From Haloarcula limicola (GTDB lineage Archaea; Halobacteriota; Halobacteria; Halobacteriales; Haloarculaceae): a stretch of 64,000 bases of DNA. The translations under genes were made by a program, and so were the position numbers. The stretch covers positions 62,001-126,000 of the forward strand of contig NZ_WRXM01000001.1 in NCBI RefSeq assembly GCF_010119205.1, in the 5' to 3' direction. How positions within the stretch are numbered: the stretch's first letter is position 1; every line of letters begins with the position of its first letter. Below the pieces are notes generated by a model that ran no database searches, was not told where the DNA came from, and worked only from the letters and a program-made list of their open reading frames with translations. Below are positions 1-64,000 of this stretch, one piece after another.

Positions 1-725
1 TGGACGACGACGACCTCCGCCGGGGAGTCCCCGCCGTCCACAAGGAGTACGACCTCTCGACGGCGATTCTGGCCGGCGACACGCTGTACTCGAAGGCCTT
101 CGAGTTCCTGCTCGGAACCGGGGCCGCCCCGGAGCGGACCGTCGAGGCGAACAAGCGACTCGCCACGACGTGCACCCGTATCTGTGAGGGACAGTCGCTG
201 GACATCGAGTTCGAGCAGCGCGAGGCGGTCACGCCCGAGGAGTACCTGGAGATGGTCGAACTCAAGACCGCCGTGCTGTACGGGGCCGCGGCGTCGATCC
301 CGGCGACCCTGCTGGGGGCCGACGAGGAGACGGCCACGGCGCTGTATAACCACGGGCTGGACGTGGGCCGGGCGTTCCAGATCCAGGACGACCTGCTGGA
401 CCTGACGACGCCCTCGGAGAAACTGGGCAAACAGCGCGGGTCGGACCTCGTCGAGAACAAGCAGACGCTCGTGACCCTACACGCGCGCCAGCAGGGCGTC
501 GACGTGGCGAACCTCGTCGACACCGACTCGGTCGAGGACGTCTCGGAAGCCGAGATCGACGACGCCGTCGCCCGGCTCCGCGAGGCGGGCTCGATCGAGT
601 ACGCGGAGGACCGAGCACAGGAACTCGTCCAGAGCGGGAAGGAGAACCTCGAAGTGCTCCCCGACAACGAGGCCCGCGAGCTGCTGGACGGCATCGCGAA
701 CTACCTCGTCGAGCGAGAGTACTGA
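1..725 (+). CDS. idsA: Polyprenyl (geranylgeranyl-type) diphosphate synthase, 5'-truncated by window edge
   Basis: An all-alpha trans-prenyltransferase that condenses isopentenyl diphosphate with allylic diphosphates; in haloarchaea it supplies C20/C25 chains for ether lipids and carotenoids. The frame is open from base 3, so the N-terminus lies outside the window. The first codons read DDDDLRRG, the end of the first Asp-rich motif. The second Asp-rich motif, QIQDDLLD, lies near 379-402, followed by the usual KQRGSDLVENK segment. The metal-binding elements in view are intact. Product chain length cannot be judged because the residues before the first motif are missing. Confidence 0.9.
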   Translation, partial: DDDDLRRGVPAVHKEYDLSTAILAGDTLYSKAFEFLLGTGAAPERTVEANKRLATTCTRICEGQSLDIEFEQREAVTPEEYLEMVELKTAVLYGAAASIPATLLGADEETATALYNHGLDVGRAFQIQDDLLDLTTPSEKLGKQRGSDLVENKQTLVTLHARQQGVDVANLVDTDSVEDVSEAEIDDAVARLREAGSIEYAEDRAQELVQSGKENLEVLPDNEARELLDGIANYLVEREY

Positions 726-776
726 CCGTCGGACCGCGCCCCGTCGGTTTTTCCGGGGTGAGTATCGGGCAACAGA

Positions 777-784
777 CCTATAAT
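777..784 (+). promoter_or_regulatory. TATA-like box of the GYD-domain gene
   Basis: The sequence cctataat is centred about 27 nt before the ATG at 807. This spacing places transcription start at or within a few bases of the start codon, so a leaderless mRNA is expected. Inferred from spacing only. Confidence 0.45.
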
Positions 785-806
785 CGGCAGACGCGACGGC
801 CGAACC

Positions 807-1094
807 ATGCCGACGTACTCGGTCCTCGCCGACGTCAACGAACAGGAGATACAGAACGCCCAGGAGCTCGTGAGCATCTGGGGCGACGTCCGACAGGACA
901 TCGAGGACCTCGGTGGGGAGCCCCTCGACAGCTACGCGCTGGCGGGCAGCTACGACTTCCTGCTCACGTTCGAAGTCCCCGACGAGGACACCGTGCTGCA
1001 GGCCTCCATCGCGATCGAGCGGTACGGGCTGGACACGGAGACGATGCGCGCGGTGCCCACCGAGCAGTTCGGTGAACTCGTCACGGACATCTGA
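807..1094 (+). CDS. GYD-domain protein
   Basis: A 95-residue acidic protein made of one small alpha/beta domain. It begins PTYSVLADVNEQEIQNAQEL and contains a GGEPLDSYALAGSYDFLLTFEVPD stretch typical of the GYD family, which has a ferredoxin-like fold related to the Lrp/AsnC ligand-binding domain. There is no helix-turn-helix and no signal peptide. Family members are often assigned to binding roles but no reaction is established. It stands between the prenyl synthase and the Get3-like ATPase with its own promoter, so its neighbours give no functional clue. Confidence 0.7.
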   Translation: MPTYSVLADVNEQEIQNAQELVSIWGDVRQDIEDLGGEPLDSYALAGSYDFLLTFEVPDEDTVLQASIAIERYGLDTETMRAVPTEQFGELVTDI

Positions 1095-1194
1095 GGCGAT
1101 AGCCCGCGGTCGGCTCCCCGTGGCTCTCGTTCCCCGAATCTCGACCTTCACTCTCCGGAACGGAGTTAAACGGGTTCGACCCCAACAGTCGGCC

Positions 1195-2124
1195 GTGACA
1201 CGGTTCGTCCTCTACGGCGGGAAAGGCGGCGTCGGGAAGACCACCGTCGCGGCGGCGACGGGGCTGCGACTGGCGCGCGAAGACCACGAGACGCTGGTGG
1301 TCTCGACCGACCCGGCTCACTCGCTGGCCGATTCCCTCGGCGTCGCTCTCGGCGGTGACCCGACCGAGATACGTGAGAACCTCTGGGGCGTCGAGGTCGA
1401 CCCGCAGGCGGGCGTCGACCGCTACCGCGTGCTGTTCGAGGCGCTGGCCGACGAGTTGGACGACGCCGGGATCAGCCTCGACGAGGAGGAGGTGGCGACG
1501 CTGTTCTCCTCGGGCGTCGCGCCCGGCAGCGACGAGCTCGCCGCGCTGGAGGGGCTGGCGACGTACGTCGACAGCGACCGCTGGGACCGCGTCGTCTTCG
1601 ACACCGCGCCGACCGGTCACACGCTCAGGCTGCTCGACCTGCCGTCGGTGATCGACCGCGGGATGGCGACGGCGCTGGACCTCCGCGACCAGGTGCGACG
1701 GAAGGTCGACGCCACGCGGACGATGCTGTTCGGGCCGATGGGACGCAAGCGCCGCGGGGAGCACGACGACTTCACGGAGATGCGCGAGCGGATGGAGCGC
1801 GTGGCGACGGTCCTTCGAGACCCCGAACAGACCGAGTTCCGCGTCGTCACGATCCCCGAGACGATGGCGGTCCGCGAGAGCGAGCGTCTCGTCGACCGGT
1901 TGGGCGAGTTCGGGATCCCGGTGACGACGCTCGTCGTGAACAAGGTCATCGAAGACCCGGGCGACTGCGAGCGCTGTCTCGGGAAGCAGGCCGTCCAGGA
2001 GGAGGCCATCGCCGCGCTTCGCTCGTCGCTGCCGGACCTCGACGTGTGGACGGTTCCCGACGAACCCGGGGAAGTCACCGGACTGGAGACGCTCGAACGG
2101 GTCGGCGCGCGTCTCGACGTCTGA
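1195..2124 (+). CDS. Get3/ArsA-family ATPase
   Basis: A 309-residue ATPase of the SIMIBI class. The GTG at 1195 is chosen because it puts TRFVLYGGKGGVGKTT at the extreme N-terminus, as in the family; the frame is open further upstream but that part is not Get3-like. Motifs: deviant P-loop GGKGGVGKTT (residues 8-17), switch I DPAHSLADSL, switch II DTAPTGHTLRLL, and a CxxC pair (CERC) near residue 262 that would bind zinc at a dimer interface. Archaeal members are Get3-like tail-anchored-protein factors or arsenite-pump ATPases. No arsenite permease or ArsR is nearby, so a Get3-like role is more likely. Confidence 0.85.
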   Translation: MTRFVLYGGKGGVGKTTVAAATGLRLAREDHETLVVSTDPAHSLADSLGVALGGDPTEIRENLWGVEVDPQAGVDRYRVLFEALADELDDAGISLDEEEVATLFSSGVAPGSDELAALEGLATYVDSDRWDRVVFDTAPTGHTLRLLDLPSVIDRGMATALDLRDQVRRKVDATRTMLFGPMGRKRRGEHDDFTEMRERMERVATVLRDPEQTEFRVVTIPETMAVRESERLVDRLGEFGIPVTTLVVNKVIEDPGDCERCLGKQAVQEEAIAALRSSLPDLDVWTVPDEPGEVTGLETLERVGARLDV

Positions 2125-2152
2125 GGGCCGACGGTCGACCGTCGCGAGCGGC

Positions 2153-3373
2153 TTAGCCGCGACGGGGGCCGACAGCCGCGCGAAGCGACCGGCCGAGCCA
2201 CGTCAGCGCGACGGCACAGGCGAAGTACGTCATCAGCAGACCGACGTGATACAGCGCCGAGTTGTGGCCGATGCCCAGCAGGGATTCGACCCCGTAGACG
2301 ACGTTCTCCAGCCCCCACGGGGCGTCGTAGACGGCCATCGTCAGGAGGTAGGTCGGCACGTAGAGGGCGATTGCCAGCGGGGAGTCGGTCAGAGTCGGGA
2401 GGGCGGTCGAGAGCGCGAAGTACGCGAAGAGGGCGAGCGTCGCAGGGCGGGTCAGGAGGCTCCGGCGGCGGTCGCGGTCGCGTTCGCCGCCTTCGTCGAG
2501 GTACTCCTCGAAGGAACGGAGGTCCGTCTCGCTGTGGCCGAAGGCGGTCACATCGTTGTGGGCGACGGTGTTGTCGAACTTCAGCGAGCGGTACTGATCG
2601 GGACCCATCGGGAAACCGGGAACGCTTCCGCCGATAGTCAGTCCGATTCTGGCGAGTGTCATCGGTACGGGAAGGACGCGAAGCGGCTTCCCGTCGGCGC
2701 GATAGATCGCGCGAGCCACGTCAGCGAGGGTCAGCACGTCGGGACCGCCGAGTTCGTACGTCTCGCCGACGTGGCGCTCGTCGGTCACGCAGTCGGCGAG
2801 CATCTCCGCGAGGTCCTCGACCCAGATCGGCTGAAACCGGGTCTTGCCGCCGCCGGGGAGGCCCGTGACGTACGGCGTCGTCAGCAGGCGCGTGAAGGAG
2901 ACGAACTCGCCGCCGTCGCCGAAGACGACGGAGGGCCGAACGATCGTCCAGTCCAGCGCGGAATCGCGGACGACGGTCTCGGCTTCGCCCTTCGCGCGGA
3001 TGTAGTGGGTCGGCCCGTCGGGGTCGGCACCGAGCGCGCTCACCTGGACGAATCGGGAGACGCCGTGACGTTCGGCCGCGGCGACGGCGTTCTCGGTCCC
3101 GCCGAGGTGGACTCGCCCGTGCATCTCGTTTCCCCCGTCGGGTTCGAACAGCGGCGAGAGCGCGACGAGGTTCACGACGGCGTCTTGCCTGTCGAACGCT
3201 GAATCGAGCGCGTCGAGATCGGTCACGTCGCCCGCGACCGTTCGCACGCCGTCGGGGAGGGCCGTCGCGTCGGGGGAGCGAGCGAGCGCCGTCACGTCGT
3301 GGCCTCGCTCGACCAATCGGGCGGCGAGGCGGCGACCGACGAAGCCGGTGCCGCCGAGGAGGAGGATTCGCAT
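2153..3373 (-). CDS. NAD(P)-binding NDUFA9-like protein fused to a C-terminal membrane domain
   Basis: A 406-residue protein. The N-terminal ~300 residues form an atypical short-chain dehydrogenase/epimerase with the dinucleotide motif GGTGFVG (residues 7-13) and segments such as VQVSALGADPDGPTHYIRAK, as in complex I NDUFA9-like proteins. After an arginine-rich linker (GGERDRDRRR) come about four hydrophobic helices ending in SLRAAVGPRRG. The Rossmann domain should face the cytoplasm. It converges on the Get3-like gene. The substrate is unknown; quinone or sugar-nucleotide metabolism is possible. The membrane tail is unusual for the family. Confidence 0.75.
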   Translation of the reverse strand: MRILLLGGTGFVGRRLAARLVERGHDVTALARSPDATALPDGVRTVAGDVTDLDALDSAFDRQDAVVNLVALSPLFEPDGGNEMHGRVHLGGTENAVAAAERHGVSRFVQVSALGADPDGPTHYIRAKGEAETVVRDSALDWTIVRPSVVFGDGGEFVSFTRLLTTPYVTGLPGGGKTRFQPIWVEDLAEMLADCVTDERHVGETYELGGPDVLTLADVARAIYRADGKPLRVLPVPMTLARIGLTIGGSVPGFPMGPDQYRSLKFDNTVAHNDVTAFGHSETDLRSFEEYLDEGGERDRDRRRSLLTRPATLALFAYFALSTALPTLTDSPLAIALYVPTYLLTMAVYDAPWGLENVVYGVESLLGIGHNSALYHVGLLMTYFACAVALTWLGRSLRAAVGPRRG

Positions 3374-3506
3374 GCGAGTCGAGATACTGTGCGTGGGGAG
3401 TTTACGTCATCCGCCGTCGGCCGCGACACCCCCTGTCACCACCGCTAGCAGGATGGGTGGTGCCTGGTTGCGTAGGGTCCGCTGGAACCGGCGTCTCGAA
3501 CAGCCA

Positions 3507-3607
3507 GAAAGCCCCCGGTCGCTCCAGTCGAGGGACTCGCTGCGGTCCTCGGCCTCCGGCCTGCGGTCCTTACGTCGCCCGTCTTCCCGGAGCGACCGGC
3601 CCCTTTC
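3507..3607. repeat. MITE-like inverted-repeat element in a gene-free stretch
   Basis: The gene-free stretch 3374-3749 contains this element. A 19-base left arm (3507-3525) and right arm (3589-3607) are inverted copies: gaaag and cggtcgctcc match, and four bases between them differ. Inside, the decamer ctgcggtcct occurs twice (3540-3549 and 3561-3570) around a GC-rich palindrome. A further small palindrome, cgact-gg-agtcg, lies at 3694-3705. No ORF here has convincing haloarchaeal codon use or acidic composition. The arrangement suggests a non-autonomous mobile element or a folded intergenic repeat. Confidence 0.5.
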
Positions 3608-3749
3608 AGTCCCACCCGAGTCGGCTGCTCAGTTTTACCCCAAGGGGTAGCGAAAGATGGATTGTCGGCACAATTCGAGGGACGAACCATCCACGACTGG
3701 AGTCGGGGCTTCCCGATTCTCATATCCTACTTCCAAGCTACACCGTCTC

Positions 3750-4535
3750 TCAGGAACGGAGCGTATCGAGGCCCGACACCGACTCGCTGCGCTCGCGGTA
3801 TCGATCGTACAGTTCCGCCGCCCACGCGTAGAACGCCGGGTCGGTCCCGTCGGCGCAGGCGTGGAGTTGTCCGCTCTCGTCGTAGGCGAGCAGGAGAACG
3901 CGGTCGTCTGTCAGCGTCAGGCCGAACGAGACGGAATCCGGACTCTGGTACAGCGTAAAGGGCAGGACGCTCACCACCGTTGCGAACTCGGCGGGGTTCT
4001 TCTCGCGGGCGCGGTCGATGGTCAGCCCGTCGAGGACGAGTTCGGTCTCGACGCCCGAGAGGACCAGTTCGGCGTGGGCGTCGTGGAACAGGCGGCTCAA
4101 CACCGGCGATATCATCCGCACGCGGGAGGTGTCGGCCGACTCGACGGTACTCACGTAGTGGCTGACCGGGGCCTGCGGTTGGTCGGTCTCGGCGACGACG
4201 AGCGTCGCGTCCGCGAGTAGGTCCGGGTCCGGTGCCACGTCCGCGGGCAGGTGTGCGTAGAGGGCGTCGTTCTCGCCGATTGCAGAGAGGGCGTCCACGT
4301 ACTCGCGGTGGCGGCGCGTGACCAACAGCCCCGTCGTCGTCAGGCGGTAGTCGCCGTCGCGCTTCTCGGCCCAGCCCCGGTCGGCGAAGGCGGCCAGATT
4401 CCGCTGGACGCTCCGGCGAGACTGGTCGAGTTCGTCGGCGAGGTCGCGGGGCGACCCCGGGGTCTCGCGGAGGCGCTCTAAGAGCGCCAACCGGTCGGGC
4501 GAGTCCGCGAGGAACTGCGCGGCGTCGGGAGCCAT
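3750..4535 (-). CDS. Winged-helix transcriptional regulator, FilR1-type C-terminal domain
   Basis: A 261-residue regulator. Residues ~10-75 form a winged helix (LALLERLRETPGSPRDLADELDQSRRSVQRNLAAF, then DGDYRLTTTG as the wing). The remaining ~180 residues resemble the FilR1-type ligand domain common in haloarchaeal regulators, with ISPVLSRLFHDAHAELVLSG and a late segment (RVLLLAYDESGQLHA). It is divergent from gltX with a 114-bp gap between start codons. The effector and targets are not evident; autoregulation or control of a neighbour is only a guess. Confidence 0.75.
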   Translation of the reverse strand: MAPDAAQFLADSPDRLALLERLRETPGSPRDLADELDQSRRSVQRNLAAFADRGWAEKRDGDYRLTTTGLLVTRRHREYVDALSAIGENDALYAHLPADVAPDPDLLADATLVVAETDQPQAPVSHYVSTVESADTSRVRMISPVLSRLFHDAHAELVLSGVETELVLDGLTIDRAREKNPAEFATVVSVLPFTLYQSPDSVSFGLTLTDDRVLLLAYDESGQLHACADGTDPAFYAWAAELYDRYRERSESVSGLDTLRS

Positions 4536-4649
4536 ACCCGGTGGCTGCGACGGCCGCGAAAATAACGCTGACGGGACGCAGGCCGGGGAACCGCGCGCCG
4601 GCCGAGCGAACCCGACGGCGTTTTGACCGGGGCGGTGTCAGAGGCGAGC

Positions 4650-6383
4650 ATGGACGACGCGCTACGCCAGCGTATCGAGGAGGCCGCCGAGACGAACGCC
4701 CTCCTCAACGCGGTCAAACACGACAGCGAGGCACAGGTCGGGGCCATCATGGGGCCACTCATGGGCGAGAACCCGGAGTTCCGCGAGTACGGCGACGAGA
4801 TCCCGGCGATCGTCTCGCCGGTGGTCGACCGGGTCAACGGCATGGACGCCGAGGGACGCCGCGAGCGACTGAGCGAACTCGCCCCCGAGAAACTCGAAGC
4901 GCTCGAAGCGGCGGACGAGAGCGACGAGCACCCCCTTCCGGACCTCCCCGACGCCGACGAGTACGACACCGTGCGGATGCGCGTCGCGCCGAACCCCAAC
5001 GGTCCGTGGCACATCGGCCACGCGCGGATGGCGGCCGTCATCGGGACGTACAAGGAACGGTACGACGGCGAGTTCGTCTGCCGATTCGACGACACCGACC
5101 CGGAGACCAAGCGCCCGGACCTCGACGCCTACGACGCCATCCTCGACGCCATCGACTATCTGGGCTTCGAACCCGACGCCGTCTATCGGGCCAGCGACCG
5201 CGTCGAGACGTACTACGACCACGCGCGGGAACTCATCGACCTCGGCGGGGCCTACACCTGCTCCTGTCCGCAGGGGGAGTTCTCCGACATGAAGAACAGC
5301 GGCCAGGCCTGTTCCCACCGTGAAAAGGACGCCGAGACCGTTCTCGACGAGTTCGAGGCGATGGTCGACGGCGAGTACGAGAGCGGCGAGATGGTCCTCC
5401 GCGTGCGGACCGACATCACGCACAAGAACCCCGCGCTGCGTGACTTCGTCGCCTTCCGGATGATCGACACGCCTCACCCCCGCGAAGAGGCCGAGGACTA
5501 CCGCTGCTGGCCGATGTTGGACTTCCAGAGCGGCGTCGACGACCACCTGCTGGGGGTCACGCACATCATCCGCGGCATCGACCTGCAGGACTCCGCGAAG
5601 CGCCAGGGGTTCGTCTACGACTACTTCGACTGGGAGTACCCCGAGGTCGTCCACTGGGGGCACGTGCAGGTCGACGAGTACGACGTGAAGATGTCCACCT
5701 CGACCATCGCGGAGCTGATCGCCGAGGGGGAACTCGACGGTTGGGACGACCCGCGCGCGCCGACCGTCGCCAGTCTCCGCCGGCGGGGCATCCGCGGCGA
5801 GGCGTTGGTCGACGCGATGGTCGAACTCGGCACCTCGACCTCGAACGTCGACCTCGCCATGTCCTCGGTCTATGCGAACAACCGCGACCTGATAGACGAC
5901 GACACCGACCGCGCGTTCTTCGTCCGCGACGGCGACGAGCACGGCGGCCTGGTCGAGCGCCAGGTCGTCGGCGGTCCCGACGCCGGCGAACCGCCGTTCC
6001 ACCCCGACCACGAGGACCGGGGTCGACGCGAGATCCCGGTCGCGGGCGGCGTCGCCGTCGAGGGCGACGACCTGCCCGAACACGGCGAGCGCGTCTGGCT
6101 GAAGGGCTACGGCTGCGTTCGGCACACGCGCGACGCCTTCGAGTACGTCGGCGACGACATCTCGGCGGTCCGCGAGGAGGGCGTCGACGTGGTCCACTGG
6201 GCACCGGCCGACGGTCCCGAACTCCGCCTCCGGACGATAGACGGCGACGTGACCGGCGTCGCAGAGCCGGGCGTTCTCGACTACGAAGCCGACGACATGC
6301 TCCAGTTCGAGCGCATCGGCTTCGCTCGCGTGGACGAGATCGCATCCGACGGCGAGTCCGTCGCGTACTTCGCACACCCCTGA
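4650..6383 (+). CDS. gltX: Glutamyl-tRNA synthetase (archaeal type)
   Basis: A class I aminoacyl-tRNA synthetase of 577 residues that charges tRNA-Glu; in archaea it is non-discriminating and also mischarges tRNA-Gln for the amidotransferase route. The HIGH motif is intact in GPWHIGHARM (about residue 122) and the KMSKS equivalent is VKMSTSTI (about residue 347). The archaeal N-terminal helical region and the C-terminal beta-barrel anticodon-binding region are present. The ATG at 4650 gives the usual N-terminus; the frame also opens at a TTG at 4623, which would add nine residues. The stop abuts the stop of the opposing histidine kinase gene. Confidence 0.95.
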   Translation: MDDALRQRIEEAAETNALLNAVKHDSEAQVGAIMGPLMGENPEFREYGDEIPAIVSPVVDRVNGMDAEGRRERLSELAPEKLEALEAADESDEHPLPDLPDADEYDTVRMRVAPNPNGPWHIGHARMAAVIGTYKERYDGEFVCRFDDTDPETKRPDLDAYDAILDAIDYLGFEPDAVYRASDRVETYYDHARELIDLGGAYTCSCPQGEFSDMKNSGQACSHREKDAETVLDEFEAMVDGEYESGEMVLRVRTDITHKNPALRDFVAFRMIDTPHPREEAEDYRCWPMLDFQSGVDDHLLGVTHIIRGIDLQDSAKRQGFVYDYFDWEYPEVVHWGHVQVDEYDVKMSTSTIAELIAEGELDGWDDPRAPTVASLRRRGIRGEALVDAMVELGTSTSNVDLAMSSVYANNRDLIDDDTDRAFFVRDGDEHGGLVERQVVGGPDAGEPPFHPDHEDRGRREIPVAGGVAVEGDDLPEHGERVWLKGYGCVRHTRDAFEYVGDDISAVREEGVDVVHWAPADGPELRLRTIDGDVTGVAEPGVLDYEADDMLQFERIGFARVDEIASDGESVAYFAHP

Positions 6384-7769
6384 TCAGGTCGTCCATTCCA
6401 CGTCGGTGAACTCGAAGCGCGCGCCGCCCGCCTCGCTCTCGGTGAGCGTCACGTCCCAGTCGTGGGCGTCGGCGATGGTCTCGACGATCGCGAGGCCGAA
6501 CCCGGTGCCGTCGCCGACGGTGGTGTAGCCGGATTCGAACACGGCGTCGCGTTCGTCTTCGGGGATTCCCGAGCCGTCGTCAGCGACGAAAAAGCCGTCT
6601 TCGAGTTCGCCGACGGTGACCGAAACCGGCGACTCGTCGGTGCCACCGTGTTCCAGCGCGTTCCGAAAGAGGTTCTCGAACAGCTCGGTCAACCGCCCGG
6701 GGTCACAGAGGACGGTCCGCGACGTCTCGATCGAGCAGGTCGCCCCCTCGGTGAGGACGCCGTTCCACGCGCCCTGCGCGACGATGCGGAGGTCGACCAC
6801 TTCGGTGTCTTCGATATCTTGCCCCTCTCTGGCCAGCGTGAGCGTGTCCTCGACGAGCGCCTCCATCCGCTCTAACGCGTCGCCGACGGAGTCGAGGCGG
6901 TCCTCGACTTCCGGCGTCGCCCCGTGTCTCGCGAGCTCGAGGCTCCCCGATGCGACCTGTAACGGGTTCCGGAGGTCGTGGCTGACGATGCTGGCGAACT
7001 CGTCTAAGCGCTCGTTTTGCTCCTGCAGTCGCTCCTCGCGGGCCTTCTGTTCGGAGATGTCCGCGATGATGGCGACGCTCCCGAGGATGTCGCCGTGTTC
7101 GCCCCGAATGGGGGCGATGGAGACGCTCACGTCGAGCGTGTGGCCTCCGCGGTGTCGGAGCTGCGTCTCGACGCCGGTGAGGCGGTCCCCGTCGAGTACG
7201 CGCTCGTGGCGGCGCTGTAACTCGGTGCGGTGGTCGACCGGGAGGACGGAGAGCGGTTCGCCGCAGATCTCGTTCGTCGACCACCCGAACAGCGACTCCG
7301 CGGCGGGGTTCCACACGTCGACGACGCCCGCCTCGTCCGCGGCGACGATCGCCAGCGGCGACGCCTCGATGAGCGTCTGGAGGCGCTCGCGCACCTCAGC
7401 CAGTTCGGATTCGAGGTGAGCTCGGCGGGAGACATCTTGGACCACGCCGACCGCTCTCGACTCGCCTTCCGCCGTCGCGAGCGGCGTCACGGACACCTCG
7501 CACGGAATCCGGTTCCCCGACGGTGTGACGACCTTTCTCTCCTCGCTCGCGTCGGCCTCCGACGGTCCCTCGCCTCGGTCCGACTTCAGGACGGTCGCGA
7601 CCGGTTCGCCGACGAGCGTCTCCGCTTCTCGGCCCGTGAGCTCGGCGAACGCGTCGTTGACCCTGACGAACCGTCCTCCGTCGTCCGCGAGGTACACCGG
7701 CTGGTCGAGCGACTCGAAGACGGCTTCGTACTGTCCCGCATGCCGCTCGTCGGGCTCGCAGTCCGTCAT
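6384..7769 (-). CDS. PAS-PAS sensor histidine kinase
   Basis: A 461-residue soluble kinase. Two PAS domains (about residues 15-120 and 132-245) are followed by a short coiled region (EERLQEQNERLDE), a HisKA domain with phospho-acceptor SHDLRNPL, and a HATPase domain with N box NLFRNALEHGG, G1 box DDGSGIP and G2 box GTGFGLAI. No transmembrane segment or signal peptide is seen, so it should sense a cytoplasmic signal such as redox state, light or a small ligand. No response regulator is adjacent, as is common for orphan haloarchaeal kinases. Confidence 0.9.
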   Translation of the reverse strand: MTDCEPDERHAGQYEAVFESLDQPVYLADDGGRFVRVNDAFAELTGREAETLVGEPVATVLKSDRGEGPSEADASEERKVVTPSGNRIPCEVSVTPLATAEGESRAVGVVQDVSRRAHLESELAEVRERLQTLIEASPLAIVAADEAGVVDVWNPAAESLFGWSTNEICGEPLSVLPVDHRTELQRRHERVLDGDRLTGVETQLRHRGGHTLDVSVSIAPIRGEHGDILGSVAIIADISEQKAREERLQEQNERLDEFASIVSHDLRNPLQVASGSLELARHGATPEVEDRLDSVGDALERMEALVEDTLTLAREGQDIEDTEVVDLRIVAQGAWNGVLTEGATCSIETSRTVLCDPGRLTELFENLFRNALEHGGTDESPVSVTVGELEDGFFVADDGSGIPEDERDAVFESGYTTVGDGTGFGLAIVETIADAHDWDVTLTESEAGGARFEFTDVEWTT

Positions 7770-8099
7770 CGACCCTCCCGGGCGGTGTCGTCGGGCACGG
7801 GACGCCCCGCAGCGCCGTCTCGCCTGCGCATCGCTAAGTCGGGAGAGACGAGTGGGGCGAGAGCTACCGCGCGGCGCGGCGGAGCGAACCGGCTTCGCAT
7901 TTCAGCTACGTGTTTGCCAGTATCGAACTTTGTTCTATCGGCCCCATTATCACTGTTTTATCGACGGCTCCGAAGTTCGGGGGCGGTGAGAGGCGACCGT
8001 TACTGTCGTTGAAAACGGCGAGTACCGGTCGCTCGTCTGTCGGTCCCCGCTCCCTCTCTGACCGGTTCCCCCGACGCGTTTTTACCGCCGACGGACGCA
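7770..8099. other. Divergent promoter region between kinase and esterase genes
   Basis: A 330-bp gene-free stretch. Its middle (about 7905-7975) is clearly AT-richer than its surroundings and includes ttgttctat and ctgttttatc, plausible promoter sequence. An inverted pair gcgaccg / cggtcgc lies around 7990-8035. A gttttta TATA-like run about 20 nt before 8100 probably drives the esterase gene. No coding sequence is supported. Confidence 0.4.
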
Positions 8100-9101
8100 G
8101 TGAGTGACGTGACAGAAGACACCGGCGAGACTGTGACGGTCGAGCGGGACGTCCCGTTCCGGGAGGTCGACGGGCGGACGCTCCTACTCGACCGCTACGA
8201 GGCGACGGCGGCGAGCGGCCCGAAACCCGTGGCCGTCCTCGTCCGCGGCGGCGCGTTCCGCTACGGCGACAAGGGCGAGTTCGCCCGGCACGCCATCGAC
8301 CTCGCCGCCGAGGGGTACGTCGTCGTCGAACCGCAGTACCGGCTGGCTCCGGAGTGGACGTTCCCGGCCCCGCTCGTCGACGTGAAGGCCGCGATCGAGT
8401 GGTGTCGCGCCGAGGGCGTCAGCGGCGACCCGCAGGGCGTCGTGGCCGTCGGACACTCCGCGGGCGCGAGTCTGGTCCTCCTGGCGGCGGCGACTGCCGA
8501 CGAACCCGGTTTCGAACCGGAACGCTACCCGGGCGCGTCGTCGTCTCTCGATGCCGTCGTGGGCTACTCCGGCGTCTACGACTTCCGCGCGCTGGGCATC
8601 GAGGACGGCGACCACGAGCTCGCGGCGTACCTCGGTGGCGGCCCGGAGGAGATCCCCGAGGCGTACGACCTCGCCTCGCCGGCCGGGCAGGTCGACGCGT
8701 CGATGCCGCCGACGCTGTTGCTCCACGGCGAGGACGACGACGTCGCGCCGCCGCGGCAGTCCGAACTGATGGCCGAGGCGCTGGCACCGCTCACCGATAT
8801 CGACTACGAACCGGTCGCGGGGGGCCACGCCTTCCCGTTCCACGGTGGGTTCTACGACGACGTCTACGACCGCACCGCCGCGTTCCTCCGTCAGCACGTC
8901 GGCGCGGTGACGGGGCCTGGCCGCGACTTGGACGCGGGCGGGCAGCCGCCGAGCGGTGGGCCGGACGGGCGGCTTCCCGACGACGAACCGGGCCGCCGAC
9001 CGTCCGGCGGCCCCGACGACCGTTCTCTCGGCGGCGGTCCCGAGGACCGAAAACCGCCAACGGGCGACCCGGCCGACGGCTCGAACCGCTATCGAGACTG
9101 A
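8100..9101 (+). CDS. Alpha/beta hydrolase (esterase/lipase-like) with a disordered repeat tail
   Basis: A 333-residue hydrolase. Residues ~1-275 form the alpha/beta hydrolase fold of the carboxylesterase/kynurenine-formamidase-like group: nucleophile GHSAGAS (about residue 118), acid in LLHGEDDDVAPP, and catalytic His in GGHAFPF. An oxyanion HGG equivalent is present as VRGGAFR. The last ~55 residues are low-complexity, rich in Pro, Gly, Asp and Arg, with three GGP(D/E)xR repeats. Start is GTG at 8100, with a second GTG at 8109. No signal peptide is seen. Substrate unknown. Confidence 0.8.
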   Translation: MSDVTEDTGETVTVERDVPFREVDGRTLLLDRYEATAASGPKPVAVLVRGGAFRYGDKGEFARHAIDLAAEGYVVVEPQYRLAPEWTFPAPLVDVKAAIEWCRAEGVSGDPQGVVAVGHSAGASLVLLAAATADEPGFEPERYPGASSSLDAVVGYSGVYDFRALGIEDGDHELAAYLGGGPEEIPEAYDLASPAGQVDASMPPTLLLHGEDDDVAPPRQSELMAEALAPLTDIDYEPVAGGHAFPFHGGFYDDVYDRTAAFLRQHVGAVTGPGRDLDAGGQPPSGGPDGRLPDDEPGRRPSGGPDDRSLGGGPEDRKPPTGDPADGSNRYRD

Positions 9102-9111
9102 CGCGTCCGGT

Positions 9112-9144
9112 CGAAACTTTAAGTACCACCGACGAGTGGTGGTA
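9112..9144 (+). promoter_or_regulatory. Ferredoxin promoter with inverted-repeat operator candidate
   Basis: A BRE-like cgaaa (9112-9116) and TATA-like ctttaagt (9117-9124) precede a perfect 7-bp inverted repeat, TACCACC (9124-9130) and GGTGGTA (9138-9144), with a 7-nt spacer. The repeat covers the space between the TATA box and the expected transcription start, so a bound protein would block initiation. No regulator can be named. Confidence 0.5.
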
Positions 9145-9145
9145 G

Positions 9146-9481
<336 letters not shown>

Positions 9482-9585
9482 GCGTTCGCCGACAGTTCCA
9501 CGGGCCGCGTTCTCGGTCCGCGCGAGTCGCCGGTAGCGGGTAGTCACTCGCTACTCGCCGCCGGCCGACATTATCACGAACATAC

Positions 9586-9594
9586 ATTTATATT
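9586..9594 (+). promoter_or_regulatory. TATA box of the etf operon
   Basis: The AT-rich run atttatatt stands about 35 nt before the GTG at 9626, in an otherwise GC-rich context. It is the most obvious promoter for etfB-etfA-etfCX and predicts a leader of only a few bases. Confidence 0.5.
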
Positions 9595-9625
9595 CGACCC
9601 GCTTTGAGGTACGTTCACGAGGGTC

Positions 9626-10489
9626 GTGAGTGATATGCACACAGTAGTTCTGACGAAGGGCGTCCCGGACTTCCGCGAGGGGAAAGTCTCCTTCGACGAG
9701 GACGGGCACCTGGAACGCGGGAAGACACCGACGGTAATGAATCCGAACGACAAGCACGCGCTCCGCGCGGCGTTCCAGACCAGCGTGCGCAACGGCGGGC
9801 ACGTCTCGCTGATGAGCATGGGACCGCCGGGCTATCAGGAGGTGTTACAGGAGGGCATGGCCGACGTCTACGCCGACGACCTCTATCTCCTCTCCGACCG
9901 GGAGATGGGCGCGGCCGACACCTGGGCCACGGCGATGACCGTCGCCTCGGGCATCGAGAAACTCGACACCCGACCGGACCTCGTGTTCGCGGGGTTCAAG
10001 ACGGCCGACGGAGAGACGGGCCACACCGGGCCGCAGACGGCCTACTGTCTCGGCTGGCCCATCGTCACGCACGTCATCTCGCTGGATATCGACGAGGAGG
10101 AGGACCGCTTGCGGGCCAAGCGGCTGGTCGACGGCGACGTCACCGAGATCGAGACGGTCGAGGCCCCGCTCCCGTGTTTCGTCGTCGCGGACCCGGAGTT
10201 CGAGCCGACCTACCGGAAGGCGACCCATCGCCTCGAACACAAGGACCGCCGCGAGCAGACGCGGGAGCGGGCCGAGGAGTACGAGGACCACCTCACGGTC
10301 TGGGACCACGAGGACCTCAACCTCGACCCGGACTACATCGGGCTGGACGGCTCGCCGACCATCGTCGCCGGCGTCGACCCCATCCCCAAAGCGCCCTCCG
10401 AACGGGAGGCGACGGACGTCGACGGCGGCGACCCGGCCGAACTGGAACCGGTACTGGACGAACTCGCGCCCTACGCGGCAGGTGACTGA
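9626..10489 (+). CDS. etfB: Electron transfer flavoprotein beta subunit (EtfB/FixA)
   Basis: A 287-residue flavoprotein subunit. Family motifs are clear: NPNDKHALRAAF near residue 43, LSDREMGAADTWATA, and GFKTADGETGHTGPQTAYCLGWP, the counterpart of the DGDTGQVGP flavin loop seen in FixA/EtfB. With EtfA it carries FAD and passes electrons between a dehydrogenase or NADH, ferredoxin and the membrane quinone oxidoreductase. Starts: GTG 9626, or ATG 9635 three codons later. It is followed after 2 bp by etfA. The acidic C-terminal ~40 residues extend beyond the core. Confidence 0.92.
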   Translation: MSDMHTVVLTKGVPDFREGKVSFDEDGHLERGKTPTVMNPNDKHALRAAFQTSVRNGGHVSLMSMGPPGYQEVLQEGMADVYADDLYLLSDREMGAADTWATAMTVASGIEKLDTRPDLVFAGFKTADGETGHTGPQTAYCLGWPIVTHVISLDIDEEEDRLRAKRLVDGDVTEIETVEAPLPCFVVADPEFEPTYRKATHRLEHKDRREQTRERAEEYEDHLTVWDHEDLNLDPDYIGLDGSPTIVAGVDPIPKAPSEREATDVDGGDPAELEPVLDELAPYAAGD

Positions 10490-10491
10490 CG

Positions 10492-12150
10492 ATGCCCGAG
10501 ATAGACCCCACCGAACACGAGATCGCCGAGCTTGGACCGAAGATCAAGGACGTCGACGACGCCGACGAACTGCGCGAGATGCTGGAACTCGAAGCAGACG
10601 GTGAGGACCGCGCGCCGGTGAAGACGCTCATCGAGGACCGCATCGAGAAGCTCGAAGCGGAGGACGACGGCGAGGTAGACCCCGAGAGCGTCGACCTCTC
10701 GGAGATGACCGTCGCGGACATCGCGAACATGGTCCGGGACGTCGACGACGTGGCCGTCCTAGAGGGCGTCCTCGAACGCGAGCGCGAGGGCAAGGACCGC
10801 TCGTCGGCCGTCACGCAGATCGAGAACCGCATCGAGTCCATCGAGGGCAGCGACGAAGACGAGGACGCGGAAGTCGAGTACGTCCCGCCCGAGGAGAAGT
10901 ACCCCGAACTCGACCACCCGACCAACGACAAAAAGTGGGTGGAGGGAACCGTCGGCGAGGAGTACCGCGACATGTGGGTCTACTGCGCGACCCAGGCCGG
11001 CGAACTGGTCGACGTCTCCAAGGAGATGCTCGGGAAGGCCCGCGAGCTGATGGACCAGTACAACGAGGACTACGGGGAGGACGAGCGAGTGGTCGCGGTT
11101 CTCATCGGCGACGAGTCGAGCGACCTCGTCGAGGAGGTGACCGCCTACGGCGCTGACCTCGTGATCTACCACGAGGACGACCGCCTCGAACGCTTCCGAC
11201 ACACGCCCTACACCGAGATATTCACGGACATGTCCCGGGCGGGCGGCGACCTCGCCAGCGAGGGCCACGAGGAGATCGACTGGAAGGACTACCACGAACC
11301 CCGGTATACGATTTTCCCGGCGACGAACAACGGCCGGGACCTCTCGGCGCTCGTCCAGGGCGCGCTCGACTCGGGGCTGGCTTCCGACTGCTCGGGGCTG
11401 TACATCGAGAACGCGATGATCTCGAACCCGGCGAAGGTCGGAAAGGCCGGCGACAAGAAGGAGTTCGAGCGCGTGCTTCACATGAAGCGGCCGGACTTCT
11501 CGGGGTTCGAGTACTCCACGATTCTGTGCATCGACAAGCCCAACCGCGACTTCCATCCGCAGGGGGCCTCGGTGATTCCGGGGAGTTTCGAGATCCCCGA
11601 ACCGGACTACGAGCGCGAGGCGGAGGTAATCGACTACGAGATGGAGTTAGACGACGACTGGTTCCAGGTCGAGGTCACGGAGTTCGACCGCCTCACCGGC
11701 GGCGTCGACCTGACGGGCAACGACGTCGTCGTCGCCGTCGGCCGGGGCATCGGCGACGACCCGACGAAGGGCATCGAACTCGCCCTCGACCTCGTCGACG
11801 CCTTCGACGACGCCGACCTCGGCCTCTCGCGCGGCGTCATCACCTCCTCCTATGCCTTCGACAGCCACGTCGAGCAGTACGTCACGGAGGAGCGCCAGAT
11901 CGGCGAGTCCGGGCAGGTCGTCGAACCGGACGTCTACATCGCGGCGGGCATCTCCGGCGCGATTCAGCACAAGGTCGGCTGCGACGAGTCCGACACGATA
12001 ATCGCGATCAACACGAACCCGGACGCCGACATCCGGGACTTCTCGAACTACATGATCGAGGGCGACCTCTTCGACGTGTTGCCGCGGTTGACGGAGGCGG
12101 TCGAAGCGGGCGAACTCGGTGCGGTGATGCAGGAGGCGAGCGATGACTGA
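10492..12150 (+). CDS. etfA: Electron transfer flavoprotein alpha subunit (EtfA/FixB) with duplicated N-terminal extension
   Basis: A 552-residue protein; ordinary EtfA is about 320. The C-terminal half is classic: VAVGRGIGDD, then RQIGESGQVVEP and YIAAGISGAIQHKVG, the FAD-binding segment, ending in INTNPDADI. The middle (from about residue 148, MWVYCATQAGEL) is the EtfA N-domain. The first ~140 residues are an extra acidic helical region with a tandem repeat: residues 13-55 and 76-118 share DVDD, LE.E..G.DR and IE.RIE. Its stop overlaps the etfCX start by 8 bp, indicating translational coupling. Confidence 0.9.
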   Translation: MPEIDPTEHEIAELGPKIKDVDDADELREMLELEADGEDRAPVKTLIEDRIEKLEAEDDGEVDPESVDLSEMTVADIANMVRDVDDVAVLEGVLEREREGKDRSSAVTQIENRIESIEGSDEDEDAEVEYVPPEEKYPELDHPTNDKKWVEGTVGEEYRDMWVYCATQAGELVDVSKEMLGKARELMDQYNEDYGEDERVVAVLIGDESSDLVEEVTAYGADLVIYHEDDRLERFRHTPYTEIFTDMSRAGGDLASEGHEEIDWKDYHEPRYTIFPATNNGRDLSALVQGALDSGLASDCSGLYIENAMISNPAKVGKAGDKKEFERVLHMKRPDFSGFEYSTILCIDKPNRDFHPQGASVIPGSFEIPEPDYEREAEVIDYEMELDDDWFQVEVTEFDRLTGGVDLTGNDVVVAVGRGIGDDPTKGIELALDLVDAFDDADLGLSRGVITSSYAFDSHVEQYVTEERQIGESGQVVEPDVYIAAGISGAIQHKVGCDESDTIIAINTNPDADIRDFSNYMIEGDLFDVLPRLTEAVEAGELGAVMQEASDD

Positions 12151-13801
12151 CCACGAACACTACGAGGCGGTCGTCGTCGGGTGCGGTCCCGGCGGGGCCG
12201 CGGCGGCGGTGACGTTAGCGCGAAACGGCGTCGAGACGCTCGTCCTCGAACGCGGGGTCGACGCCGGGTCGAAGAACGTCTCGGGCGGGCTCATCTACGC
12301 CGAGGAGTCCGCGCCGTACACGATAGACGGCCTGTTCCCGGACTTCCGCGAGGAAGCGACCGAGCGCCCGGTGACGGAGAACTTCATCCACAACATCGCC
12401 GGCGACCGGGTGAAGACGTTCGACCTCGGGGGCTTACACCACCACGACACCGCGTGGGCCGACTCGGTCCTCCGGCGACCGATGGACTCGTGGCTGGCAC
12501 GACGTGTCCACGAACGCACCCGTGAGACAGGCGGCGGCCTGCTGACGGACGTCCACGTCACCGGCCTGCTCCGCGAGCGGGGCGAAATCGTCGGCGTGAC
12601 GAGCGATGAACTGGACCCCATCGAGGCCGACATCGTCGTCGCCGCCGACGGCGTCAACTCCGAACTCGCCCGCGACGCGGGGCTGATGGACTGGGAGGAA
12701 CCCGACGAGTGGTTCCAGGGGGTCAAAGCCGTCGCCGAGATGGACCCCGACACCATCGACGAGCGCTTCGACATCGACGACGACGAGGGGGAGGCCCACC
12801 TGTTCTCGGGCGACCTCTTCGACGGCGTCCGGGGCGGCGGCTTCCTCTACACCAACGAGGCGTCGCTCTCCATCGGGACGGTGTTCCACCTGGACTCGCT
12901 GGCCGAGGAGCGGGCCGAACCGCAGGACCTGCTCGACAGCCTGCTCACCCACCCGCTGATGGCGCAGTGGCTCGGCGACGAGTACAACGAACTGGAGTAC
13001 AGCGCGAAGCTCGTCCCGGACTCGAAGAAGGTGGCACACCCCTCGCCCCACGAGGACCGCCTCGTCCTCGTCGGCGACGCCGCCGGGCAGATGCAGGCTC
13101 AGGGCCCGATCATCAAGGGGATGAACCACGCCGTGACGGCCGGCGCGCTGGCCGCCGAGGCGTTCGCCGACGCTCGCTCGCGGGGTGACCCCCATCGAGC
13201 GGGGAAGTTCTACGAGAAGAAGCTCAACGACGAAGGGGTGATGGAGAAGCTCCGACCGACCGGTTACGACGTGTTCGGGCGGGCGGGTGAAGTCGGCGCG
13301 ATAGACGACCTCACGAACAGCGTCGCCGAGTCCGGCGTCGGCCGCTTCGCTATCCGCGCGGCGGGCGGCCTCTTGGAGCGGGCCTACAACTCGCCGACGC
13401 TCGTCTCGATGATCCCCGACACGAAACTGCCCTACGTCACGCTCCCGACGGTCATCGCCGAGGAGCTGGGCGACCCGGTGACGGACGTGAACAAGGTCGA
13501 GCCGCCGGAACTGGACGAGCGCATCGGCGACCTGACCTACGACGTGGGCGAACCGCACATCAAACTCCTTGATAAGTCCTTCGAGGCGTCGGGGACGGCG
13601 GTGACGGCCTGCCCGGTCAGCGCGAAGGACTTCGGCGGGGGCTGTTACCGCGACGAGATGGTCCAGACGAACGGCCACGAGGAGCACCTCGTGAGCCTCG
13701 ACACCCAGCCCTGCGTCGAGTGTGGGACCTGCGCCATCGTCGCCGAGACCGAGTGGGAACACCCCGCCGGCGGGAAGGGAGTCGAGTTCAAACAGGGATA
13801 A
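12143..13801 (+). CDS. fixC: Etf-quinone oxidoreductase fused to FixX-like ferredoxin (EtfCX)
   Basis: A 552-residue FixC-type flavoprotein dehydrogenase that hands electrons from Etf to the membrane quinone pool. FAD motif VVVGCGPGGAAAAV lies at the N-terminus, and LVGDAAGQMQAQGPIIKGMNHAV is the second FAD segment. The last ~70 residues match FixX: ACPVSAKDFGGGC, then CVECGTC and WEHPAGGKGVEFKQG. In many bacteria FixX is a separate ~95-residue protein; here it is joined in frame. No transmembrane helix is seen, so membrane attachment is probably peripheral. Only four bases separate it from the next small gene. Confidence 0.9.
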   Translation: MTDHEHYEAVVVGCGPGGAAAAVTLARNGVETLVLERGVDAGSKNVSGGLIYAEESAPYTIDGLFPDFREEATERPVTENFIHNIAGDRVKTFDLGGLHHHDTAWADSVLRRPMDSWLARRVHERTRETGGGLLTDVHVTGLLRERGEIVGVTSDELDPIEADIVVAADGVNSELARDAGLMDWEEPDEWFQGVKAVAEMDPDTIDERFDIDDDEGEAHLFSGDLFDGVRGGGFLYTNEASLSIGTVFHLDSLAEERAEPQDLLDSLLTHPLMAQWLGDEYNELEYSAKLVPDSKKVAHPSPHEDRLVLVGDAAGQMQAQGPIIKGMNHAVTAGALAAEAFADARSRGDPHRAGKFYEKKLNDEGVMEKLRPTGYDVFGRAGEVGAIDDLTNSVAESGVGRFAIRAAGGLLERAYNSPTLVSMIPDTKLPYVTLPTVIAEELGDPVTDVNKVEPPELDERIGDLTYDVGEPHIKLLDKSFEASGTAVTACPVSAKDFGGGCYRDEMVQTNGHEEHLVSLDTQPCVECGTCAIVAETEWEHPAGGKGVEFKQG

Positions 13802-13804
13802 GTC

Positions 13805-14170
13805 GTGAGTCAGCACCCGCAGTACGAGGAGAGAATCCGCGCGCTCGAACGAGCGGCCGAGGCGACCGCCGAGTCGCTCGACCCGGACCCGCCCGACGAG
13901 ACGCGGGCGACTGAAGTCGTCCGCGAGGGCGTCGGGCCGACGGTGGCGCTGTACTGCGAGGCGCGGACCGGCGGGACGTGGGCCCGCTTCGACGGCGAGA
14001 CGTTCGACCGACTCGAAGCGGCGCTGAATCGCTGGCTCGACTGCTACGCCGCGTGCTACGGTGTTACCCTCGACGGAACCTACTCGATTCGCACGGCGGC
14101 GGAACTGCTCGTGGACACGCACGACGCCGCCGCCGTCGCCGCGACGCTGACCGGCGTTCCCGATCGGTAA
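13805..14170 (+). CDS. Conserved-looking small protein at the end of the etf operon
   Basis: A 121-residue acidic protein starting with GTG four bases after etfCX, so probably cotranscribed. It opens with a coiled-coil-like stretch (QYEERIRALERAAEATAESL) and has a compact middle with VALYCEARTGGTWARFD and LDCYAACYGVTLDGTYSIRTAAELLVDTHD. Three Cys residues are present but not in a metal motif. I do not recognise the family. Position suggests a role with the Etf complex, perhaps assembly or regulation; that is inference. Confidence 0.65.
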   Translation: MSQHPQYEERIRALERAAEATAESLDPDPPDETRATEVVREGVGPTVALYCEARTGGTWARFDGETFDRLEAALNRWLDCYAACYGVTLDGTYSIRTAAELLVDTHDAAAVAATLTGVPDR

Positions 14171-14220
14171 CTCGCTTCGGTTTCTCCGACGCTGGCGTTG
14201 TGAATAATCGTGACAAACAG

Positions 14221-14228
14221 TTAAATAC
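14221..14228 (+). promoter_or_regulatory. TATA box deciding the GNAT start
   Basis: ttaaatac is centred about 26 nt before the ATG at 14250. Transcription would begin within a few bases of this ATG, whereas the alternative ATG at 14235 would lie upstream of the transcript. This favours 14250 as the start. Confidence 0.5.
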
Positions 14229-14249
14229 TGGGGGATGGTAACACGTTCC

Positions 14250-14981
14250 ATGGAGCTCACCGAGCCACTGCAGTTCGACCACACAGACCGGAAGGACATC
14301 TACGAGTACGTCGAGTCGCACGGGTCGGTGGATCCCGAGGAGGCGCGCAAGGCTCTGAGAATGGAGCCGCATCCGTTCGGCCACCACGTCGCCATCATGA
14401 AACGCGACGGCGTCCTCACCGAGTTCGACGAGGAACTGCGCATCGCCTACGAGGACAGCGGCGAGGAGGAGTTCCAAGCGGACGACGTGGAGTTCACCAT
14501 CCGACAGGCCCGACAGGAGGACCTGACCGGACTCGTCGGGGCGATCCGGGCGGCCATCGGGAGCGGCGAGTACATCGACGCCGAGACGGTCGCCGACGTC
14601 ATCGACACCGAAGGGGTCCTGCTCCGACACAACGAACTGGAGTCGCGCATCTTCTTCGTCGCCTGCATCGACAACGACGTCATCGGCTGGGTCCACCTCA
14701 AACACCCCGAGAGCAAGAAGCTCTCGCACACCGCCGAACTCACCGTGGGCGTACTGGCCGACTACCGCGGCCACGGCATCGGCGCGCGACTGCTCGAACG
14801 CGGCACCGAGTGGGCGTCGGACCACGGCTACGAGAAACTGTACAACTCCGTCCCCTCGACGAACCAGGACGCCATCGACTTCCTCGAAGACCACGGCTGG
14901 GAGACCGAAGCGGTGCGCGAGGACCACTACAAATTCGACGACGAGTACGCGGACGAAGTGATGCTGGCGCGCTCGCTCTGA
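14250..14981 (+). CDS. GNAT acetyltransferase with N-terminal winged-helix-like domain
   Basis: A 243-residue protein. The first ~70 residues look like a small winged helix (RKDIYEYVESHGSVDPEEARKALRMEPHPFGHHVAIMKRDGVLTEF). A GNAT domain follows with FTIRQARQEDLTGLVGAI, ELTVGVLADYRGHGIGARLLERG (acetyl-CoA loop) and VPSTNQDAIDFLEDHGWETE. The fusion suggests either a DNA-linked acetyltransferase or use of the helical domain for protein binding. The substrate is unknown. It converges on the small zinc-protein gene, whose stop is the next base. Confidence 0.82.
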   Translation: MELTEPLQFDHTDRKDIYEYVESHGSVDPEEARKALRMEPHPFGHHVAIMKRDGVLTEFDEELRIAYEDSGEEEFQADDVEFTIRQARQEDLTGLVGAIRAAIGSGEYIDAETVADVIDTEGVLLRHNELESRIFFVACIDNDVIGWVHLKHPESKKLSHTAELTVGVLADYRGHGIGARLLERGTEWASDHGYEKLYNSVPSTNQDAIDFLEDHGWETEAVREDHYKFDDEYADEVMLARSL

Positions 14982-15146
14982 TCAGGGCCACTCGTCCTCG
15001 TGGCCGTCCAGCGGTTCCGGAACGACGCCATCCTTCTGCACCCAGACTCGCGCGTGTGCCGTACAGACGAGTCGGTTGGCGTCCCACGGAATGTGCAGCT
15101 CCACCGCGGCCTCGCTCTCGCAGTCCGCTTCCTCGCAGGTCGTCAT
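14982..15146 (-). CDS. Small zinc-binding protein (54 aa)
   Basis: A 54-residue protein beginning MTTCEEADCESEAAVELHIP and containing CxxxxC plus a later CTAHARVWV, so two Cys and a Cys/His pair could hold one zinc. Its ATG overlaps the stop of the upstream DUF456 gene in an ATGA junction (15143-15146), a strong sign of translational coupling. Small one-domain zinc proteins are common in haloarchaea but few have assigned roles. Function unknown. Confidence 0.65.
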   Translation of the reverse strand: MTTCEEADCESEAAVELHIPWDANRLVCTAHARVWVQKDGVVPEPLDGHEDEWP

Positions 15147-15625
15147 AGCGCGACCACGACCATCGTCACCAGCATCGACCCGGTGAGCAGCGCCTGGACG
15201 ACGCTCGACGCGAGCATCCCGACAGTCGTCACGAGCGCCGCCCGCAGTCCCTGCTTGGCGTCCTGTTGACGCCAGAACTCCACGGCGAACACCGTCGCGG
15301 CCACGCCGAGGATGAGGCCCACCGGTCCGGTGACGAAGAAGAGTAGCAGGCCGACGATCCCCGCGACGACCGCCGTCGTGGTCGACGCGCCGCCGACGCG
15401 GGCCGCGACGGCCCCGCCGAAGAAGTCGACGATCCACGTCAACACGCCGACCAGCGTCAGGCCGACGAGCACCACGAGCGGGAGGCCGACGGCGTACCAA
15501 TAGACGTAGACGCCCGCGAGCGACAGCAGCGCGCCGGGCACCTGCGGGACGAGGCTGCCGACGACGCCGCCGACGAGCAGGGCGAACGCGAGGACGACCA
15601 GTATCGTCTCGGTTCCGGTGATCAT
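15143..15625 (-). CDS. DUF456 family membrane protein
   Basis: A 160-residue integral membrane protein with about four to five hydrophobic helices and Gly-rich packing (LLVGGVVGSLVPQVPGALLS, DFFGGAVAARVGGAS, VTGPVGLILG). The pattern matches DUF456, whose molecular role is not established. The ATG at 15625 overlaps the tmcA stop (ATGA, 15622-15625) and its own stop overlaps the next ATG, so tmcA, this gene and the zinc protein form a coupled three-gene unit. Confidence 0.78.
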   Translation of the reverse strand: MITGTETILVVLAFALLVGGVVGSLVPQVPGALLSLAGVYVYWYAVGLPLVVLVGLTLVGVLTWIVDFFGGAVAARVGGASTTTAVVAGIVGLLLFFVTGPVGLILGVAATVFAVEFWRQQDAKQGLRAALVTTVGMLASSVVQALLTGSMLVTMVVVAL

Positions 15626-17937
15626 GTGTGGCGGTCCAGTTCCTCCTGTACCCACTCCTCGCCGTAGAGTCGCGTCAATCTTTCGACGCTTCCGCCGAGC
15701 GCCCGCATGCACTGTCGCCGCGAGACGAAGCCGAGTTCGTCGGTCACGCTGTCCCACGACCGCGCCTGCAACACCTTCCGGACGAGCAGTCGCTCCTCGC
15801 GGTCGGTGAGCGCGTCCGGGTCGTCGGGCGCGACGAGATGTCGAACCGCGAGCGCCCGAAACGGCGCGGGATCGGTGTCGAGGATGGCCGCGCCGCCCGG
15901 GACGCCGGCGACGAGTCGCCACTCCCAGTCGGAGAGGTCGAGCGGGGGCGCGCCGTCGACGGCCCGCAGCGCCGCCCGCACCACGTCCGGGTCGCAGTCT
16001 GAGAGCGCGTCGGAGAGGACGGCACCGACGCGAGCGAGGAACCACTCCGCGTGTCGCTCGGCGAGCGCTCGACCGGTCTCCGAACGGGGGTCGAGCATCA
16101 CTGCGGAGTACTCGCCGCTCGTGTCGTTGCGCGACGTGGAGAGGTGGACAGTATCGAACCCGTTCCGCCGCCAGAACCGGACGAGTTCCGGCGTCGCGCC
16201 GTAGCCGACGCCGAGCCAGTCCGCCTCGTCGTCGAACTCGGTACGGACCCCGTCGAGGAGACGCGACCCGAGGCCGCGTGACCGGACTGCGGCGTGGGTG
16301 GCGATGCGGAGGACGCGCTGACCGACCGGGACGCCCGCGGCCTCGTCGCGCAGTTGAGTCGTCAGCACGTCGGGGACCATGTTCCCGCGGATGCGCCCGC
16401 CCTCGTACATCGTTGCCCGCGTCTCCGCGTCCAGATCGCCCTCCTGCGCGAGCAGCGCGACGGCGACGACGTGGTCGCGGTCGGACTGCCGGTCCGACGT
16501 AGTCAACGCCCGAGCAGAGAGATTCGGGGCGTCGAGCAGCCGCGCGAGGTCGGCGGGTTCGGTGCGGTAGTGAGCCAACACGAGCAAGCCGAACACCTCC
16601 CGAAGCAGGTGTTCGTCGGCGAGCAGGTCGGCGCTCGTCAGCCGGCGGTACTCGACCGTCTCGGGCGTGGCGTCGGCGACCAACTGCTCGACGGGCGGCC
16701 GCGCGTCGAGCAACAGCGCCCGGAACGCCCACGTTTCCACCGGGTCGGCGTCGGCGTAGCGGATCGGCGTCGTCATCGTCACGTCCGTCACCGCGCGGTC
16801 GCTCTCGGCCAGTCGGTCGCGGAACCGCACCGAGAAGCCGCGTCCGGCCCCCTCGTAGCCGTGAACCGTCGTCGTGAAGGCGACGGCCGGGGCGGAGAGC
16901 AGCGATTCGAGCCGCCGGACCGGCAGCGCGGCGGCCTCGTCGACGACGACTACGTCGGGGTCTTCGGGTAGCTCGACGGCCGCGGCGGGCTTCGCGAACC
17001 TGATTCGGCCACCGCTTCTCCCGTCGCCCCCGCCCTCGCTGTCCCCGCTGCTATCAACCGCGCCGTCGCCCGCGACGCGCAGCTCGCGAGGGGCGTCCTC
17101 CCTATCGCCCTCGAAGGCGACATCGCACGTCTCGAACAGCGACGCCGCGCGAGCGAACACCTCGGCCGCGCTCCGATACTGCGGCGCGGTCACGAGGACG
17201 TCGCGCCCGTCGAGCGCGAGATTCGCCGCGGCGAGTCCGGCGGCGCTCGATTTCCCGCGGCCCCGGTCGGCCTCCACGACGACGGCGTTGCCGACCTCCC
17301 GAAGCGTCTCGAAGGCGCGGATGGCCGCGACCTGGTCGTCGGTGAGACACGCATCGTAAGTCTCGGGCCGAAACGCGGCGTCGTCCGGCGGGGCCGGCGG
17401 CGCGGTCGGACGGCGCGGCGGCGGGTCGGTCAGCCCGCGCTTCTCGACGGTATCACCCTCCGCAGTCACCCTCACGACGGCGACGCCGCGATGCGCGCGC
17501 AGCGTCTCGACTAAGCGACGGCGGAAGTGACCGCTCACGTCATCGACGCCGAACGGCGGGACGGCGAGGGTGCCGTCGAAGGCATCACGCTTCTCGGGCC
17601 ACTCCTCCAGCGATGGCGTCAGGAGGACGAGCAGACCGCCGCCGTCCACCGCGCCGACGGCAGTCCCAAGCGCGTTCGGTCGGAGTTCGTCGTGACAGTC
17701 TAGCACGACCGCGGTTCGGGTCCGCCCGAGTAGCTCGCTCGCCCGGGCCTGCTCGTGGCGTTCGCAGCCCAGAAACTCGTCGGGACCGAGCAGCGTCGTC
17801 TCCTCGCGGGGGATCTCGGCGGCGTCGAGCGCCGCCGCGGCGCGGTCGCGGGTCCGGGGGGCGTCGCCGGCCAGCACGAGCACCCGCCGCTCGTTCGACC
17901 GACGGGCCTCCGCGCGTAGCGACCGTGCGAGGTCCAT
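15622..17937 (-). CDS. tmcA: tRNA(Met) cytidine acetyltransferase
   Basis: A 771-residue enzyme that makes N4-acetylcytidine; archaeal homologues can modify many RNAs. An N-terminal DUF1726-like domain precedes a helicase-like ATPase domain with Walker A ADRGRGKSSAAGL (about residue 219) and Walker B VVVDEAAALP (about residue 325). A GNAT domain with RIATHAAVRSRGLGSRLLDGV and FWRRNGFD follows, then a C-terminal tRNA-binding region. Between Walker A and B is a Gly/Ser-rich acidic insert (DSSGDSEGGGDGRSGG) that looks like a disordered loop. All expected motifs are intact. Confidence 0.93.
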   Translation of the reverse strand: MDLARSLRAEARRSNERRVLVLAGDAPRTRDRAAAALDAAEIPREETTLLGPDEFLGCERHEQARASELLGRTRTAVVLDCHDELRPNALGTAVGAVDGGGLLVLLTPSLEEWPEKRDAFDGTLAVPPFGVDDVSGHFRRRLVETLRAHRGVAVVRVTAEGDTVEKRGLTDPPPRRPTAPPAPPDDAAFRPETYDACLTDDQVAAIRAFETLREVGNAVVVEADRGRGKSSAAGLAAANLALDGRDVLVTAPQYRSAAEVFARAASLFETCDVAFEGDREDAPRELRVAGDGAVDSSGDSEGGGDGRSGGRIRFAKPAAAVELPEDPDVVVVDEAAALPVRRLESLLSAPAVAFTTTVHGYEGAGRGFSVRFRDRLAESDRAVTDVTMTTPIRYADADPVETWAFRALLLDARPPVEQLVADATPETVEYRRLTSADLLADEHLLREVFGLLVLAHYRTEPADLARLLDAPNLSARALTTSDRQSDRDHVVAVALLAQEGDLDAETRATMYEGGRIRGNMVPDVLTTQLRDEAAGVPVGQRVLRIATHAAVRSRGLGSRLLDGVRTEFDDEADWLGVGYGATPELVRFWRRNGFDTVHLSTSRNDTSGEYSAVMLDPRSETGRALAERHAEWFLARVGAVLSDALSDCDPDVVRAALRAVDGAPPLDLSDWEWRLVAGVPGGAAILDTDPAPFRALAVRHLVAPDDPDALTDREERLLVRKVLQARSWDSVTDELGFVSRRQCMRALGGSVERLTRLYGEEWVQEELDRHT

Positions 17938-18082
17938 ATCTCTCGGTGGTGGTCGCGCGGTGATGGTCGTGACGGTCTCGGACCGGGTTCCGGCTCTCTG
18001 TTACCGCTTCGACAGCCGTGACAGCGTCTTCGTTCACAGAACACGAGGGCGCTGTGTGGCGGGCTGGCACGCGCTCTCGGCT

Positions 18083-18098
18083 TCGAAAGCGCTTTTAG
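18083..18098 (+). promoter_or_regulatory. BRE/TATA of the rpl7ae operon
   Basis: cgaaa followed by gcttttag. With the usual spacing, transcription would start near 18120, which leaves about 125 nt of leader before the ATG at 18248. Such a long leader is unusual in a genome where most starts look leaderless. The remainder of 17938-18082 holds nothing I can identify. Confidence 0.5.
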
Positions 18099-18127
18099 GG
18101 CCGGTGGCACAGAATGGGGTACAGCCT

Positions 18128-18238
18128 GCGCCGGGTTGATGATGCTCCCAGCCTTCTCAGGACTACGCATGCCATCGCGGCGTGCCGCGGGGTCTCCCGC
18201 GAACGGCGGGGGAGCCTGAGCCCGCGCGCAGGAGGTGA
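18128..18238 (+). promoter_or_regulatory. Box C/D-like kink-turn in the rpl7ae leader, with Shine-Dalgarno
   Basis: Outer arms: gcgccggg (18128-18135) pairs with cccgcgcgc (18221-18229) with one bulged base. Inside, tgatgat (18137-18143) resembles box C and ctga (18216-18219) is box D. Directly inside those, gctccc (18144-18149) pairs perfectly with gggagc (18210-18215). A hairpin gcatgc/gcgtgc (18167-18172, 18180-18185) fills the interior. A strong Shine-Dalgarno, ggaggtga (18231-18238), follows the outer stem and precedes the ATG by 9 nt. L7Ae binds such kink-turns, so feedback on its own translation is likely. Confidence 0.65.
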
Positions 18239-18247
18239 ATCATACAA

Positions 18248-18610
18248 ATGCCAGTATACGTAGATTTCGACGTTCCGGCCGACCTCGAGGACGACGCCCT
18301 CGAGGCGCTGGAAGTCGCACGAGACACGGGCAGCGTGAAGAAAGGAACCAACGAGACGACCAAGGCCGTCGAGCGCGGCTCCGCCGAACTCGTCTATGTC
18401 GCCGAGGACGTCCAGCCCGAGGAGATCGTCATGCACATCCCCGAGCTGGCCGACGAGAAGGGCGTCCCCTTCATCTTCGTCGAGCAGCAGGACGACCTGG
18501 GCCACGCCGCGGGTCTCGAAGTCGGCTCGGCCGCCGCCGCCATCGTCGACTCGGGCGAGGCCGAAGGCGACGTCGAGGACATCGCCGACAAGGTCGAGGA
18601 GCTCCGCTGA
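18248..18610 (+). CDS. rpl7ae: Ribosomal protein L7Ae
   Basis: A 120-residue RNA-binding protein of the 50S subunit that also binds kink-turns in box C/D and H/ACA guide RNAs and in RNase P. The family core is clear: [49 protein letters not shown], with the NETTKA loop that contacts the kink-turn. It is first in an operon with S28e, L24e and Ndk, 11 bp before rps28e. The leader carries a candidate kink-turn and a strong ribosome-binding site, so it is probably autoregulated. Confidence 0.97.
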
Positions 18611-18621
18611 GGTGACCAGAG

Positions 18622-18849
18622 ATGAGTGCTGAGGAATCCGAAGGAAGCGGTGCCACGCCCGCCGAGGTCATCGAGATCGTCGGCAAGACGGGGATGCACG
18701 GCGAGGCCATGCAGGTCAAGTGCCGCATCCGCGAGGGCGAGAACCAGGGCCGTATCATCACGCGCAACGTGCTGGGTCCCGTCCGCGAGGGCGACGTGCT
18801 GCAGCTCCGCGAGACGGCCCGCGAAGCCGACTCCATCGGAGGTCAGTGA
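18622..18849 (+). CDS. rps28e: Ribosomal protein S28e
   Basis: A 75-residue 30S protein with an OB-like fold. The diagnostic segments [32 protein letters not shown] and [10 protein letters not shown] are present. An acidic N-terminal extension ([11 protein letters not shown]) fits halophilic adaptation. It sits between rpl7ae and rpl24e with gaps of 11 and 2 bp, the standard archaeal order. Confidence 0.96.
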
Positions 18850-18851
18850 CG

Positions 18852-19223
18852 ATGCCCCGAACGAGAGAATGTGACTACTGCGGGACGGACATCGAACCCG
18901 GTACGGGGACGATGTTCGTTCACAACGACGGGACGACCGTCCACTTCTGTTCCTCGAAGTGCGAGAACAACGCCGAACTCGGCCGCGAGGCCCGCAACCT
19001 GGGCTGGACCGAGTCTGGTCGCGGTGCCGGCGGCGAGGTCGAACACGCCGACGACACCGTCGAGGACGAGTCCGCAGAGGACGAGGCGGACGACGTCGCT
19101 CCGGACCTCGAAGCCGCCGAGGACGAGGCAGAAGCGGACGAGTCTGAAGAGGAAGCGGAAACGACCGAAGAGAGCGAGAGCGAATCCGAAGAGGACGAGG
19201 AGACGGAGGAGGCCGAGGCCTGA
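18852..19223 (+). CDS. rpl24e: Ribosomal protein L24e with long acidic C-terminal tail
   Basis: A 123-residue protein. The first ~65 residues are ordinary L24e, with a zinc finger formed by [16 protein letters not shown] and FCSSKCENN, then [16 protein letters not shown]. The remaining ~57 residues are almost entirely Glu, Asp, Ala and Ser, ending [12 protein letters not shown]24e proteins are usually about 60-70 residues, so this is a real extension and not a start-site artefact. Its TGA overlaps the ndk ATG by one base. Confidence 0.94.
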
Positions 19224-19687
19224 TGGCCGACGCCGAGCGCACCTTCGTCATGGTCAAGCCCGACGGCGTCCAGCGCGGACTCATCGGCGACATCGTCTCC
19301 CGCTTCGAGGAGCGCGGGCTGAAGATGGTCGGCGGGAAGTTCATGCAGATCGACCGGGACCTCGCCGAGGAGCACTACGGCGAGCACGAGGACAAGCCGT
19401 TCTTCGAGGACCTCGTGGACTTCATCACGTCGGACCCGGTCTTCGCCATGGTCTGGGAAGGGCAGGACGCGACGCGGCAGGTCCGCGACATGATGGGCGA
19501 GACGGACCCCGCGGAGTCCGCCCCCGGTACCATCCGCGGCGACTACGGGCTCGACCTCGGTCGGAACGTCGTCCACGGCTCCGACCACGAGGACGAGGGC
19601 GCGAACGAGCGCGAGATCGCGCTGTTCTTCGACGAGGACGAACTCGTCGACTGGGAGCGCATCGACGAGACCTGGCTCTACGAGTAA
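19223..19687 (+). CDS. ndk: Nucleoside diphosphate kinase
   Basis: A 154-residue enzyme that balances nucleoside triphosphates through a phosphohistidine. The start [20 protein letters not shown] is diagnostic, and the catalytic His lies in NVVHGSDH near residue 117. ATP-binding residues in RGDYG and [10 protein letters not shown] are intact. It is last in the ribosomal protein operon, with a one-base overlap with rpl24e, the typical archaeal arrangement. Confidence 0.96.
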
Positions 19688-19771
19688 GCCAGGGTCGCGG
19701 TCCGTTTCTGTCGTTCGCGGTTTCGCGGTCCGACCGCAACCACCTTCAGACGCGCGTCCGTAGCCCCCGGC

Positions 19772-20011
19772 GTGAGCCGAACGCTCTACCAACTGGACGG
19801 CTGTCCGTACTGCGAGAAAGCGGCGGACCGACTGGACGAACTCGACGTGGAGTACGAGACCATCTGGGTCGACGCGTTACACTCGGACCGCGACGAGGTC
19901 AAGCGCGTCTCCGGCCAGCGGGGCGTCCCGGTCCTCGTCGACGAGGAGTACGGCGTCACGATGGCCGAATCCGACCGGATTCTGGAGTTCGCCGAGCAGA
20001 CCTACGCCTGA
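19772..20011 (+). CDS. Glutaredoxin-like protein
   Basis: A 79-residue thioredoxin-fold protein with CPYC at residues 11-14, the cis-proline segment GVPVLVDEEYG and an ESDRILEF helix. Haloarchaea use gamma-glutamylcysteine instead of glutathione, so this probably reduces mixed disulfides with that thiol. Start is GTG at 19772. It converges on msrB, another thiol-dependent enzyme, though the two are on opposite strands. Confidence 0.85.
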   Translation: MSRTLYQLDGCPYCEKAADRLDELDVEYETIWVDALHSDRDEVKRVSGQRGVPVLVDEEYGVTMAESDRILEFAEQTYA

Positions 20012-20062
20012 ACGGTCGTCGGTCGGAACCGGGCGGAAAACGGTGGAGACGAGCTTACTCGG

Positions 20063-20470
20063 TCACTCGTCGGCCTCGAAGTCCAGCGCCGCGCCGTTGA
20101 TGCAGTAGCGCTTGCCGGTCGGCTCCGGCCCGTCGTCGAAGACGTGGCCGAGGTGGCCGCCGCAGTTGCCACAGACGACCTCCGTGCGGCGCATCCCGTG
20201 GCTCTCGTCGAGCCGCGTCTCGATGTTGCCGTCCTCGTAGACGTCCCAGAAGCTCGGCCAGCCGGTCTCCGAATCGAACTTCTCGTCGCTGTCGAACAGC
20301 TCCGCTCCGCAGCCGGCACAGACGAAGACCCCCTCGTCTTTGACGTCCAGCAGGTCGCTGCTGAAGCGGGGTTCCGTACCGGCCTCGCGGAGGATCTCGT
20401 ACTCTTCCTCTGTCAGCATCTCGCGCCACTCCTCGTCGTTTTCGGGCAGTCCGCTCTCCTGTTCGCTCAT
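20063..20470 (-). CDS. msrB: Peptide-methionine (R)-S-oxide reductase
   Basis: A 135-residue repair enzyme for oxidised methionine. The zinc site is formed by CAGC and CGNC pairs. GWPSFWDV and the catalytic RYCINGAALDF segment are intact. The ATG at 20470 (MSEQESGLP) is preferred over a start nine codons further upstream, because known MsrB proteins begin with this acidic lead into NDEEWREMLTEEEYEILR. Confidence 0.94.
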   Translation of the reverse strand: MSEQESGLPENDEEWREMLTEEEYEILREAGTEPRFSSDLLDVKDEGVFVCAGCGAELFDSDEKFDSETGWPSFWDVYEDGNIETRLDESHGMRRTEVVCGNCGGHLGHVFDDGPEPTGKRYCINGAALDFEADE

Positions 20471-20518
20471 GGCTCCTCGTACGGGCCGAAGGGTCATAAG
20501 CCCACGTCGTGCCCCCGG

Positions 20519-21640
20519 TCAGTCGTCGGCGGGCGACCGCTCGCTCGGCAGTTCGTGGCGAGATATCGACGCCGTGGGCACGAGGAACTCCGCGGGGTCG
20601 AACGCGGCCAGCGACTCCCCGTCCCCATCTCGGACGCGGGCGGGCCAGTCGGGATTGGCGAGCGCCCCGGTCGCCAGCGTCACCAGGTCGGCCCCGTTCT
20701 CGATCGCCCGTTCGGCCGCGTCGGGGTCGCCGAGCCCGCCGTTGGCGACGACCGTCGTCCCGTCGGTGACGTACTCGACGGCCGCCTCGGCGAGGGTCGG
20801 TCCGTCGTCGCCGAACGTCGGACTCGTGGCGTCCGCTTCGGTCGTGTGGACGTACTCCGCGCCGGCGGCCGAGAGCCGCTCGAAGAAGACAGCGGCGGCG
20901 TCCTCGCCCTCCGGCCACGCGTACTCGTCGTTGGTCACCCGGGTCTGTGAGATCCGGACGCCGACGACGAAATCGTCCGGAACGGCGTCGGCGACCGCCG
21001 AGACGACCGACTCGGGGAACCGGACCCGTTCCGCGGGGGACCCGCCGTACTCGTCGTCGCGTTGGTTCATGTCCGCGGCGAGGAACTCGTTGAGGAGGTA
21101 GCCGTTGGCCGCGTGGATCTCGACGCCGTCGAAACCGGCCGCGCCCGCGTTCTCCGCCGCGTCGACGAACCCCTCGCGGACGGCGTCGAGGTCGTCTTCC
21201 GTCGCCGCTTTCGGTTCGGCGAACTCCCCGGTCCCGCCGTAGGCTTGGGTCTTCTCGGCGTCGGGGCCGACGTCCGACGGCGCGAGCGTGACGTCCCCGT
21301 CGACGTGCGGGTTGCCCTGCGTCTGCGCCCCGCCGTGCATCAGTTGGGCGACGATCGGTTCCCCGGCGTCGTGGACGGCGTCGGTGACTCGCTCCCACGC
21401 GGCGACCTGTTCGTCGGTGGCCAATCCCGGTTGATTCAGGTACCCCTGACTGTAGGCGTCGTCGGTGTAGGTGCCCTCGGTGACGAGCATCGAGAACCCG
21501 CCGTCGGCGAACTTCGCGTAGTAGTCCGCCATCTCTCGGGTCGCTCGTCCGTCGGCCGTCGCGCTCACGCGCGTCATCGGCGCGAGCGCGACTCGATTGT
21601 CGAGCGAGAGCGGTCCGACCGACGTCGAATCGAATAACAT
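20519..21640 (-). CDS. Old yellow enzyme-type NADH:flavin oxidoreductase
   Basis: A 373-residue TIM-barrel FMN enzyme. APMTRVSATADG near residue 20 binds FMN, QLMHGGAQTQ carries the substrate-side region, and EIHAANGYLLNEFL holds the His/Asn pair that binds the substrate carbonyl. GYLLNEFL and GVRISQTR are typical. Such enzymes reduce activated double bonds in enones or nitro compounds. Physiological substrate unknown. It lies immediately upstream of msrB on the same strand with a 48-bp gap, so shared transcription is possible. Confidence 0.9.
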   Translation of the reverse strand: MLFDSTSVGPLSLDNRVALAPMTRVSATADGRATREMADYYAKFADGGFSMLVTEGTYTDDAYSQGYLNQPGLATDEQVAAWERVTDAVHDAGEPIVAQLMHGGAQTQGNPHVDGDVTLAPSDVGPDAEKTQAYGGTGEFAEPKAATEDDLDAVREGFVDAAENAGAAGFDGVEIHAANGYLLNEFLAADMNQRDDEYGGSPAERVRFPESVVSAVADAVPDDFVVGVRISQTRVTNDEYAWPEGEDAAAVFFERLSAAGAEYVHTTEADATSPTFGDDGPTLAEAAVEYVTDGTTVVANGGLGDPDAAERAIENGADLVTLATGALANPDWPARVRDGDGESLAAFDPAEFLVPTASISRHELPSERSPADD

Positions 21641-21779
21641 CGTGTTCCGGGATACGGGACTGGAGCCATTAACCGGCCGTTCGGACCACGCCGAATCGTG
21701 CGTCGCCGTCGCTCACCCGCGGGAAGCGGACGCGGTCGCCGACGGTGGGTATTTGCGCCGGCCTGTCGAACCCCCTCTC

Positions 21780-22823
21780 ATGCGCGTCAACCGCGCCCGC
21801 ACCGAGGAGGTGCTGCGGGCCATCGTCCACGAGGCCAGAGCGGAGAAGATAACGTTCATGGCCGGCTCGATCGCCTATCACGCCTTCATCTCCATCCTGC
21901 CGCTGTTGCTGCTGGTGCTGACTCTCGTCCAGCGGACCCAGAACGTCGCGTTGCGCGACTCCATCGTCGCCATCATGCAGGCCGTGTTGACCGAGGAGGC
22001 CAGTCAGGTCATCCAGCAGGGGCTGACCGACGCCGACGCCTCCGTCTCGATACTCGGTCTCGTTTTCCTCGTCTGGGGGGCGCTCCGCATCTTCCGGGGG
22101 CTGGACACCGCGTTCTCGGACATCTACGAGACCGAACGGCAGAACACGTTCGGCGACCAGTTGCTCGACGGCCTGCTGTTGCTCGCAACCGTCGCGCTGG
22201 CTATCGTCGGCGTCAGCGTACTCGGTAACGCCGTCTCGGTCGAGGGCGGGGGCGTTCTCGGGACGGTGCTGCGCGGCAGCGTGACCGCAGCCGGGCTGTT
22301 CGTCGTCTTCTACCCGATGTACTACGTCTTCCCCGACACCGACGTGACGTTCGCCGAGATCGTTCCGGGGACGCTGTTCGCCGCCGTCGGCCTCACGGTC
22401 GCACAGGCGCTGTTCACGACCTTCAAGTCCGGCGGCGCGGGCGGCAACCTCGTCGCCAGCATCCTCGTCCTGCTGACGTGGCTCTACATCATCGGGCTGG
22501 TCGTCCTGCTCGGGGCGGTCGTCAACGCCGTCCTCTCGAACCGCTCGCGGGACGTGAACCTCGAACCCGTCGTCGGCGGCGTCGAGGAACGGGGCGGGGA
22601 CACGAGCGCCGGCGTCGAACGGACGGTGCTGCTGTCGGACCTCGACGAGTTGGCCGACCGACTGACCGAGGGCGGGGAGTCGGTGTCGGTCTCAGTGACG
22701 GTCGGCGACGAGACGACGACGGTGGTCGCCCCACAGACCGCCACCGTCGACCGCGAGAACAGCGTTTTCGGCCTCGACGGCTCGGTCGCGCTGACGCTCC
22801 GGTGGTGGCCCGAGGACGACTGA
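21780..22823 (+). CDS. YihY/BrkB family membrane protein
   Basis: A 347-residue integral membrane protein with about six helices. The family hallmarks are FMAGSIAYHAFISILPLLLLVL at the N-terminus and LVASILVLLTWLYIIGLVVLLGAVVNAVLS near residue 240. The C-terminal ~100 residues are soluble and acidic. The family was once called ribonuclease BN, an assignment later rejected; transport of lipids or other compounds is suspected. The ATG at 21780 is chosen because the upstream part of the frame lacks family similarity. Confidence 0.88.
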   Translation: MRVNRARTEEVLRAIVHEARAEKITFMAGSIAYHAFISILPLLLLVLTLVQRTQNVALRDSIVAIMQAVLTEEASQVIQQGLTDADASVSILGLVFLVWGALRIFRGLDTAFSDIYETERQNTFGDQLLDGLLLLATVALAIVGVSVLGNAVSVEGGGVLGTVLRGSVTAAGLFVVFYPMYYVFPDTDVTFAEIVPGTLFAAVGLTVAQALFTTFKSGGAGGNLVASILVLLTWLYIIGLVVLLGAVVNAVLSNRSRDVNLEPVVGGVEERGGDTSAGVERTVLLSDLDELADRLTEGGESVSVSVTVGDETTTVVAPQTATVDRENSVFGLDGSVALTLRWWPEDD

Positions 22824-22906
22824 GAGAGGCGGGAACTGCGAGGGACGAGCGGACGGAGCGACGGACCCATGCGTCGCAAGCGCCGAGTCCGGAACGGATC
22901 AACGCC

Positions 22907-24067
22907 ATGTCCGACATCACGAACGCGCTGCGACGCTTCGTCGACGACGGCGGTCCGACGCTGGTCCGCGCGGCGGGCGAAGCGGGCACCGACGAGACGA
23001 TTCAGGCGGCCCACGACGCGCTGGGCGACCACTGGCGCGACGGCGGCATCGTCCTCGTGTTGCCGAGTTACGACCCGGATCGGGAGGAGTTCCCGATTCG
23101 GTGGTCGAAGACCGCGACGCTCCGCGGCGGGAACCACACGGTCATCGAGAACGCCGACGACGGCGTTCCGACGCTGATCGTGGACGTGGACGCGCCGGTC
23201 AACCGACCGCCGGGGCCGAACTTCAACGATTTCACGATTCGCGGCGGGAAACACGGCGTCGAGAAGCGCGGCGGTCGCTACACCATGTTCCGGGACGTCA
23301 CGGTGAAAGACGCCGCCGAAGACGGCTTTCACGTCGCCGGCGCGCGGGAGTACGACGCCGGCGAGAACCCGCCGAACGAGTTCGCGCCGAACACCCACCG
23401 GTTCTACGGCTGCGTCGCCGAGAAGAACGGCCGGGACGGCTGGTACGTCGGCGAGGGGATCCACGGCGTCACGCTGGCCTCCTCGAACGCGTACTTCAAC
23501 GGACGGGACGGGGTCAACTGGCGACAGAACTACGCGGGCCACGTCGAGGGCGGGAGCTTCGAGCAGAACGGGCGCAACGGCCTTCGATTCGCCCGCGCGC
23601 AGGCGCTCGAAGTCGAGAACGCCTACGTCGAGAAGAACGGGCGGGCGGCCGACGACGGGGGCATGACGATCGGCGTCCTCGTCGGCGAGCACTCCCGCGG
23701 CGTCTCGTTCTCCGACTGTTACTTCCAAGGCGGCGGCGACGTCTCGTGGGGAGTCTACAATCAGGGGCGGGGGACCGGTCTCAGGAACTGCTACGCGCGC
23801 GGGCACACCAACGGGTTCGTCTACAACAGCGAGGCCGCCGAGGACACCGAGTGGGCGCGCGCGAGTCACACGCTCGCCGACGGCGAACGGTTCGGCGGCG
23901 GCGACGGCGTGCGGACGAGAGATCACGGCGTCGTCGTCCCGCAGGACCTCTCGACCGTCACCGGCCAGTTCGACGGCGACAGGGGCGTCCACCTCGGCAG
24001 GGACGGCCCGGTCTTCTGTCTCTGGTACGACGGCGCGTGGTACCGCCCGGAGGGGAGCGCGCTCTGA
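22907..24067 (+). CDS. Right-handed parallel beta-helix protein
   Basis: A 386-residue protein dominated by short beta-rungs with N/D/G turns, such as GGKHGVEKRGGRYTMFRDV, GCVAEKNGRDGWYVGEGIHG and EGGSFEQNGRNGLRFARA. This is the pattern of pectate-lyase-like beta-helices. The N-terminus has no signal peptide, Tat motif or membrane helix, so it appears cytoplasmic. Catalytic residues of known carbohydrate-active families cannot be assigned. Starts at ATG 22907, 83 bp after the YihY gene. Function unknown; polysaccharide binding or lysis is a guess. Confidence 0.78.
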   Translation: MSDITNALRRFVDDGGPTLVRAAGEAGTDETIQAAHDALGDHWRDGGIVLVLPSYDPDREEFPIRWSKTATLRGGNHTVIENADDGVPTLIVDVDAPVNRPPGPNFNDFTIRGGKHGVEKRGGRYTMFRDVTVKDAAEDGFHVAGAREYDAGENPPNEFAPNTHRFYGCVAEKNGRDGWYVGEGIHGVTLASSNAYFNGRDGVNWRQNYAGHVEGGSFEQNGRNGLRFARAQALEVENAYVEKNGRAADDGGMTIGVLVGEHSRGVSFSDCYFQGGGDVSWGVYNQGRGTGLRNCYARGHTNGFVYNSEAAEDTEWARASHTLADGERFGGGDGVRTRDHGVVVPQDLSTVTGQFDGDRGVHLGRDGPVFCLWYDGAWYRPEGSAL

Positions 24068-24076
24068 ACTCGGGAT

Positions 24077-25393
24077 TCAGTCGGACCCCGACGACGTGCC
24101 GTCGCCGCCGGTCTGTGGATCCGTCGCGTCGGTTCCGTCGCCGCTGGTGGAGATGTCGCCCGCGTTGTCCCCCGCCGCCTCCGGGACGTCGTCGCGTTCG
24201 CTTACCGGGTCGGTACCGCTCTCGATGTCGAGCCCCACGGTCGGCCGCGGTGATTCCCCGCGGGCGAGTTCGGGCAGCACGATTCGGATGGCCTCCAGAA
24301 CGAGGACGAACAGGATGGGAAAGAGGAAGAATCCGGCCCAGCCGTACAGCATCGGCCCGAGGATGTACGCGAACAACAGGAGCGTCATGTCGAGGCGGCG
24401 ACCCGAGACGTACGGCTGGATGACCGCCTGCGGAATCAGGTCCAGGACGAGGACGTACGCGACGAGCGCGGCGACGACGAACGTGATCCCGCCTCCGCCG
24501 CCCGACTGGAACGCCTGGAACCCGAGATACCCGGCGACGGGGACGTAGACGATCTTGCCGACGACGATGGGGATCAGGCTCGCCGCCCCGGTCAGGAAGC
24601 CGAGGACGAGCACCATCGGGACCTGCAGGCCCTGGGGCGCGAGCACGTTCGTCGCCCAGTAGGTGAGCGTCGCGATGACGGCCATGATGCTCGCGAACAG
24701 GAGATTACCGAAGAAGACCGATTCGAGGTCCTCGTCTACGGCGGCGGCGTACGCGTACGCCGTCGTCTCGCGGCCGCCAGCGAGCTCGACGAACACGTTC
24801 GAGAAGTGGTGGTCCCGAGCCAGCAGCACGTACGCGAGCGTGAGCCCGAGACCGAGTATCAACAGCGCGTTGAACGCGGTCTGTAACACCTGCATCACGA
24901 ATTCGGTGTTCGAGAGCAACGCGCCGCCCTGCCCGCTGAGTACCGTCGTCGGGTTGTTGAGCAGCGTTCGCAACTGCTCCCGCTGAACTGGGCTCAGCGA
25001 GTCCAGCGCCGGTATCTGACGGAGGAACGACGAGGAGACCTGTCCGTTCAACAACTGTCTGACCCGCCCGGCCGCCGTGGCGGCGAGGAAAGACAGCACC
25101 AGGAGTATCGGCAGGAGGACGACGAGGACGGTGAACGTCGCCGCGAGGCGGTCAGAATCGACGAGCCTGCTCATCCGGCGACTGATCGGACGCGTCGCGT
25201 AATAGCCGAACAGACCGAGGACGAGTATGCCGACGAAGCGAGCGGCGACGAACGCCAGGGCCACTCCGAGCCCGACGACGAGGAGCCACCAGCCGAGGCG
25301 GTCACGGGAAATCGAAATATCTCGAATGCTCGATGCGTCCGTGCGTTGCCGACTCTCTCCTCCGTCTGCCGGCGACTCTCTGTTGGGACTCAA
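24077..25393 (-). CDS. AI-2E family transporter (PerM-like)
   Basis: A 438-residue membrane protein with about eight helices and a long soluble loop after helix 3, the AI-2E/PerM layout. Typical segments are GLFGYYATRPISRRM, VLGFLTGAASLIPIVVG and AYVLVLDLIPQAVIQPYVSGRRL. The C-terminal ~75 residues are an acidic, Thr/Ser/Gly-rich tail. The only start giving the whole N-terminus is a TTG at 25393; no ATG or GTG lies between it and the first helix, so TTG initiation is likely. Substrate unknown; family members include Na+/H+ antiporters and exporters. Confidence 0.85.
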   Translation of the reverse strand: MSPNRESPADGGESRQRTDASSIRDISISRDRLGWWLLVVGLGVALAFVAARFVGILVLGLFGYYATRPISRRMSRLVDSDRLAATFTVLVVLLPILLVLSFLAATAAGRVRQLLNGQVSSSFLRQIPALDSLSPVQREQLRTLLNNPTTVLSGQGGALLSNTEFVMQVLQTAFNALLILGLGLTLAYVLLARDHHFSNVFVELAGGRETTAYAYAAAVDEDLESVFFGNLLFASIMAVIATLTYWATNVLAPQGLQVPMVLVLGFLTGAASLIPIVVGKIVYVPVAGYLGFQAFQSGGGGGITFVVAALVAYVLVLDLIPQAVIQPYVSGRRLDMTLLLFAYILGPMLYGWAGFFLFPILFVLVLEAIRIVLPELARGESPRPTVGLDIESGTDPVSERDDVPEAAGDNAGDISTSGDGTDATDPQTGGDGTSSGSD

Positions 25394-25520
25394 AATTCGG
25401 GTAGCTCCGCTACGTTTCTCTCACATAGGGGGGTTCTGCATGCAAACGAAAGCAGTCTCTCTCACCGCTGTGGGTCACACGGAGGTGCCGCGGAGACGGG
25501 CAATCGCGGCCGAGGCGGCA

Positions 25521-26012
25521 TCAACGACCCGATGGCTCGGCCGCGGTCCGCCCGGCACTCGAAACGGGCCGCTCGGACGCTCGCGGCGGTCGAACGGAGA
25601 CCGTCGTTCCCTCGGGCCCGGTCCGGGAGGGCTCTATCTCCCCGTCGTAGCGGTCGACGAGTCGCCCGACGATGACGGTTCCCAACCGTATCTCGGTGTC
25701 GTGTCGGTCCATCGTCGGATCGAACAAGTGATCGCGCAGGTCTTCGGGAACGCCCGGTCCGTCGTCTCGAATGCGGACGCGGACGCTCGCTTCGTCCACT
25801 GTCGCCGTGACGGCCAGTTCGATGGGTGACGTTTCGGCGTGTTCGACGGCGTTCCTGAACAGGTTCGAGAAGAGGCTATTGACGAGGCTGTCCGCCATCA
25901 CCGGAGCCGATTCGGGCAGGTCGAGTTCCGTCACCAGGTCGTCGTTACGAACGGCCAGTTTCTCTACTCCGGTGCTGATGACCGAACGGAGGTCGATCGG
26001 CTCTGCCGTGTT
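25521..26012 (-). pseudogene. 5'-truncated sensor histidine kinase remnant
   Basis: The frame encodes only the end of a kinase: a linker EPIDLRSVISTGVEKLAVRN and a HATPase domain with N box NLFRNAVEHAE and G1 box DDGPGVPEDL. An in-frame TAG at 26013-26015 stops the frame upstream, and no HisKA or sensor domain follows before tRNA-Thr at 26078. A GTG at 25934 could start a 137-residue ATPase-only protein. The G2 region (RLGTVIVGRLVD) is atypical, lacking a GxGLG-type motif, which suggests decay. Loss beside a tRNA gene fits deletion or past integration. Confidence 0.7.
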
Positions 26013-26077
26013 CTACGGATATTAAACGGTCTGGTCACCGTCGAAACAACGGCGTCCGCGGCGGAGCCGGCGGGAAG

Positions 26078-26151
26078 AGCCAGGGGTGGGATTTGAACCC
26101 ACGAACTCTCGATTACAAGTCGAGTGCTTGGACCACCCAAGCTCCCCTGGC
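26078..26151 (-). tRNA. tRNA-Thr (anticodon TGT)
   Basis: Read on the minus strand this 74-nt gene has a perfect 7-bp acceptor stem (GCCAGGG/CCCTGGC), a D arm with GCTT/AAGC, an anticodon arm CTCGA-CTTGTAA-TCGAG with anticodon TGT, and a T arm GTGGG-TTCAAAT-CCCAC. The discriminator is T. CCA is not encoded. It decodes ACA/ACG threonine codons. Confidence 0.95.
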
Positions 26152-26181
26152 GCTCGCATGCAGTCGTTACGGGGGGACCGT

Positions 26182-26649
26182 TTAGAGCGTATCGCTTTCG
26201 GTCGGCTTCTCGAGTTCGACGCGGTGGGGGGCGTAGCCGTGTGCGGCGTAGAACTGGCGCGCCGCGTCGTTCTCGGCGAGGGCCTCCAACGCGACGACGT
26301 CCGCGCCGGCCTCGGTGAGCGTCGCTTCGGCGGCCCCCAACAGAGCGCTCCCGATCCCCCGTCGTCGATACGCCGGACTGACGTAGATGTTCTCGACGAG
26401 CCCGCGGACCCGTCGCTGTTCGTAGCGGCCGCGCTCTATCGTCAGCATGACGAACCCGACGATCGCCCCGTCGACGCGAGCGACCAACAGGTCTTCGGCG
26501 ACGACGCGATGGAGCGTCGCCTCCCGCACCGTGGTCCGGTTTTCGTCCGCCAGCAGGTGCGAACCGTGCGCTCGCTGGTCGCGGGCGAGTTCGACCCAGA
26601 GATCCACGACGGCGTCGATATCGTCGGTCGTGGCGGTCGTTATCTCCAC
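26182..26649 (-). CDS. GNAT family N-acetyltransferase
   Basis: A 155-residue acetyltransferase. ENIYVSPAYRRRGIGSALLGAAE is the acetyl-CoA binding motif A and LEALAENDAARQFYAAHGYAPHRVELEK is the conserved C-terminal part. Start is GTG at 26649. It lies 31 bp upstream of tRNA-Thr on the same strand. The substrate cannot be predicted; members acetylate amines, peptides or small metabolites. Confidence 0.88.
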   Translation of the reverse strand: MEITTATTDDIDAVVDLWVELARDQRAHGSHLLADENRTTVREATLHRVVAEDLLVARVDGAIVGFVMLTIERGRYEQRRVRGLVENIYVSPAYRRRGIGSALLGAAEATLTEAGADVVALEALAENDAARQFYAAHGYAPHRVELEKPTESDTL

Positions 26650-26697
26650 GGGCGAACTGGGAGTCGCTGACGCAAAACAGTTGCTGCGGTCGACGGC

Positions 26698-27285
26698 TCA
26701 GACGTCACGGCAGTCCGCACACAGCAACTGCCCGTTGAACGACGCGAGGTCGCGTGCGAACGTCCCGCAGGCCGAACAGATGCCCTGTTCGTCGAAGGAG
26801 TCCTCCGCCGCGGTGCTCGCGCCGTCGGCGGCCGCGGCCTGGGTGGTCGCCATCTGCGTTCCCTCCACGTCGGTATCGGCGTCGGGGTTCGTCGTGCTCT
26901 CGCTCTCCAGCCGAGCGGTCGAGAGGATGTCGTGTTCGGTGACGGTCCCCACCGGCTCGCCGTCTTCGGTTATCAGGACCCACTGAGCGGACCACGCGGC
27001 CATCCTGTCCCGGGCCTCGGGGAGTCGCGCGTCGGGCGAGATCGAGGGGACCGACTCGGTCATCGCGTCGCCGACGACCGCGGATTCGGTCCCGCCCTCC
27101 GAGACGAGGTGTGCGAGGATGTCCTCCCGCGTCAGAACGCCGACGGGGTCGTTACCTCGCAGGACCAGCGCGACCGCCTCGTCCTCTCGAACCAGCAGTT
27201 CCGTCGTCTCGAGGAGGTCGTCCGACTCGCTCACGCCCACGTACTCGCGGTTCATCACCTCCCGCACTGAGACCGGCTCGTTCAT
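26698..27285 (-). CDS. CBS-pair protein with C-terminal zinc ribbon
   Basis: A 195-residue protein. Two CBS domains (about residues 8-60 and 70-125; PVGVLTREDILAHLV and PVGTVTEHDILSTAR are the second halves) would bind adenosine nucleotides. A linker rich in Thr and Ala follows, then a zinc ribbon with CSAC and CADC pairs. The ATG at 27285 (MNEPVSVREVMNREYVGV) starts directly at the first CBS domain. CBS-zinc ribbon proteins are frequent in archaea and probably act as energy-sensing regulators; partner unknown. Confidence 0.85.
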   Translation of the reverse strand: MNEPVSVREVMNREYVGVSESDDLLETTELLVREDEAVALVLRGNDPVGVLTREDILAHLVSEGGTESAVVGDAMTESVPSISPDARLPEARDRMAAWSAQWVLITEDGEPVGTVTEHDILSTARLESESTTNPDADTDVEGTQMATTQAAAADGASTAAEDSFDEQGICSACGTFARDLASFNGQLLCADCRDV

Positions 27286-27364
27286 GTGTGTCAGTATCAC
27301 ACGACCGGTCTAAAAGATACCTCCACTACGCTTATGTGGCGTGGTATCCAAGCACAAGGGCTCG

Positions 27365-28123
27365 CTATTCGAAGGTGACCGTCTCGCCGGTGGCTCGGCA
27401 CGTCTCCAGGGCGTGTTTCGCGTCCATGCCGGCGTCCGAGGCGGTGCGGCCCCGTCCGACGCCGACTTTCAGCTCGACGTCGACCGACTCGCTGACGTGG
27501 GCGATGGCGTCGTGGTACGCGTCGGCATCGAGCGACGGACAGACCGCGATGACGTTGTCGCCACCGACGAAGAACGAGAGCGAATCGTGGGCCTCGCGCA
27601 TGTACTTCATCAGCGCGGCGTAGCCCTGTTCTATCTGGATGAACGTATCGAACTCGTTCAACTGGTCGGTGTACTTCCCCGTCGCGTCGTCCACGTCGAA
27701 GTGCGCCAACTGCACGTCGGACTCGGTCCGGAACTCGTCGTCGATGGTCTGGCCGCGCAGCACCTCGCGGCGACCGTCGTCCTGTGCGCTCCCGGCGTCC
27801 TGTAGCTGTTCGGTCGCCGTCCCGAGCGCCGAGACGGGCGTCGTCCCGGTCGCCACGGAGAGGCTCATCGTGACCGGATAGCGGTTACCGACGGACTCCT
27901 GAATCAGCGCGTGGTCGGCCTCGCCGAGCCCGTTCGTGACCGCGATCATGTTGTCGAACCGCGAGAAGAAGATGTAGCCGTCGCGGTTGCCGACGAGCTG
28001 TGCGAGGTCGGCGTACAGCCGGGACTGAAGCGTCTGAAGGTCGACCTCGCGACGGGGTTCCGGCGTCACCGTCCACGGGCCGTAGTTGTCGATCTGGATG
28101 TGGGTGACCTGCGTGTTCGTCAC
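27365..28123 (-). CDS. arfA: GTP cyclohydrolase III (FAPy-forming)
   Basis: A 252-residue archaeal enzyme that opens GTP to a formamidopyrimidine nucleotide, the first step towards riboflavin, F420 and archaeal folate. The start VTNTQVTHIQIDNYGPWTV is diagnostic, as are FFSRFDNMIAVTNG and SFFVGGDNVIAVCPS, the two palm-domain metal sites related to GGDEF cyclases. The GTG at 28123 is chosen because the upstream part of the frame is arginine-rich and unlike the family. No other flavin gene is adjacent. Confidence 0.93.
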   Translation of the reverse strand: MTNTQVTHIQIDNYGPWTVTPEPRREVDLQTLQSRLYADLAQLVGNRDGYIFFSRFDNMIAVTNGLGEADHALIQESVGNRYPVTMSLSVATGTTPVSALGTATEQLQDAGSAQDDGRREVLRGQTIDDEFRTESDVQLAHFDVDDATGKYTDQLNEFDTFIQIEQGYAALMKYMREAHDSLSFFVGGDNVIAVCPSLDADAYHDAIAHVSESVDVELKVGVGRGRTASDAGMDAKHALETCRATGETVTFE

Positions 28124-28188
28124 TGTCGCTCGTCGCTTCGACACCGGCGAGTATTGGTCTGTCGGAATCCGCTCGTCCGCCGTCCGTC

Positions 28189-28521
28189 TCAGGCCCGTCC
28201 GCGGCCGACGAGTCCGCGACGCAGTAGCGTCACCGTCCCGAGCATCGAATCGTAGGACAGCACGCCGGTCGCCGTCAGTTTCGGGATGTGCTCGTCGTAG
28301 AGCTCCTCGCACACCGCCGCTCGGTCGCCGTCGGTTACGTCCGACGCCGCGACGTCGTCACGGGCCGCGACGACGGCCGTCGCCAGGTCCTCGACGACCA
28401 TCGGCTCGCCGCGCTCGTCCAGTATCGACAGCGCGACCCGACAGGTATCGGCCGATAGAAAGTCGCTGACGACCCTCTCGGGCAACTCGTCCGGGCCGGG
28501 CTCGGAACGTTGTGCCGCCAT
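28189..28521 (-). CDS. Small winged-helix protein (DUF7344-like)
   Basis: A 110-residue acidic protein. The core TCRVALSILDERGEPMVVEDLATAVVA followed by CEELYDEHIPKLTATGVLSYDSMLGTVTL is the haloarchaeal single-domain winged helix that I associate with DUF7344; the accession is from memory. It probably binds DNA as a dimer. It ends 65 bp before arfA and is transcribed towards it, so it might share its transcript or regulate it; neither is shown. Confidence 0.72.
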   Translation of the reverse strand: MAAQRSEPGPDELPERVVSDFLSADTCRVALSILDERGEPMVVEDLATAVVAARDDVAASDVTDGDRAAVCEELYDEHIPKLTATGVLSYDSMLGTVTLLRRGLVGRGRA

Positions 28522-28593
28522 ACGTGAGCGTACGATAGCCCCCTACAAGTATGTGTCGTGGGCACACACTACGTGCCGAATCGGCGGCGAGAA

Positions 28594-28893
28594 TCAGGCG
28601 TGGTCGAGGCGGTAGGGCCACAGGTCGGCTTCCCGCAGCGCTCTGCCGAGGGCCTTGTGAAAGTCCGGGAAGTCCTCGAACTCCGCCTGGTCGACGTGCT
28701 CGAAGATGTCCTCGACGCTGACCACCGTCTCGTAGTCGATCCGAACCGGGTGGTCGCCGTACTGCTCGACGTACTCGTCGGCCGAGAGCGGGAAGTCCTC
28801 CCCTTCGTCGATCTTCTTCGCGAGGACGGCGTGTCCGTACTTCCGCCTCCCTTCGCTCCCTTCTTCACCGTCCGGGTCGTGCGGCCAGTCCAT
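28594..28893 (-). CDS. Haloarchaeal conserved protein (DUF5785-like)
   Basis: A 99-residue protein starting MDWPHDPDGEEGSEGRRKYG and containing HAVLAKKIDEGEDFPLSADEYVEQYGDHPVRIDYETVVSVED. The Trp-Pro-His-Asp start and the VEQYGDHPVRI segment are what I recall from a haloarchaeal DUF. The ATG at 28893 gives this N-terminus, and the upstream extension is atypical. Soluble, acidic, no metal motif. Function unknown. Confidence 0.65.
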   Translation of the reverse strand: MDWPHDPDGEEGSEGRRKYGHAVLAKKIDEGEDFPLSADEYVEQYGDHPVRIDYETVVSVEDIFEHVDQAEFEDFPDFHKALGRALREADLWPYRLDHA

Positions 28894-28951
28894 ACCGGAG
28901 ACTGGCACACCGATGCAAAAAGGATTCCCCTCCGGTCCCGCTACCGCGGGA

Positions 28952-30334
28952 TTACAACTCGTCGAATCCGCCGGTGTCGCCGCCACCGCTCCCGCGAAGC
29001 AACAGCGCTACCGCGAGGAAGCCGAGGAGCGCGACGAGGACGCCGCCGCCGAGGTACAGCGTGTCGATTCCCAGCACCGTCGCCGGGACACCGTCGGGGA
29101 GGACCTCGTCGGCGCTGACGTCGGGTCCCGCTATCGACGGTCCGCCGTCCCGTCCCTGACCGCCGTCACCGCTCGCGGGCGTCTCGCTCGCTCCACTCTC
29201 GACTTGACTCTCGCTGATGACGAGGCTCCCCGCGTCCGCGTCGTTCAACCGTATCTCGTAGGTCGCCGGTTCCGTCACATCGCGCGAGAGCCGCACCGAC
29301 CGCTCGGAGTTCGCCGGCACCGAGACGGCCGTCTCGTTGACTCGCTCGCCGTTGACGAACATCGCCGCGTCGTACTCGCCGCCGACGCTCCCGTCGTTCC
29401 GCACGACGCCCTCCAAGACGATCCGCTGGCCGGCGTCGGAGTCGACCGACTCGAAGGCGGTGTCGACGAGGGAGAACGACGGCTCCATGCGCCCGACCGC
29501 CAGCGTCGCCGCGTCGGTCACGTTCGCCTCGTAGACCACGGAATCGACTCGCTTTTCGGCGACCGCCGTCGACACGCGCTCCCACGTCGACCCGTTCTGC
29601 CGATAGACGCTCACGCCGCTCGCGTCGAGTCCGGCCGCGCGCAGCCGCGACCGGTTGACCGCGAGGCGCACCGTCGTCGAGCCGATCCCGTCGGTGGACC
29701 CGACCGTGACGACGCCGACGACGGAGTCAGAGGCGTTACCCGGCAGGCGGGCCGCCGTCTCGTCCGGGTCGCCGTAGGTCGTCACCCGCTGCGTGAACTC
29801 CTCTCGGGTCGCTTCGACGGTCCACGAATCGACCGCCACCGACCGATCCGACTTCGGGAACGCGAAGGCGTACGGCTCCGTCGTCGGGACCGCGGCGGCC
29901 CGCAGTTCGACGGTCCGTCGCGTTGCGTTCTCCGCGACGACCCTCGCCGTTGCCCGCTCGACCGTCACTGTCCCGATTCGCTCGTCCTCGGCCTCGATGA
30001 CGTATCGACCGGGCTCCTCGAACTGCATCGTCTCGGTGAACGTCTCCGTCTCGTCCGCCCCGACGACGACCCACCGCTCCGCCACTTTCGTCCCGTTTCG
30101 CTTGACGGCGACGTTCTTCCCGCCGCCGTCGCTGCCGATGTTCTTCACCGTCACGTTCACGTCGACGTCCGCACCGACGAGCGCCGTGTCCGACTCGACC
30201 GATCCGCCGCTGACGAACAGCCGCGGCTCGGCCGCCGCGGACCCGACGACCGCGCTCACGAGGAGGAGGAAGGCGATACCGAGCGTCACCGCACGCGTCC
30301 CGAGCGTTCCCGAGGACCCAATCAGTCGCTGCAT
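28952..30334 (-). CDS. Secreted, membrane-anchored cell-surface protein with CARDB-like domains
   Basis: A 460-residue surface protein. An N-terminal Sec signal peptide (TLGIAFLLLVSAVVGSAAAEP) precedes a CARDB-like adhesion domain (VGADVDVNVTVKNIGSDGG), then a middle region resembling the PGF-pre-PGF module, and a second CARDB-like domain (QRIVLEGVVRNDGSVGGEYDA). A Gly/Asp/Ser linker and one helix (LGGGVLVALLGFLAVALLL) anchor it near the C-terminus. No PGF-CTERM sorting motif is seen. Several N-x-S/T sites suggest N-glycosylation outside the cell. Confidence 0.8.
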   Translation of the reverse strand: MQRLIGSSGTLGTRAVTLGIAFLLLVSAVVGSAAAEPRLFVSGGSVESDTALVGADVDVNVTVKNIGSDGGGKNVAVKRNGTKVAERWVVVGADETETFTETMQFEEPGRYVIEAEDERIGTVTVERATARVVAENATRRTVELRAAAVPTTEPYAFAFPKSDRSVAVDSWTVEATREEFTQRVTTYGDPDETAARLPGNASDSVVGVVTVGSTDGIGSTTVRLAVNRSRLRAAGLDASGVSVYRQNGSTWERVSTAVAEKRVDSVVYEANVTDAATLAVGRMEPSFSLVDTAFESVDSDAGQRIVLEGVVRNDGSVGGEYDAAMFVNGERVNETAVSVPANSERSVRLSRDVTEPATYEIRLNDADAGSLVISESQVESGASETPASGDGGQGRDGGPSIAGPDVSADEVLPDGVPATVLGIDTLYLGGGVLVALLGFLAVALLLRGSGGGDTGGFDEL

Positions 30335-30505
30335 CGTGTTGGTTGAACCGGACTAGCGGCTTAAAGCTGTGCGATTGGTTATCGGAATTTGAATTTTCAG
30401 GTGGAAGATGGCCCGAGGCGGTTCTGATGCGCTCTACGCTCGGATTTTCGAATCGACGCTGTGACAAATATATGCGATGAATTGTACCGAGTGACCGAAG
30501 CGAAA

Positions 30506-30780
30506 CGGTGGGGCTGGGAGTGAGCACTCACGAAGTGAGTGCGAGCCTCGCCGGACGAAGTCCGTCGGTGTTTGAACCCGATGCAAACGCTCACTCCGTT
30601 CGCGTTTCCGTGCTTCAAATCCAGTTCCACCGCTCTTCGGTCACGTCCGCTCCCTCAGAAGCGGTGGGGCTGGGATTTGAACCAGAGCCAGACGGTCGCT
30701 CACTTCGTTCGCGCTGCGACTGGCAGGGCTCAAATCTCAGATGACGAATTTGCCACTCACGTATTGTTCGTGGCAAAATA
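30506..30780. repeat. Cluster of tRNA-Ser 3'-end fragments
   Basis: The gene-free stretch 30335-30780 carries pieces of the adjacent tRNA-Ser 3' end. Bases 30662-30683 repeat 22 nt of the tRNA (30781-30802) exactly, and 30506-30519 repeat its first 14. An inverted, decayed copy (ttcaaatccagttccacc) lies near 30615-30635. Between them are short palindromes such as gtcgctcacttcgttcgcgc. No ORF is convincing. The pattern is that of repeated integration and excision at the tRNA, or of a tRNA-derived repeat. Bases 30335-30505 hold the AT-rich promoter of the surface protein. Confidence 0.65.
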
Positions 30781-30864
30781 CGGTGGGGCTGGGATTTGAA
30801 CCCAGGAATCCGTGAGGATACCTGCTTTCAAGGCAGGCGCAATAGGCCGCTCTGCCACCCCACC
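30781..30864 (-). tRNA. tRNA-Ser (anticodon TGA)
   Basis: An 84-nt type II tRNA on the minus strand. The acceptor stem GGTGGGG/CCCCACC is perfect, the anticodon arm CCTGC-CTTGAAA-GCAGG gives TGA, a long variable arm follows (TATCCTCACGGATT), and the T arm is CTGGG-TTCAAAT-CCCAG. The discriminator is G, as expected for serine. CCA is not encoded. It reads UCA/UCG codons. Confidence 0.95.
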
Positions 30865-30904
30865 GCACGCGGGGCTACTGTTCGGTCCCTCTAAGGCTTG
30901 TCGA

Positions 30905-31648
30905 TTATTCCCGAAACAGTTCGGTGCCGTCGTCGCCGTCCCGGACGTTCAGGCCGAACTCCTCGACGAGTTTCGTCGTCGTCCGCGGCGGGACGACGCG
31001 GCCGGTCTTGAGGCGGGCGCGGAGCAGGGGGACGACGGTTCGGAGATCGGCCGGGGTCTCGATGACCGGGTTCGTCGGAAGGAAGTCCACGCCGAAGCCG
31101 GCGTCGGCCGCGCGGTCGACCAGCGTCTCGACGGCGGGCGTGGCGTAGGCCCCCTCGAAGTCCACGGGTTCGCCGAAGCCGGCGTAGTACACCCGGCCGT
31201 CCGTCGAGGGGCCGAGGACGACGTCGTTGGAGCGGAACTTCATCGCGGCGCTGTCGATCTGCTGGCGGGCCAACAGCGCGGCCGTCGGTTCGATGGCGGC
31301 GACGGTCGCCACCTCCTCGCGTTCCAGCAGGTGGGTGACGGTGTTGCCGACGCGGCCGGCGAACGTCGAGCCGACCTGCACCTCGTAGCGGGCGTCGTCG
31401 GGGGCGTTAAGTTCCCCGTCGAGCGCGTCCCGAATCGTCGACTCGGAGTCGACGCCGTCCGGCACCTGGTCGTCCGGGCGGTAGTTGACGAGCAACTCGG
31501 CACCGCTGGCCTCGACGGCGCGACAGACGTCGGCCAGCATCGCGGCGTAGAGGGACGTCGCTTCGGATCCGTCGAGCGGTCCCGCGGCCAGTTCCGGGAG
31601 GACGAACCCCTCGACGGGGGGGTCGGCGAACACAGTGACCGTGGTCAT
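30905..31648 (-). CDS. DUF2064-like nucleotidyl/glycosyltransferase-fold protein
   Basis: A 247-residue protein. The start MTTVTVFADPPVEGFVLPEL followed by LYAAMLADVCRAVEASGAELLVNYRPDD resembles the DUF2064/TIGR04282 family, a GT-A-like nucleotide-diphospho-sugar fold. The segment VVLGPSTDGRVYYAGFG matches the family's acidic metal-site loop. The second half ends in DLRTVVPLLRARLKTG. Substrate unknown. The gap to the UDG gene is 68 bp, same strand. Confidence 0.7.
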   Translation of the reverse strand: MTTVTVFADPPVEGFVLPELAAGPLDGSEATSLYAAMLADVCRAVEASGAELLVNYRPDDQVPDGVDSESTIRDALDGELNAPDDARYEVQVGSTFAGRVGNTVTHLLEREEVATVAAIEPTAALLARQQIDSAAMKFRSNDVVLGPSTDGRVYYAGFGEPVDFEGAYATPAVETLVDRAADAGFGVDFLPTNPVIETPADLRTVVPLLRARLKTGRVVPPRTTTKLVEEFGLNVRDGDDGTELFRE

Positions 31649-31716
31649 ACCTCACTCTGGGACCGTCTGCGGTTAGTCGGTTCCGTTCTCGGCGCGAGGG
31701 GTCGGCCGAGGCCCGC

Positions 31717-32343
31717 CTACCGACCGCGGCGGCCCTTCGTCTGTCGGTAGTCCTGCCCGAGCACGTCGCTGAAGTGTTCGAGGAACGCGCTCCGCTCCTC
31801 GTCGGTCTGTTCGGCCGGCGGGATCATCGGCAGGATCTCGAAGCCGCGGCCGCGGATGGTGGTGGCGTGGCGCTCCTCGACGTCGAGTTCGTCCTCGCTC
31901 AGGGTCGTGTACTCGAAGGCCAGTTCTTCGAGCGGTCGCTGGCCGACGGGGAGGAGGAGTTCGGGATTTATCATCCGTATCTCGCCGTTGAGGTACGGTT
32001 CGCAGTTCATCACCTCTTCCTCTGTCGCCGGGCGCTCGGGGTGGCGACAGCGGGTGACGTAGGTCAGAAAGGCGTTCTTCATCTCGGGTTCGGCGGCGTC
32101 GGGGTCCTCGACCATGTCGACGGCGGCGAGGATATCGAGTAGCTCGCGCTCTCGGTCGCCGGTGAAGGGGATACCCGACTCGTCCGCGCCCTCGCTGGGC
32201 GAGTCGCCGAGGACGACGAACTCCGCGCCCACGTCGCCGTAGCCGTGCGCGATGTTCTCGCGCGTCTCGCAGAGCTCGGGGCAGTTCTGGCACGATTCGT
32301 CCATGCCGAAGGGGTTCGAGATCGTCTCTTGATTCGCGTCCAT
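31717..32343 (-). CDS. udg: Uracil-DNA glycosylase, Fe-S family 4/5 type
   Basis: A 208-residue base-excision repair enzyme that removes uracil. Motif 1 is GDSPSEGADESGIPFTGDRERELLD. The Fe-S Cys residues are CQNC and CETR near the N-terminus, then TRCRHP and NCEPYL. The motif 3 region ends in an LP-x-G-type strand (LLLPVGQRPLEEL). The ATG at 32343 lies 2 bp after the chorismate synthase stop, so the two are coupled. The terminal HPSP-like motif 2 is weak, so the exact subfamily is uncertain. Confidence 0.83.
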   Translation of the reverse strand: MDANQETISNPFGMDESCQNCPELCETRENIAHGYGDVGAEFVVLGDSPSEGADESGIPFTGDRERELLDILAAVDMVEDPDAAEPEMKNAFLTYVTRCRHPERPATEEEVMNCEPYLNGEIRMINPELLLPVGQRPLEELAFEYTTLSEDELDVEERHATTIRGRGFEILPMIPPAEQTDEERSAFLEHFSDVLGQDYRQTKGRRGR

Positions 32344-32345
32344 GA

Positions 32346-33545
32346 TCAGTCCTCGTCGACGGTCGTGGCGTGCGTGTCGGCGTCCTCGGGGTCGTTCTGC
32401 GGGCTCGACGGGTGGTAGTCGGTGTCGTACTCGCCGGGGTGGCCGTCGAGGCGGTCGGGGTTGATGCGCCCGCCCAAGAGCATGAAGTCCAGTACGGTAC
32501 AGTAGAGCATCGCCTCGACGACGGGAACCGCACGCGGCGGCAGGACGGGGTCGTGCCGGCCGGTGACCGTGATCTCCTTCTCCTCGCCGGTTTCCCAGTC
32601 GACGGTCTTCTGGGTCTTGGGGATCGAGACCGGTGGGTGCCACGACACCTCGCCGTAGATGGGCTGGCCGGTCGTGATGCCGCCCTGGATGCCGCCGTGG
32701 TCGTTGCCGGTCGGGACTGGCTCGCCGTCCCCGTCAAATTCCCAGTCCTCGTTGTACTCCTCGCCGGTCGTGGTCCGTGCCTCGCGGCCGATGCCGTACT
32801 CGAAGTCGTTGACCGCGGGGATGGAGTACATCGCCTGTCCGAGACGCGAGGGGAAGCTATCGAAGCGGGGCGCGCCCAGTCCGCGGGGAACGCCGCGGCA
32901 CTCGAAGTAGATCGCGCCGCCGATGGAGTCGCCCTCTTTCTGGTACTTATCGGCGAGGTCGCGCATCTCCTCGGCGGCGTCGGGGTCGGCGCATCGGACC
33001 TCGTTCTCCTCGCTGTGTTCGAGCATGTCCTCGAAGGTGACCGGGCCGGACTCCACGTCGCCGATCTGGCAGACGTGGGCCTTTATCTGCACGTCGAACT
33101 CGCTCTGGGCCAGCACCTGTTTCGCGACGCCGCCGGCGGCGACCCAGTTGACCGTCTCGCGGGCCGAGGAGCGGCCGCCGCCGCCCCAGTTGCGCGTCCC
33201 GAACTTCGCGGAGTAGGTGTAGTCGCCGTGGGAGGGCCGGGGGGCCGTGATGAACGGCTCGTACTTCCCCGAGCGGGCGTCTTTGTTCTGGATGACCATC
33301 CCGATGGGCGTCCCGGTGGTGTAGCCGTCCTGGATCCCCGAGTTGAGCTTCACTTTGTCGGGCTCGCCGCGGGAGGTCGTGATCATCGACTGGCCCGGTT
33401 TCCGTCGGTCGAGGTCCCGCTGGATCTCCTCCTCGGATAGCTCCACGCCCGCGGGCACGCCCGACACCGTACACCCCATCGCCTCCCCGTGTGACTCGCC
33501 GTAGGTCGTCATCCGGAAGAGACGACCGAACTCGTTGCCGTTCAT
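32346..33545 (-). CDS. aroC: Chorismate synthase
   Basis: A 399-residue FMN-dependent enzyme that converts 5-enolpyruvylshikimate-3-phosphate to chorismate, the last shared step of aromatic amino acid synthesis. The start MNGNEFGRLFRMTTYGESHGEAMG, the segment GGGGRSSARETVNWVAAGGVAKQ and NDHGGIQGGITTGQPI are diagnostic. It lies 82 bp downstream of aroA, which makes its substrate, and 2 bp upstream of the UDG gene. The acidic C-terminal ~35 residues exceed the usual length. Confidence 0.96.
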   Translation of the reverse strand: MNGNEFGRLFRMTTYGESHGEAMGCTVSGVPAGVELSEEEIQRDLDRRKPGQSMITTSRGEPDKVKLNSGIQDGYTTGTPIGMVIQNKDARSGKYEPFITAPRPSHGDYTYSAKFGTRNWGGGGRSSARETVNWVAAGGVAKQVLAQSEFDVQIKAHVCQIGDVESGPVTFEDMLEHSEENEVRCADPDAAEEMRDLADKYQKEGDSIGGAIYFECRGVPRGLGAPRFDSFPSRLGQAMYSIPAVNDFEYGIGREARTTTGEEYNEDWEFDGDGEPVPTGNDHGGIQGGITTGQPIYGEVSWHPPVSIPKTQKTVDWETGEEKEITVTGRHDPVLPPRAVPVVEAMLYCTVLDFMLLGGRINPDRLDGHPGEYDTDYHPSSPQNDPEDADTHATTVDED

Positions 33546-33627
33546 TGTCGGTGTGTCGGGGACGGGGGCATTTGAACCTTGTAGATGCGCCCCCCGAGGG
33601 GAATCGCTTCGGCGCGATAAAACGCGT

Positions 33628-34914
33628 CTACTGGCCGACTGCGGCCCCGAGTCCCTGCATGACGTCGAAGAATCCGGGGAAGGACACGTCGACGTGCTCC
33701 GCGCCGGTGATCGTCGTCTCGCCGTCGGCCACGAGGCCGGCGACGGCCAGCGACATGATGATGCGGTGGTCGGCGTGGCCGTCGACGGTCGTGCCCCGCA
33801 GGTCGGTGTCCTCGCCGTAGACGAGGAGTTCGTCCTCGCGCTCCTCGACCTCCGCGCCCATCTTCGTCAGTTCGTCGGCCATCGCGCTGACGCGGTCGGT
33901 CTCCTTGTAGCGGACGTGCTCGGCGTCGGTGATGCGCGTGACGCCGTCGGCGGCCGCGCCGAGCGCGGCGATGGTCGGCAGGAGGTCCGGCGTGTCCTCG
34001 ACGCCGACTTCGACGCCGTCGAGGGCGGAGCGTTCGACCGTGATTTCGCCGTCGTCGCGGTCCCAGTCGAGCGTCGCGCCCATCGACTCGAGGACGTCCA
34101 CGATCGCCGAGTCGCCCTGTGCGCTCGGGAACGCCGAGGTGACGACGAGCTCCTCGTCGGCGGCGAGCGCGCCGGCTGCGAGCAGGTAGCTCATCGACGA
34201 GAAGTCGCCGGGGACGTGGTAGGCGCTGCCGTCGGGGTCGTAGGACTGGCCGCCGGCGACGGCGTAGCCGTCGTCGGTTTTCTCGGCCGTGACGCCGAAC
34301 GCGTCGAGGACTTCCAGCGTGATGTCGACGTACGGCGAGGACTTCAGGCCGGTTGTCAGTTCGACGTCGATTCCCGATTCGGTGACCGCGCCGGCCATCA
34401 GCAGCGCGGTGACGTACTGCGAGGAGACGTCGCCGGGGATGGAGACGGTGCCGCCGTCGACGCCGCCGCCGACGACGAGCGGTGCCTGGCCGTTGTCGCG
34501 CGTGCTCTCGGCCCGGCCGCCGAGTTGCTCGATGGCGTCCAGCAGCGGTCCCTGCGGGCGCGAGCGGAGCGAGTCGTCGCCGGTGAGGACGGTCAGGTCG
34601 TCCTGCAGCGCGGCGGTGGCGGTGACCAGCCGCGTGGTCGTCCCGCTGTTGGCGCAGTCGATGACGTCGTCGGGGGTCTCCGGTCGGCCGGCGAACCCGG
34701 TGATCGAGAGCGCCGACTCGTCGCTTCGGTCGACGATGCCGCCGTATGCCTCGACGGCGCGCATCGTTGCCTTCGTGTCGGCGCTCACGAGCGGGTCGTG
34801 GACCGTCGCGCCCTCGGAGTAGCCGGCGGCGAGGATGGCCCTGTGAGTGTAACTCTTCGACGGCGGGGCCTGTGCGGTGCCCCGAACGGCAGACTCGGCG
34901 ATGGTGATGTCCAT
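33628..34914 (-). CDS. aroA: 3-phosphoshikimate 1-carboxyvinyltransferase (EPSP synthase)
   Basis: A 428-residue two-domain enzyme that joins phosphoenolpyruvate to shikimate-3-phosphate. [19 protein letters not shown] near residue 16 is the substrate-binding N-terminus, [15 protein letters not shown] holds the PEP-binding motif, and [20 protein letters not shown] is the late signature. The ATG at 34914 ([12 protein letters not shown]) is preferred over a start nine codons upstream. Upstream of aroC on the same strand. Confidence 0.96.
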
Positions 34915-34980
34915 ATCGGGCGGGTCACGGCCGGACGACAAGAGGCTACCGCTCTGAGGAGGTGACGGGACGGGGGGTCC

Positions 34981-35409
34981 CTATAGCCGAACCGCGCCGA
35001 CGACGAAGGCGACGAGCGGGACGGCGACCACGACGTGTAGCGCGACGAGGACGGCCTGCCCGACGCCGGAGACGCCCATCGCGGGAGCGACGGCGAAGAC
35101 GGGCACCAGCATCAGAGCGAACACCGCCGTGGCGAGGGCGGTGAAGTTCCGGACGGGGCGCTCGGTCAGGCGGACCAGCGCGGCGTAGGCGACGGCCGCG
35201 CCGACACCGGCGACGACGACGCTCCCGAGTATCGGTCCGGCGGCGAACGGGCTCATCGGCCCGCTGACCCCCAGCGAGAGGTCGAGGGCGCCGGCGAGTC
35301 CGTTGACGAGCAACGCGGCGACCACCGCGACGAGGACGCCGAGCGCGGTTCGACGGGCGAGCTCTCCGCCGCTCTGTGCGATGGGATAGCGTGACGTGAT
35401 AGTTGCCAT
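34981..35409 (-). CDS. Four-helix membrane protein (DUF6069-like)
   Basis: A 142-residue integral membrane protein with four predicted helices (LGVLVAVVAALLVNGLAG, GPILGSVVVAGVGAAVAYAAL, AVFALMLVPVFAVAPAMGV, VLVALHVVVAVPLVAFVV). A TERPVRNFTALATA loop lies between helices two and three, as in a family I recall as DUF6069. Function unknown. Own promoter likely; the gap to aroA is 66 bp on the same strand. Confidence 0.7.
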   Translation of the reverse strand: MATITSRYPIAQSGGELARRTALGVLVAVVAALLVNGLAGALDLSLGVSGPMSPFAAGPILGSVVVAGVGAAVAYAALVRLTERPVRNFTALATAVFALMLVPVFAVAPAMGVSGVGQAVLVALHVVVAVPLVAFVVGAVRL

Positions 35410-35497
35410 AGACGCGAGTACGTCGTCAGAGACGATAAAACAGATAGCAAACTGTCAGGTTTCCGCTCGGTGCGGTTCGCCGGCCGGTTCGCCGTCC

Positions 35498-35938
35498 TCA
35501 GCGTCGCTCGAAGGCCGCCCGGACGGCGTCGCTGGGGGCTAACTCCGACAGTTCCGCGGACACGTCCACGTCGGCGAACTCCTCGGCGCCGGCGGGCGTC
35601 CGCTTGAGGACGTTGACGTGATAGAGGTACGAGAGGCGGAGCAGCCACCGGGCGTGGTCGTACTCCTCGGGCGATTCGATATACGTCGTCGTCCAGCCGG
35701 ACTCCGTCAGGAGGTGGTGCGGCCCGGTCTCGCCTTCCTCGACGAGCGCGTCGCGGAGCTTCCGGAGGTAGGCGATGTCGAGCATCCCCCACGCGTGGAC
35801 GTGGCCGATCTCCCGCGGGCCGACGCGGAACTCCGTCCCGCCGAAGCGGTGGTCGCCGACGGTGACGTGGGGCCACCCGCCAACCTCGTCCACGAGGCGC
35901 TCGACGGTCTCTTCGATCGCCGCTCTGTCTGACGTCAT
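35498..35938 (-). CDS. Luciferase-family domain protein (DUF5519-like)
   Basis: A 146-residue soluble protein. The segment GGTEFRVGPREIGHVHAWGMLDIAYLRKLRDALVEEG, then HHLLTESGWTTTYIESPEE and ARWLLRLSYLYH, fits the small family annotated as luciferase domain or DUF5519. The name comes from part of an unusual luciferase and does not imply light emission here. No redox cofactor motif is visible. Function unknown. Confidence 0.65.
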   Translation of the reverse strand: MTSDRAAIEETVERLVDEVGGWPHVTVGDHRFGGTEFRVGPREIGHVHAWGMLDIAYLRKLRDALVEEGETGPHHLLTESGWTTTYIESPEEYDHARWLLRLSYLYHVNVLKRTPAGAEEFADVDVSAELSELAPSDAVRAAFERR

Positions 35939-35984
35939 GCTCCCCGTACGCGCGCCGAGACGATAAGTCGCTCTCGCGCGGCAG

Positions 35985-36881
35985 TTACTGCACGTTCGCG
36001 CTGGAGGCCCGCTGGAGCATGTGGACGGCCACGCTCCCGAAGAGAACGCCGAGCGCGAGCAAAACTGCCACGGCCGGGACGAGCGTGTTGTAGAGGCCGC
36101 CGAAGTCGAAGCCGTAGGCCGTCACTTCGACGACGGTCATCACGTCCCGGCCCAGCATGATGGCGCGCGCGGCGTCGACGCCGTACGTGACCGGGTTGAA
36201 GCGAGCGACGACCTGAATCCACGACGGGAGGACGGAGAGCGGGAGGAACGCGGTCGAGACGAACAGCAGCGGGAACTGCAGGAGGTTCGCGCCGATGATC
36301 GTCGACTCCTGGTCCTTCGTGACGACGGCGATCGTGTTCGAGAGCGCGGTGAACCACAGCGAGAACAGGATGCCGACGGCGACGATACCCAGCGCGCCGG
36401 CGACGCCCGTCGCCACCTCCGCGCCGAGCACCACGCCGAGGCCGATGATGATGGTTATCTGGGCGGCGATGCGGAGGACCTCGGCGGCCGTCTTCCCGAG
36501 GAAGACCGCGGTTCGGTTCATCGGACTGACGAGCACTTTCTCGAACATCCCGTTCTCGATGTCGTTGACGAGGCCGACGCCGGACGTGGCCGCCGCCGCC
36601 AGCGCCACCTGCATGCAGATGGCCGGCACGAGATAGGTCTCGTAGGTGATCGAGCCGGGACCCCGATTGACCGCGCCGGTGGCCACCTGTCCGAACACCT
36701 GCGTGAACAGGACGAGGAAGATGATCGGCTGGACGAGCGAGACGACGAGGACGAACGGGTTGCGAACCGCCTTGATGTTCCAGCGGACGAAGTTCACCCA
36801 GAAATCGCCGAGGAAGGAGTTGCCCGAGTGAGTAACCTCCGTGGCCGTCGCTCCGGTCTCGGACTCCGTCTCCGAGCTCAC
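35985..36881 (-). CDS. ABC-2 type exporter permease (DrrB-like)
   Basis: A 298-residue permease with six hydrophobic segments. After a soluble N-terminus, FVRWNIKAVRNPFVLVVSLVQPIIFLVLF begins the membrane part, and ENGMFEKVLVSPMNRTAVFLGK plus FPLLFVSTAFLPLSVLPSWIQVVARFNPVTYGVDAAR are the ABC-2 signatures. The start GTG overlaps the ATPase stop (GTGA, 36878-36881), so the pair is cotranslated. Probably exports a lipid or hydrophobic compound; substrate unknown. Confidence 0.92.
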   Translation of the reverse strand: MSSETESETGATATEVTHSGNSFLGDFWVNFVRWNIKAVRNPFVLVVSLVQPIIFLVLFTQVFGQVATGAVNRGPGSITYETYLVPAICMQVALAAAATSGVGLVNDIENGMFEKVLVSPMNRTAVFLGKTAAEVLRIAAQITIIIGLGVVLGAEVATGVAGALGIVAVGILFSLWFTALSNTIAVVTKDQESTIIGANLLQFPLLFVSTAFLPLSVLPSWIQVVARFNPVTYGVDAARAIMLGRDVMTVVEVTAYGFDFGGLYNTLVPAVAVLLALGVLFGSVAVHMLQRASSANVQ

Positions 36882-37936
36882 GCGTCGTCACCGCCCTCGA
36901 ACCGGTCGTCGCCCTCGGCCCGCTCGCCCCCGTCGGCGGCGAGAGAGTCGACGGCGGTATCGGAGCCGTCGGCCCCGTCGGTCTCGACGTGCTCGCCGGT
37001 GATGGCGAGGAACACGTCGTCGAGCGTCGGCGCGCGGACGTTGAACCCCGTGACGGTGAGCCCCTCGTCTCGGAGGGCGACCAGGAGGTCCGTTCCCTTC
37101 GAGCGGGCGCGTTCGGAGGTGACGGTGATGCCCTCCTCGCTCACGTCTACCGCGGCGCTCGGTTCGAAGATGTCCCCATCGCGGGCGATGCGCGCCGCGG
37201 TTCGCCTGTCGCCTTCGTCGCCCTCGACGCTCACGTCGAGTATCTCCCCGCCGACCTCCTGCTTGAGTTCGGCCGGCGACCCCTCCGAGACGAGCTCGCC
37301 GTCGAGGATGACCGCCAGTCGGTCGCAGAGTTCGTCGGCCTCTTCGAGGTACTGCGTCGTGAGGAAGATGGTAGTCCCGCGCTCGTTGATCCGCCGGAAG
37401 TACTCCCAGAGGCGGTTGCGGGCCTTCGGGTCCAGCCCGGTGGTCGGTTCGTCCAGGAACACCAGCGGCGGGCGGTGGACCAGCGCCGTCGCGGCGTCGA
37501 GTCGCTTCTGCATCCCGCCGGAGAAGTCGTCGGCCTTCTTGTCCGCGACGTCCGCGAGGTCCACGAGTTCGAGCAGTTCGTCGATGCGGTCGGCCCGGTC
37601 GCTCCGGGGGACGCCGTAGGCGTCGCACGCGAACCGGAGGTTCTCGCGGGCCGTGAGCTCGGGGTCGACGCTCGTCTCCTGTGCCATGTAGCCCACCGTC
37701 TCGCGGACGCTGCGGCTCTCCGTGAGCGCGTCGAACCCGTTGACGCGGATCGACCCGGCGGTCGGACGCAGCAGCGTCACGAGCGTCTTGATGGTCGTCG
37801 TCTTCCCCGCCCCGTTCGGGCCGAGGAAGCCGAAGAACTCCCCGCGCGGCACCGTCAGGTCGACGCCCCGTACCGCCTGCGTTCCGTCGGCGTAGGTGAG
37901 TTCGACCCCCTCCGCCGCGATTGCGTCGTCGGTCAC
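36878..37936 (-). CDS. ABC exporter ATPase (DrrA-like)
   Basis: A 352-residue ATPase. Walker A GPNGAGKTTT (about residue 42), Q-loop YMAQETSVD, signature FSGGMQKRLD, Walker B LVFLDEPTTGLDP and the switch TTQYLEEADELCDRLAV are complete. A DrrA-type C-terminal domain follows (SKGTDLLVALRDEGLTVTGFNVRAPTLDDVFLAITG) with an acidic tail. The frame is open far upstream into the neighbouring antisense region, but GTG at 37936 gives the family N-terminus. It pairs with the permease encoded next. Confidence 0.92.
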   Translation of the reverse strand: MTDDAIAAEGVELTYADGTQAVRGVDLTVPRGEFFGFLGPNGAGKTTTIKTLVTLLRPTAGSIRVNGFDALTESRSVRETVGYMAQETSVDPELTARENLRFACDAYGVPRSDRADRIDELLELVDLADVADKKADDFSGGMQKRLDAATALVHRPPLVFLDEPTTGLDPKARNRLWEYFRRINERGTTIFLTTQYLEEADELCDRLAVILDGELVSEGSPAELKQEVGGEILDVSVEGDEGDRRTAARIARDGDIFEPSAAVDVSEEGITVTSERARSKGTDLLVALRDEGLTVTGFNVRAPTLDDVFLAITGEHVETDGADGSDTAVDSLAADGGERAEGDDRFEGGDDA

Positions 37937-38020
37937 GGTGAGGACAAGGAGCGTCGGACACAAATACTGTGTTCCGTCCGCGGCGGTAGTCCTTTGCCGC
38001 CCCCGCCCGGACGGTTCGGC

Positions 38021-39196
38021 ATGGACCCTGACCTCTCTGCGCTGGATGCGTATCTCGATGAGCGGGACGCCGACGGCTACCTCATCGACGCGGACTCGGA
38101 GGACTCCGACCAGTACTACCTCTCCGGGTTCGACGCGCCGGACCCCTTCCTCACGCTGTACGACGGCGAGACCCACCTCCTCTTCCCGCGGAGCCTGGAG
38201 TACGGCCGCGCCACGCGGGAGGCCCGCGCCGAGACTGTCCAGCGCTACGTCGACTTCGACCACGCCGAACTGGTCGAGGAGTTCGGCCCCGAGGAAGCCG
38301 TCTCGCACGTCTTCGCGGCGTTCTGTGAGTCCTACGGCGTCGAGAGCGTCGCCGTGCCGCCGCGGTTCCCGCTCAAGACGGCCGACAGTCTCCGCGCCCG
38401 CGGCGTCGAGGTGACGGCCGATACCGACGGTATCGTCACGGAGATCCGCGCGACCAAGACCGACGAGGAAGTCGAGCACGTCCGCACGGCCCAGCGCGCG
38501 AACGAGGCGTCGATGGCCGCCGCCGAGGCGCTCCTGCGGGACGCGTCGGTCACTGGTGAGGGCACGCTCGAATACGACGGCGAGACGCTGACCAGCGAGC
38601 GCGTCAAGGAGGAGATCGAGGTGACGCTGCTGCGTCACGGCTGTTCGCTGGACGAGACCATCGTCGCCTGCGGGAGCGACGCCGCCGATCCCCACGACCG
38701 GGGGAGCGGGCCGCTGTCGGCCGACGAACCGATAATCGTCGACATCTTCCCGCGGGACAAGGCGACGAAGTACCACGCCGACATGACTCGGACGTTCTGC
38801 GTGGGCGACCCGAGCGAGACGGTGCGGGAGTGGTACGACCTGACCGAGCGAGCGATGGACGCCGCCTTCGACGCGCTGGAGCCCGGCGCGACCGGAGAGG
38901 ACGTCCACGACGCCGTCTGTGACGTCTACGAGGACGCGGGGATGTCGACGCTCCGGAGCGACGACCGCACCGAGACGGGATTCATCCACAGCACGGGCCA
39001 CGGCGTCGGGCTCGACGTGCACGAACTCCCGCGGCTCTCGCCCGCCGGCGGCGAACTCGAACCGGGTCACGTCGTCACGATCGAACCGGGGCTGTACGAC
39101 CCCGACGTGGGCGGGGTCCGTATCGAGGACATCGCCGTCGTCACCGAGGACGGCTACGAGAACCTCACCGACTACGAAAAACGGCTGGTCGTTTGA
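38021..39196 (+). CDS. pepQ: M24 family Xaa-Pro peptidase
   Basis: A 391-residue metallopeptidase of the creatinase/aminopeptidase P fold that removes residues before proline. An N-terminal creatinase-like domain (residues 1-130) precedes the pita-bread domain. Metal ligands: Asp in IIVDIFPRD, Asp in YHADMTRTF, His in STGHGVGLDVHE, Glu in TIEPGLYD and Glu in RIEDIAVV. The ATG at 38021 is a clear start; the open frame upstream overlaps the divergent ATPase gene and is not part of it. Specificity (dipeptidase or aminopeptidase) is unsure. Confidence 0.9.
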   Translation: MDPDLSALDAYLDERDADGYLIDADSEDSDQYYLSGFDAPDPFLTLYDGETHLLFPRSLEYGRATREARAETVQRYVDFDHAELVEEFGPEEAVSHVFAAFCESYGVESVAVPPRFPLKTADSLRARGVEVTADTDGIVTEIRATKTDEEVEHVRTAQRANEASMAAAEALLRDASVTGEGTLEYDGETLTSERVKEEIEVTLLRHGCSLDETIVACGSDAADPHDRGSGPLSADEPIIVDIFPRDKATKYHADMTRTFCVGDPSETVREWYDLTERAMDAAFDALEPGATGEDVHDAVCDVYEDAGMSTLRSDDRTETGFIHSTGHGVGLDVHELPRLSPAGGELEPGHVVTIEPGLYDPDVGGVRIEDIAVVTEDGYENLTDYEKRLVV

Positions 39197-39210
39197 GCGG
39201 ACGGGCGACG

Positions 39211-39360
39211 CTACAGCTCTTCCATCTGTCCGCCGCAGTTCGGACAGGCGGCCTCCGGCAGTTCCGTCTGCTTCCCGCACACGACGCACTCGTAACCCAT
39301 CTCGGTCGGTTCGTCCGTCTCGTCTCCGAACAGCCCGGAGACTCGGGAGAGGAGGCTCAT
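39211..39360 (-). CDS. Small zinc-ribbon protein (49 aa)
   Basis: A 49-residue protein, MSLLSRVSGLFGDETDEPTE followed by a zinc ribbon with CVVC and CPNC pairs spaced by 11 residues. The ATG at 39360 gives a short amphipathic N-terminus before the ribbon. Such tiny zinc proteins are numerous in haloarchaea and some affect motility or biofilm formation. Function here unknown. It converges on the peptidase gene, 14 bp away. Confidence 0.72.
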   Translation of the reverse strand: MSLLSRVSGLFGDETDEPTEMGYECVVCGKQTELPEAACPNCGGQMEEL

Positions 39361-39432
39361 TGTTGAACCCGTGTTAACGTACCTCGCGATCGGTAAAAGC
39401 GATTGTGGCCGAGCGCACCAATAAATCATTAA

Positions 39433-39444
39433 CTTTTATTATAG
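39433..39444 (+). promoter_or_regulatory. Strong TATA region before the small ORF pair
   Basis: The AT-rich run cttttattatag is centred about 32 nt before the ATG at 39471. The predicted transcript would begin a few bases before that ATG. It is among the most AT-rich promoter-like runs in the window, although no long gene follows immediately. Confidence 0.45.
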
Positions 39445-39470
39445 ATGGCCGAATAGCGAGTGGTACGCTC

Positions 39471-39566
39471 ATGCTTGTACCTAAGGCACGTTTCGCCCGC
39501 TCGCACGACGCCCGGACCGACGACTACCGCAGACGACCCACACGACCCCCGAGACCCCCGAAATGA
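39471..39566 (+). CDS. Possible 31-codon small ORF, first of an overlapping pair
   Basis: Starts at an ATG placed as if leaderless after a strong TATA box and encodes 31 residues, MLVPKARFARSHDARTDD then an Arg/Pro-rich end. Its TGA overlaps the ATG of the next small ORF (ATGA, 39563-39566), the junction used for translational coupling. The basic composition is atypical for haloarchaea, so it may be a regulatory upstream ORF and not a functional protein. Evidence is positional only. Confidence 0.35.
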   Translation: MLVPKARFARSHDARTDDYRRRPTRPPRPPK

Positions 39567-39733
39567 CCACACGAATCACGACACCCACCGACGAGGACGC
39601 GTATCCGACGACCACTTCGACGTTCGGCGACACCGGGCGCAGTTCGCGCTCCGACCGCGCGCCGATGACCTTCTCCCCGACCAGTTTCGCCACCGCCGGC
39701 CAGTTCGACACCGAGGCCGACGACCACAGCTGA
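39563..39733 (+). CDS. Possible 56-residue acidic small protein
   Basis: A 56-codon ORF starting MTTRITTPTDEDAYPTTTST and ending QFDTEADDHS. It is rich in Thr, Ser and Asp, with nearly every third codon position G or C, like the genes around it. A minus-strand ORF shares the same third positions, so codon bias alone does not decide strand; acidic composition and the coupled ATGA junction favour the plus strand. No family recognised. The rest of 39361-39858 holds no other supported gene. Confidence 0.45.
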   Translation: MTTRITTPTDEDAYPTTTSTFGDTGRSSRSDRAPMTFSPTSFATAGQFDTEADDHS

Positions 39734-39858
39734 TACGGACTGCCGTAGCTGTATCCGATATTCGCCGACCCGTAGCGGCGAACGTCCGAGTCGAACTACA
39801 GCAGCCCGTATGAGACCGGGACACAACCGTTTTCCCCGCGGCTCGCGTCCCCTCAGAT

Positions 39859-40068
39859 ATGGCAGACTACACGACGGTTTCGATCCCGAAAGACCTCGCA
39901 GAGCGCGTCGAAGGCACTATCGAGGGGACCAGCTTCTCCAGCACGTCGGACCTCGTTCGCTTCCTCCTCCGGAGCATCGTCGTCCAGCACCAGCGCGAGG
40001 GCGAACTGACCGAGGCGCAGTTTCAGGACATCGCCGACCAGCTCCGCGACCTCGGCTATCTGGAGTGA
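39859..40068 (+). CDS. Ribbon-helix-helix (CopG-like) protein
   Basis: A 69-residue protein. DYTTVSIPKDLAERVEGTIEGTSFSSTSDLVRFLLRSIV is a ribbon-helix-helix DNA-binding domain: beta strand TTVSIP, then two helices. The C-terminal part (LTEAQFQDIADQLRDLGYLE) may bind a partner. It would act as a dimeric repressor or antitoxin, but no toxin gene is next to it. It converges directly on the JAMM-like gene with no gap. Confidence 0.8.
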   Translation: MADYTTVSIPKDLAERVEGTIEGTSFSSTSDLVRFLLRSIVVQHQREGELTEAQFQDIADQLRDLGYLE

Positions 40069-40479
40069 TCAGGCCAGCGATTCCTCGGGAGGTTCGACGT
40101 CGAGGACCGTGATCTCGAGCTTTCGACCCGCGCGGTCGAACGCGCCGAAGGCCGTCTCGTCCCACGGCGGGATGCCGACGAACACCACTTCGTGCAGGTC
40201 GTCGGTCTTGCTGACGCCCATGTAGCCGTCGGGGTGCGAGACGAACCGACCCTGGGTCTGGCCGGCCGGCGTCCCGAGGTCCATACCGAAGACGGCGTTG
40301 ACCGACCCGCCGGCCGACGGGAGGTAGAAATCGGTGAACACCGGCGTCTCCGGGTCCAGGTCGGTCTCGGGAAGCTCCGCAGCTCTGGTGACCGCGAGCG
40401 AGATGGTCACGTCGTCTGGCTCGGCTTCCCGTGCCAGCCGTAACAGCGTCTCGACGAGGCCGCGCGTGACGTAAACCAC
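40069..40479 (-). CDS. JAMM/MPN-like domain protein with incomplete metal motif
   Basis: A 136-residue protein. The start MVYVTRGLVETLLRLAREAEPDD and the fold order resemble archaeal JAB/MPN proteases. The canonical HxHP(x)nSxxD motif appears as VSHPDGYMGVSKTDD: the second His, Ser and Asp are present but the first His is Val. The catalytic Glu near the N-terminus is also not obvious. It may be a non-catalytic MPN protein. Assignment to the fold is by pattern only. Confidence 0.55.
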   Translation of the reverse strand: MVYVTRGLVETLLRLAREAEPDDVTISLAVTRAAELPETDLDPETPVFTDFYLPSAGGSVNAVFGMDLGTPAGQTQGRFVSHPDGYMGVSKTDDLHEVVFVGIPPWDETAFGAFDRAGRKLEITVLDVEPPEESLA

Positions 40480-40537
40480 AATAGAAGTTGGCGCGACGGG
40501 CGTATAACCCCGTCGGCCGTCGTCACCTCTGTCGGCC

Positions 40538-41218
40538 TCAGCCGAAGACGAACGACCGAACGGTCTTGGCGTACAGGCTCGGTGCCCGACTGCGAGAGCC
40601 GCGCAGCGCGTAGGCCAGTGCTTCTGCCGCGTCCGCCATGACGCCGTGGCCGTGGCCCACGAGCAGTCGCTCGGGGTCCAGTCGGCCCAGCTTCGTCGGC
40701 GGCGTCAGTCGGAGCATCGGGTGGACGCCGAGTCGCTCGTCGCCCGCGAGGAAGAAGTCCGCCGTCCCGACGGCTTCGGGCACGACCAGCGTGTCGTCCG
40801 CGTCGCCGTACAGCATCGCCTCCTGCCAGGCGGGATTCTTGACGAGTTTGTGGACGCCGTAGTCCGTCCCGGGGATCTGTCGCCCGACGCGTTCGACCGG
40901 CGCGTCGAGGTCGCTCTCGACGCCCGACATCCACTCGGGGACGTACACCGGCGCGTCGTGGCGGTTCGCGACGGCGGCGCTGTCGCGCTTGTGCCGGTCC
41001 AGCAGGACTACGACGCCCGCTACCTCGCCGAACTCCGCGAAGAGGTCGTCGATGCCGTCGGCGTCGACGGGGTCGACGACGACCGCGCCCGCCTCGGTGT
41101 CGAGGACGTGACTCGCCCGCTGCATCTTCTCGTGGGGGTAGGCGAGCCAGCTCGCCCCGCGGTCCCAGCGGTTCGTCTCCTCCCAACTCGTCGCTGCGCC
41201 GGAGCCTTTCATGGGCAT
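40538..41218 (-). CDS. Metallo-beta-lactamase-fold-like protein lacking the canonical motif
   Basis: A 226-residue soluble protein. ASHVLDTEAGAVVVDPVDADGIDDLFAEFGEVAGVVVLLDRHKRDSAA has the strand order of an MBL N-terminus, but the HxHxDH motif is replaced by LDRHKRDSA. A late GHGHG may be a relic metal site. A TATA-like ataaatg on the minus strand near 41246 suggests a leaderless start at 41218. Probably not a zinc hydrolase of the usual kind; function unknown. Confidence 0.6.
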   Translation of the reverse strand: MPMKGSGAATSWEETNRWDRGASWLAYPHEKMQRASHVLDTEAGAVVVDPVDADGIDDLFAEFGEVAGVVVLLDRHKRDSAAVANRHDAPVYVPEWMSGVESDLDAPVERVGRQIPGTDYGVHKLVKNPAWQEAMLYGDADDTLVVPEAVGTADFFLAGDERLGVHPMLRLTPPTKLGRLDPERLLVGHGHGVMADAAEALAYALRGSRSRAPSLYAKTVRSFVFG

Positions 41219-41375
41219 GGCCGGTCGTAGGGCGCGCGCGTGGATAAATGCTCGAACCCCGGCCGAGAGATATCGCTATCCGACTCCGCTGACTCCCCTC
41301 AGAACTCGACAGAGACGGCGTGTCGAATACAGCGGGTCCACCTGGCACGCATCGATTCTGCTCTCCCGTCACTAC

Positions 41376-41391
41376 GTGTCAATTCTGACAC
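41376..41391. promoter_or_regulatory. Perfect inverted repeat upstream of the small membrane protein
   Basis: GTGTCA-attc-TGACAC, a perfect 6-bp palindrome with a 4-nt spacer, lies 53 bp before the ATG at 41444 in an intergenic region of about 225 bp. The form is that of a dimeric regulator's operator. No matching regulator can be assigned. Confidence 0.4.
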
Positions 41392-41443
41392 TCGATAGGG
41401 CCGATTTCTCAACAGTTTTGTCCGCTCGACCGCAACGGCGACT

Positions 41444-41629
41444 ATGGAATTCGACTTCGCGCGCTCGGTGGCCCCGCTCGTCGCCATCGTCGCCGTCGCG
41501 GCGGTCGCGCTCACGAGCGTGATGACCCCCTCGACGGTCTTCATGATGGTCCTGCCCTCGATGATCGCCTTCTCGGTCATCGCGTTCTTCTTCGGGATGA
41601 AACACGGCGAGTTCCGCGCCAGTCCGTAG
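41444..41629 (+). CDS. Small two-helix membrane protein
   Basis: A 61-residue protein with two hydrophobic segments (LVAIVAVAAVALTSVMTP and FMMVLPSMIAFSVIAFFFG) and a charged end (MKHGEFRASP). The KHGEFR ending is the kind of feature that recurs in tiny haloarchaeal membrane proteins annotated only as DUFs. Function unknown. Expressed from its own promoter region, which carries a palindrome. Confidence 0.7.
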   Translation: MEFDFARSVAPLVAIVAVAAVALTSVMTPSTVFMMVLPSMIAFSVIAFFFGMKHGEFRASP

Positions 41630-41732
41630 CAGTCCGGTCCGACTACCGACATTCTCAGGTCGAGTCCGCCGTCGCTGTTTTCCACACCGTTGGAGACGGA
41701 GAGTTTTCACCGTCGCCTCCGAACGTCCGCGT

Positions 41733-42431
41733 ATGCTCTCACACCCGGAGTGGCTGGCGCTGGAGGTGAAGGACACCGATCGGATGACGGCCTTCTACGA
41801 CGCGTTCCTCGAACTCGACGTCGTCGAGGAGACCGAACAGGAGGCGGTGCTGGCGGTCGGCGACACCGAACTCCGTCTGCGCGCGCCGGGACCGGTGCCC
41901 CGCGGCGGCTTACACACCCACTACGCGCTGACGATCCCCGAGTCGGAGTACGACCGCTGGTGGGACCAGCTGGACGACCGCTTCGATCTAGTCGAGGAGA
42001 CGTTCGGGGAGGCGCGCTCGCTGTACTTCTACGACCCGGAGGGCAACTGCGTCGAGCTGGGCGAGCGAGCGGAGGGCGGCAGCGGCGTCACCGGCATGTT
42101 CGAACTCGTCCTCGAAGTCGAGCGGTTGGACGACGCCGTCGAGTTCTATCGGGAACTCGGGTTCGAGATGGTCGACGACGGCCGCGAGCAGGGACGGGTC
42201 CGGCTGACGACCGGGGAACTCGACCTCGAACTGTGGTCGCCGCGACTCGGTATCGCCGACGCGCGCGGCGGCGTCCACGTCGACTTCGGCGTCGTCGCCG
42301 ACGACCCGAGATCGGTCGCGCGGAACGTCGCGGACGAGGCGCTCGCCGTCACGTCCGTCGAGGAGGGGGTCCGCATCCGCGACCCGGACGGGCACTACCT
42401 GACGCTGGTCGGTGAGGAGAACCGGCAGTAG
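41733..42431 (+). CDS. VOC-superfamily protein with two glyoxalase-like domains
   Basis: A 232-residue protein of two vicinal-oxygen-chelate domains: residues 5-110 (EWLALEVKDTDRMTAFYDAFL ... YFYDPEGNCVELGER) and 118-228 (FELVLEVERLDDAVEFYRELGFEMV ... IRDPDGHYLTLVGEE). Each half has a possible C-terminal Glu metal ligand, and His residues are present (HTHYALTI, HVDFGVV). Members include dioxygenases, glyoxalases and resistance proteins. Substrate unknown. It converges on the small gene below. Confidence 0.85.
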   Translation: MLSHPEWLALEVKDTDRMTAFYDAFLELDVVEETEQEAVLAVGDTELRLRAPGPVPRGGLHTHYALTIPESEYDRWWDQLDDRFDLVEETFGEARSLYFYDPEGNCVELGERAEGGSGVTGMFELVLEVERLDDAVEFYRELGFEMVDDGREQGRVRLTTGELDLELWSPRLGIADARGGVHVDFGVVADDPRSVARNVADEALAVTSVEEGVRIRDPDGHYLTLVGEENRQ

Positions 42432-42449
42432 AACGGCCGATAAACCCGC

Positions 42450-42746
42450 TCAGAGTCGGTCGGTGTCGATGCTGACGCCGGGCGGCGTCACGACGAGGAA
42501 GCCGCGGAAGTGCATCAGTTCGCCGCCGGCCTCCTTGACCGGGCGGGCGAACCCGGCGGCGAGTTCGTTCAGGTCCCCGTCGACGTTCAGGACGAGCGCG
42601 CCGCCGCTCTCGACGATCTCCAGCCACTCGTCTTCACCGGTCGTCCCGTCGAGAACGCCCAACACGACGCGGTCGCTCCCGCCCGTCTCGCCGTCGGCCA
42701 TCTGGTCCTCGACCGCCTGGAGGTCCAACCCCTCGAAGTCGCTCAT
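42450..42746 (-). CDS. Conserved haloarchaeal protein (DUF5779-like)
   Basis: A 98-residue acidic protein. SDRVVLGVLDGTTGEDEWLEIVESGGALVLNVDGDLNELAAGFARPVKEAGGELMHFRGFLVVTPPGV is a compact alpha/beta domain that I associate with a haloarchaeal DUF (5779, from memory). The ATG at 42746 (MSDFEGLDLQAVEDQM) is preferred over a frame extension into the leuA promoter. Function unknown. Confidence 0.68.
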   Translation of the reverse strand: MSDFEGLDLQAVEDQMADGETGGSDRVVLGVLDGTTGEDEWLEIVESGGALVLNVDGDLNELAAGFARPVKEAGGELMHFRGFLVVTPPGVSIDTDRL

Positions 42747-42841
42747 ACCGGCGCGGAGGCGGGGCACCGGCAAAAATTTTCGGCTCCCGTCCGACGCGCG
42801 GCGTCTGCCGCGGACTGCACGCCCGTCCGGAACCGGCCCGA

Positions 42842-42870
42842 TGGACAACTATAAATACTGGAAGTGTCCA
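42842..42870 (+). promoter_or_regulatory. leuA promoter inside an inverted-repeat operator candidate
   Basis: TGGACA (42842-42847) and TGTCCA (42865-42870) are perfect inverted copies separated by 17 nt. The TATA-like ataaatac (42850-42857) lies between them. A dimeric regulator on both arms would cover the TATA box and block TBP. Spacing from the TATA box predicts transcription start near 42880, just before the ATG at 42884. Confidence 0.55.
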
Positions 42871-42883
42871 GATATAGGTGCTT

Positions 42884-44105
42884 ATGTCCAACAACGAGGG
42901 CACGTCGGGATCTCCGGCGGATCGAGTTCTTCCAGGGCACACTGGATTCCACGTCTGAGATAACAGACGCACGGATTTTCGACACCACGCTGCGCGACGG
43001 CGAACAGTCGCCACGCACGTCGTTCAACTACGAGGACAAACGCGAGATAGCCGCTGTACTCGATGAGATGGGCACCCACGTCATCGAGGCCGGGTTCCCC
43101 GTCAACTCCGACGCGGAGTTCGAGGCAGTGCGCGACATCGCGGAGTCCACGAGTGTCACGACGTGCGGACTGGCGCGCGTGGTCGAGAAAGACATCGAGG
43201 CGGCCTTGGATTCGGGTGTGGACATGGTCCACACCTTCGTCTCGACGTCGGACGTACAGTTGCAGGATTCCATGCACGCGACCCGAGAGGAGGCGCTGGA
43301 GTCGGCGGTCGAAGCCGTCGAGCGCATCGCCGAGGCGGGCGTCGAGTGCATGTTCTCGCCGATGGACGCCACTCGGACCGACGAGGAGTTCCTCCTCGAG
43401 GTCATCGAGGCGACCTCGGCGGCGGGCGCGGACTGGATCAACATCCCCGACACGTGTGGGGTCGCCACGCCGCGGCGGTTCTACGACCTCATCGAGATCG
43501 TCGACGGCCACACCGACGCGCGCATCGACGTGCACACGCACGACGACTTCGGGCTGGCCTCGGCCAACGCCATCTCCGGGTTCGAAGCGGGCGCGAGCCA
43601 GGCGCAGGTCTCGGTCAACGGCATCGGGGAGCGGGCCGGTAACGCGGCCTACGAGGAGGTCGTCATGGCGTTAGAGGCGCTGTACGACGTCGAGACGGGC
43701 ATCGATACGACGCGCATTACGGAGCTGTCACGCGTCGTCGAGGAGAAGTCGGACATCCCGGTCCCGGCCAACAAGCCGGTCGTCGGGCGCAACGCCTTCT
43801 CCCACGAGAGCGGCATTCACGCCGCCGGCGTCATCCAGAACGCCGACACCTTCGAACCGGGCGTCATGACGCCCGAGATGGTCGGTGCCGAACGCGAACT
43901 GGTGCTCGGCAAACACACCGGCGCGCACTCGGTGCGCGAGCGGCTGGTCGACGCTGGCTACGCCCCGACCGAGGCCGAGGTCCGTGAAGTGACCCGCCGC
44001 GTCAAGGACTACGGCGCGGAGAAACAGCAGGTCACCATGAGCGAACTCGAACGGTTCGCCACGGAGGTCGGCGTCGACGAGGAGTCTGAGGAGGTCCGGG
44101 CGTAG
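42884..44105 (+). CDS. leuA: 2-isopropylmalate synthase (LeuA), apparent +1 frameshift near the start
   Basis: Condenses acetyl-CoA with 2-oxoisovalerate, the first step of leucine synthesis. RIFDTTLRDGEQSP, DVHTHDDFGLASANAISGFEAGA and NAFSHESGIHAAGV are diagnostic. At about 400 residues it lacks the C-terminal leucine-feedback domain of long LeuA; citramalate synthase is an alternative. The expected leaderless ATG (42884, MSNNEGTSGSPADRV) is one frame off the enzyme body. No ATG/GTG/TTG occurs in the body frame between there and IEFFQGTLDST. Dropping one G near 42916-42920 joins the frames. GTG 42864 is in frame but lies upstream of the predicted transcript. Confidence 0.85.
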
Positions 44106-44200
44106 GTCCATGACCGCGCCTTCGGCCGCGACGAGACGACAGCGGTGCGCAACGGCGTCTCGGAGCGACGGTGCCGTGCGCCAGCGGCTCTCACAGAACG

Positions 44201-44207
44201 TTTATTA
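44201..44207 (+). promoter_or_regulatory. TATA box of the ilvB leader transcript
   Basis: tttatta stands 27-30 nt before a GTG-ATG pair (44231, 44234). A leaderless transcript starting there would begin with the small leader ORF. The leuA-ilvB gap (44106-44447) contains this promoter, the leader ORF and a hairpin; I see no other gene in it. Confidence 0.55.
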
Positions 44208-44233
44208 CTCACCGCGGACAGAGATTCGACGTG

Positions 44234-44326
44234 ATGACAGCGCGTACTGGCAGTCGGGTCCGTTCGACCGCGACCACCAGCGACGCGCACCTTCTTCGCG
44301 GCGGGCGTATTGTAGGGGCCTTCTAG
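44234..44326 (+). CDS. Putative attenuation leader peptide of ilvB (30 aa)
   Basis: A 30-codon ORF starting MTARTGSRVRSTATT and ending DAHLLRGGRIVGAF. It begins where the transcript is predicted to start and ends 121 nt before ilvB. Near its end come two adjacent Leu codons (CTT CTT, 44291-44296) and Ile-Val (ATT GTA, 44309-44314), all A/T-ending and so rare in this genome. Its stop lies in the loop of a hairpin. This is the layout of a bacterial branched-chain attenuator. Alternative: a chance ORF; its codon use is less GC-biased than neighbouring genes. Confidence 0.5.
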   Translation: MTARTGSRVRSTATTSDAHLLRGGRIVGAF

Positions 44327-44331
44327 CCCCT
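44314..44331 (+). promoter_or_regulatory. Hairpin overlapping the ilvB leader stop codon
   Basis: AGGGGC (44314-44319) and GCCCCT (44326-44331) form a perfect 6-bp stem with loop cttcta, which contains the first bases of the leader's TAG. A ribosome stalled at the Ile-Val codons or the stop would keep it open. A clear T-run does not follow, so classical termination is uncertain. Confidence 0.5.
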
Positions 44332-44447
44332 CACACCTCACTTTCGTCGCCGGCCGTATCGACTATCCACCATACAGCAGAGACGCCAGCTATGCACACA
44401 GCACACACAGCACCGCGGTATCGACCGACAGCGGACGGAGGGACAGC

Positions 44448-46211
44448 ATGAGCGAACGCGCGTCCGTTCCCAAGGAGGAAGCGGACGAACAGGAGACGGA
44501 GAGCGAGGACGCGGCCCCGGTTACGACCGGCGCGCAGTCGGTCGTCCGGGCGCTCGAAAACGCCGGCACGGAGTACGTCTTCGGCGTGCAGGGCGGCGCT
44601 ATCATGCCCGTCTACGACGCGCTGTACGACTCCGACATCAATCACGTGACGATGGCTCACGAGCAAGGGGCCTCGCACGCCGCCGACGCCTACGGCATCG
44701 TCACGGGCGACCCCGGCGTCTGTTTCGCCACGTCCGGGCCGGGCGCGACCAACCTCGTGACCGGCATCGCCGATGCGAACATGGACTCCGATCCGATGAT
44801 CGCATTGACGGGCCAGGTCTCGAAAGAGATGGTCGGCAACGACGCGTTCCAGGAGACCGACACCGTCGGCATCACTCAGCCGGTCACGAAGGAGAGCTAC
44901 TTCGCGAGCAGCCCCGACACCGTCGGCGACAACGTCAGCGAGGCGTTCGCGCTGGCCGACGAGGGCCGACAGGGGCCGACGCTCGTCGACCTCCCGAAGG
45001 ACGTCACGCAGGGCGAGACGGATATCGAACCGAAAGCGGCCGCGACGCCCGACACCTACGAGGTCCAGGAGGAGGCCGACGACGAGGCCGTGCAGGAGGC
45101 CGCAGACGCGTTCGCGGCCGCCGACCGCCCGGTCATCCTGGCCGGCGGCGGCGTCATCAAGGCCAACGCCTCGGCGGCGCTGCGGGAGCTCGCCACGGAG
45201 TACGAGGTCCCGGTCGTCACGACGATGCCCGGCATCGGGAGCTTCCCCGAGGACCACGAGCTCTCCTTAGAGTGGGCCGGGATGCACGGCACCGGCTACG
45301 CCAACCTGGCGATCACGAACACGGACTGCCTGCTGGCCATCGGCACGCGCTTCGACGACCGCCTGACCGGCGGCGTCGACTCCTTCGCGCCCGACGCCGA
45401 CGTCATCCACGTCGACATCGACCCCGCGGAGATCAGCAAGAACATCTACGCGGACTACCCGCTCATCGGCGACGCGCGGAAGGTCCTGCGCCAGTTGTTC
45501 GACGCCATGCCTCGTGCGCCCGAGGCCGACGCGTGGCGCGAGCAGTGTCAGGACTGGAAAGACGAGTACCCGATGGAGTACGAGATGCCCGACGACGAAC
45601 CGCTGAAGCCGCAGTACGTCGTCGAGACGTTCTCCGACCTGACGCCCGACGACACCATCGTCTGTACCGGCGTCGGCCAACACCAGATGTGGGCCTCGCA
45701 GTTCTGGGAGTTCACCAAGCCCCGGACGTGGGTGTCTTCCCACGGCCTCGGGACGATGGGCTACGGCGTCCCCGCGGCCATCGGCGCGAAACTGGCCGCC
45801 CCCGACCAGGAAGTCGTCTGCTTCGACGGCGACGGCTCGTTCCTGATGACGGTGCAGGGCATCTCGGTCGCGGTCCGAGAGAACCTCGACATCACCTACG
45901 TCATCCTCAACAACGAGGCGGTCGGGATGGTCCGCCAGTGGCAGGACGGCTTCTACGAGGGCCGTCGGATGGCCTCGGAGTACCCGTGGATCCCGGCCTT
46001 CGACAAGCTCGCCGAAGCCTTCGGCGCTCGCGGATTCCGACTGGAGGCCGAGGAGGACGTCGAGGAGACGATTCAGGCGGCCCGCGACTACGACGGGCCG
46101 AGCGTCATCGACGCGCACATCGACCCCGGGGAGAACGTCTTCCCGATGGTCCCGAGCGGCGGTGACAACGGCCTGTTCGCACTGCAGGAAGACCATCTGG
46201 AGATGCTCTAA
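44448..46211 (+). CDS. ilvB: Acetolactate synthase large subunit
   Basis: A 587-residue thiamine-diphosphate enzyme that makes acetolactate (valine/leucine) and acetohydroxybutyrate (isoleucine). The catalytic Glu lies in VTMAHEQGASHAADAYG. The cofactor motif is FDGDGSFLMTVQG ... ITYVILNN, and FAD-domain segments such as TRFDDRLTGGVDSFAP are present. The first ~28 residues are an acidic extension. A Shine-Dalgarno-like ggagg precedes the ATG by about 8 nt. Two bases separate it from ilvN. The long leader suggests attenuation-like control. Confidence 0.96.
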   Translation: MSERASVPKEEADEQETESEDAAPVTTGAQSVVRALENAGTEYVFGVQGGAIMPVYDALYDSDINHVTMAHEQGASHAADAYGIVTGDPGVCFATSGPGATNLVTGIADANMDSDPMIALTGQVSKEMVGNDAFQETDTVGITQPVTKESYFASSPDTVGDNVSEAFALADEGRQGPTLVDLPKDVTQGETDIEPKAAATPDTYEVQEEADDEAVQEAADAFAAADRPVILAGGGVIKANASAALRELATEYEVPVVTTMPGIGSFPEDHELSLEWAGMHGTGYANLAITNTDCLLAIGTRFDDRLTGGVDSFAPDADVIHVDIDPAEISKNIYADYPLIGDARKVLRQLFDAMPRAPEADAWREQCQDWKDEYPMEYEMPDDEPLKPQYVVETFSDLTPDDTIVCTGVGQHQMWASQFWEFTKPRTWVSSHGLGTMGYGVPAAIGAKLAAPDQEVVCFDGDGSFLMTVQGISVAVRENLDITYVILNNEAVGMVRQWQDGFYEGRRMASEYPWIPAFDKLAEAFGARGFRLEAEEDVEETIQAARDYDGPSVIDAHIDPGENVFPMVPSGGDNGLFALQEDHLEML

Positions 46212-46213
46212 CG

Positions 46214-46813
46214 ATGACCGGAGGAATGCCAGGACCCGCGCCGGACGAACGGATCCGCCCCGAGGGCCGACGCAACACGCAGGGGATCCGCGTCGACCCC
46301 GAGGCCGAAGTGACCCACGAGCCGCGGCAGGCGGTTCTGTCGGCGCTCGTCAAGCACCGACCGGGCGTGCTCTCCGAGGTGTCCGGACTCTTCAGCCGCC
46401 GGCAGTTCAACATCGAAAGCCTCACCGTCGGCCCGACGAGTGAGGAGGATACAGCCCGGATGACGATCCTCATCGAGGAGCCGGAACCGGGGATCGAACA
46501 GGCGAAAAAACAGCTGCAGAAGCTCGTGCCCGTTGTCTCCGTCTCGGAGCTGGAACCCGAGGCGGTGCGGCGGGAACTGGCGCTCGTCAAGGTCGGCGGG
46601 GAGAAACCCGACGACGTGAACGCCGTCGCGGAGATGTACGACGGCCAGGCCGTCGACGCCTCCACCGACTCGGTGACCGTCGAGATCACGGGCAGCAAGC
46701 AGAAGATCGACGCCGCCGTCGAGGCCTTCAGGCAGTTCGACGTGCAGGAGATCGTGCGGACCGGGGCCGCCGCACTCGAACGCGGCCCCAACACACTCGA
46801 TAAAGATGACTGA
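46214..46813 (+). CDS. ilvN: Acetolactate synthase small (regulatory) subunit
   Basis: A 199-residue regulatory subunit that activates IlvB and usually gives valine feedback. After an N-terminal extension, [36 protein letters not shown] is the ACT domain, and [30 protein letters not shown] begins the C-terminal domain. It starts 2 bp after ilvB and overlaps ilvC by 8 bp, so translation of all three is coupled. Confidence 0.95.
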
Positions 46814-47837
46814 CGAACTCAACACGACGGTTTACTACGACGACGACGCGGACGTATCGACACTCGACGACGAGACGGTTGCCGTACTCGGCTACGGTTC
46901 GCAGGGCCACGCCCACTCCCTGAACCTGCACGACTCCGGGGTCGACGTCGTCGTCGGCCTGCGCGAGGACTCCTCCTCGCGCTCGGCGGCCGAAGAGGCC
47001 GGTCTGCGCGTCGAGACGCCGGACGCGGCGGCCCGAGAGGCCGACCGCGTCGTCATGCTCGTCCCCGACACCGTCCAGCCGGCCGTCTACGAGGCCATCG
47101 AGGACGAGCTCGACGAGGGCGACACGCTCCAGTTCGCCCACGGGTTCAACATCCACTACGGGCAGATCGAACCGCCGGAGGGCGTCGACGTGACGATGGT
47201 CGCACCGAAGTCCCCGGGCCACCTCGTGCGCCGGACCTACGAGCGCGGCGAGGGGACCCCCGGACTCATCGCGATCTACCAGGACGCGACCGGCGACGCC
47301 AAGGAGGAGTCGCTGGCCTACGCGAAGGGCATCGGTTGCACCCGCGCCGGCGTCATCGAGACGACGTTCCAGGAGGAGGTCGAGACGGACCTCTTCGGCG
47401 AGCAGGCGGTACTCTGTGGCGGCGTCACCGAGATGGTCAAGGCCGGCTTCGAGACGCTCGTCGACGCGGGCTACGCCCCGGAGATGGCCTACTTCGAGTG
47501 CCTGAACGAGCTCAAGCTCATCGTCGACCTGATGTACGAAGGCGGTCACATGGGCATGTGGAACTCCGTCTCCGACACCGCCGAGTACGGCGGTCTCACC
47601 CGCGGTGAGGAGGTCATCGACCGCGAGGGCATGGAGAAGATCCTCGAAGAGGTCCAGAACGGCGAGTTCGCCCGCGAGTGGATCAACGAGAACCAGGCTC
47701 ACCGGCCCGCCTACAAGCAGTATCGCGCGGCGGAGGAGAACCACCAGATCGAGGAGGTCGGCGGCGGCCTGCGCGAGCTGTTCGCGTGGGGCGAGGACGC
47801 CGACCAGGAGAAAGAGGAAGCACCAGCAGATGACTGA
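46806..47837 (+). CDS. ilvC: Ketol-acid reductoisomerase (class I)
   Basis: A 343-residue enzyme that isomerises and reduces acetolactate to dihydroxyisovalerate. The dinucleotide motif is [19 protein letters not shown], with LREDSSSRS as the phosphate-binding loop (NADPH-like). [35 protein letters not shown] and [20 protein letters not shown] are diagnostic and carry the Mg ligands. An acidic C-terminal tail ([14 protein letters not shown]) is added. Overlaps both neighbours. Confidence 0.97.
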
Positions 47838-48105
47838 GGAAAAACGAACGACGGTGAGAGCGGACGGAGACAGCACGATGGGCGACGTGGACCACACGCA
47901 CCCGCACACGAACGAGACCTTCGGCGCGGCCTTCCAGCGCGGCCCAGCGGTGGCCGCCGACGGGGGCGAGCGGTCCGGCGAACGCGACGCCGAGGACGAG
48001 ACAGAGGCCGAAGAGACGATGTCCGACGTCGACCACGAAGCGCCCGGTGAAGGGGTCACCCGCGCCTACGAGCGCGGGACCGAGGGACGGGACGAGACAG
48101 TATGA
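47830..48105 (+). CDS. Small protein between ilvC and leuC with an internal repeat
   Basis: A 91-residue, very acidic protein overlapping ilvC by 8 bp and leuC by 4 bp, hence fully coupled. Two related stretches occur: [21 protein letters not shown] (about residues 18-38) and [19 protein letters not shown] (about 66-84), sharing DVDH, Pro, Glu and a final RG. No known catalytic motif. Haloarchaeal ilvC-leuC operons commonly carry a small hypothetical gene here, as I recall. Perhaps an assembly or regulatory factor of the pathway; unproven. Confidence 0.75.
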
Positions 48106-49523
48106 GTCAGGGGACGCTCTACGACAAAGTCTGGGACCGGCACAAAGTCACGACGCTGCCGAACGGGCAGGACCAGATGTTCGTCGGCCTCCACCTCATC
48201 CACGAGGTCACCAGCCCGCAGGCGTTCGGGATGCTCCAGGAGCGCGGCCTCGAAGTCGCACGACCGGACTTGACCCACGCGACGGTCGACCACATCGTCC
48301 CGACGGCGAATCAGGACCGGCCCTACGCCGACGACGCGGCCGAGAACATGATGTCCGAACTCGAACAGAACGTCCGGGACGCCGGCATCGAGTTCTCGGA
48401 CCCGACGACCGGCGATCAGGGGATCGTCCACGTCATCGGGCCGGAGCAGGGGATCACCCAGCCCGGCAAGACCATCGTCTGCGGCGACAGCCACACCTCC
48501 ACGCACGGCGCGTTCGGCGCCCTGGCGTTCGGTATCGGGACCAGCCAAATTCGGGACGTGCTGGCGACCCAAACCATCGCCATGGAGAAGCAGAAGGTCC
48601 GGAAGATCGAGGTCAACGGCGAACTCGGCGAGGGCGTCGAGGCCAAGGACATCGTCCTCGAGATCATCCGCCGGCTCGGTACCGAGGGCGGCGTCGGCTA
48701 CGTCTACGAGTACGCCGGCGAGGCCATCGAGAACCTCGACATGGAGGGACGGATGTCCATCTGTAACATGTCCATCGAGGGCGGCGCTCGCGCGGGCTAC
48801 GTCAACCCCGACGAGACAACCGTCGAGTGGCTGAAAGACACCGACTACTTCCGGGAGAACCCCGAGAAGTTCGAGGAACTGAAGCCGTACTGGGAGTCCA
48901 TCCGCAGCGACGAGGACGCCGAGTACGACGACGTGGTCGAGATCGACGCGAGCGACCTCGACCCCGTCGTGACGTGGGGGACCACGCCCGGTCAGGGCAT
49001 CGGCATCGACGACCCGATCCCGGCCCCCGAGGACCTCCCCGAGGACAAGCAGGACACCGCCCGGCGCGCCCAGAAGCACATGCGCGTCGAGCCCGGCGAG
49101 ACGATGAACGGCTACGACATCGACGTGGCCTTCCTCGGCTCGTGTACGAACGCGCGGATGCCCGACCTGCGCCGCGCGGCCCGCGTCGTCAAGGGCCGGC
49201 AGGTCGCCGACGACGTGCGCGCGTTCGTCGTCCCCGGCAGCCAGCGCGTCCAGCGCACCGCCGAGGAAGAGGGGCTCAAGGACGTCTTCGAGGAGGCCGG
49301 CTTCGAGTGGCGCAACGCCGGCTGTTCGATGTGTCTTGGCATGAACGAGGACCAACTGGAGGGCGACGAGGCGTGTGCCTCCTCCTCGAACCGGAACTTC
49401 GTCGGCCGGCAGGGGAGCAAGGACGGCCGCACCGTCCTGATGAACCCCCGGATGGTGGCCGCGGCGGCCATCAACGGCGAAGTCTCTGACGTGCGGGACC
49501 TGAAGGAGGTGAATCTGGCATGA
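48102..49523 (+). CDS. leuC: 3-isopropylmalate dehydratase large subunit
   Basis: A 473-residue aconitase-family subunit. The 4Fe-4S cluster Cys residues lie in [19 protein letters not shown] and [34 protein letters not shown] and HIVPTANQD are diagnostic. It isomerises 2- to 3-isopropylmalate with LeuD. It overlaps the small gene before it and leuD after it by 4 bp each. Confidence 0.96.
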
Positions 49524-50218
49524 GCGACGCCACCGAGGACATCCCCGAAGTCGACTACGTCGAGGGGACCGGTATCCCCATCCGCGGGAACGACATCGAC
49601 ACGGACCAGATCATCCCCGCGCGGTTCATGAAGGTCGTCACCTTCGACGGCCTGGGCGAGTTCGCCTTCTTCGACGTCCGGTTCGACGACGAGGACAACC
49701 CGAAGGACCACCCGATGAACGAGGAGCGCTTCCAGGACGCCAACGTCATGGTGGTCAACAGCAACTTCGGCTGTGGCTCCTCCCGGGAACACGCCCCGCA
49801 GGCGCTGATGCGCTGGGGCATCGACGCCATCATCGGCGAGAGCTTCGCCGAGATCTTCGCGGGCAACTGCCTCGCGCTCGGCATCCCGACGGTGACCGCC
49901 GACCACGAGACCATCAACGCGCTCCAGCAGTGGGTCGACGACAACCCGGACGGGAGAATCGAAGTCGACGTGGCGGCAGAGACGGTTCGTTACGGCGTTC
50001 CGGAATCGGACGATTCCGGAGCCGAGCAGAACTCGGAGAGGTCTGCGCTCGGCAACGAAGCGAACGTCTCCGTCGACGACGCTCAGCGACAGGCCCTCGT
50101 CGAGGGTATCTGGGACACGACGGCGCTGATGAAGGCCAACCGGAACGCCATCGAGGAGACGGCCGCACAGCTGCCGTATCTGGACCAGACGCGGTCGGAC
50201 GTCGAAGCGGACGATTAA
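49520..50218 (+). CDS. leuD: 3-isopropylmalate dehydratase small subunit
   Basis: A 232-residue partner of Leu[24 protein letters not shown] starts the swivelling domain, and [17 protein letters not shown] is the substrate-binding signature. A Ser/Glu-rich insert ([21 protein letters not shown]) interrupts the C-terminal part, making it longer than the common ~165-200 residues. Its last codons and stop are included in a 58-bp tandem duplication. Confidence 0.95.
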
Positions 50219-50317
50219 CTACGGAGCGTTTCAGCTCTCCGGCGTAAGCGTCCGGTTCGCAGAAGCGGACGATTAACTACGGAGCGTTTCAACTCTCCGG
50301 CGTAAGCGGCCGGGTCG
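50204..50317. repeat. 58-bp tandem duplication across the leuD stop
   Basis: Two consecutive copies, 50204-50259 and 50262-50317 (period 58), begin gaagcggacgattaactac and end in ccggttcg or ccgggtcg. They differ at only a few positions. The first copy holds the last codons of leuD and its TAA; the second repeats that stop context outside the gene. A recent slippage or unequal exchange is the simplest explanation. Confidence 0.9.
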
Positions 50318-50406
50318 TAGATGTGGGCGACTGTCCGCTGGACGTTCTTCTGATTTCGCCCGCGAAGAGCCGAAACACAGTCGGTCTCCCGGTGTGAGGG
50401 ACACCT

Positions 50407-51147
50407 ATGGAGCGGATACGCGAGGTCCACATCGCGCCGCTGGGGCACGAACGGGACCGCATCGTCGAGCCGATTCGCCGGCACAACGCCGACGCCGTCT
50501 ATCTGCTGAACCGGACCGAGCGACGACAGCAGTTCACGCCGTATCAACAGGCCCTCGTCGAGGACCTGGAGAACGACAGCGTCGATATCGAGATTCACGA
50601 GACCGATCTGGACGACCTCTACGACGTGATGGCTGTCGTCACGACCCTCGCCGCGGACCACCCCGACGACATCGTCCGGGTCAACGTCTCCAGCGGGCCG
50701 AAGGTGGCGGCTATCGGGAGCGCCATCGCCTGCATGGCGACGGACGCGACGGCGTACTACGTCCATCCCGAACGCCACGTCCCCTCTGTCGCCGAGGAAC
50801 CGCTCACGGAAGGGGTTCGGGAAGCCGAGGTGCTCCCCTCCTATCCCATCGAGGCCATCCCCAGGGACCAGGTCGCTATCCTCGACTACCTCGACCGGAC
50901 CAACAGCGAGAGTTACACGGCCAAGAAGAAGGACCTCATCGAGTTCGCCGAGGAGGACGCGCTGTCGTTCATCGACGACGCGAACCCCTCGAACGACAAG
51001 GCGAAGTTCGCGCTGTTGAACGCGAACGTCGTCGATCCGCTGGCGGCCGACGGCTACATATCCGTTCGAGCGGTCGGTCGGACGAAACAGATAGCACTGA
51101 CCGAAACTGGCCGGAACGTCCTCCACGCGTTTCGGCACAAGCTCTGA
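50407..51147 (+). CDS. CARF-like domain plus winged-helix regulator (DUF6293/HFX_2341 type)
   Basis: A 246-residue protein. The N-terminus VHIAPLGHERDRIVEPIRRHNADAVYLLNR and the later IVRVNVSSGPKVAAIGSAIACMATDATAYYVHPE have the Rossmann-like layout of CARF domains in Csa3-type regulators. The C-terminal ~90 residues form a winged helix (IPRDQVAILDYLDRTNSESYTAKKKDLIEFA ... IALTETGRNVLHAF). It would sense a nucleotide ligand and bind DNA. No cas gene is in the window. It lies between leuD and leuB, so it might control these genes. Confidence 0.75.
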   Translation: MERIREVHIAPLGHERDRIVEPIRRHNADAVYLLNRTERRQQFTPYQQALVEDLENDSVDIEIHETDLDDLYDVMAVVTTLAADHPDDIVRVNVSSGPKVAAIGSAIACMATDATAYYVHPERHVPSVAEEPLTEGVREAEVLPSYPIEAIPRDQVAILDYLDRTNSESYTAKKKDLIEFAEEDALSFIDDANPSNDKAKFALLNANVVDPLAADGYISVRAVGRTKQIALTETGRNVLHAFRHKL

Positions 51148-51383
51148 AATCGCAGCCTTCGGGATTCTCGTCCGCGTTACGGAGTCCGTGTGACCGATAG
51201 TGCGAATAGTAACGACAGTCAGAACGGTATCGAGAGTATCGCGGGTATCCGGGCAGTACCTACAAACTACCCCCGTGAACGAGTTACTGTGCACGGGACG
51301 CCACGCCACGGCCGCTACCCGCCGATTCGTCGGCCCTCCACTCCCCTCCCGCGGGCGGTCGCGGCTGGCGGCCCGTGCCATCC

Positions 51384-51429
51384 CACACAGCCGCTGACGT
51401 TGTGTGCCGGGCGGGCGGGAACCGCCCGC
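51384..51429. other. Two stem-loops in the gene-free stretch before leuB
   Basis: The 515-bp stretch 51148-51662 has no supported gene. It contains two adjacent perfect hairpins: CACACA/TGTGTG (51384-51389, 51401-51406; 11-nt loop) and GCGGGCGG-gaa-CCGCCCGC (51411-51429; 8-bp stem, 3-nt loop). They could be a terminator of the upstream transcript, part of a leuB leader, or a small RNA. A weak TATA-like cactttcac lies about 30 nt before leuB. Confidence 0.45.
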
Positions 51430-51662
51430 GTTCGTCCGCGTCGCGGTCCGATGCCGGTCGCCCGCCGGCGGTCCCCGCTGACGCTCGGTCGCGGGTCCCG
51501 TCTGTCCGTTTCTCGTACTACCGGCCCAACGCGTCGCTAGTAGCGATTCCGGTCCCCGTCGTCCTCGACCGCTATGGTCGTCGGTAACGGCGACCCGGCG
51601 GCCTGAAGCGGCAACGCGTCGGAACCGAACCACTTTCACCGGCCGGCCGCCTCTCGGCGCAC

Positions 51663-52646
51663 ATGACACACGAGATCGCGGTCATCCCCGGTGACGGGAT
51701 CGGACAGGAGGTCACGCCCGCCGCCGTCGAGGTCCTTTCGGCCATCGAGACGGTCGATTTCGACTTCGTCGAGGGCGACGCAGGCGACGCAGTGAAAGCG
51801 GAGACCGGCGAGGCGCTCCCGCAGGAGACGCGGGACGTCGCGGCCGACGCCGACGCGACGCTGTTCGGCGCGGCCGGCGAGACGGCCGCCGACGTCATCC
51901 TCCCGCTGCGCGAGGTCGTCGGCTCGTTCGCCAACGTCCGTCCGGCGCGGTCGTACCCCGGACTAGACGCGGTTCAGCCGGACACCGATATCGTGTTCAT
52001 CCGGGAGAACACCGAGGGCGTCTACACCGGCATCGAGAGCGAGATCACCGAGGGCGTGCGGACGCTGACTCGCGTCATCACGGAGGAAGCTTCCCGCGAC
52101 ATCGCCGAGTACGGCTTCGACTACGCGAAGCAGAACGGCTACGAGGACGTGACCATCGCCCACAAGGCCAACGTCATGCGTCAGACGGACGGCCTGTTCC
52201 TCGAGACCGCCGAAGCGGTCGCGGAGGAACGAGGTGCCGACTACGACACGGCCCTGATGGACGCGCTGGCGATGCATCTGGTGATGACGCCCGAGGAGTA
52301 CGACGTCATCATCTGCCCCAACCTCGCGGGCGATATGCTCTCTGACCTCTCGGCCGGACTGGTCGGCGGCCTCGGACTGCTCCCGTCGGCGAACGTCGGC
52401 GAGGACAACGCGCTGTTCGAACCCGTCCACGGGTCGGCTCCGGACATCGCCGGCGAGGGCGTCGCCAACCCTTCGGCGATGATCCTCTCCGCGGCGATGC
52501 TGTTAGAGCACCTCGGCTACGACGAGGAGGGCGAGCGGGTGCGAACCGCGGTCGAATCGGTCCTCGAATCCGGCCCGCGTACGCCCGACCTCGGCGGCGA
52601 CGCCGGGACGACGGACGTCACCGACGCCGTCGTCGACGAACTGTAG
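51663..52646 (+). CDS. leuB: 3-isopropylmalate dehydrogenase
   Basis: A 327-residue NAD-dependent beta-decarboxylating dehydrogenase, the third leucine-pathway step. The start [52 protein letters not shown] and [28 protein letters not shown] are diagnostic. It is separated from leuCD by a regulator gene and a 515-bp gap, so it probably has its own promoter, unlike the tight ilvB-leuD run. Confidence 0.95.
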
Positions 52647-52647
52647 G

Positions 52648-52660
52648 CTTTCTTTTCTTC
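52648..52660 (+). terminator. Pyrimidine-rich terminator after leuB
   Basis: The run ctttcttttcttc begins two bases after the leuB TAG. Archaeal termination commonly occurs at such T-rich runs without a stem. It would separate leuB from glpR. Confidence 0.5.
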
Positions 52661-52726
52661 ACTCAGAAACGAGCAAGGGACGATAGAAAGTGGTAAAAAC
52701 GAAGCGAAACAATCACGGGAAACAGC

Positions 52727-53494
52727 ATGCTCCCGGCCGAACGCAAACGAACTATCGTCCAGCTGGTGACGGAACGAGACGGCTGTTCCGTCTCCGTGCT
52801 GGCCGACGAACTGGAGTTCTCGAAGGCGACGATCCGCCGAGACCTCCGCGACCTCGAAGAGGAGGGCCGCATCGAACGCTCGCACGGCGGGGCGGTCCCG
52901 GCGTCGTCGGTCGGTACGGAGCGTTCGTACGACCAGCGCGAGGTCGAGCACTTAGAGGCGAAGCGGGCCATCGCCGCGCGGGCGAGCGAGGAGATCCGCG
53001 AGGGCGAGGTCGTCTTCTTCGACGCGGGGACGACCACGATGGAGGTCGCGCGGGCCGCCCCCGACGAGGGGTACGTCGCCGCGACGAACATGCCGGAACT
53101 CGCCACGGAACTGTCTGACGGCGAGATCGACGTGAAACTGACCGGCGGGACGCTGCGGGCGCGAACGCGCGCGCTCGTCGGCTCGACCGCCGAGGCCTTC
53201 CTCGATCGGACGAACTTCGACCTCCTCTTTCTGGGGACCAACGCGCTGGACGCGACGGTCGGCCTCTCGACGCCCAACGAGGCCGAGGCCGCGGTCAAGC
53301 GCCAGATGGTCGAACGCGCCGGACGCGTCGTCCTCGTCGCGGACAGTTCGAAGTTCGGGGAACGGAGCTTCGTCTCGTTTGCGGACCTGTCGGACGTCGA
53401 TATGCTCGTCACGGACGAGGCGCTCCCGGCGGCCCTCGCCGAGGCGGTTTCCGAGGCGGACGTCGACGTCGTCGTCGAAGGTATCACAGCATGA
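52727..53494 (+). CDS. glpR: DeoR-family sugar regulator GlpR
   Basis: A 255-residue repressor. The DeoR helix-turn-helix reads AERKRTIVQLVTERDGCSVSVLADELEFSKATIRRDLRDLEEEGRIERSHGGAV. The C-terminal sugar-phosphate domain has EVVFFDAGTTTMEVAR, LTGGTLRARTRALVG and LLFLGTNALD. In Haloferax, GlpR is cotranscribed with pfkB and represses fructose and glucose catabolic enzymes. Here it overlaps the kinase by 4 bp, the same arrangement. An AT-rich run (gtggtaaaaacg, about 52690) may be the promoter. Confidence 0.93.
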   Translation: MLPAERKRTIVQLVTERDGCSVSVLADELEFSKATIRRDLRDLEEEGRIERSHGGAVPASSVGTERSYDQREVEHLEAKRAIAARASEEIREGEVVFFDAGTTTMEVARAAPDEGYVAATNMPELATELSDGEIDVKLTGGTLRARTRALVGSTAEAFLDRTNFDLLFLGTNALDATVGLSTPNEAEAAVKRQMVERAGRVVLVADSSKFGERSFVSFADLSDVDMLVTDEALPAALAEAVSEADVDVVVEGITA

Positions 53495-54399
53495 TAGTCA
53501 CACTCACGTTCAACCCGGCGGTCGACCAGACGATTCAGTTCGACGAACCGATGGCTCCGGACCGCGTCATGCGGGCCAGCGACGCCCGCTTCGACGCCGG
53601 CGGGAAGGGGATCAACGTCGCGCAGTTCCTCACGGCGATGGCGAAGCCCTGCGTCGCCACCGGCGTCGTCGGCGGGTTCACGGGCAAGTTTATCCGCGAC
53701 GACATGCGGGCCGACGGCGTAGAAACCGATTTCGTCGAGGTAGCGGGAACGACGCGACTCAACACGACGGCGCTCGCCGAGGGCGTCGAGTACAAGCTCA
53801 ACCACGACGGGCCGACGGTCGGGGAGAGCGACCTCGACGCGGTTATCGGGCGGGTCCGCGAACAGGACCCCGACCGCGTCCTCGTCGGCGGGAGTCTCCC
53901 GCCGGGTCTGTCCGTCGCAGACGTCGATACCGTCGCCACGGCGGGCGACTGGGACACCATCGTCGACATGGAGGGAAAGGCGCTCCGAGAACTCGACGCG
54001 CGGTACGCCCTCTGTAAGCCCAACCGCGAAGAGCTCGGCGACGCCACCGGTGCCGACGTCTCGACCATCGAGGGCTGCGCGCGCGCGGCCGACGCCTTCC
54101 GCGACCGCGGGTTCGACCGCGTGCTGGCCTCGCTGGGCGGCGACGGCGCGGTACTCGCAAACGGTTCGGACCTCCTCTACGCCGAAGCCCTCGACGTGGA
54201 CGTCGTCGATACCGTCGGTGCCGGCGACGCCCTCCTCTCCGGGGTCGTCGCCGCGTGGGAGGACGGAGAGGACGACGCGACGGCGCTGCAGAACGGCGTC
54301 GCCGTCTCCGCGCGACTCGTCGAACAGGCCGGCACCGCCGTTCCGTCCTTCGAGGATATCGAGACGTTGCGAGAACGAGTGACGGTTCGAGAGTTGTAG
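53491..54399 (+). CDS. pfkB: 1-phosphofructokinase (PfkB family)
   Basis: A 302-residue sugar kinase that phosphorylates fructose-1-phosphate to fructose-1,6-bisphosphate. The start MIVTLTFNPAVDQTIQFDEP, DAGGKGINVAQFLTAM (PfkB signature 1), KPNREELGDATGA and DTVGAGDALLSGVVAAWEDG (signature 2 with the catalytic Asp) are complete. Coupled to glpR by a 4-bp overlap. A class I aldolase encoded nearby would split the product. Confidence 0.93.
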   Translation: MIVTLTFNPAVDQTIQFDEPMAPDRVMRASDARFDAGGKGINVAQFLTAMAKPCVATGVVGGFTGKFIRDDMRADGVETDFVEVAGTTRLNTTALAEGVEYKLNHDGPTVGESDLDAVIGRVREQDPDRVLVGGSLPPGLSVADVDTVATAGDWDTIVDMEGKALRELDARYALCKPNREELGDATGADVSTIEGCARAADAFRDRGFDRVLASLGGDGAVLANGSDLLYAEALDVDVVDTVGAGDALLSGVVAAWEDGEDDATALQNGVAVSARLVEQAGTAVPSFEDIETLRERVTVREL

Positions 54400-54420
54400 C
54401 GCCGGACTGATCGTCCCGTT

Positions 54421-55545
54421 TCAGAACTTCTCGTCGTAGTCGTCGACGAAGGCGCGAACATCCGCGAGCGACGGCTGGTCCGCGGTCCGGACGAAGTGAC
54501 CGGCGACGGCGTTCCCGAGGACGACGGCCGCCGCCGGGGAGAGTCCGTTCACGAGCCCGAGACCGAGCCCCGCGTTGAAGTGGTCGCCGGAGCTCGTCGT
54601 CAGTTCGGGATCCGTGACCGCGGGGACGGCGACGCTGTCCGTCCCGTCGGGAGAGACGACCACGGAGCGGTCGACGCCGTGGCCGACGAACCACGCCGGC
54701 GAGAGGACGCTCTCGACGACCTCGGCCGCTTCTTCGAACGAACGATCGGCCTCTCCTTCGTAGGCATCCGCCAGGACGCCCGTCTCCGCGCGGTTCGAGG
54801 AGACGACGACGTCCGTCACTTCGTTCAGTCGCCCGATGGCCTTCCGCCCGGCTCGCAGGCCCTCGGCGTCGAGTTTCCGCACGTCGCCCGGGTCGACCAG
54901 CACGTGGGAAGGCGGGTCGGCGATATCGTCCCAGAGCTCGCGCAATCCCTTCAGGATATCGGGGAGCCCGGGCGTCTCTGACCAGTAGCCGATTCCGAGT
55001 AGCGCTGCGCCGTCGAGCCGGTCGGCGAGTCGCTCGTGGCCGAGTCGTTCGTCGAGGCCCGCCCAGTCGAGGTCCATCGTGTCGCCGACCTCGGTCAGCA
55101 TCAGCTTCCCGTCGTCGAACTCGACGGCGTCGGTGACCCCCGGGTCGCCCATCGAGTGGAGTTCGTAGTCGTCGAACTCCGAGGCGAACGCGTCGTGGAC
55201 CGGGTCGCCGTACATCCCGACCATCACCGGATCGAACGACCAGGTGCCGAACGCGCGGGCGAGGTGGCAGGTGTGACCGCCCGTGCGGTTGCCGTGCTGG
55301 AGCCACTCGAAGGTGAGCGAGCTGTCGGCGGCGACCGAATTGGCCACCCGGTCGCCGAGCGCGGCAATGGTCGAGAGTCCCTCGTAGGTATCCGGGTCGA
55401 CGCGGTCGGCGACGATCTCTCGGACCCGGTCGAGGTAGCCGTCGAACCCGAAGACGGCGCGGCCGCGTTCTACCTCGTCCAACGCGGCCACTGACGGGAA
55501 CTCCTCGCGTGCGGCGGCGACGGCTCGTCGAGTTGACTCGTCCAT
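54421..55545 (-). CDS. Divergent PfkB-family carbohydrate kinase
   Basis: A 374-residue kinase-like protein. TGGHTCHLARAFGTWSFDPVMVGMYGDPVHDAF corresponds to PfkB signature 1 and TTSSGDHFNAGLGLGL to signature 2, with GAGD changed to SSGD but the catalytic Asp kept. VVVSSNRAETGVLA matches the PN.E region. It starts with an ~40-residue helical extension. The gene lies 6 bp downstream of the class I aldolase on the same strand and converges on pfkB, so a sugar-phosphate substrate is likely but not identified. Confidence 0.75.
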   Translation of the reverse strand: MDESTRRAVAAAREEFPSVAALDEVERGRAVFGFDGYLDRVREIVADRVDPDTYEGLSTIAALGDRVANSVAADSSLTFEWLQHGNRTGGHTCHLARAFGTWSFDPVMVGMYGDPVHDAFASEFDDYELHSMGDPGVTDAVEFDDGKLMLTEVGDTMDLDWAGLDERLGHERLADRLDGAALLGIGYWSETPGLPDILKGLRELWDDIADPPSHVLVDPGDVRKLDAEGLRAGRKAIGRLNEVTDVVVSSNRAETGVLADAYEGEADRSFEEAAEVVESVLSPAWFVGHGVDRSVVVSPDGTDSVAVPAVTDPELTTSSGDHFNAGLGLGLVNGLSPAAAVVLGNAVAGHFVRTADQPSLADVRAFVDDYDEKF

Positions 55546-55551
55546 GGCCGC

Positions 55552-56334
55552 CTACAGGACGTCGTCCGCGCTGGCTCCCTCGAAGACGACTTCGTCGAGC
55601 TTGTCGAGGATGTCGTAGGGGTCGTCTCGCTGCCAGACGTTGCGGCCGACGGCGAGGCCGGAGACGCCTACGTCCATGCAGTCCGCGACGAGTTCGAGGA
55701 AGTCGCGGTCCGACGTCTTCGAACCGCCGGAGAGCAGGACGCGGTTGTCCGCGGCGGCGTTGACGGCGTGTTCCATCGCCTCCTTGTCGCGGGGGTACTT
55801 GACCTTCGTGAAGTCCGCGCCGAGTTCCAGCCCGATGCGGGCGGCGTAGGCGATGATGTCGCGGGTCCGGTGGTCCTTGACGGCCTGTCCGCGCGGGTAC
55901 GACCACATGGCGATGGGCAGGTCGTGGTCGCGGGCGGCCTCCTGTACCGGGCGGAAGTCCTCGAACATGTCCGTCTCGCGGTTCACGCCGGGGTAGATCG
56001 TGTAGCCGATGGCGTCGGCGCCCAGTTCCGCGGCGTAGTCGACGGACCAGTTCTGCGGCGAGTAGGGGTCGCCCATCCAGAGGTCCGACCCGCCGTTGAG
56101 TTTCGCCAGCAGGTTCACGTCGTCCTCGTAGCTCGGATAGTACGTCTCGGCGAGGCCCTTCCCGACGGCCAGCGCCGTGACGGCGTCGTGGGTCGCCATC
56201 TCGAACACTTCCCGGGGGTCGAGACGCTCCTCGACGCCGCCGAACTGCTTGGGTCCGTGTTCCAGGCCGTGATCGTGAGCCAGGACGAGCGTCTTGTCGT
56301 TGCGAACGAGCGGTGAGTTACCCAGTGGTCGCAT
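55552..56334 (-). CDS. fba: Class I fructose-bisphosphate aldolase (DhnA type)
   Basis: A 260-residue archaeal class I aldolase. LVLAHDHGLEHGPKQFGG is the phosphate-side N-terminus, and the Schiff-base Lys lies in GADFTKVKYPRDKEAM. LLSGGSKTSDRDFLELVADC and GLAVGRNVWQRDDP are the phosphate-binding loops. It would cleave fructose-1,6-bisphosphate made by the neighbouring kinase. The related 2-amino-3,7-dideoxy-heptulosonate synthase (aroA') is an alternative in this fold, but gene context favours the aldolase. Confidence 0.88.
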   Translation of the reverse strand: MRPLGNSPLVRNDKTLVLAHDHGLEHGPKQFGGVEERLDPREVFEMATHDAVTALAVGKGLAETYYPSYEDDVNLLAKLNGGSDLWMGDPYSPQNWSVDYAAELGADAIGYTIYPGVNRETDMFEDFRPVQEAARDHDLPIAMWSYPRGQAVKDHRTRDIIAYAARIGLELGADFTKVKYPRDKEAMEHAVNAAADNRVLLSGGSKTSDRDFLELVADCMDVGVSGLAVGRNVWQRDDPYDILDKLDEVVFEGASADDVL

Positions 56335-56451
56335 ACAGATGGATTACCGAGAACGAACACTAACAGTTTTCGGTTGTGTTTTTTTACTACTGAACGAGTT
56401 CGTTTCTGCTCGGCCCCGAAGGTTAAGTACGTGCGAGGGGTACCGACGACC

Positions 56452-56601
56452 ATGCCATCCGTCGAACTCGACGACGAGACGATCCAGCGCCTGGACGACC
56501 TCCGCGTCGAGGACGAATCTTACGACGAACTCGTGAACGAGCTCATCAATATCTACGAGGCAGAGGAACTGACCCTGTTCCACGGCGGCGACGAGTACTA
56601 A
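56452..56601 (+). CDS. Small ribbon-helix-helix or antitoxin-like protein (49 aa)
   Basis: A 49-residue protein: PSVELDDETIQRLDDLRVEDESYDELVNELINIYEAEE, a strand followed by two helices as in VapB or RHH antitoxins. A TATA-like ggttaagtac about 25 nt before the ATG predicts a leaderless start at 56452. No toxin gene is adjacent. It overlaps the end of the opposing gene by 4 bp. Confidence 0.7.
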   Translation: MPSVELDDETIQRLDDLRVEDESYDELVNELINIYEAEELTLFHGGDEY

Positions 56602-57062
56602 CTCTGCGACTGCGAGTGGGCCTGTTCACAGATCGCCTTCCAGCGCCCGTTCGATTCGAGCTTCTCTTGGAGGTCCTCGGCGTACTCCTGTGCCAACTGC
56701 TCGGCTTCCTCGGTCTGCTTACTGGACCCGCCGCCGCCACCGAAGCCGAGCGCGTCTTTCACGCCCGAGAGGAAGCCGCCGCCACCGCCGCTCCCGCCGC
56801 CCGACCCGCCGCCTGACTGCCCCATCGCCGGTTGCTGGTCGATGCGGTCGAGCTCCGGCATGATGCTCGGGAGCTTCGACGTGTCGGCCACGACGCGCGC
56901 CGACTCCGGGTCCTCGGGGTTCTCGATCTCGAACTCGACGGCCGTCATCACGAGGCCCCACTGCTGGTTCGAGAACGACGATGCTTTGACCTTCTCGTTG
57001 AACGACTGGTCGACTGCCATCCGCTCGCCCGCGATGCGGTCGGTCCAGTGGTTGTCACTCAT
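56598..57062 (-). CDS. Haloarchaeal conserved protein (DUF5799-like)
   Basis: A 154-residue protein. The start SDNHWTDRIAGERMAVDQSFNEKV followed by SNQQWGLVMTAVEFEIENPEDPESARVVADTSKLPSIMPEL is a compact domain I associate with a haloarchaeal DUF (5799, from memory). A Gly/Ser-rich linker (GGGSGGGSGGGGGF) and a helical end (EEAEQLAQEYAEDLQEKLE) follow. The ATG at 57062 is preferred; upstream residues are Ser/Arg-rich and atypical. Function unknown. Confidence 0.68.
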   Translation of the reverse strand: MSDNHWTDRIAGERMAVDQSFNEKVKASSFSNQQWGLVMTAVEFEIENPEDPESARVVADTSKLPSIMPELDRIDQQPAMGQSGGGSGGGSGGGGGFLSGVKDALGFGGGGGSSKQTEEAEQLAQEYAEDLQEKLESNGRWKAICEQAHSQSQS

Positions 57063-57135
57063 GAGTCGGTGTTTGCCCCCCGCCTCAATGAGCGTTTCCC
57101 GAAAAAGCGTTGAAAAACGCCGGTTCTCGCGCGTT

Positions 57136-57531
57136 TCAGACGCCGGACTCGATGGAGATGTCGGCGTGAAGCTCCTCGCGGAGCGCCGAGTGGACGTGAC
57201 AGATCTCCTCGCCGCGCTCGACGATGTCTCGCTCATCGTCACCGAGGTCCTCCTCTACCGCCATGTCGAAGGCGATGGAGACGAGGTCGTCGTCGTCGTC
57301 GAGTTCGGCCTCGACGTCGACCTCGACGTTACCCACGTCGTCGTAGCCGTGTTCGTCGGCGGCGACGCGGAACGCCGGGATGTAACAGGAGGCGTAGTCG
57401 GCCGCGAGCACTTCGTTGGCCGACGGGCCGTCGTTGCTGAGGGCGTCGACGACGAGCTCCCACTCGCCGTTGATGACGCTCTCGACCGTGTACCCTTCCT
57501 CGCACGTGCTGGTGACTTCGATGTCTGCCAT
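57136..57531 (-). CDS. OsmC family protein
   Basis: A 131-residue thiol peroxidase-like protein. The two redox Cys residues of the OsmC/Ohr fold are at AADYASCYIPAFRVAADEHG and EEICHVHSALREE. GEWELVVDALSNDGPSANEVLAA is typical of the N-terminal half. Members detoxify organic hydroperoxides; this sequence is nearer OsmC than Ohr by eye, which is only a tentative judgement. Confidence 0.88.
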   Translation of the reverse strand: MADIEVTSTCEEGYTVESVINGEWELVVDALSNDGPSANEVLAADYASCYIPAFRVAADEHGYDDVGNVEVDVEAELDDDDDLVSIAFDMAVEEDLGDDERDIVERGEEICHVHSALREELHADISIESGV

Positions 57532-57633
57532 AGCGTTCGGCGTGTCTCGCGCCTCCCTCCTAAACGTTGCCAGACGAGGGCGGGTATAACTCGGCTCGAA
57601 GAGACGGCGGACGTTTCGGTCCGCGAGGACTGA

Positions 57634-58353
57634 TTAGAGTTCGAACGTCTCGTCGCCCTCTAAGACCTCGACTTCGGCGTCGCTACCGGTCGCCTTGACC
57701 TCCTTGACGAAGTCGTCGGTGTCGATCTCGATGGGCGGGAACGTGTCGTAGTGCATCGGGAAGACGGTGTCCACGTCCAGCCAGTCGGCCGCGACGGCGG
57801 CCTGCCACGGCCCCATCGTGAAGTGGTCGCCGACCGGGAGCGCGGCGGCGTCGGGTTCGAGGTACGGGCCGATTATCTCGCGCATCTCCGTCATCAGGCC
57901 GGTGTCGCCCGCGTGGTAGAACGTGGTCGACTCCTCGTCGCTGACCTGCGTGGGCTTCGTATCGGAGATGACGAACCCGGCGGGCATCCCGCCGGTGGTG
58001 CCGTAGGAGGTGTCGATGCCGTTAGAGTGGTCCGAGCGGTGCATCGTGACGAAGGCGTCGCCGACCTCGACGGTGCCGCCGAGGTTCATCCCCATGCCGC
58101 CGACGGCGTCGAACTCGCCGAAGTTGTCCTCGCAGTACTCGACGAGTTCCGGCGTGGCGACGAGGCCGCTGCCCTCGTAGCGGTCCACGTCGCCGATGTG
58201 GTCGGCGTGACCGTGCGTCAACAGGACGTAGTCCGGGTCGATCTCCTCCGGGTCCGTGTCCGTGTACGGGTTGTCGAAGAACGGGTCGATGAGCAGTTCT
58301 GTCCCGTCTACGTCGACGTGCCACGTCGAGTGGCCGTGCCAGGTGAGTTCCAT
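57634..58353 (-). CDS. UPF0173 metal-dependent hydrolase
   Basis: A 239-residue metallo-beta-lactamase-fold enzyme. The start [25 protein letters not shown], the zinc motif [13 protein letters not shown], and later [22 protein letters not shown] and [12 protein letters not shown] supply the metal ligands, all intact. The ATG at 58353 matches the family start. Substrate unknown. Confidence 0.92.
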
Positions 58354-58427
58354 GATTCGCCCGGACGTACTCGGGGCTGGCACTTAATGGTACACCGCAA
58401 CTGATGACCCACGCGATTCGAGCGCCG

Positions 58428-58691
58428 TCAGTCGAATATGCTCAGTCGCGTGGGCTTCCCCTGCGCGTAGCGAATCCACCGGCGCACGTGTCGGTTGAGC
58501 GCCCAGAAGAGGACGACGACCATCCCGAACAGCGCGGTCAGCGCGACGGCGGCGAGGACGAGCGGACTCTCCGTCGGCAGGCCCACCAGCCCGACGATGA
58601 CGCCGACCAGCGCCATCTCGGCGGCACAGCGCAGACCGGGGAGGACGAATCCGGGCGAGGGGTGTGACTCGGACGATGCGTCACCGGCCAT
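58428..58691 (-). CDS. Small two-helix membrane protein (87 aa)
   Basis: An 87-residue protein with two hydrophobic segments (EMALVGVIVGLVGLPTES and LVLAAVALTALFGMVVVLFWALN) and a basic end (RHVRRWIRYAQGKPTRLSIFD), so the C-terminus should face the cytoplasm. No family recognised. ATG at 58691 is the likely start, with an upstream alternative three codons earlier. Confidence 0.65.
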   Translation of the reverse strand: MAGDASSESHPSPGFVLPGLRCAAEMALVGVIVGLVGLPTESPLVLAAVALTALFGMVVVLFWALNRHVRRWIRYAQGKPTRLSIFD

Positions 58692-58770
58692 ACCCCGCAT
58701 TCGCGAGCGCTCGTATAGTAGTTTGTGCCCCGACCGTGGCTTTATTCGCTCGCTGTCCTAACGGAAATCC

Positions 58771-59892
58771 ATGACGAACGACCGCGCGTCTCGCCGCGGC
58801 TTTCTCGGCGCGCTCGGCGTCGCGCTCGCCGGAGCAGCGGGCTGTCAGACGCCTGGACAGACGGGCGACTCGAGCGGTTCCGAAGCGGGCGGCATCGCCA
58901 CCGACGCGGGCGGATCCGCCGCCCGACAGTCGACGAACGCGACACGGCAGGCGGGAAGCGTCTACACGGACGTCTACCGAGCGGTCGCCGACTCCGTGGT
59001 CTCCGTGCGCGTCTACGCGCGCAACGGCCGCGGCTCCGAGGGCAGCGGTTTCCTCGTGGACGGCGAGTACCTCGTCACGAACGAGCACGTCGTCTCCGGC
59101 GGCGACGAGTTCTACGTCAGGTTCGCCGACACCGACTGGCGGGAAGTCTCGGTCGTCGGGACGGACGTCTACAGCGACCTCGCGGTGTTGCGAGCCCGGA
59201 ACGTCCCCGAGAGCGCGACGCCGCTGCCGTTCGTTCGCCGGGACCCGCCAGTGGGGACGCGGGTCGTCGCCATCGGCAACCCGTTCGGCCTCTCGGGATC
59301 CGTCTCGGAGGGGATCGTCAGCGGCGTCGACCGAACCCTCCGTAGCGCGAACGACTTCTCCATCGCCGCCGCTATCCAGACGGACGCGGCGGTCAACCCC
59401 GGCAACAGCGGCGGCCCGCTCGTGAACCTCGACGGCGACGTCCTCGGGGTCATCAACTCCGGCGGCGGCGACAACGTCGCGTTCGCCATCTCCGCGCTGC
59501 TCTGCCGGCGCGTCGTCCCGGCGCTCGTCGAGGACGGGCGCTATCGCCACTCGTACATGGGCGTGACGCTCCAGAGCGTGACTCCGCTCCTGGCCCGCGC
59601 GAACGACCTGGAACGGGCCAGCGGCGTCTACATCGACCGCGTCCTCCCCGGCGGCCCGGCCGCCGGCGTCCTCGACGGCTCCGACCGAACGCGGTCGGTC
59701 TCCGGCACCGCAGTTCCCGCCGGTGGCGACGTGATTCGCCGCCTCGACGACACCCCGACGCCGACGCGACAGGCGCTGGCGACGTTCCTCGCGCTGGAGA
59801 CCAGCCCCGGCGACACGATCTCGGTCACGCTGGCCCGCGACGGGGAACAGCGGACGGTCGATTTGGAACTCGGGACGCGCCCGCGCCCCTAG
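58771..59892 (+). CDS. HtrA/DegP-like serine protease, Tat lipoprotein
   Basis: A 373-residue exported protease. A Tat signal with lipobox (RRGFLGALGVALAGAAGC) suggests a membrane-anchored lipoprotein on the outside. The trypsin-like triad is His in NEHVVSGGDE, Asp in DLAVLRARN and Ser in NPGNSGGPLVNLDGD. A PDZ domain follows (YMGVTLQSVTPLLA ... VLPGGPAAGVLDG). Expected to degrade or hold misfolded surface proteins. It overlaps the opposing TspO gene by 4 bp. Confidence 0.93.
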   Translation: MTNDRASRRGFLGALGVALAGAAGCQTPGQTGDSSGSEAGGIATDAGGSAARQSTNATRQAGSVYTDVYRAVADSVVSVRVYARNGRGSEGSGFLVDGEYLVTNEHVVSGGDEFYVRFADTDWREVSVVGTDVYSDLAVLRARNVPESATPLPFVRRDPPVGTRVVAIGNPFGLSGSVSEGIVSGVDRTLRSANDFSIAAAIQTDAAVNPGNSGGPLVNLDGDVLGVINSGGGDNVAFAISALLCRRVVPALVEDGRYRHSYMGVTLQSVTPLLARANDLERASGVYIDRVLPGGPAAGVLDGSDRTRSVSGTAVPAGGDVIRRLDDTPTPTRQALATFLALETSPGDTISVTLARDGEQRTVDLELGTRPRP

Positions 59893-60377
59893 TTCAGCGC
59901 GAGGAACCGGTAGTTCAGGACGGCGGCGAACGTGACCCAGAGGAGATACGGAACCAACAGGTAACCGGCGCGGCGGTCGACGCGCCGGAACGCAGCGATA
60001 GTCGGAACGAGCAACGCGAGCAGCGCCCCGATGACGGCGAGCGCCAGCGCGAGGTTCTGCGCCTGGAAGAACACCGGTGTCCACGCGACGTTGAACGCCA
60101 TCTGCGCGACGAACAGACCGAGCGCGACCCGGCGCTCGCGGGACGCCTCCGCCCGCCAGACGAGATAGAGCGCGACGCCCATCAGCGTGAACAGCAGCGT
60201 CCAGACGACGCCGAACGCCCACGACGGCGGGTAGATCGCGGGTTTGGTCAGGCCCTGGAACCACGCGGAGTCCGGGCCGCCGAGGGCGGCGGGGGCCGCG
60301 CCGACGAGGTTGACGAGGACAACGGCGAGGAGCGCGCCCGGAAGGTCTCCACGCTCGAAGGATGCTGTCGCGGTCAT
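59889..60377 (-). CDS. tspO: TspO/MBR family protein
   Basis: A 162-residue five-helix membrane protein. WFQGLTKPAIYPPSWAFGVVWTLLFTLMGVALYLVW, FVAQMAFNVAWTPVFF and LLVPYLLWVTFAAVLNYRFLALN are the family signatures. Members bind tetrapyrroles and cholesterol-like ligands and modulate stress responses. The ATG at 60377 (MTATASFERGD) matches the common start. Confidence 0.93.
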   Translation of the reverse strand: MTATASFERGDLPGALLAVVLVNLVGAAPAALGGPDSAWFQGLTKPAIYPPSWAFGVVWTLLFTLMGVALYLVWRAEASRERRVALGLFVAQMAFNVAWTPVFFQAQNLALALAVIGALLALLVPTIAAFRRVDRRAGYLLVPYLLWVTFAAVLNYRFLALN

Positions 60378-60492
60378 ACGCCACTCTTGGTCGGAGAGCC
60401 ACGTATAGCTACGGCCGTGGTGGAAGCGCACTCGCGGTGTGGCCGCTTTCGTCGCTGCTGAGGATCCCCACGCAGCAGTTCTGCATCTACCG

Positions 60493-61389
60493 CTACGTCA
60501 GCCGTTCGCCGAGCAGCGGGGCACCGACCGTTCCGCCGACGGCGACCGCCACCCCGAAGAAGGTCAGCGGAAGCGACGGCTGGAGGGCGTAGAGGGCACC
60601 GAAGACCCCGGCTGCGAGCCCCAGCACCGCGAATCCGGCGACTACCTCCCGTCGCTCGGTCGGATGGGCCGGCGTCGCCTCGGCGACTCGCCACCACACG
60701 AGCCAGCCCCCGACCGCGCCACCGACCGCCGCGACGCTGTCGAAGGACACGCTCAACGGCAGTCCGAGTATTCCTATCCCCGCCGTGATCAACAGGAGAC
60801 GTCCCGGGTCGGTCCCCCGATCGGTCGCCCAGTAGAACGCGCCGAGGACCAGAGCGCCGAGAGCGATACCGACGACGATGTCGACGGCGTAGTGTACTCC
60901 CAGCGCGAGTCGCGAGAACGAGACCAGGAGCACGATACCGCTCGCGATGACGAGTCGCGTTCGGCGTTTCCACCGGTCAAGCACCAACGCCAGCCCGCCC
61001 CAGAACAGCACGCTGCCGAACGCGTGCCCGCTCGGGAACCCGGGGCCGTCTGCCGTCGCCGTACTCACGAATACGGGCCGAACCGCCGAGGGGAGCCATC
61101 GAACGATCGGTGCTTCGGCAGCGCCGGGGGGCCGCGGGAGCAAGAAGAAGTTCTTCAGGACGCCGATGAGGGCGATGTACGCGATGACCAGCGCCAGCAT
61201 GAACAGCCCCCGACGTCGGTCGATACCCCAGTGAGGCAGTTCGTCGCCGGTGATGTAGAGCACGCCGCCGAGGAGAAAGAGAAACCAGACGTCACTCAAC
61301 TGCGTGAGCAGCGCGAAGAGGACGAGTAACGGCCCCTCGTGTATCTGCACGAACTCGGTGATTCCGATGGCTCGGCCGTCCGCTACCAT
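60493..61389 (-). CDS. PAP2-superfamily membrane phosphatase
   Basis: A 298-residue integral membrane enzyme with about eight helices. The phosphatase motifs are KNFFLLPRP, FPSGHAFGSVLF and SRLALGVHYAVDIVVG, with the two catalytic His residues intact. Likely dephosphorylates a polyprenyl diphosphate or phosphatidate. Start ATG at 61389. The 265-bp stretch upstream (61390-61654) shows no supported gene. Confidence 0.9.
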   Translation of the reverse strand: MVADGRAIGITEFVQIHEGPLLVLFALLTQLSDVWFLFLLGGVLYITGDELPHWGIDRRRGLFMLALVIAYIALIGVLKNFFLLPRPPGAAEAPIVRWLPSAVRPVFVSTATADGPGFPSGHAFGSVLFWGGLALVLDRWKRRTRLVIASGIVLLVSFSRLALGVHYAVDIVVGIALGALVLGAFYWATDRGTDPGRLLLITAGIGILGLPLSVSFDSVAAVGGAVGGWLVWWRVAEATPAHPTERREVVAGFAVLGLAAGVFGALYALQPSLPLTFFGVAVAVGGTVGAPLLGERLT

Positions 61390-61654
61390 CCGCGTGACTC
61401 ACCGTCCGTCTCGAGGGCGGGAGCAGTCCATCGAGTTCGGCCGCCGATGGGGGGCTGTGTTCGAGACACTACAGATCTGGCGGCAGTTAGAGCGCAACAC
61501 GGGTAAGTTGAATGGCTCCGAACGACGGACGCGCCCAGGGTGTCGACAGCCACAGCCACCGGACGCTCACCGCGGACAATCCGTAGAATCACTGTATCGA
61601 GCAAATGGCGGGGGCGAGGACCGGTCCGGACCTCGCACGAAGAACCGCGCTTGG

Positions 61655-62602
61655 CTACTCCAGCGGTTCGGCCGCGTCGCGCTCGACCAGCGGGTCGGCG
61701 TTGTCGGCCGGCAGCGTTACCACGTCGTCCGTCGAGAGGTCGTACTCGCGCTGGTCGACGCCGAATATCTCGCCCACGTCGTCGGTGATGCGGACGGTCT
61801 TTCGCTCGACGTCGTCCGTCGTCGCCCCGTCGGTCTCCGTCGACACGTCTGCGTTGTCGTCCCCGGTCGGCGGTGACGAGCCGGTCCCGTCGTCGTCCCC
61901 GAGGGCCGCCGCGGCCTCGCCGGACGGTCGGTCGGGGTCTCGCTCCGGCGGCGGTGACGGCGTCTGCGTCTCCGTCCTCTCGTTTCCGTCATCGGACGGT
62001 TGCCCGTCGCCGCCGCCCATGACGTCGGCGGCGTCGACGCTCGTCCCCTTCTGTTTCGTCTCGCCGTCCTGCTCGGTCGGGTCGGGCACCGCGTCGGGCA
62101 TCTGGTCGGGGGCGGGGTCTGCGGTTCGCTCGCCCGACTGGTCGGCGGTCGCCGTCGGTTCGCCGTCGGCGTCGTCGGTGGCCGGCGAGTCGCCGCCGAC
62201 GGCCCCGGCGGGCGCGTCGCCCGCGATGACGTCTAAGACGTGTTCGCGGTTCGACTCGATGGAGTCGACCATCGACTCGAAGAGGTGTTCCTCTTCCTGT
62301 GTCAGACCGTCGTCCTCGGTCGGCATGTCCGCGGCCGCGAGCGACGCCATCTTCACGATCTTGCCGATTCGGCGCTCGTAGATGGCCTCGACGGTCTGTT
62401 CGGCGGTCTTGATGTCGTCGGTCAGGCGGTTGACCTCCGGCGAGTCGAAGGGGTCGTCGGCGCGGTCGGCCGCGCGGTCGCGTTCCTCCCTGAGCTGGGC
62501 GACGAACGTTCCGGCCTCCTCGTAGAACGTCGAGCGCAGCTGCTGTAGCTGGTCGGTCTGGCGCTCGCGTGACTGGACCGATTGGAGTTCGTCGAGATTC
62601 AT
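61655..62602 (-). CDS. gins: GINS-complex protein
   Basis: A 315-residue replication factor that joins MCM and RecJ-like proteins in the archaeal replisome. The N-terminal domain (MNLDELQSVQSRERQTDQLQQLRSTFYEEAGTFVAQL) and KTAEQTVEAIYERRIGKIVKMASLAAAD are GINS-like. A ~110-residue acidic, Pro/Thr-rich linker follows. The small C-terminal B domain reads KTVRITDDVGEIFGVDQREYDLSTDDVVTLPADNADPLVERDAAEPL. Its ATG overlaps the primase stop by 4 bp. Confidence 0.9.
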   Translation of the reverse strand: MNLDELQSVQSRERQTDQLQQLRSTFYEEAGTFVAQLREERDRAADRADDPFDSPEVNRLTDDIKTAEQTVEAIYERRIGKIVKMASLAAADMPTEDDGLTQEEEHLFESMVDSIESNREHVLDVIAGDAPAGAVGGDSPATDDADGEPTATADQSGERTADPAPDQMPDAVPDPTEQDGETKQKGTSVDAADVMGGGDGQPSDDGNERTETQTPSPPPERDPDRPSGEAAAALGDDDGTGSSPPTGDDNADVSTETDGATTDDVERKTVRITDDVGEIFGVDQREYDLSTDDVVTLPADNADPLVERDAAEPLE

Positions 62603-63777
62603 TCTGCCCCCTTCTCAGCGCGACCGCGGGCCATCAGGAACACGCCCACGTGCTCTGGTACTGTGTGATGACCCGCCTCCACCGTAAAGCTATCCCCATC
62701 GAATTCGACGAGGCCGCCCTCGGTCACTTCGACGGTGATCTCGTGGCCCCGGAAGGTCTCGGGCACGGCGTCGGAGAGCGGGTCGAACGCCTCGATCGCG
62801 TCCCGATCGATGCGCTGGACTTCGAGCCCGCTGCCGCCGTGAAGCGACCCCGGCAGGCGGATGAGGCGGTTCGTGTCGGTGGTCACAGGTTCGTCGATCG
62901 GGGCGTTGTCGGCGGCGACCGCTTCGAGGGCCAGCACCTTCGAGATCTGGTAGAACGCCGAGTGGACGTCGATGTTGCCGGCGGCCACCCGGTCGTAGTT
63001 GTCCCGGGCGGCGTTGAGCGCGGCGGTCGCCTTCCCCTCGCCGATACCGTCGTACTGCCGCAACCGGGCGATCGCGTCGTCCTCGTCCATCTCGCGCAGT
63101 CGGTCGACCTCGGCGAGGATGTGGCGGTGCGCGCGAGCGCTCCACCCGCCCTCGGTCGTCAGCGTCCGCTTCTCGGCGGGGCTGGACCGACCGGACGTGC
63201 CGGCCACCGTCTCCACGTCGACGAGCTCGTCGAACTCCAGTCCGATACCCCGGACGTAGTCGACGATCTCGCGGCGCGCGTCGCGTTCGAGGCCGCGGAT
63301 CCCCTCGTCGCGGACGTGGACGTGGTAGCCGCGGCCGCCCGAGAAGACGACGGTCAGGTCCTCGAAGCCGAAGTCGTTCTCAAGGAAGTCCAAGAGGCGA
63401 AAGAGGGCGTCCTTGCACTTCGCGAGCATCTCGGCGTAGGTGTCCTCGCCCAGCGTGACCGACGGGAGGTGGTCGGCGTCTAAGTCGAAGACGAGGTCCG
63501 AGGAGCGCCACCCCTTCTCGCCCATCGACGAGGCGCTCGGGTCGTCGTACCGGCCCGCCGAGAAGTAGACGTGGCGGGGCTTCTTGCGGCCGAGGAACGC
63601 CTCGACGTCGCCGAGGTCGAGCAGCGAGCGATGGCGGACCATCGTCTCGCCGGGGCCGTCGGTCCACGGGATGAACCCCCACTCGCGCTCGTTCGCGGCC
63701 GGCGGCGGCGAGATATCCGCCTGTCGATAGTGGTCGCCGAACCGGCCGCGGAGATACGTTTGCGTCCGCGATTCCAT
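62599..63777 (-). CDS. priS: DNA primase small (catalytic) subunit
   Basis: A 392-residue archaeal-eukaryotic primase subunit. The catalytic acidic pair is in LVFDLDADHLPSV, the nucleotide-binding segment is VVFSGGRGYHVHVRDEGI, and SAGRYDDPSAS lies between. The C-terminal half has RLIRLPGSLHGGSGLEVQRID, matching the late primase motif. Coupled to gins by a 4-bp overlap, an established haloarchaeal pairing. Confidence 0.95.
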   Translation of the reverse strand: MESRTQTYLRGRFGDHYRQADISPPPAANEREWGFIPWTDGPGETMVRHRSLLDLGDVEAFLGRKKPRHVYFSAGRYDDPSASSMGEKGWRSSDLVFDLDADHLPSVTLGEDTYAEMLAKCKDALFRLLDFLENDFGFEDLTVVFSGGRGYHVHVRDEGIRGLERDARREIVDYVRGIGLEFDELVDVETVAGTSGRSSPAEKRTLTTEGGWSARAHRHILAEVDRLREMDEDDAIARLRQYDGIGEGKATAALNAARDNYDRVAAGNIDVHSAFYQISKVLALEAVAADNAPIDEPVTTDTNRLIRLPGSLHGGSGLEVQRIDRDAIEAFDPLSDAVPETFRGHEITVEVTEGGLVEFDGDSFTVEAGHHTVPEHVGVFLMARGRAEKGAE

Positions 63778-63822
63778 CGGCTACTCGGTTAGGGGGACCC
63801 GTTCAAAAGGATACGGATTCTC

Positions 63823-64000
63823 CTACCCGCGCAGGAACTTCGAGAGCTTGTCGGCGATCGTCTGCTCGCCGAGTTTGAGGTAGTAGGCGTCGCCGCCGTC
63901 CTCGTAGTAGTTGTCGATGCGACGGCGCACCTCGAAGCCGATGTGCTTGTAGAACTCCAGGGCTGACTCGTTCGTCGAGCGCGCGTGACAGGTGACGCTG
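63823..64000 (-). CDS. GNAT acetyltransferase, truncated by window edge
   Basis: Only the last 58 residues are in the window. CHARSTNESALEFYKHIGFEVRRRIDNYY, then GGDAYYLKLGE, is the C-terminal part of a GNAT fold (RimI-like). A Lys/Leu-rich end (QTIADKLSKFLRG) completes the protein before TAG at 63823-63825. The acetyl-CoA motif lies outside the window, so activity cannot be judged. Upstream of priS on the same strand, 45 bp apart. Confidence 0.8.
   Translation of the reverse strand, partial: SVTCHARSTNESALEFYKHIGFEVRRRIDNYYEDGGDAYYLKLGEQTIADKLSKFLRG

Follow-up and report, generated by a model that had tools for sequence, protein, structure and literature searches.

A conserved kink-turn leader of the L7Ae mRNA in Halobacteria and its proposed role in L7Ae feedback

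In Halobacteria, the mRNA of ribosomal protein L7Ae carries a genuine, class-wide kink-turn leader, which we describe here from Haloarcula limicola (the window: the whole 64,000-nucleotide stretch of DNA that was analysed) and from its relatives. The best reading of this element, at a probability of about 0.8, is that it would let L7Ae repress its own translation. With this analysis, an RNA regulator so far only hinted at in haloarchaea gains a well-supported structure.

Position and fold of the leader

Leaders were extracted for 80 relatives of the window's L7Ae fetched from the genome collection; the 5' block from 79 relatives together with the window gives 80 leaders, one relative (L060) being cut by a contig end. 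Two alignments were scored, one of 68 leaders (A1) and one of 36 more divergent leaders (A2). The window contains the following features:

18092–18097, + strand: promoter TATA box of rpl7ae, CTTTTA; TTTA at fixed spacing in 80/80 loci
18125–18136, + strand: 5' arm of the outer (C) helix, pairing with 18220–18232; changes on both sides at 7/12 pairs in A1 and 9/12 in A2
18137–18142, + strand: bulged kink-turn strand, with UGAU as the bulge (L3 = U18140) and then G18141-A18142; U-G-A invariant in 68/68 A1 leaders
18144–18149, + strand: 5' arm of the inner (NC) helix, pairing with 18210–18215
18151–18153, + strand: GCC, continuing the inner helix by pairing with GGC 18205–18207
18159–18162, + strand: apical AGGA, a conserved element that is AGGGA in many relatives, located by regular expression in distinct leaders
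18164–18203, + strand: variable insert with small hairpins, its length varying widely among species
18210–18215, + strand: 3' arm of the inner helix, pairing with 18144–18149
18218–18219, + strand: GA of the non-bulged kink-turn strand, within CTGA 18216–18219; invariant in 68/68 A1 leaders
18220–18232, + strand: 3' arm of the outer helix, sharing the initial AGG with the Shine-Dalgarno sequence; from fold and covariation
18230–18238, + strand: Shine-Dalgarno sequence, AGGAGGUGA, identified by sequence and mostly paired in the predicted fold
18248–18610, + strand: rpl7ae (L7Ae / eL8), 120 aa, with the GTNETTK RNA-contact motif; best PDB match 1s72_F (E 1.4e-67)
18622–18849, + strand: rps28e, downstream of L7Ae in the same direction in 80/80 loci
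18852–19223, + strand: rpl24e, downstream of L7Ae in the same direction in 80/80 loci
19223–19687, + strand: ndk, its start overlapping the rpl24e stop (TGATG); 80/80 loci

A sequence-only reading of this DNA had named a box C-like tgatgat at 18137–18143, a box D ctga at 18216–18219 and inner arms at 18144–18149 and 18210–18215, and these segments, like all others that it named within 18120–18247, lie exactly there. Its outer arms (18128–18135 with 18221–18229) likewise pair around one bulged base, C18225. It had the Shine-Dalgarno (SD) sequence begin just after the outer stem; in fact, the outer helix is three bases longer (18125–18127 with 18230–18232), joining 18125–18136 to 18220–18232 and including the initial AGG of the SD. 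The inner helix is set off from the tandem GA by a small 1x2 irregularity. The predicted energy of the leader folded singly is −67.7 kcal/mol, where shuffled copies average −53.1 (z = −3.73; 0/200 shuffles as stable), and in the predicted ensemble the SD is mostly paired and the start codon region mostly open.

The TTTA of the TATA box lies 26–28 nt upstream of the initial TAC of the element in 80/80 leaders, a fixed distance that suggests that transcription probably starts at the outer arm, near 18117–18124. A start downstream of 18150 appears unlikely from the sequence. Leader lengths range from 88 to 189 nt across the 80 loci.

The protein encoded downstream is close to the ribosomal L7Ae of Haloarcula marismortui (1s72_F), with PDB 6hct also among its matches. 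L7Ae gave one match per genome in 391/391 genomes, and its GTNE segment is present in 140/140 loci. Divergently upstream of the leader lies a long open reading frame (15622–17937, − strand) that we read from its sequence as TmcA (tRNA-Met cytidine acetyltransferase); TmcA occupies this position in 48/80 relatives, and other flanks may be truncated. Elsewhere in the window, two tRNA genes (26078–26151 and 30781–30864, − strand) are the sole Rfam matches at the gathering threshold. A possible nop5 regulon was also considered, and no kink-turn was seen upstream of 29 Nop-family genes; several of these look leaderless and the gene starts are wrong or uncertain in some, which makes this a weak negative.

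Covariation and the kink-turn core

Scored with the structure, A1 has 97.5% of its cells paired and 11/21 pairs changed on both sides, with 0/500 shuffles as good; when the partners were slid, at most 57% were paired. At least one leader sequence is common to both sets (L084 in A1, L220 in A2) and served to transfer the structure to A2, where 83.7% of cells are paired and 17/21 pairs are changed on both sides (0/500 shuffles), A2 being a largely, not wholly, separate test whose members were found with the covariance model R1 (below) or picked as its misses. RNAalifold, run on a mixed divergent alignment, returned a poor consensus. Covariation in the arms upstream of rpl7ae is thus strong in both sets, in agreement with the pairing first proposed.

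Kink-turns were also sought with a purpose-written motif search. Its strict form places one in 83/140 leaders, as compared to 21/700 dinucleotide-shuffled controls and 22/695 windows taken at random from these loci, and not all of the leaders that it missed were re-examined otherwise. A looser form discriminates less well (89/128 leaders, about 8% of controls). That rate of matches to controls, in a GC-rich genome, is what a chance hairpin would have in its favour; covariation in two sets refutes such an origin, the element is moreover present across the class, and we give chance practically no weight.

Five core positions, U18140, G18141 and A18142 on one strand and G18218 and A18219 on the other, never change in A1 (68/68 leaders), while L1 and L2 of the bulge vary among relatives (GAU, CAU, UGU, CGU). 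The bulge can be read as four nucleotides (UGAU) in most leaders and is exactly three in a few relatives, and the element has the standard kink-turn arrangement of a 3-nt bulge and tandem G.A/A.G pairs between two helices. In the solved complex of L7Ae with the Archaeoglobus fulgidus l7ae UTR, the protein contacts G1b and G2n via its GTNE residues (Huang, Ashraf and Lilley 2019, PMC6298567), and an invariant core beside drifting bulge bases is the pattern expected from these contacts. With strong covariation and a core kept among relatives, the original reading of an L7Ae-binding-type kink-turn in the rpl7ae leader holds up. Its expectation that relatives would keep the C/D boxes is borne out for the GA core and not for CTGA itself: the 'box D' is GCGA or GTGA in many relatives, so the conserved part is GA.

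One lineage would speak against L7Ae feedback, judging from its sequences. In family f2 (L206, L210, L216, L218, L227, L228 and L235, in A2), the 2n G that L7Ae contacts is replaced by A, giving CAAG for CGAG; the L7Ae of this family keeps GTNETTK unchanged and has no change matching the 2n A.

UGAUGA and CUGA, facing each other, are like those in the kink-turn of a box C/D guide RNA, and a Haloferax mediterranei RNA study (PMC5852579) reports small RNAs, HM9_V and HM10_V, from both strands of the region that separates rpl7AE from the adjacent gene. A guide RNA embedded in the leader is nevertheless exceedingly improbable: there is no C'/D' pair, the interior from C to D is paired in covarying helices and offers no open guide, its length differs greatly from species to species, GCGA replaces CUGA in many relatives, and no Rfam family matches the leader.

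Spread across Halobacteria and natural variants

R1, built from A1 and run on 391 whole Halobacteria genomes with a cut-off of E ≤ 0.01, matched 371/391 genomes and 81/86 genera, nearly always once each. These matches adjoin L7Ae wherever the two were compared, namely by listed coordinates and, for 30 genomes of divergent genera, by reading of the sequence. All 20 genomes without a match have a divergent or minimal kink-turn upstream of L7Ae when read by eye: in 16 the leader is a divergent version of the one described, its bulge usually CGU, and the other four (L172–L175, deep families f5 and f11) have a minimal hairpin, about 30 nt long, in which the bulge is AAU or GAU and both GA are present. 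Placed directly before the SD in f5 and f11, this minimal hairpin may be the ancestral form.

In the genome of the window, R1 finds the leader only (next best E 7.7). Six genomes gave extra matches (best E 4.5e-6), which fall within or beside other coding genes; the best of those read has an SD and an outer-stem look-alike without the GA/GA core, and we found no convincing second copy of the element.

An SD-like motif is present in 116/128 distinct leaders and, in the window, lies inside or beside the kink-turn stem. Twelve leaders (L154, L156, L157 and L159–L167; genera g44 and g60) lack it and keep the kink-turn, which argues against simple SD masking. Where the detector placed the kink-turn among the 128 distinct leaders, its GA stands mostly 24–31 nt from the AUG; in the minimal forms the distance is 15–17 nt. 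If the leader bound L7Ae and acted on mRNA stability or on completion of transcription, rather than on translation initiation, both the survival of the kink-turn beyond the SD in g44 and g60 and the permanently folded look of the helices would find an explanation. A near-constant distance from kink-turn to AUG is, however, more easily understood as an effect on initiation, and the published cases act on translation; we consider this alternative quite improbable.

A regular expression places AGGA or AGGGA after the 5' inner strand in 120/128 leaders, including leaders with a different inner-stem sequence, a count that is slightly generous in that one listed match, GCCCAGGAGGTGA, is the SD and not the loop. 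Such persistence, even where the surrounding stem has been replaced, could suit a leader that senses a signal other than L7Ae, for example via this loop, with the kink-turn merely architectural as in riboswitches. Yet the gene on which the element sits encodes the very protein that binds kink-turns, and the minimal kink-turn of deep lineages is retained without the apical loop, leaving such a sensor very improbable. Less remote, and still doubtful, is the proposal that these leaders form a larger, separate class of L7Ae control RNA without SD masking, in which the apical loop would bind a second factor, with expression of the L7Ae-S28e-L24e-Ndk operon depending on this factor and L7Ae together.

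Other candidate roles for the leader were rejected. An alternative UCCU/AGGA hairpin, considered as an anti-kink-turn switch, shows no covariation above shuffles, and none with UCCY. As a mimic of 23S rRNA, the leader does no better than shuffled sequence against the LSU of its own genome: the 5' half scores 17 (shuffled mean 17.9) and the 3' half 22, the 95th percentile of shuffles.

Proposed feedback and comparison with known systems

In the preferred reading, feedback by L7Ae on its own synthesis, the rpl7ae mRNA of Halobacteria would start with the structured leader, with the kink-turn as its core. We infer that free L7Ae, once it exceeds its sites on rRNA and guide RNAs, would bind the kink-turn in the mRNA that encodes it, blocking translation initiation, a negative feedback that might through translational coupling also reduce S28e, L24e and Ndk. 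Precedents in Sulfolobus and Archaeoglobus strongly suggest such a role by analogy. The block would be steric or locking, at the near-constant distance of mostly 24–31 nt from the AUG; we favour it over a simple open/closed SD switch since, by prediction, the helices need no protein to be stable, and since genera that lack an SD still have the kink-turn. These same observations make doubtful the earlier proposal that bound L7Ae stabilises the fold as a switch. As modelled, the high stability of the fold without protein would also weigh against the feedback reading, unlike the unstructured leaders behind the published switch. The SD mechanism is reportedly not used in Haloferax volcanii (Kramer 2014), where masking of the SD may therefore be of minor importance. 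Leaders that have lost the SD, carry a changed 2n or, in deep lineages, form minimal kink-turns are natural variants that offer a way into how L7Ae would block translation where the SD is little used.

The A. fulgidus l7ae UTR has its GAU bulge and GA/GA core in the same polarity and a C helix that reaches into the SD (PMC6298567). Its stem is unstructured without L7Ae, as it has been argued it must be, a requirement that the helices of haloarchaea, with their predicted stability, do not fit; the -1b:-1n pair is C:A there and, by our own reading, mostly U:G in haloarchaea.

Autoregulation of l7ae has been shown in vivo in Sulfolobus acidocaldarius (Daume et al. 2017, PMC5539422). That study surveyed 121 archaeal leaders, identified the Kt-b and Kt-n strands in the l7ae leader of H. 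volcanii, and tested 50-bp fragments with Sulfolobus L7Ae in E. coli; downregulation was seen with the H. volcanii fragment and, over the seven archaeal leaders other than that of Sulfolobus, with all but A. pernix and the excluded P. aerophilum. The sequence-only reading knew of no such description in haloarchaea; with H. volcanii included in this study, if only as 50 bp, that claim is wrong and should be dropped. A legend in the same paper places the aligned Kt-b strand further upstream than the 50 bp that were assayed, and the published haloarchaeal test was thus probably made without one of the two kink-turn strands.

With the l7ae leaders of that paper, the haloarchaeal element shares a 3-nt bulge ending in U, the tandem GA, a position in the 5' UTR near the SD, and L7Ae downstream. 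It differs in the spacing of its kink-turn strands, which reaches about 170 nt, in the long helices that flank the kink-turn on either side and in its variable insert; and where high conservation of the leader was reported there for Sulfolobales only, the leaders of Halobacteria are also well conserved. The principle of L7Ae control is known from other archaea, and its larger, class-wide haloarchaeal version has not been worked out before. What appears to be new is the class-wide architecture: long stems, a variable insert, a conserved AGG(G)A loop at the apex, a near-constant distance to the AUG and survival without an SD.

Follow-up and report, generated by a model that had tools for sequence, protein, structure and literature searches.

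A candidate amino-acid-sensing leader peptide upstream of ilvB and valS in haloarchaea

Results

The region upstream of ilvB in Haloarcula limicola

The DNA analysed here is a stretch of 64,000 nucleotides from Haloarcula limicola (NZ_WRXM01000001.1, positions 62,001 to 126,000; hereafter the window). In it the predicted gene for the large subunit of acetolactate synthase, ilvB, is preceded by a short open reading frame (ORF1), a small hairpin and a second short frame (ORF2). The features, in window positions, are:

44201..44207, plus strand: TATA box TTTATTA, promoter of the ilvB leader (from the sequence; CACAGAACGTTTATTA is conserved in the genus)
44231..44326, plus strand: ORF1, leader peptide MTARTGSRVRSTATTSDAHLLRGGRIVGAF, from GTG 44231 or ATG 44234 to TAG 44324-44326
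44291..44296, plus strand: Leu Leu codons CTT CTT of ORF1, possible additional sensor codons; the pair is not conserved
44309..44314, plus strand: putative sensor codons ATT (Ile, 44309-44311) and GTA (Val, 44312-44314), abutting the hairpin
44314..44331, plus strand: hairpin AGGGGC-CTTCTA-GCCCCT, 6 bp, which holds the ORF1 stop codon
44331..44345, plus strand: C/A/T-rich stretch without G, 3′ of the hairpin
44392..44451, plus strand: ORF2, MHTAHTAPRYRPTADGGTA, with an ATGA overlap with the ilvB start at 44448-44451
44448..46211, plus strand: ilvB, predicted acetolactate synthase large subunit (ORF of 587 aa), the putatively regulated gene

The function of ilvB was named from the annotation, from homologues among the ThDP enzymes and from its position before ilvN/ilvC-like genes; ilvB orthologues within the genus are 87-97% identical. 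The original prediction, an attenuator-like leader peptide before ilvB, named a TATA box, a GTG-ATG pair opening an ORF of 30 codons, and a stop codon in the loop of a perfect hairpin with ilvB 121 nt further on, all of which are present. The 30 codons are counted from ATG 44234-44236, with GTG 44231-44233 in the same frame, and the 121 nt from the ORF1 stop to the ilvB start at 44448. Of the stop codon, the TA is part of the hairpin loop and the G opens the 3′ arm. From the TATA box we infer that the ilvB mRNA starts at ORF1; a TATA-like box 29-35 nt 5′ of the leader start is recognised in 45 of the 74 ilvB leaders compared below.

CTT CTT and ATT GTA had been singled out as A/T-ending codons in a genome that prefers G/C-ending ones, and their rarity is borne out in five genes of the window, where GTA makes up 2.8% of Val codons, CTT 0.9% of Leu codons and ATT 5.6% of Ile codons; the leader is thus built with rare codons. 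The core GTATTGTAGGGGCNNNNTAGCCCC occurs a single time in the 3.9-Mb genome, even if up to three mismatches are allowed, and is absent from all 100 shuffled versions of the window. The window also contains two ordinary tRNA genes (26078-26151 and 30781-30864, both on the minus strand).

Conservation of the leader within the genus

We aligned 31 upstream regions, 30 from the genus (sample of 32 genomes) and one from a relative. The promoter is conserved, the leader frame is retained in all 31 ilvB leaders, and the only large indel in ORF1 comprises six bases. The core GTATTGTAGGGGCNNNNTAGCCCC is identical in 30 leaders, the remaining one having ATC for ATT. One relative (L033) has lost the ATG and still has the in-frame GTG. 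The Leu codon pair varies across the alignment, with CTT CTT, ATT CTC and other combinations. When diversity was broken down by codon position, no third-position bias emerged in either ORF1 or ORF2, so the ORF1 peptide as such is not conserved: frame, end codons and hairpin are retained, and the rest of the peptide drifts. A drifting peptide with a fixed frame and fixed end codons is the usual look of attenuator leader peptides. The expected conservation of the peptide end DAHLLRGG was not found; what is conserved is Ile-Val-Gly-Ala-X-stop together with the hairpin.

These data also bear on the idea that the ORF1 product is a small protein acting in trans, for which the conservation of the reading frame over the whole order speaks. 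We consider it very improbable, since third-position bias is absent, the N-terminal part is very different between genera, and changes in the hairpin arms that turn Gly-Ala into Gly-Pro (see below) show that the hairpin rather than the peptide is retained.

Distribution upstream of ilvB and valS

For the order-wide comparison 80 genus representatives were used. Of their 80 ilvB upstream regions, 74 contain GTA immediately before a GC hairpin that includes a stop codon in the same frame. Variants of this module precede ilvB in G143 and G191 and the second ilvB copy of G123; among the same representatives no module was detected upstream of ilvB in G153, G155 and G351. Together with the 31 of 31 leaders of the genus alignment, this bears out the proposed conservation of ORF frame and hairpin in related genomes.

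An exact 19-nt motif, GTAGGGGCNNNNTAGCCCC, gave 67 matches spread over 57 genomes, with one or two apiece in 45, and a reversed control pattern gave one. All 67 are located upstream of either ilvB (39) or valS (28), the gene for valyl-tRNA synthetase, and none elsewhere. A scan of GTDB representatives with ATHGTAGGGGCNNNNTAGCCCC found at least 120 stretches; among the matches listed, 78 of 80 are from haloarchaea. The archaeal-type valS carries the module in 31 of 58 genera, among them our own genome, where the valS leader is GTAGTAGGGGTCTCCACGCCCCACTAA with the stop codon 3′ of the hairpin; in the other 27 genera it lacks the module. Many haloarchaea (G034, G040, G051, G078 and others; L244-L267) have a second type of valyl-tRNA synthetase, approximately 42% identical, in place of the usual one, and G065 and G275 carry both types. 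A module before the second-type valS was considered and rejected: a loose pattern matched 3 of 24 genes, which is the background rate of the search, and the motif was found in none.

The codon preceding GTA differs according to the gene. It encodes Ile in 73 of the 74 ilvB leaders and never (0 of 31) in valS leaders, which have a Phe, Val, Arg or Pro codon instead. Likewise, Ile accounts for 136 of 592 residues in the eight positions before GTA in ilvB leaders and for 0 of 248 in valS leaders. The constancy of GTA is in part due to construction, because GTA belonged to the search pattern. The product of ilvB serves the synthesis of Val, Ile and Leu, and that of valS serves Val only. As to the proposed sensor codons, the comparison of the 74 ilvB leaders upholds the Ile-Val pair beside the hairpin, and the Leu-Leu pair is variable; 69 of the 74 have at least two Leu or Ile codons, the adjoining Ile counted, in the stretch of 12 codons that leads up to GTA.

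ATG codons 30-105 nt 5′ of GTA fall almost exclusively into the leader frame: 91 against 5 and 1 in the other two frames for the 74 ilvB leaders, and 31 against 2 and 1 for the valS leaders. The distance from leader start to repeat varies by whole codons (15-33), and the N-terminal part of ORF1 differs greatly from genus to genus. A near-fixed inverted repeat common to two genes in most genomes could also be the target, at the DNA or RNA level, of a regulatory protein of ilvB and valS, with the ORF being incidental. This is improbable in view of the frame data, as the repeat stays in frame with the upstream ATG at distances that change in whole codons, the in-frame stop is kept despite changes of loop and arms, and the preceding codon varies by gene in a way that matches the amino acid. 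That ORF and hairpin are both due to chance has a negligible probability: G+C-rich DNA often has long open frames, but conservation, gene specificity and frame statistics speak against it, and the comparison across genomes already refutes it.

Structure of the hairpin and its surroundings

Covariation was analysed in the leaders with the stop codon at +12 from GTA, using two 5-nt arms and shuffling the 3′ arms. The arms pair fully in 71 of 79 leaders, compared to a mean of 63.9 and a maximum of 69 in 10,000 shuffles. Where the stop is at +12, the arms also occur as GGCCC/GGGCC and GGGCC/GGCCC, among others; where it is at +9, they occur as GGGGT/ACCCC and GGGGCC/GGCCCC. An in-frame stop is found at +9 or +12 in 104 of 108 leaders, though the loops span 3-9 nt. 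The arm changes convert Gly-Ala to Gly-Pro, so it is the hairpin that is kept, not the peptide. The stem is just 4-6 bp long across the leaders.

The consensus fold of 30 genus leaders contains solely this hairpin and one helix inside ORF1, and no mutually exclusive (antiterminator) helix. The hairpin is likewise retained in a consensus fold of the part of the leader 3′ of the middle of ORF1. The helix within ORF1 is weaker and conserved (window 44240-44290, GCGC.G.CTGG with CCAG.C.GCGC). No intrinsic terminator, that is, a hairpin plus U run, was detected between leader and ilvB in the window. TTTT within 40 nt 3′ of the hairpin occurs in about a quarter of ilvB leaders and about a tenth of valS leaders. 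The longest run without G within 45 nt has a mean length of 15.5 nt in the 74 ilvB leaders compared to 6.2 nt in an upstream control. In Rfam 15 the leader has no match at the gathering thresholds and nothing beyond chance at E values up to 10, and the leaders of relatives are likewise without a match.

ORF2 and the downstream start codon

An ATG is located 55-75 nt past the hairpin in 54 of 74 ilvB leaders (11.7 expected from shuffles) and in 27 of 31 valS leaders (5.2 expected); in the window the ORF2 start lies 61 nt past the stem. The distance from hairpin to gene, unlike this spacing, ranges from less than 100 to more than 400 nt. In 61 of 72 ilvB leaders the first ATG 3′ of the hairpin is in the frame that ends in ATGA. 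The resulting ORF2 has 3-44 codons and overlaps ilvB by NTGA in 60 leaders. In valS leaders without ORF2, the ATG at 55-75 nt is often the valS start itself. Ile, Leu and Val together make up 1.4% of the ORF2 residues, compared to 10.4% and 6.7% when this DNA is read in its other frames; ORF2 is also poor in other hydrophobic residues, and because these are generally rare, the scarcity of the three is only compatible with use under starvation. For ATGA pairs from Haloferax and E. coli, strict coupling has been reported in 13 of the 14 that were tested (PMC6728339).

Related leaders upstream of other genes

In most of 29 haloarchaeal genomes pheS is preceded by a leader ORF ending in GFGFFFA or similar, which looks like a Phe leader. 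In our own genome (L402, C2:1105331; comparison set L388-L415) it reads MASESHRAGVARQPDRRPGFGFFFAA. The pheS leader lies 3′ of a TATA-like AACGCTTTT and approximately 700 nt 5′ of the pheS domain match; TTCGGCTTCTTCTTC is conserved, and GGGGTTC could pair with a GGACTCC located 3′ of it. Small ORFs with WRW or a similar run of residues precede several trpS genes (L447, L448, L417-L431). That of Haloferax mediterranei (L447, plasmid pHME505) is MVSTSHANCWRWHAFREVDSIAV, 23 aa long and located inside an 11-bp inverted repeat, its Trp codons lying between the arms GTCCACTTCCC and GGGAAGTGGAC. Taken together, the Phe-rich leaders of pheS and the Trp leaders of trpS point to a general system. Upstream of ileS (29 genomes) and leuS (10 genomes) no leader ORF rich in Ile or Leu was found.

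For leuA, the search for a Leu-rich leader, judged by residue count, yielded inconsistent matches and the candidate was rejected. The start region of the gene in the window is organised differently:

42851-42966: leuA start region, with TATA box (42851-42858), leaderless ATG (42884), GTT CTT (42926-42931) and stop codon (42956-42958)

The leaderless ATG opens MSNNEGTSGSPADRVLPGHTGFHV, followed by the stop codon, and LeuA is encoded in the +1 frame, in which no start codon is present 3′ of the likely transcription start. Of 91 named haloarchaeal loci, 90 have this ATG frame leading into CGA GTT CTT C. LeuA lies in the +1 frame in every one of the 90, and 81 of them are without ATG, GTG or TTG in the LeuA frame there. 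This arrangement agrees with programmed +1 frameshifting, perhaps at a hungry Leu codon. An RNA motif named "leuA-Halobacteria" is said to exist; no match was found, and nothing here rests on it. For HVO_1510 a start-codon problem has been noted before, with slippage from an out-of-frame ATG as a suggestion and translation only without leucine as a speculation (PMC8305020). The leuA of Natronomonas pharaonis has been called interrupted, yet the organism is no leucine auxotroph (PMC3402447).

Discussion

A predicted amino-acid-sensing switch

The comparison of genomes reveals a leader frame, codon specificity, a covarying hairpin with the stop codon inside it, a fixed spacing to the next start codon and an ATGA frame. 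These features probably form a cis-acting switch in which a leader peptide senses amino acids and the state of the hairpin sets the use of the downstream message. The sensor part of this switch is well supported by the sequence comparisons. For the stalling, the direction of control and the output step we infer the following course.

The mRNA would start at ORF1, which would be translated without a 5′ UTR. With charged Ile-tRNA and Val-tRNA available, the ribosome would reach the stop codon and depart, and the hairpin would close; since it closes once the ribosome has terminated and left, a closed hairpin should signal that amino acids are present. At low charging the ribosome would stall at ATT or GTA. 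A ribosome with GTA or ATT in its A site would reach approximately 9-12 nt beyond the start of GTA, so that it should cover the 5′ arm and keep the hairpin open. The output would most likely be translation from the start codon 55-75 nt past the hairpin, which for ilvB would be that of ORF2 and for valS that of valS itself or of a small ORF. Translation of ORF2 would then be handed to ilvB via termination and reinitiation at the ATGA.

The main rival departs from this course solely at the last step: with the same sensor, the closed hairpin would promote premature termination of transcription over the 117 nt ahead of ilvB, either intrinsically or through FttA/aCPSF1. The pyrimidine-rich RNA without G that follows the hairpin would suit such a mechanism, bacterial ilvB leaders work in this mode (PMC10272879), and archaeal FttA terminates RNA that is not protected by ribosomes (PMC8116511; PMC11616081). 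FttA prefers U-rich RNA (PMC11616081), though, and the window leader is without a terminator-like site, four-T runs are scarce in its relatives and an alternative helix is absent. Termination also has no need of the conserved ATG spacing or of the ORF2 frame. We therefore regard it as rather unlikely. Initiation of translation is somewhat more likely as the output, because conservation extends to the distance between hairpin and next start codon as well as to the frame of ORF2; a difficulty for it is that the hairpin would have to act on a start codon 60-70 nt away. Counted against the switch as a whole are the absence of the module from valS in 27 of 58 genera and from all second-type valS, the short stem and the lack of third-position bias.

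Comparison with known leader systems

Control by leader peptides through tRNA charging is a textbook mechanism of bacteria. The bacterial ilv attenuators (E. coli ilvL/ivbL; Corynebacterium ilvBNC uORF, ilvB-II motif; PMC10272879, PMC11857589) resemble the haloarchaeal leader in that a short ORF precedes ilvB, branched-chain codons overlap an RNA hairpin, the frame is kept while lengths change by whole codons, and tRNA charging is presumed to be sensed. The haloarchaeal leader differs in having a leaderless ORF, Ile-Val codons that abut a single small hairpin holding the stop codon, a counterpart before valS and an ORF2 with ATGA overlap. A further difference is that no terminator or antiterminator was found in it, whereas an intrinsic terminator, U run included, belongs to the Corynebacterium ilvB motif, and bacterial ilvB leaders use terminator and antiterminator (PMC10272879). 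The leaders thus share with attenuators the cognate codons (Ile-Val for ilvB, Val without Ile for valS, Phe for pheS, Trp for trpS); in the ilvB leader an intrinsic terminator and an antiterminator helix are missing, and by these defining traits it is no classical attenuator, although its mode of action should be similar. The original prediction of an attenuator-like leader before ilvB is supported by the conservation and by the valS module with its exchanged Ile codon, and the part that fell is classical attenuation of transcription.

The overlap of the ORF2 stop with the ilvB start makes the two an ATGA pair. In the coupled pairs described earlier (PMC6728339) both partners are genes, whereas here the first partner is an ORF of 3-44 codons of free sequence. 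For Haloferax volcanii, uORFs located in long 5′ UTRs have been tabulated with mapped starts; one upstream of a trpS has 23 aa and one upstream of pheS has 26 aa (PMC4983044, Table 2). These lengths agree with the Trp and Phe leaders described here; they were not read there as amino-acid sensors, and ilvB and valS are absent from that table. Among bacteria, E. coli pheST has a Phe-rich leader peptide before an aminoacyl-tRNA synthetase gene. It and haloarchaeal pheS both have leaders with cognate codons; the hairpins differ, and no terminator is shown in haloarchaea. T-boxes sense tRNA charging before aminoacyl-tRNA synthetase and amino-acid genes, and neither they nor other Rfam 15 families match the leader by covariance model.

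Meaning for haloarchaeal biology

The finding is real and larger than first noted, with the module occurring order-wide before ilvB and valS and related leaders at pheS and trpS. More tentatively, at somewhat less than an even chance, the leaderless ilvB, valS, pheS and trpS leader peptides with their cognate codons and hairpin, acting on translation initiation rather than through an intrinsic terminator, may together with a leucine-dependent +1 frameshift at the start of leuA, a gene of the same cluster, belong to a ribosome-based sensing system used throughout haloarchaea; archaea would then own a separate branch of attenuation. In the literature under open licence we found no report of leader-peptide attenuation in archaea; as it covers open-licence papers only, this is not proof of novelty.

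The putative control is found at a biosynthesis gene and at synthetase genes alike, and it lacks the terminator by which the bacterial form is defined. Should it be real, it would account for the long leaders before haloarchaeal pheS and trpS and open the sensing of amino acids by archaeal ribosomes to direct tests in hosts amenable to genetics. Archaea probably detect a lack of amino acids through stalled ribosomes, in a manner resembling that of bacteria.
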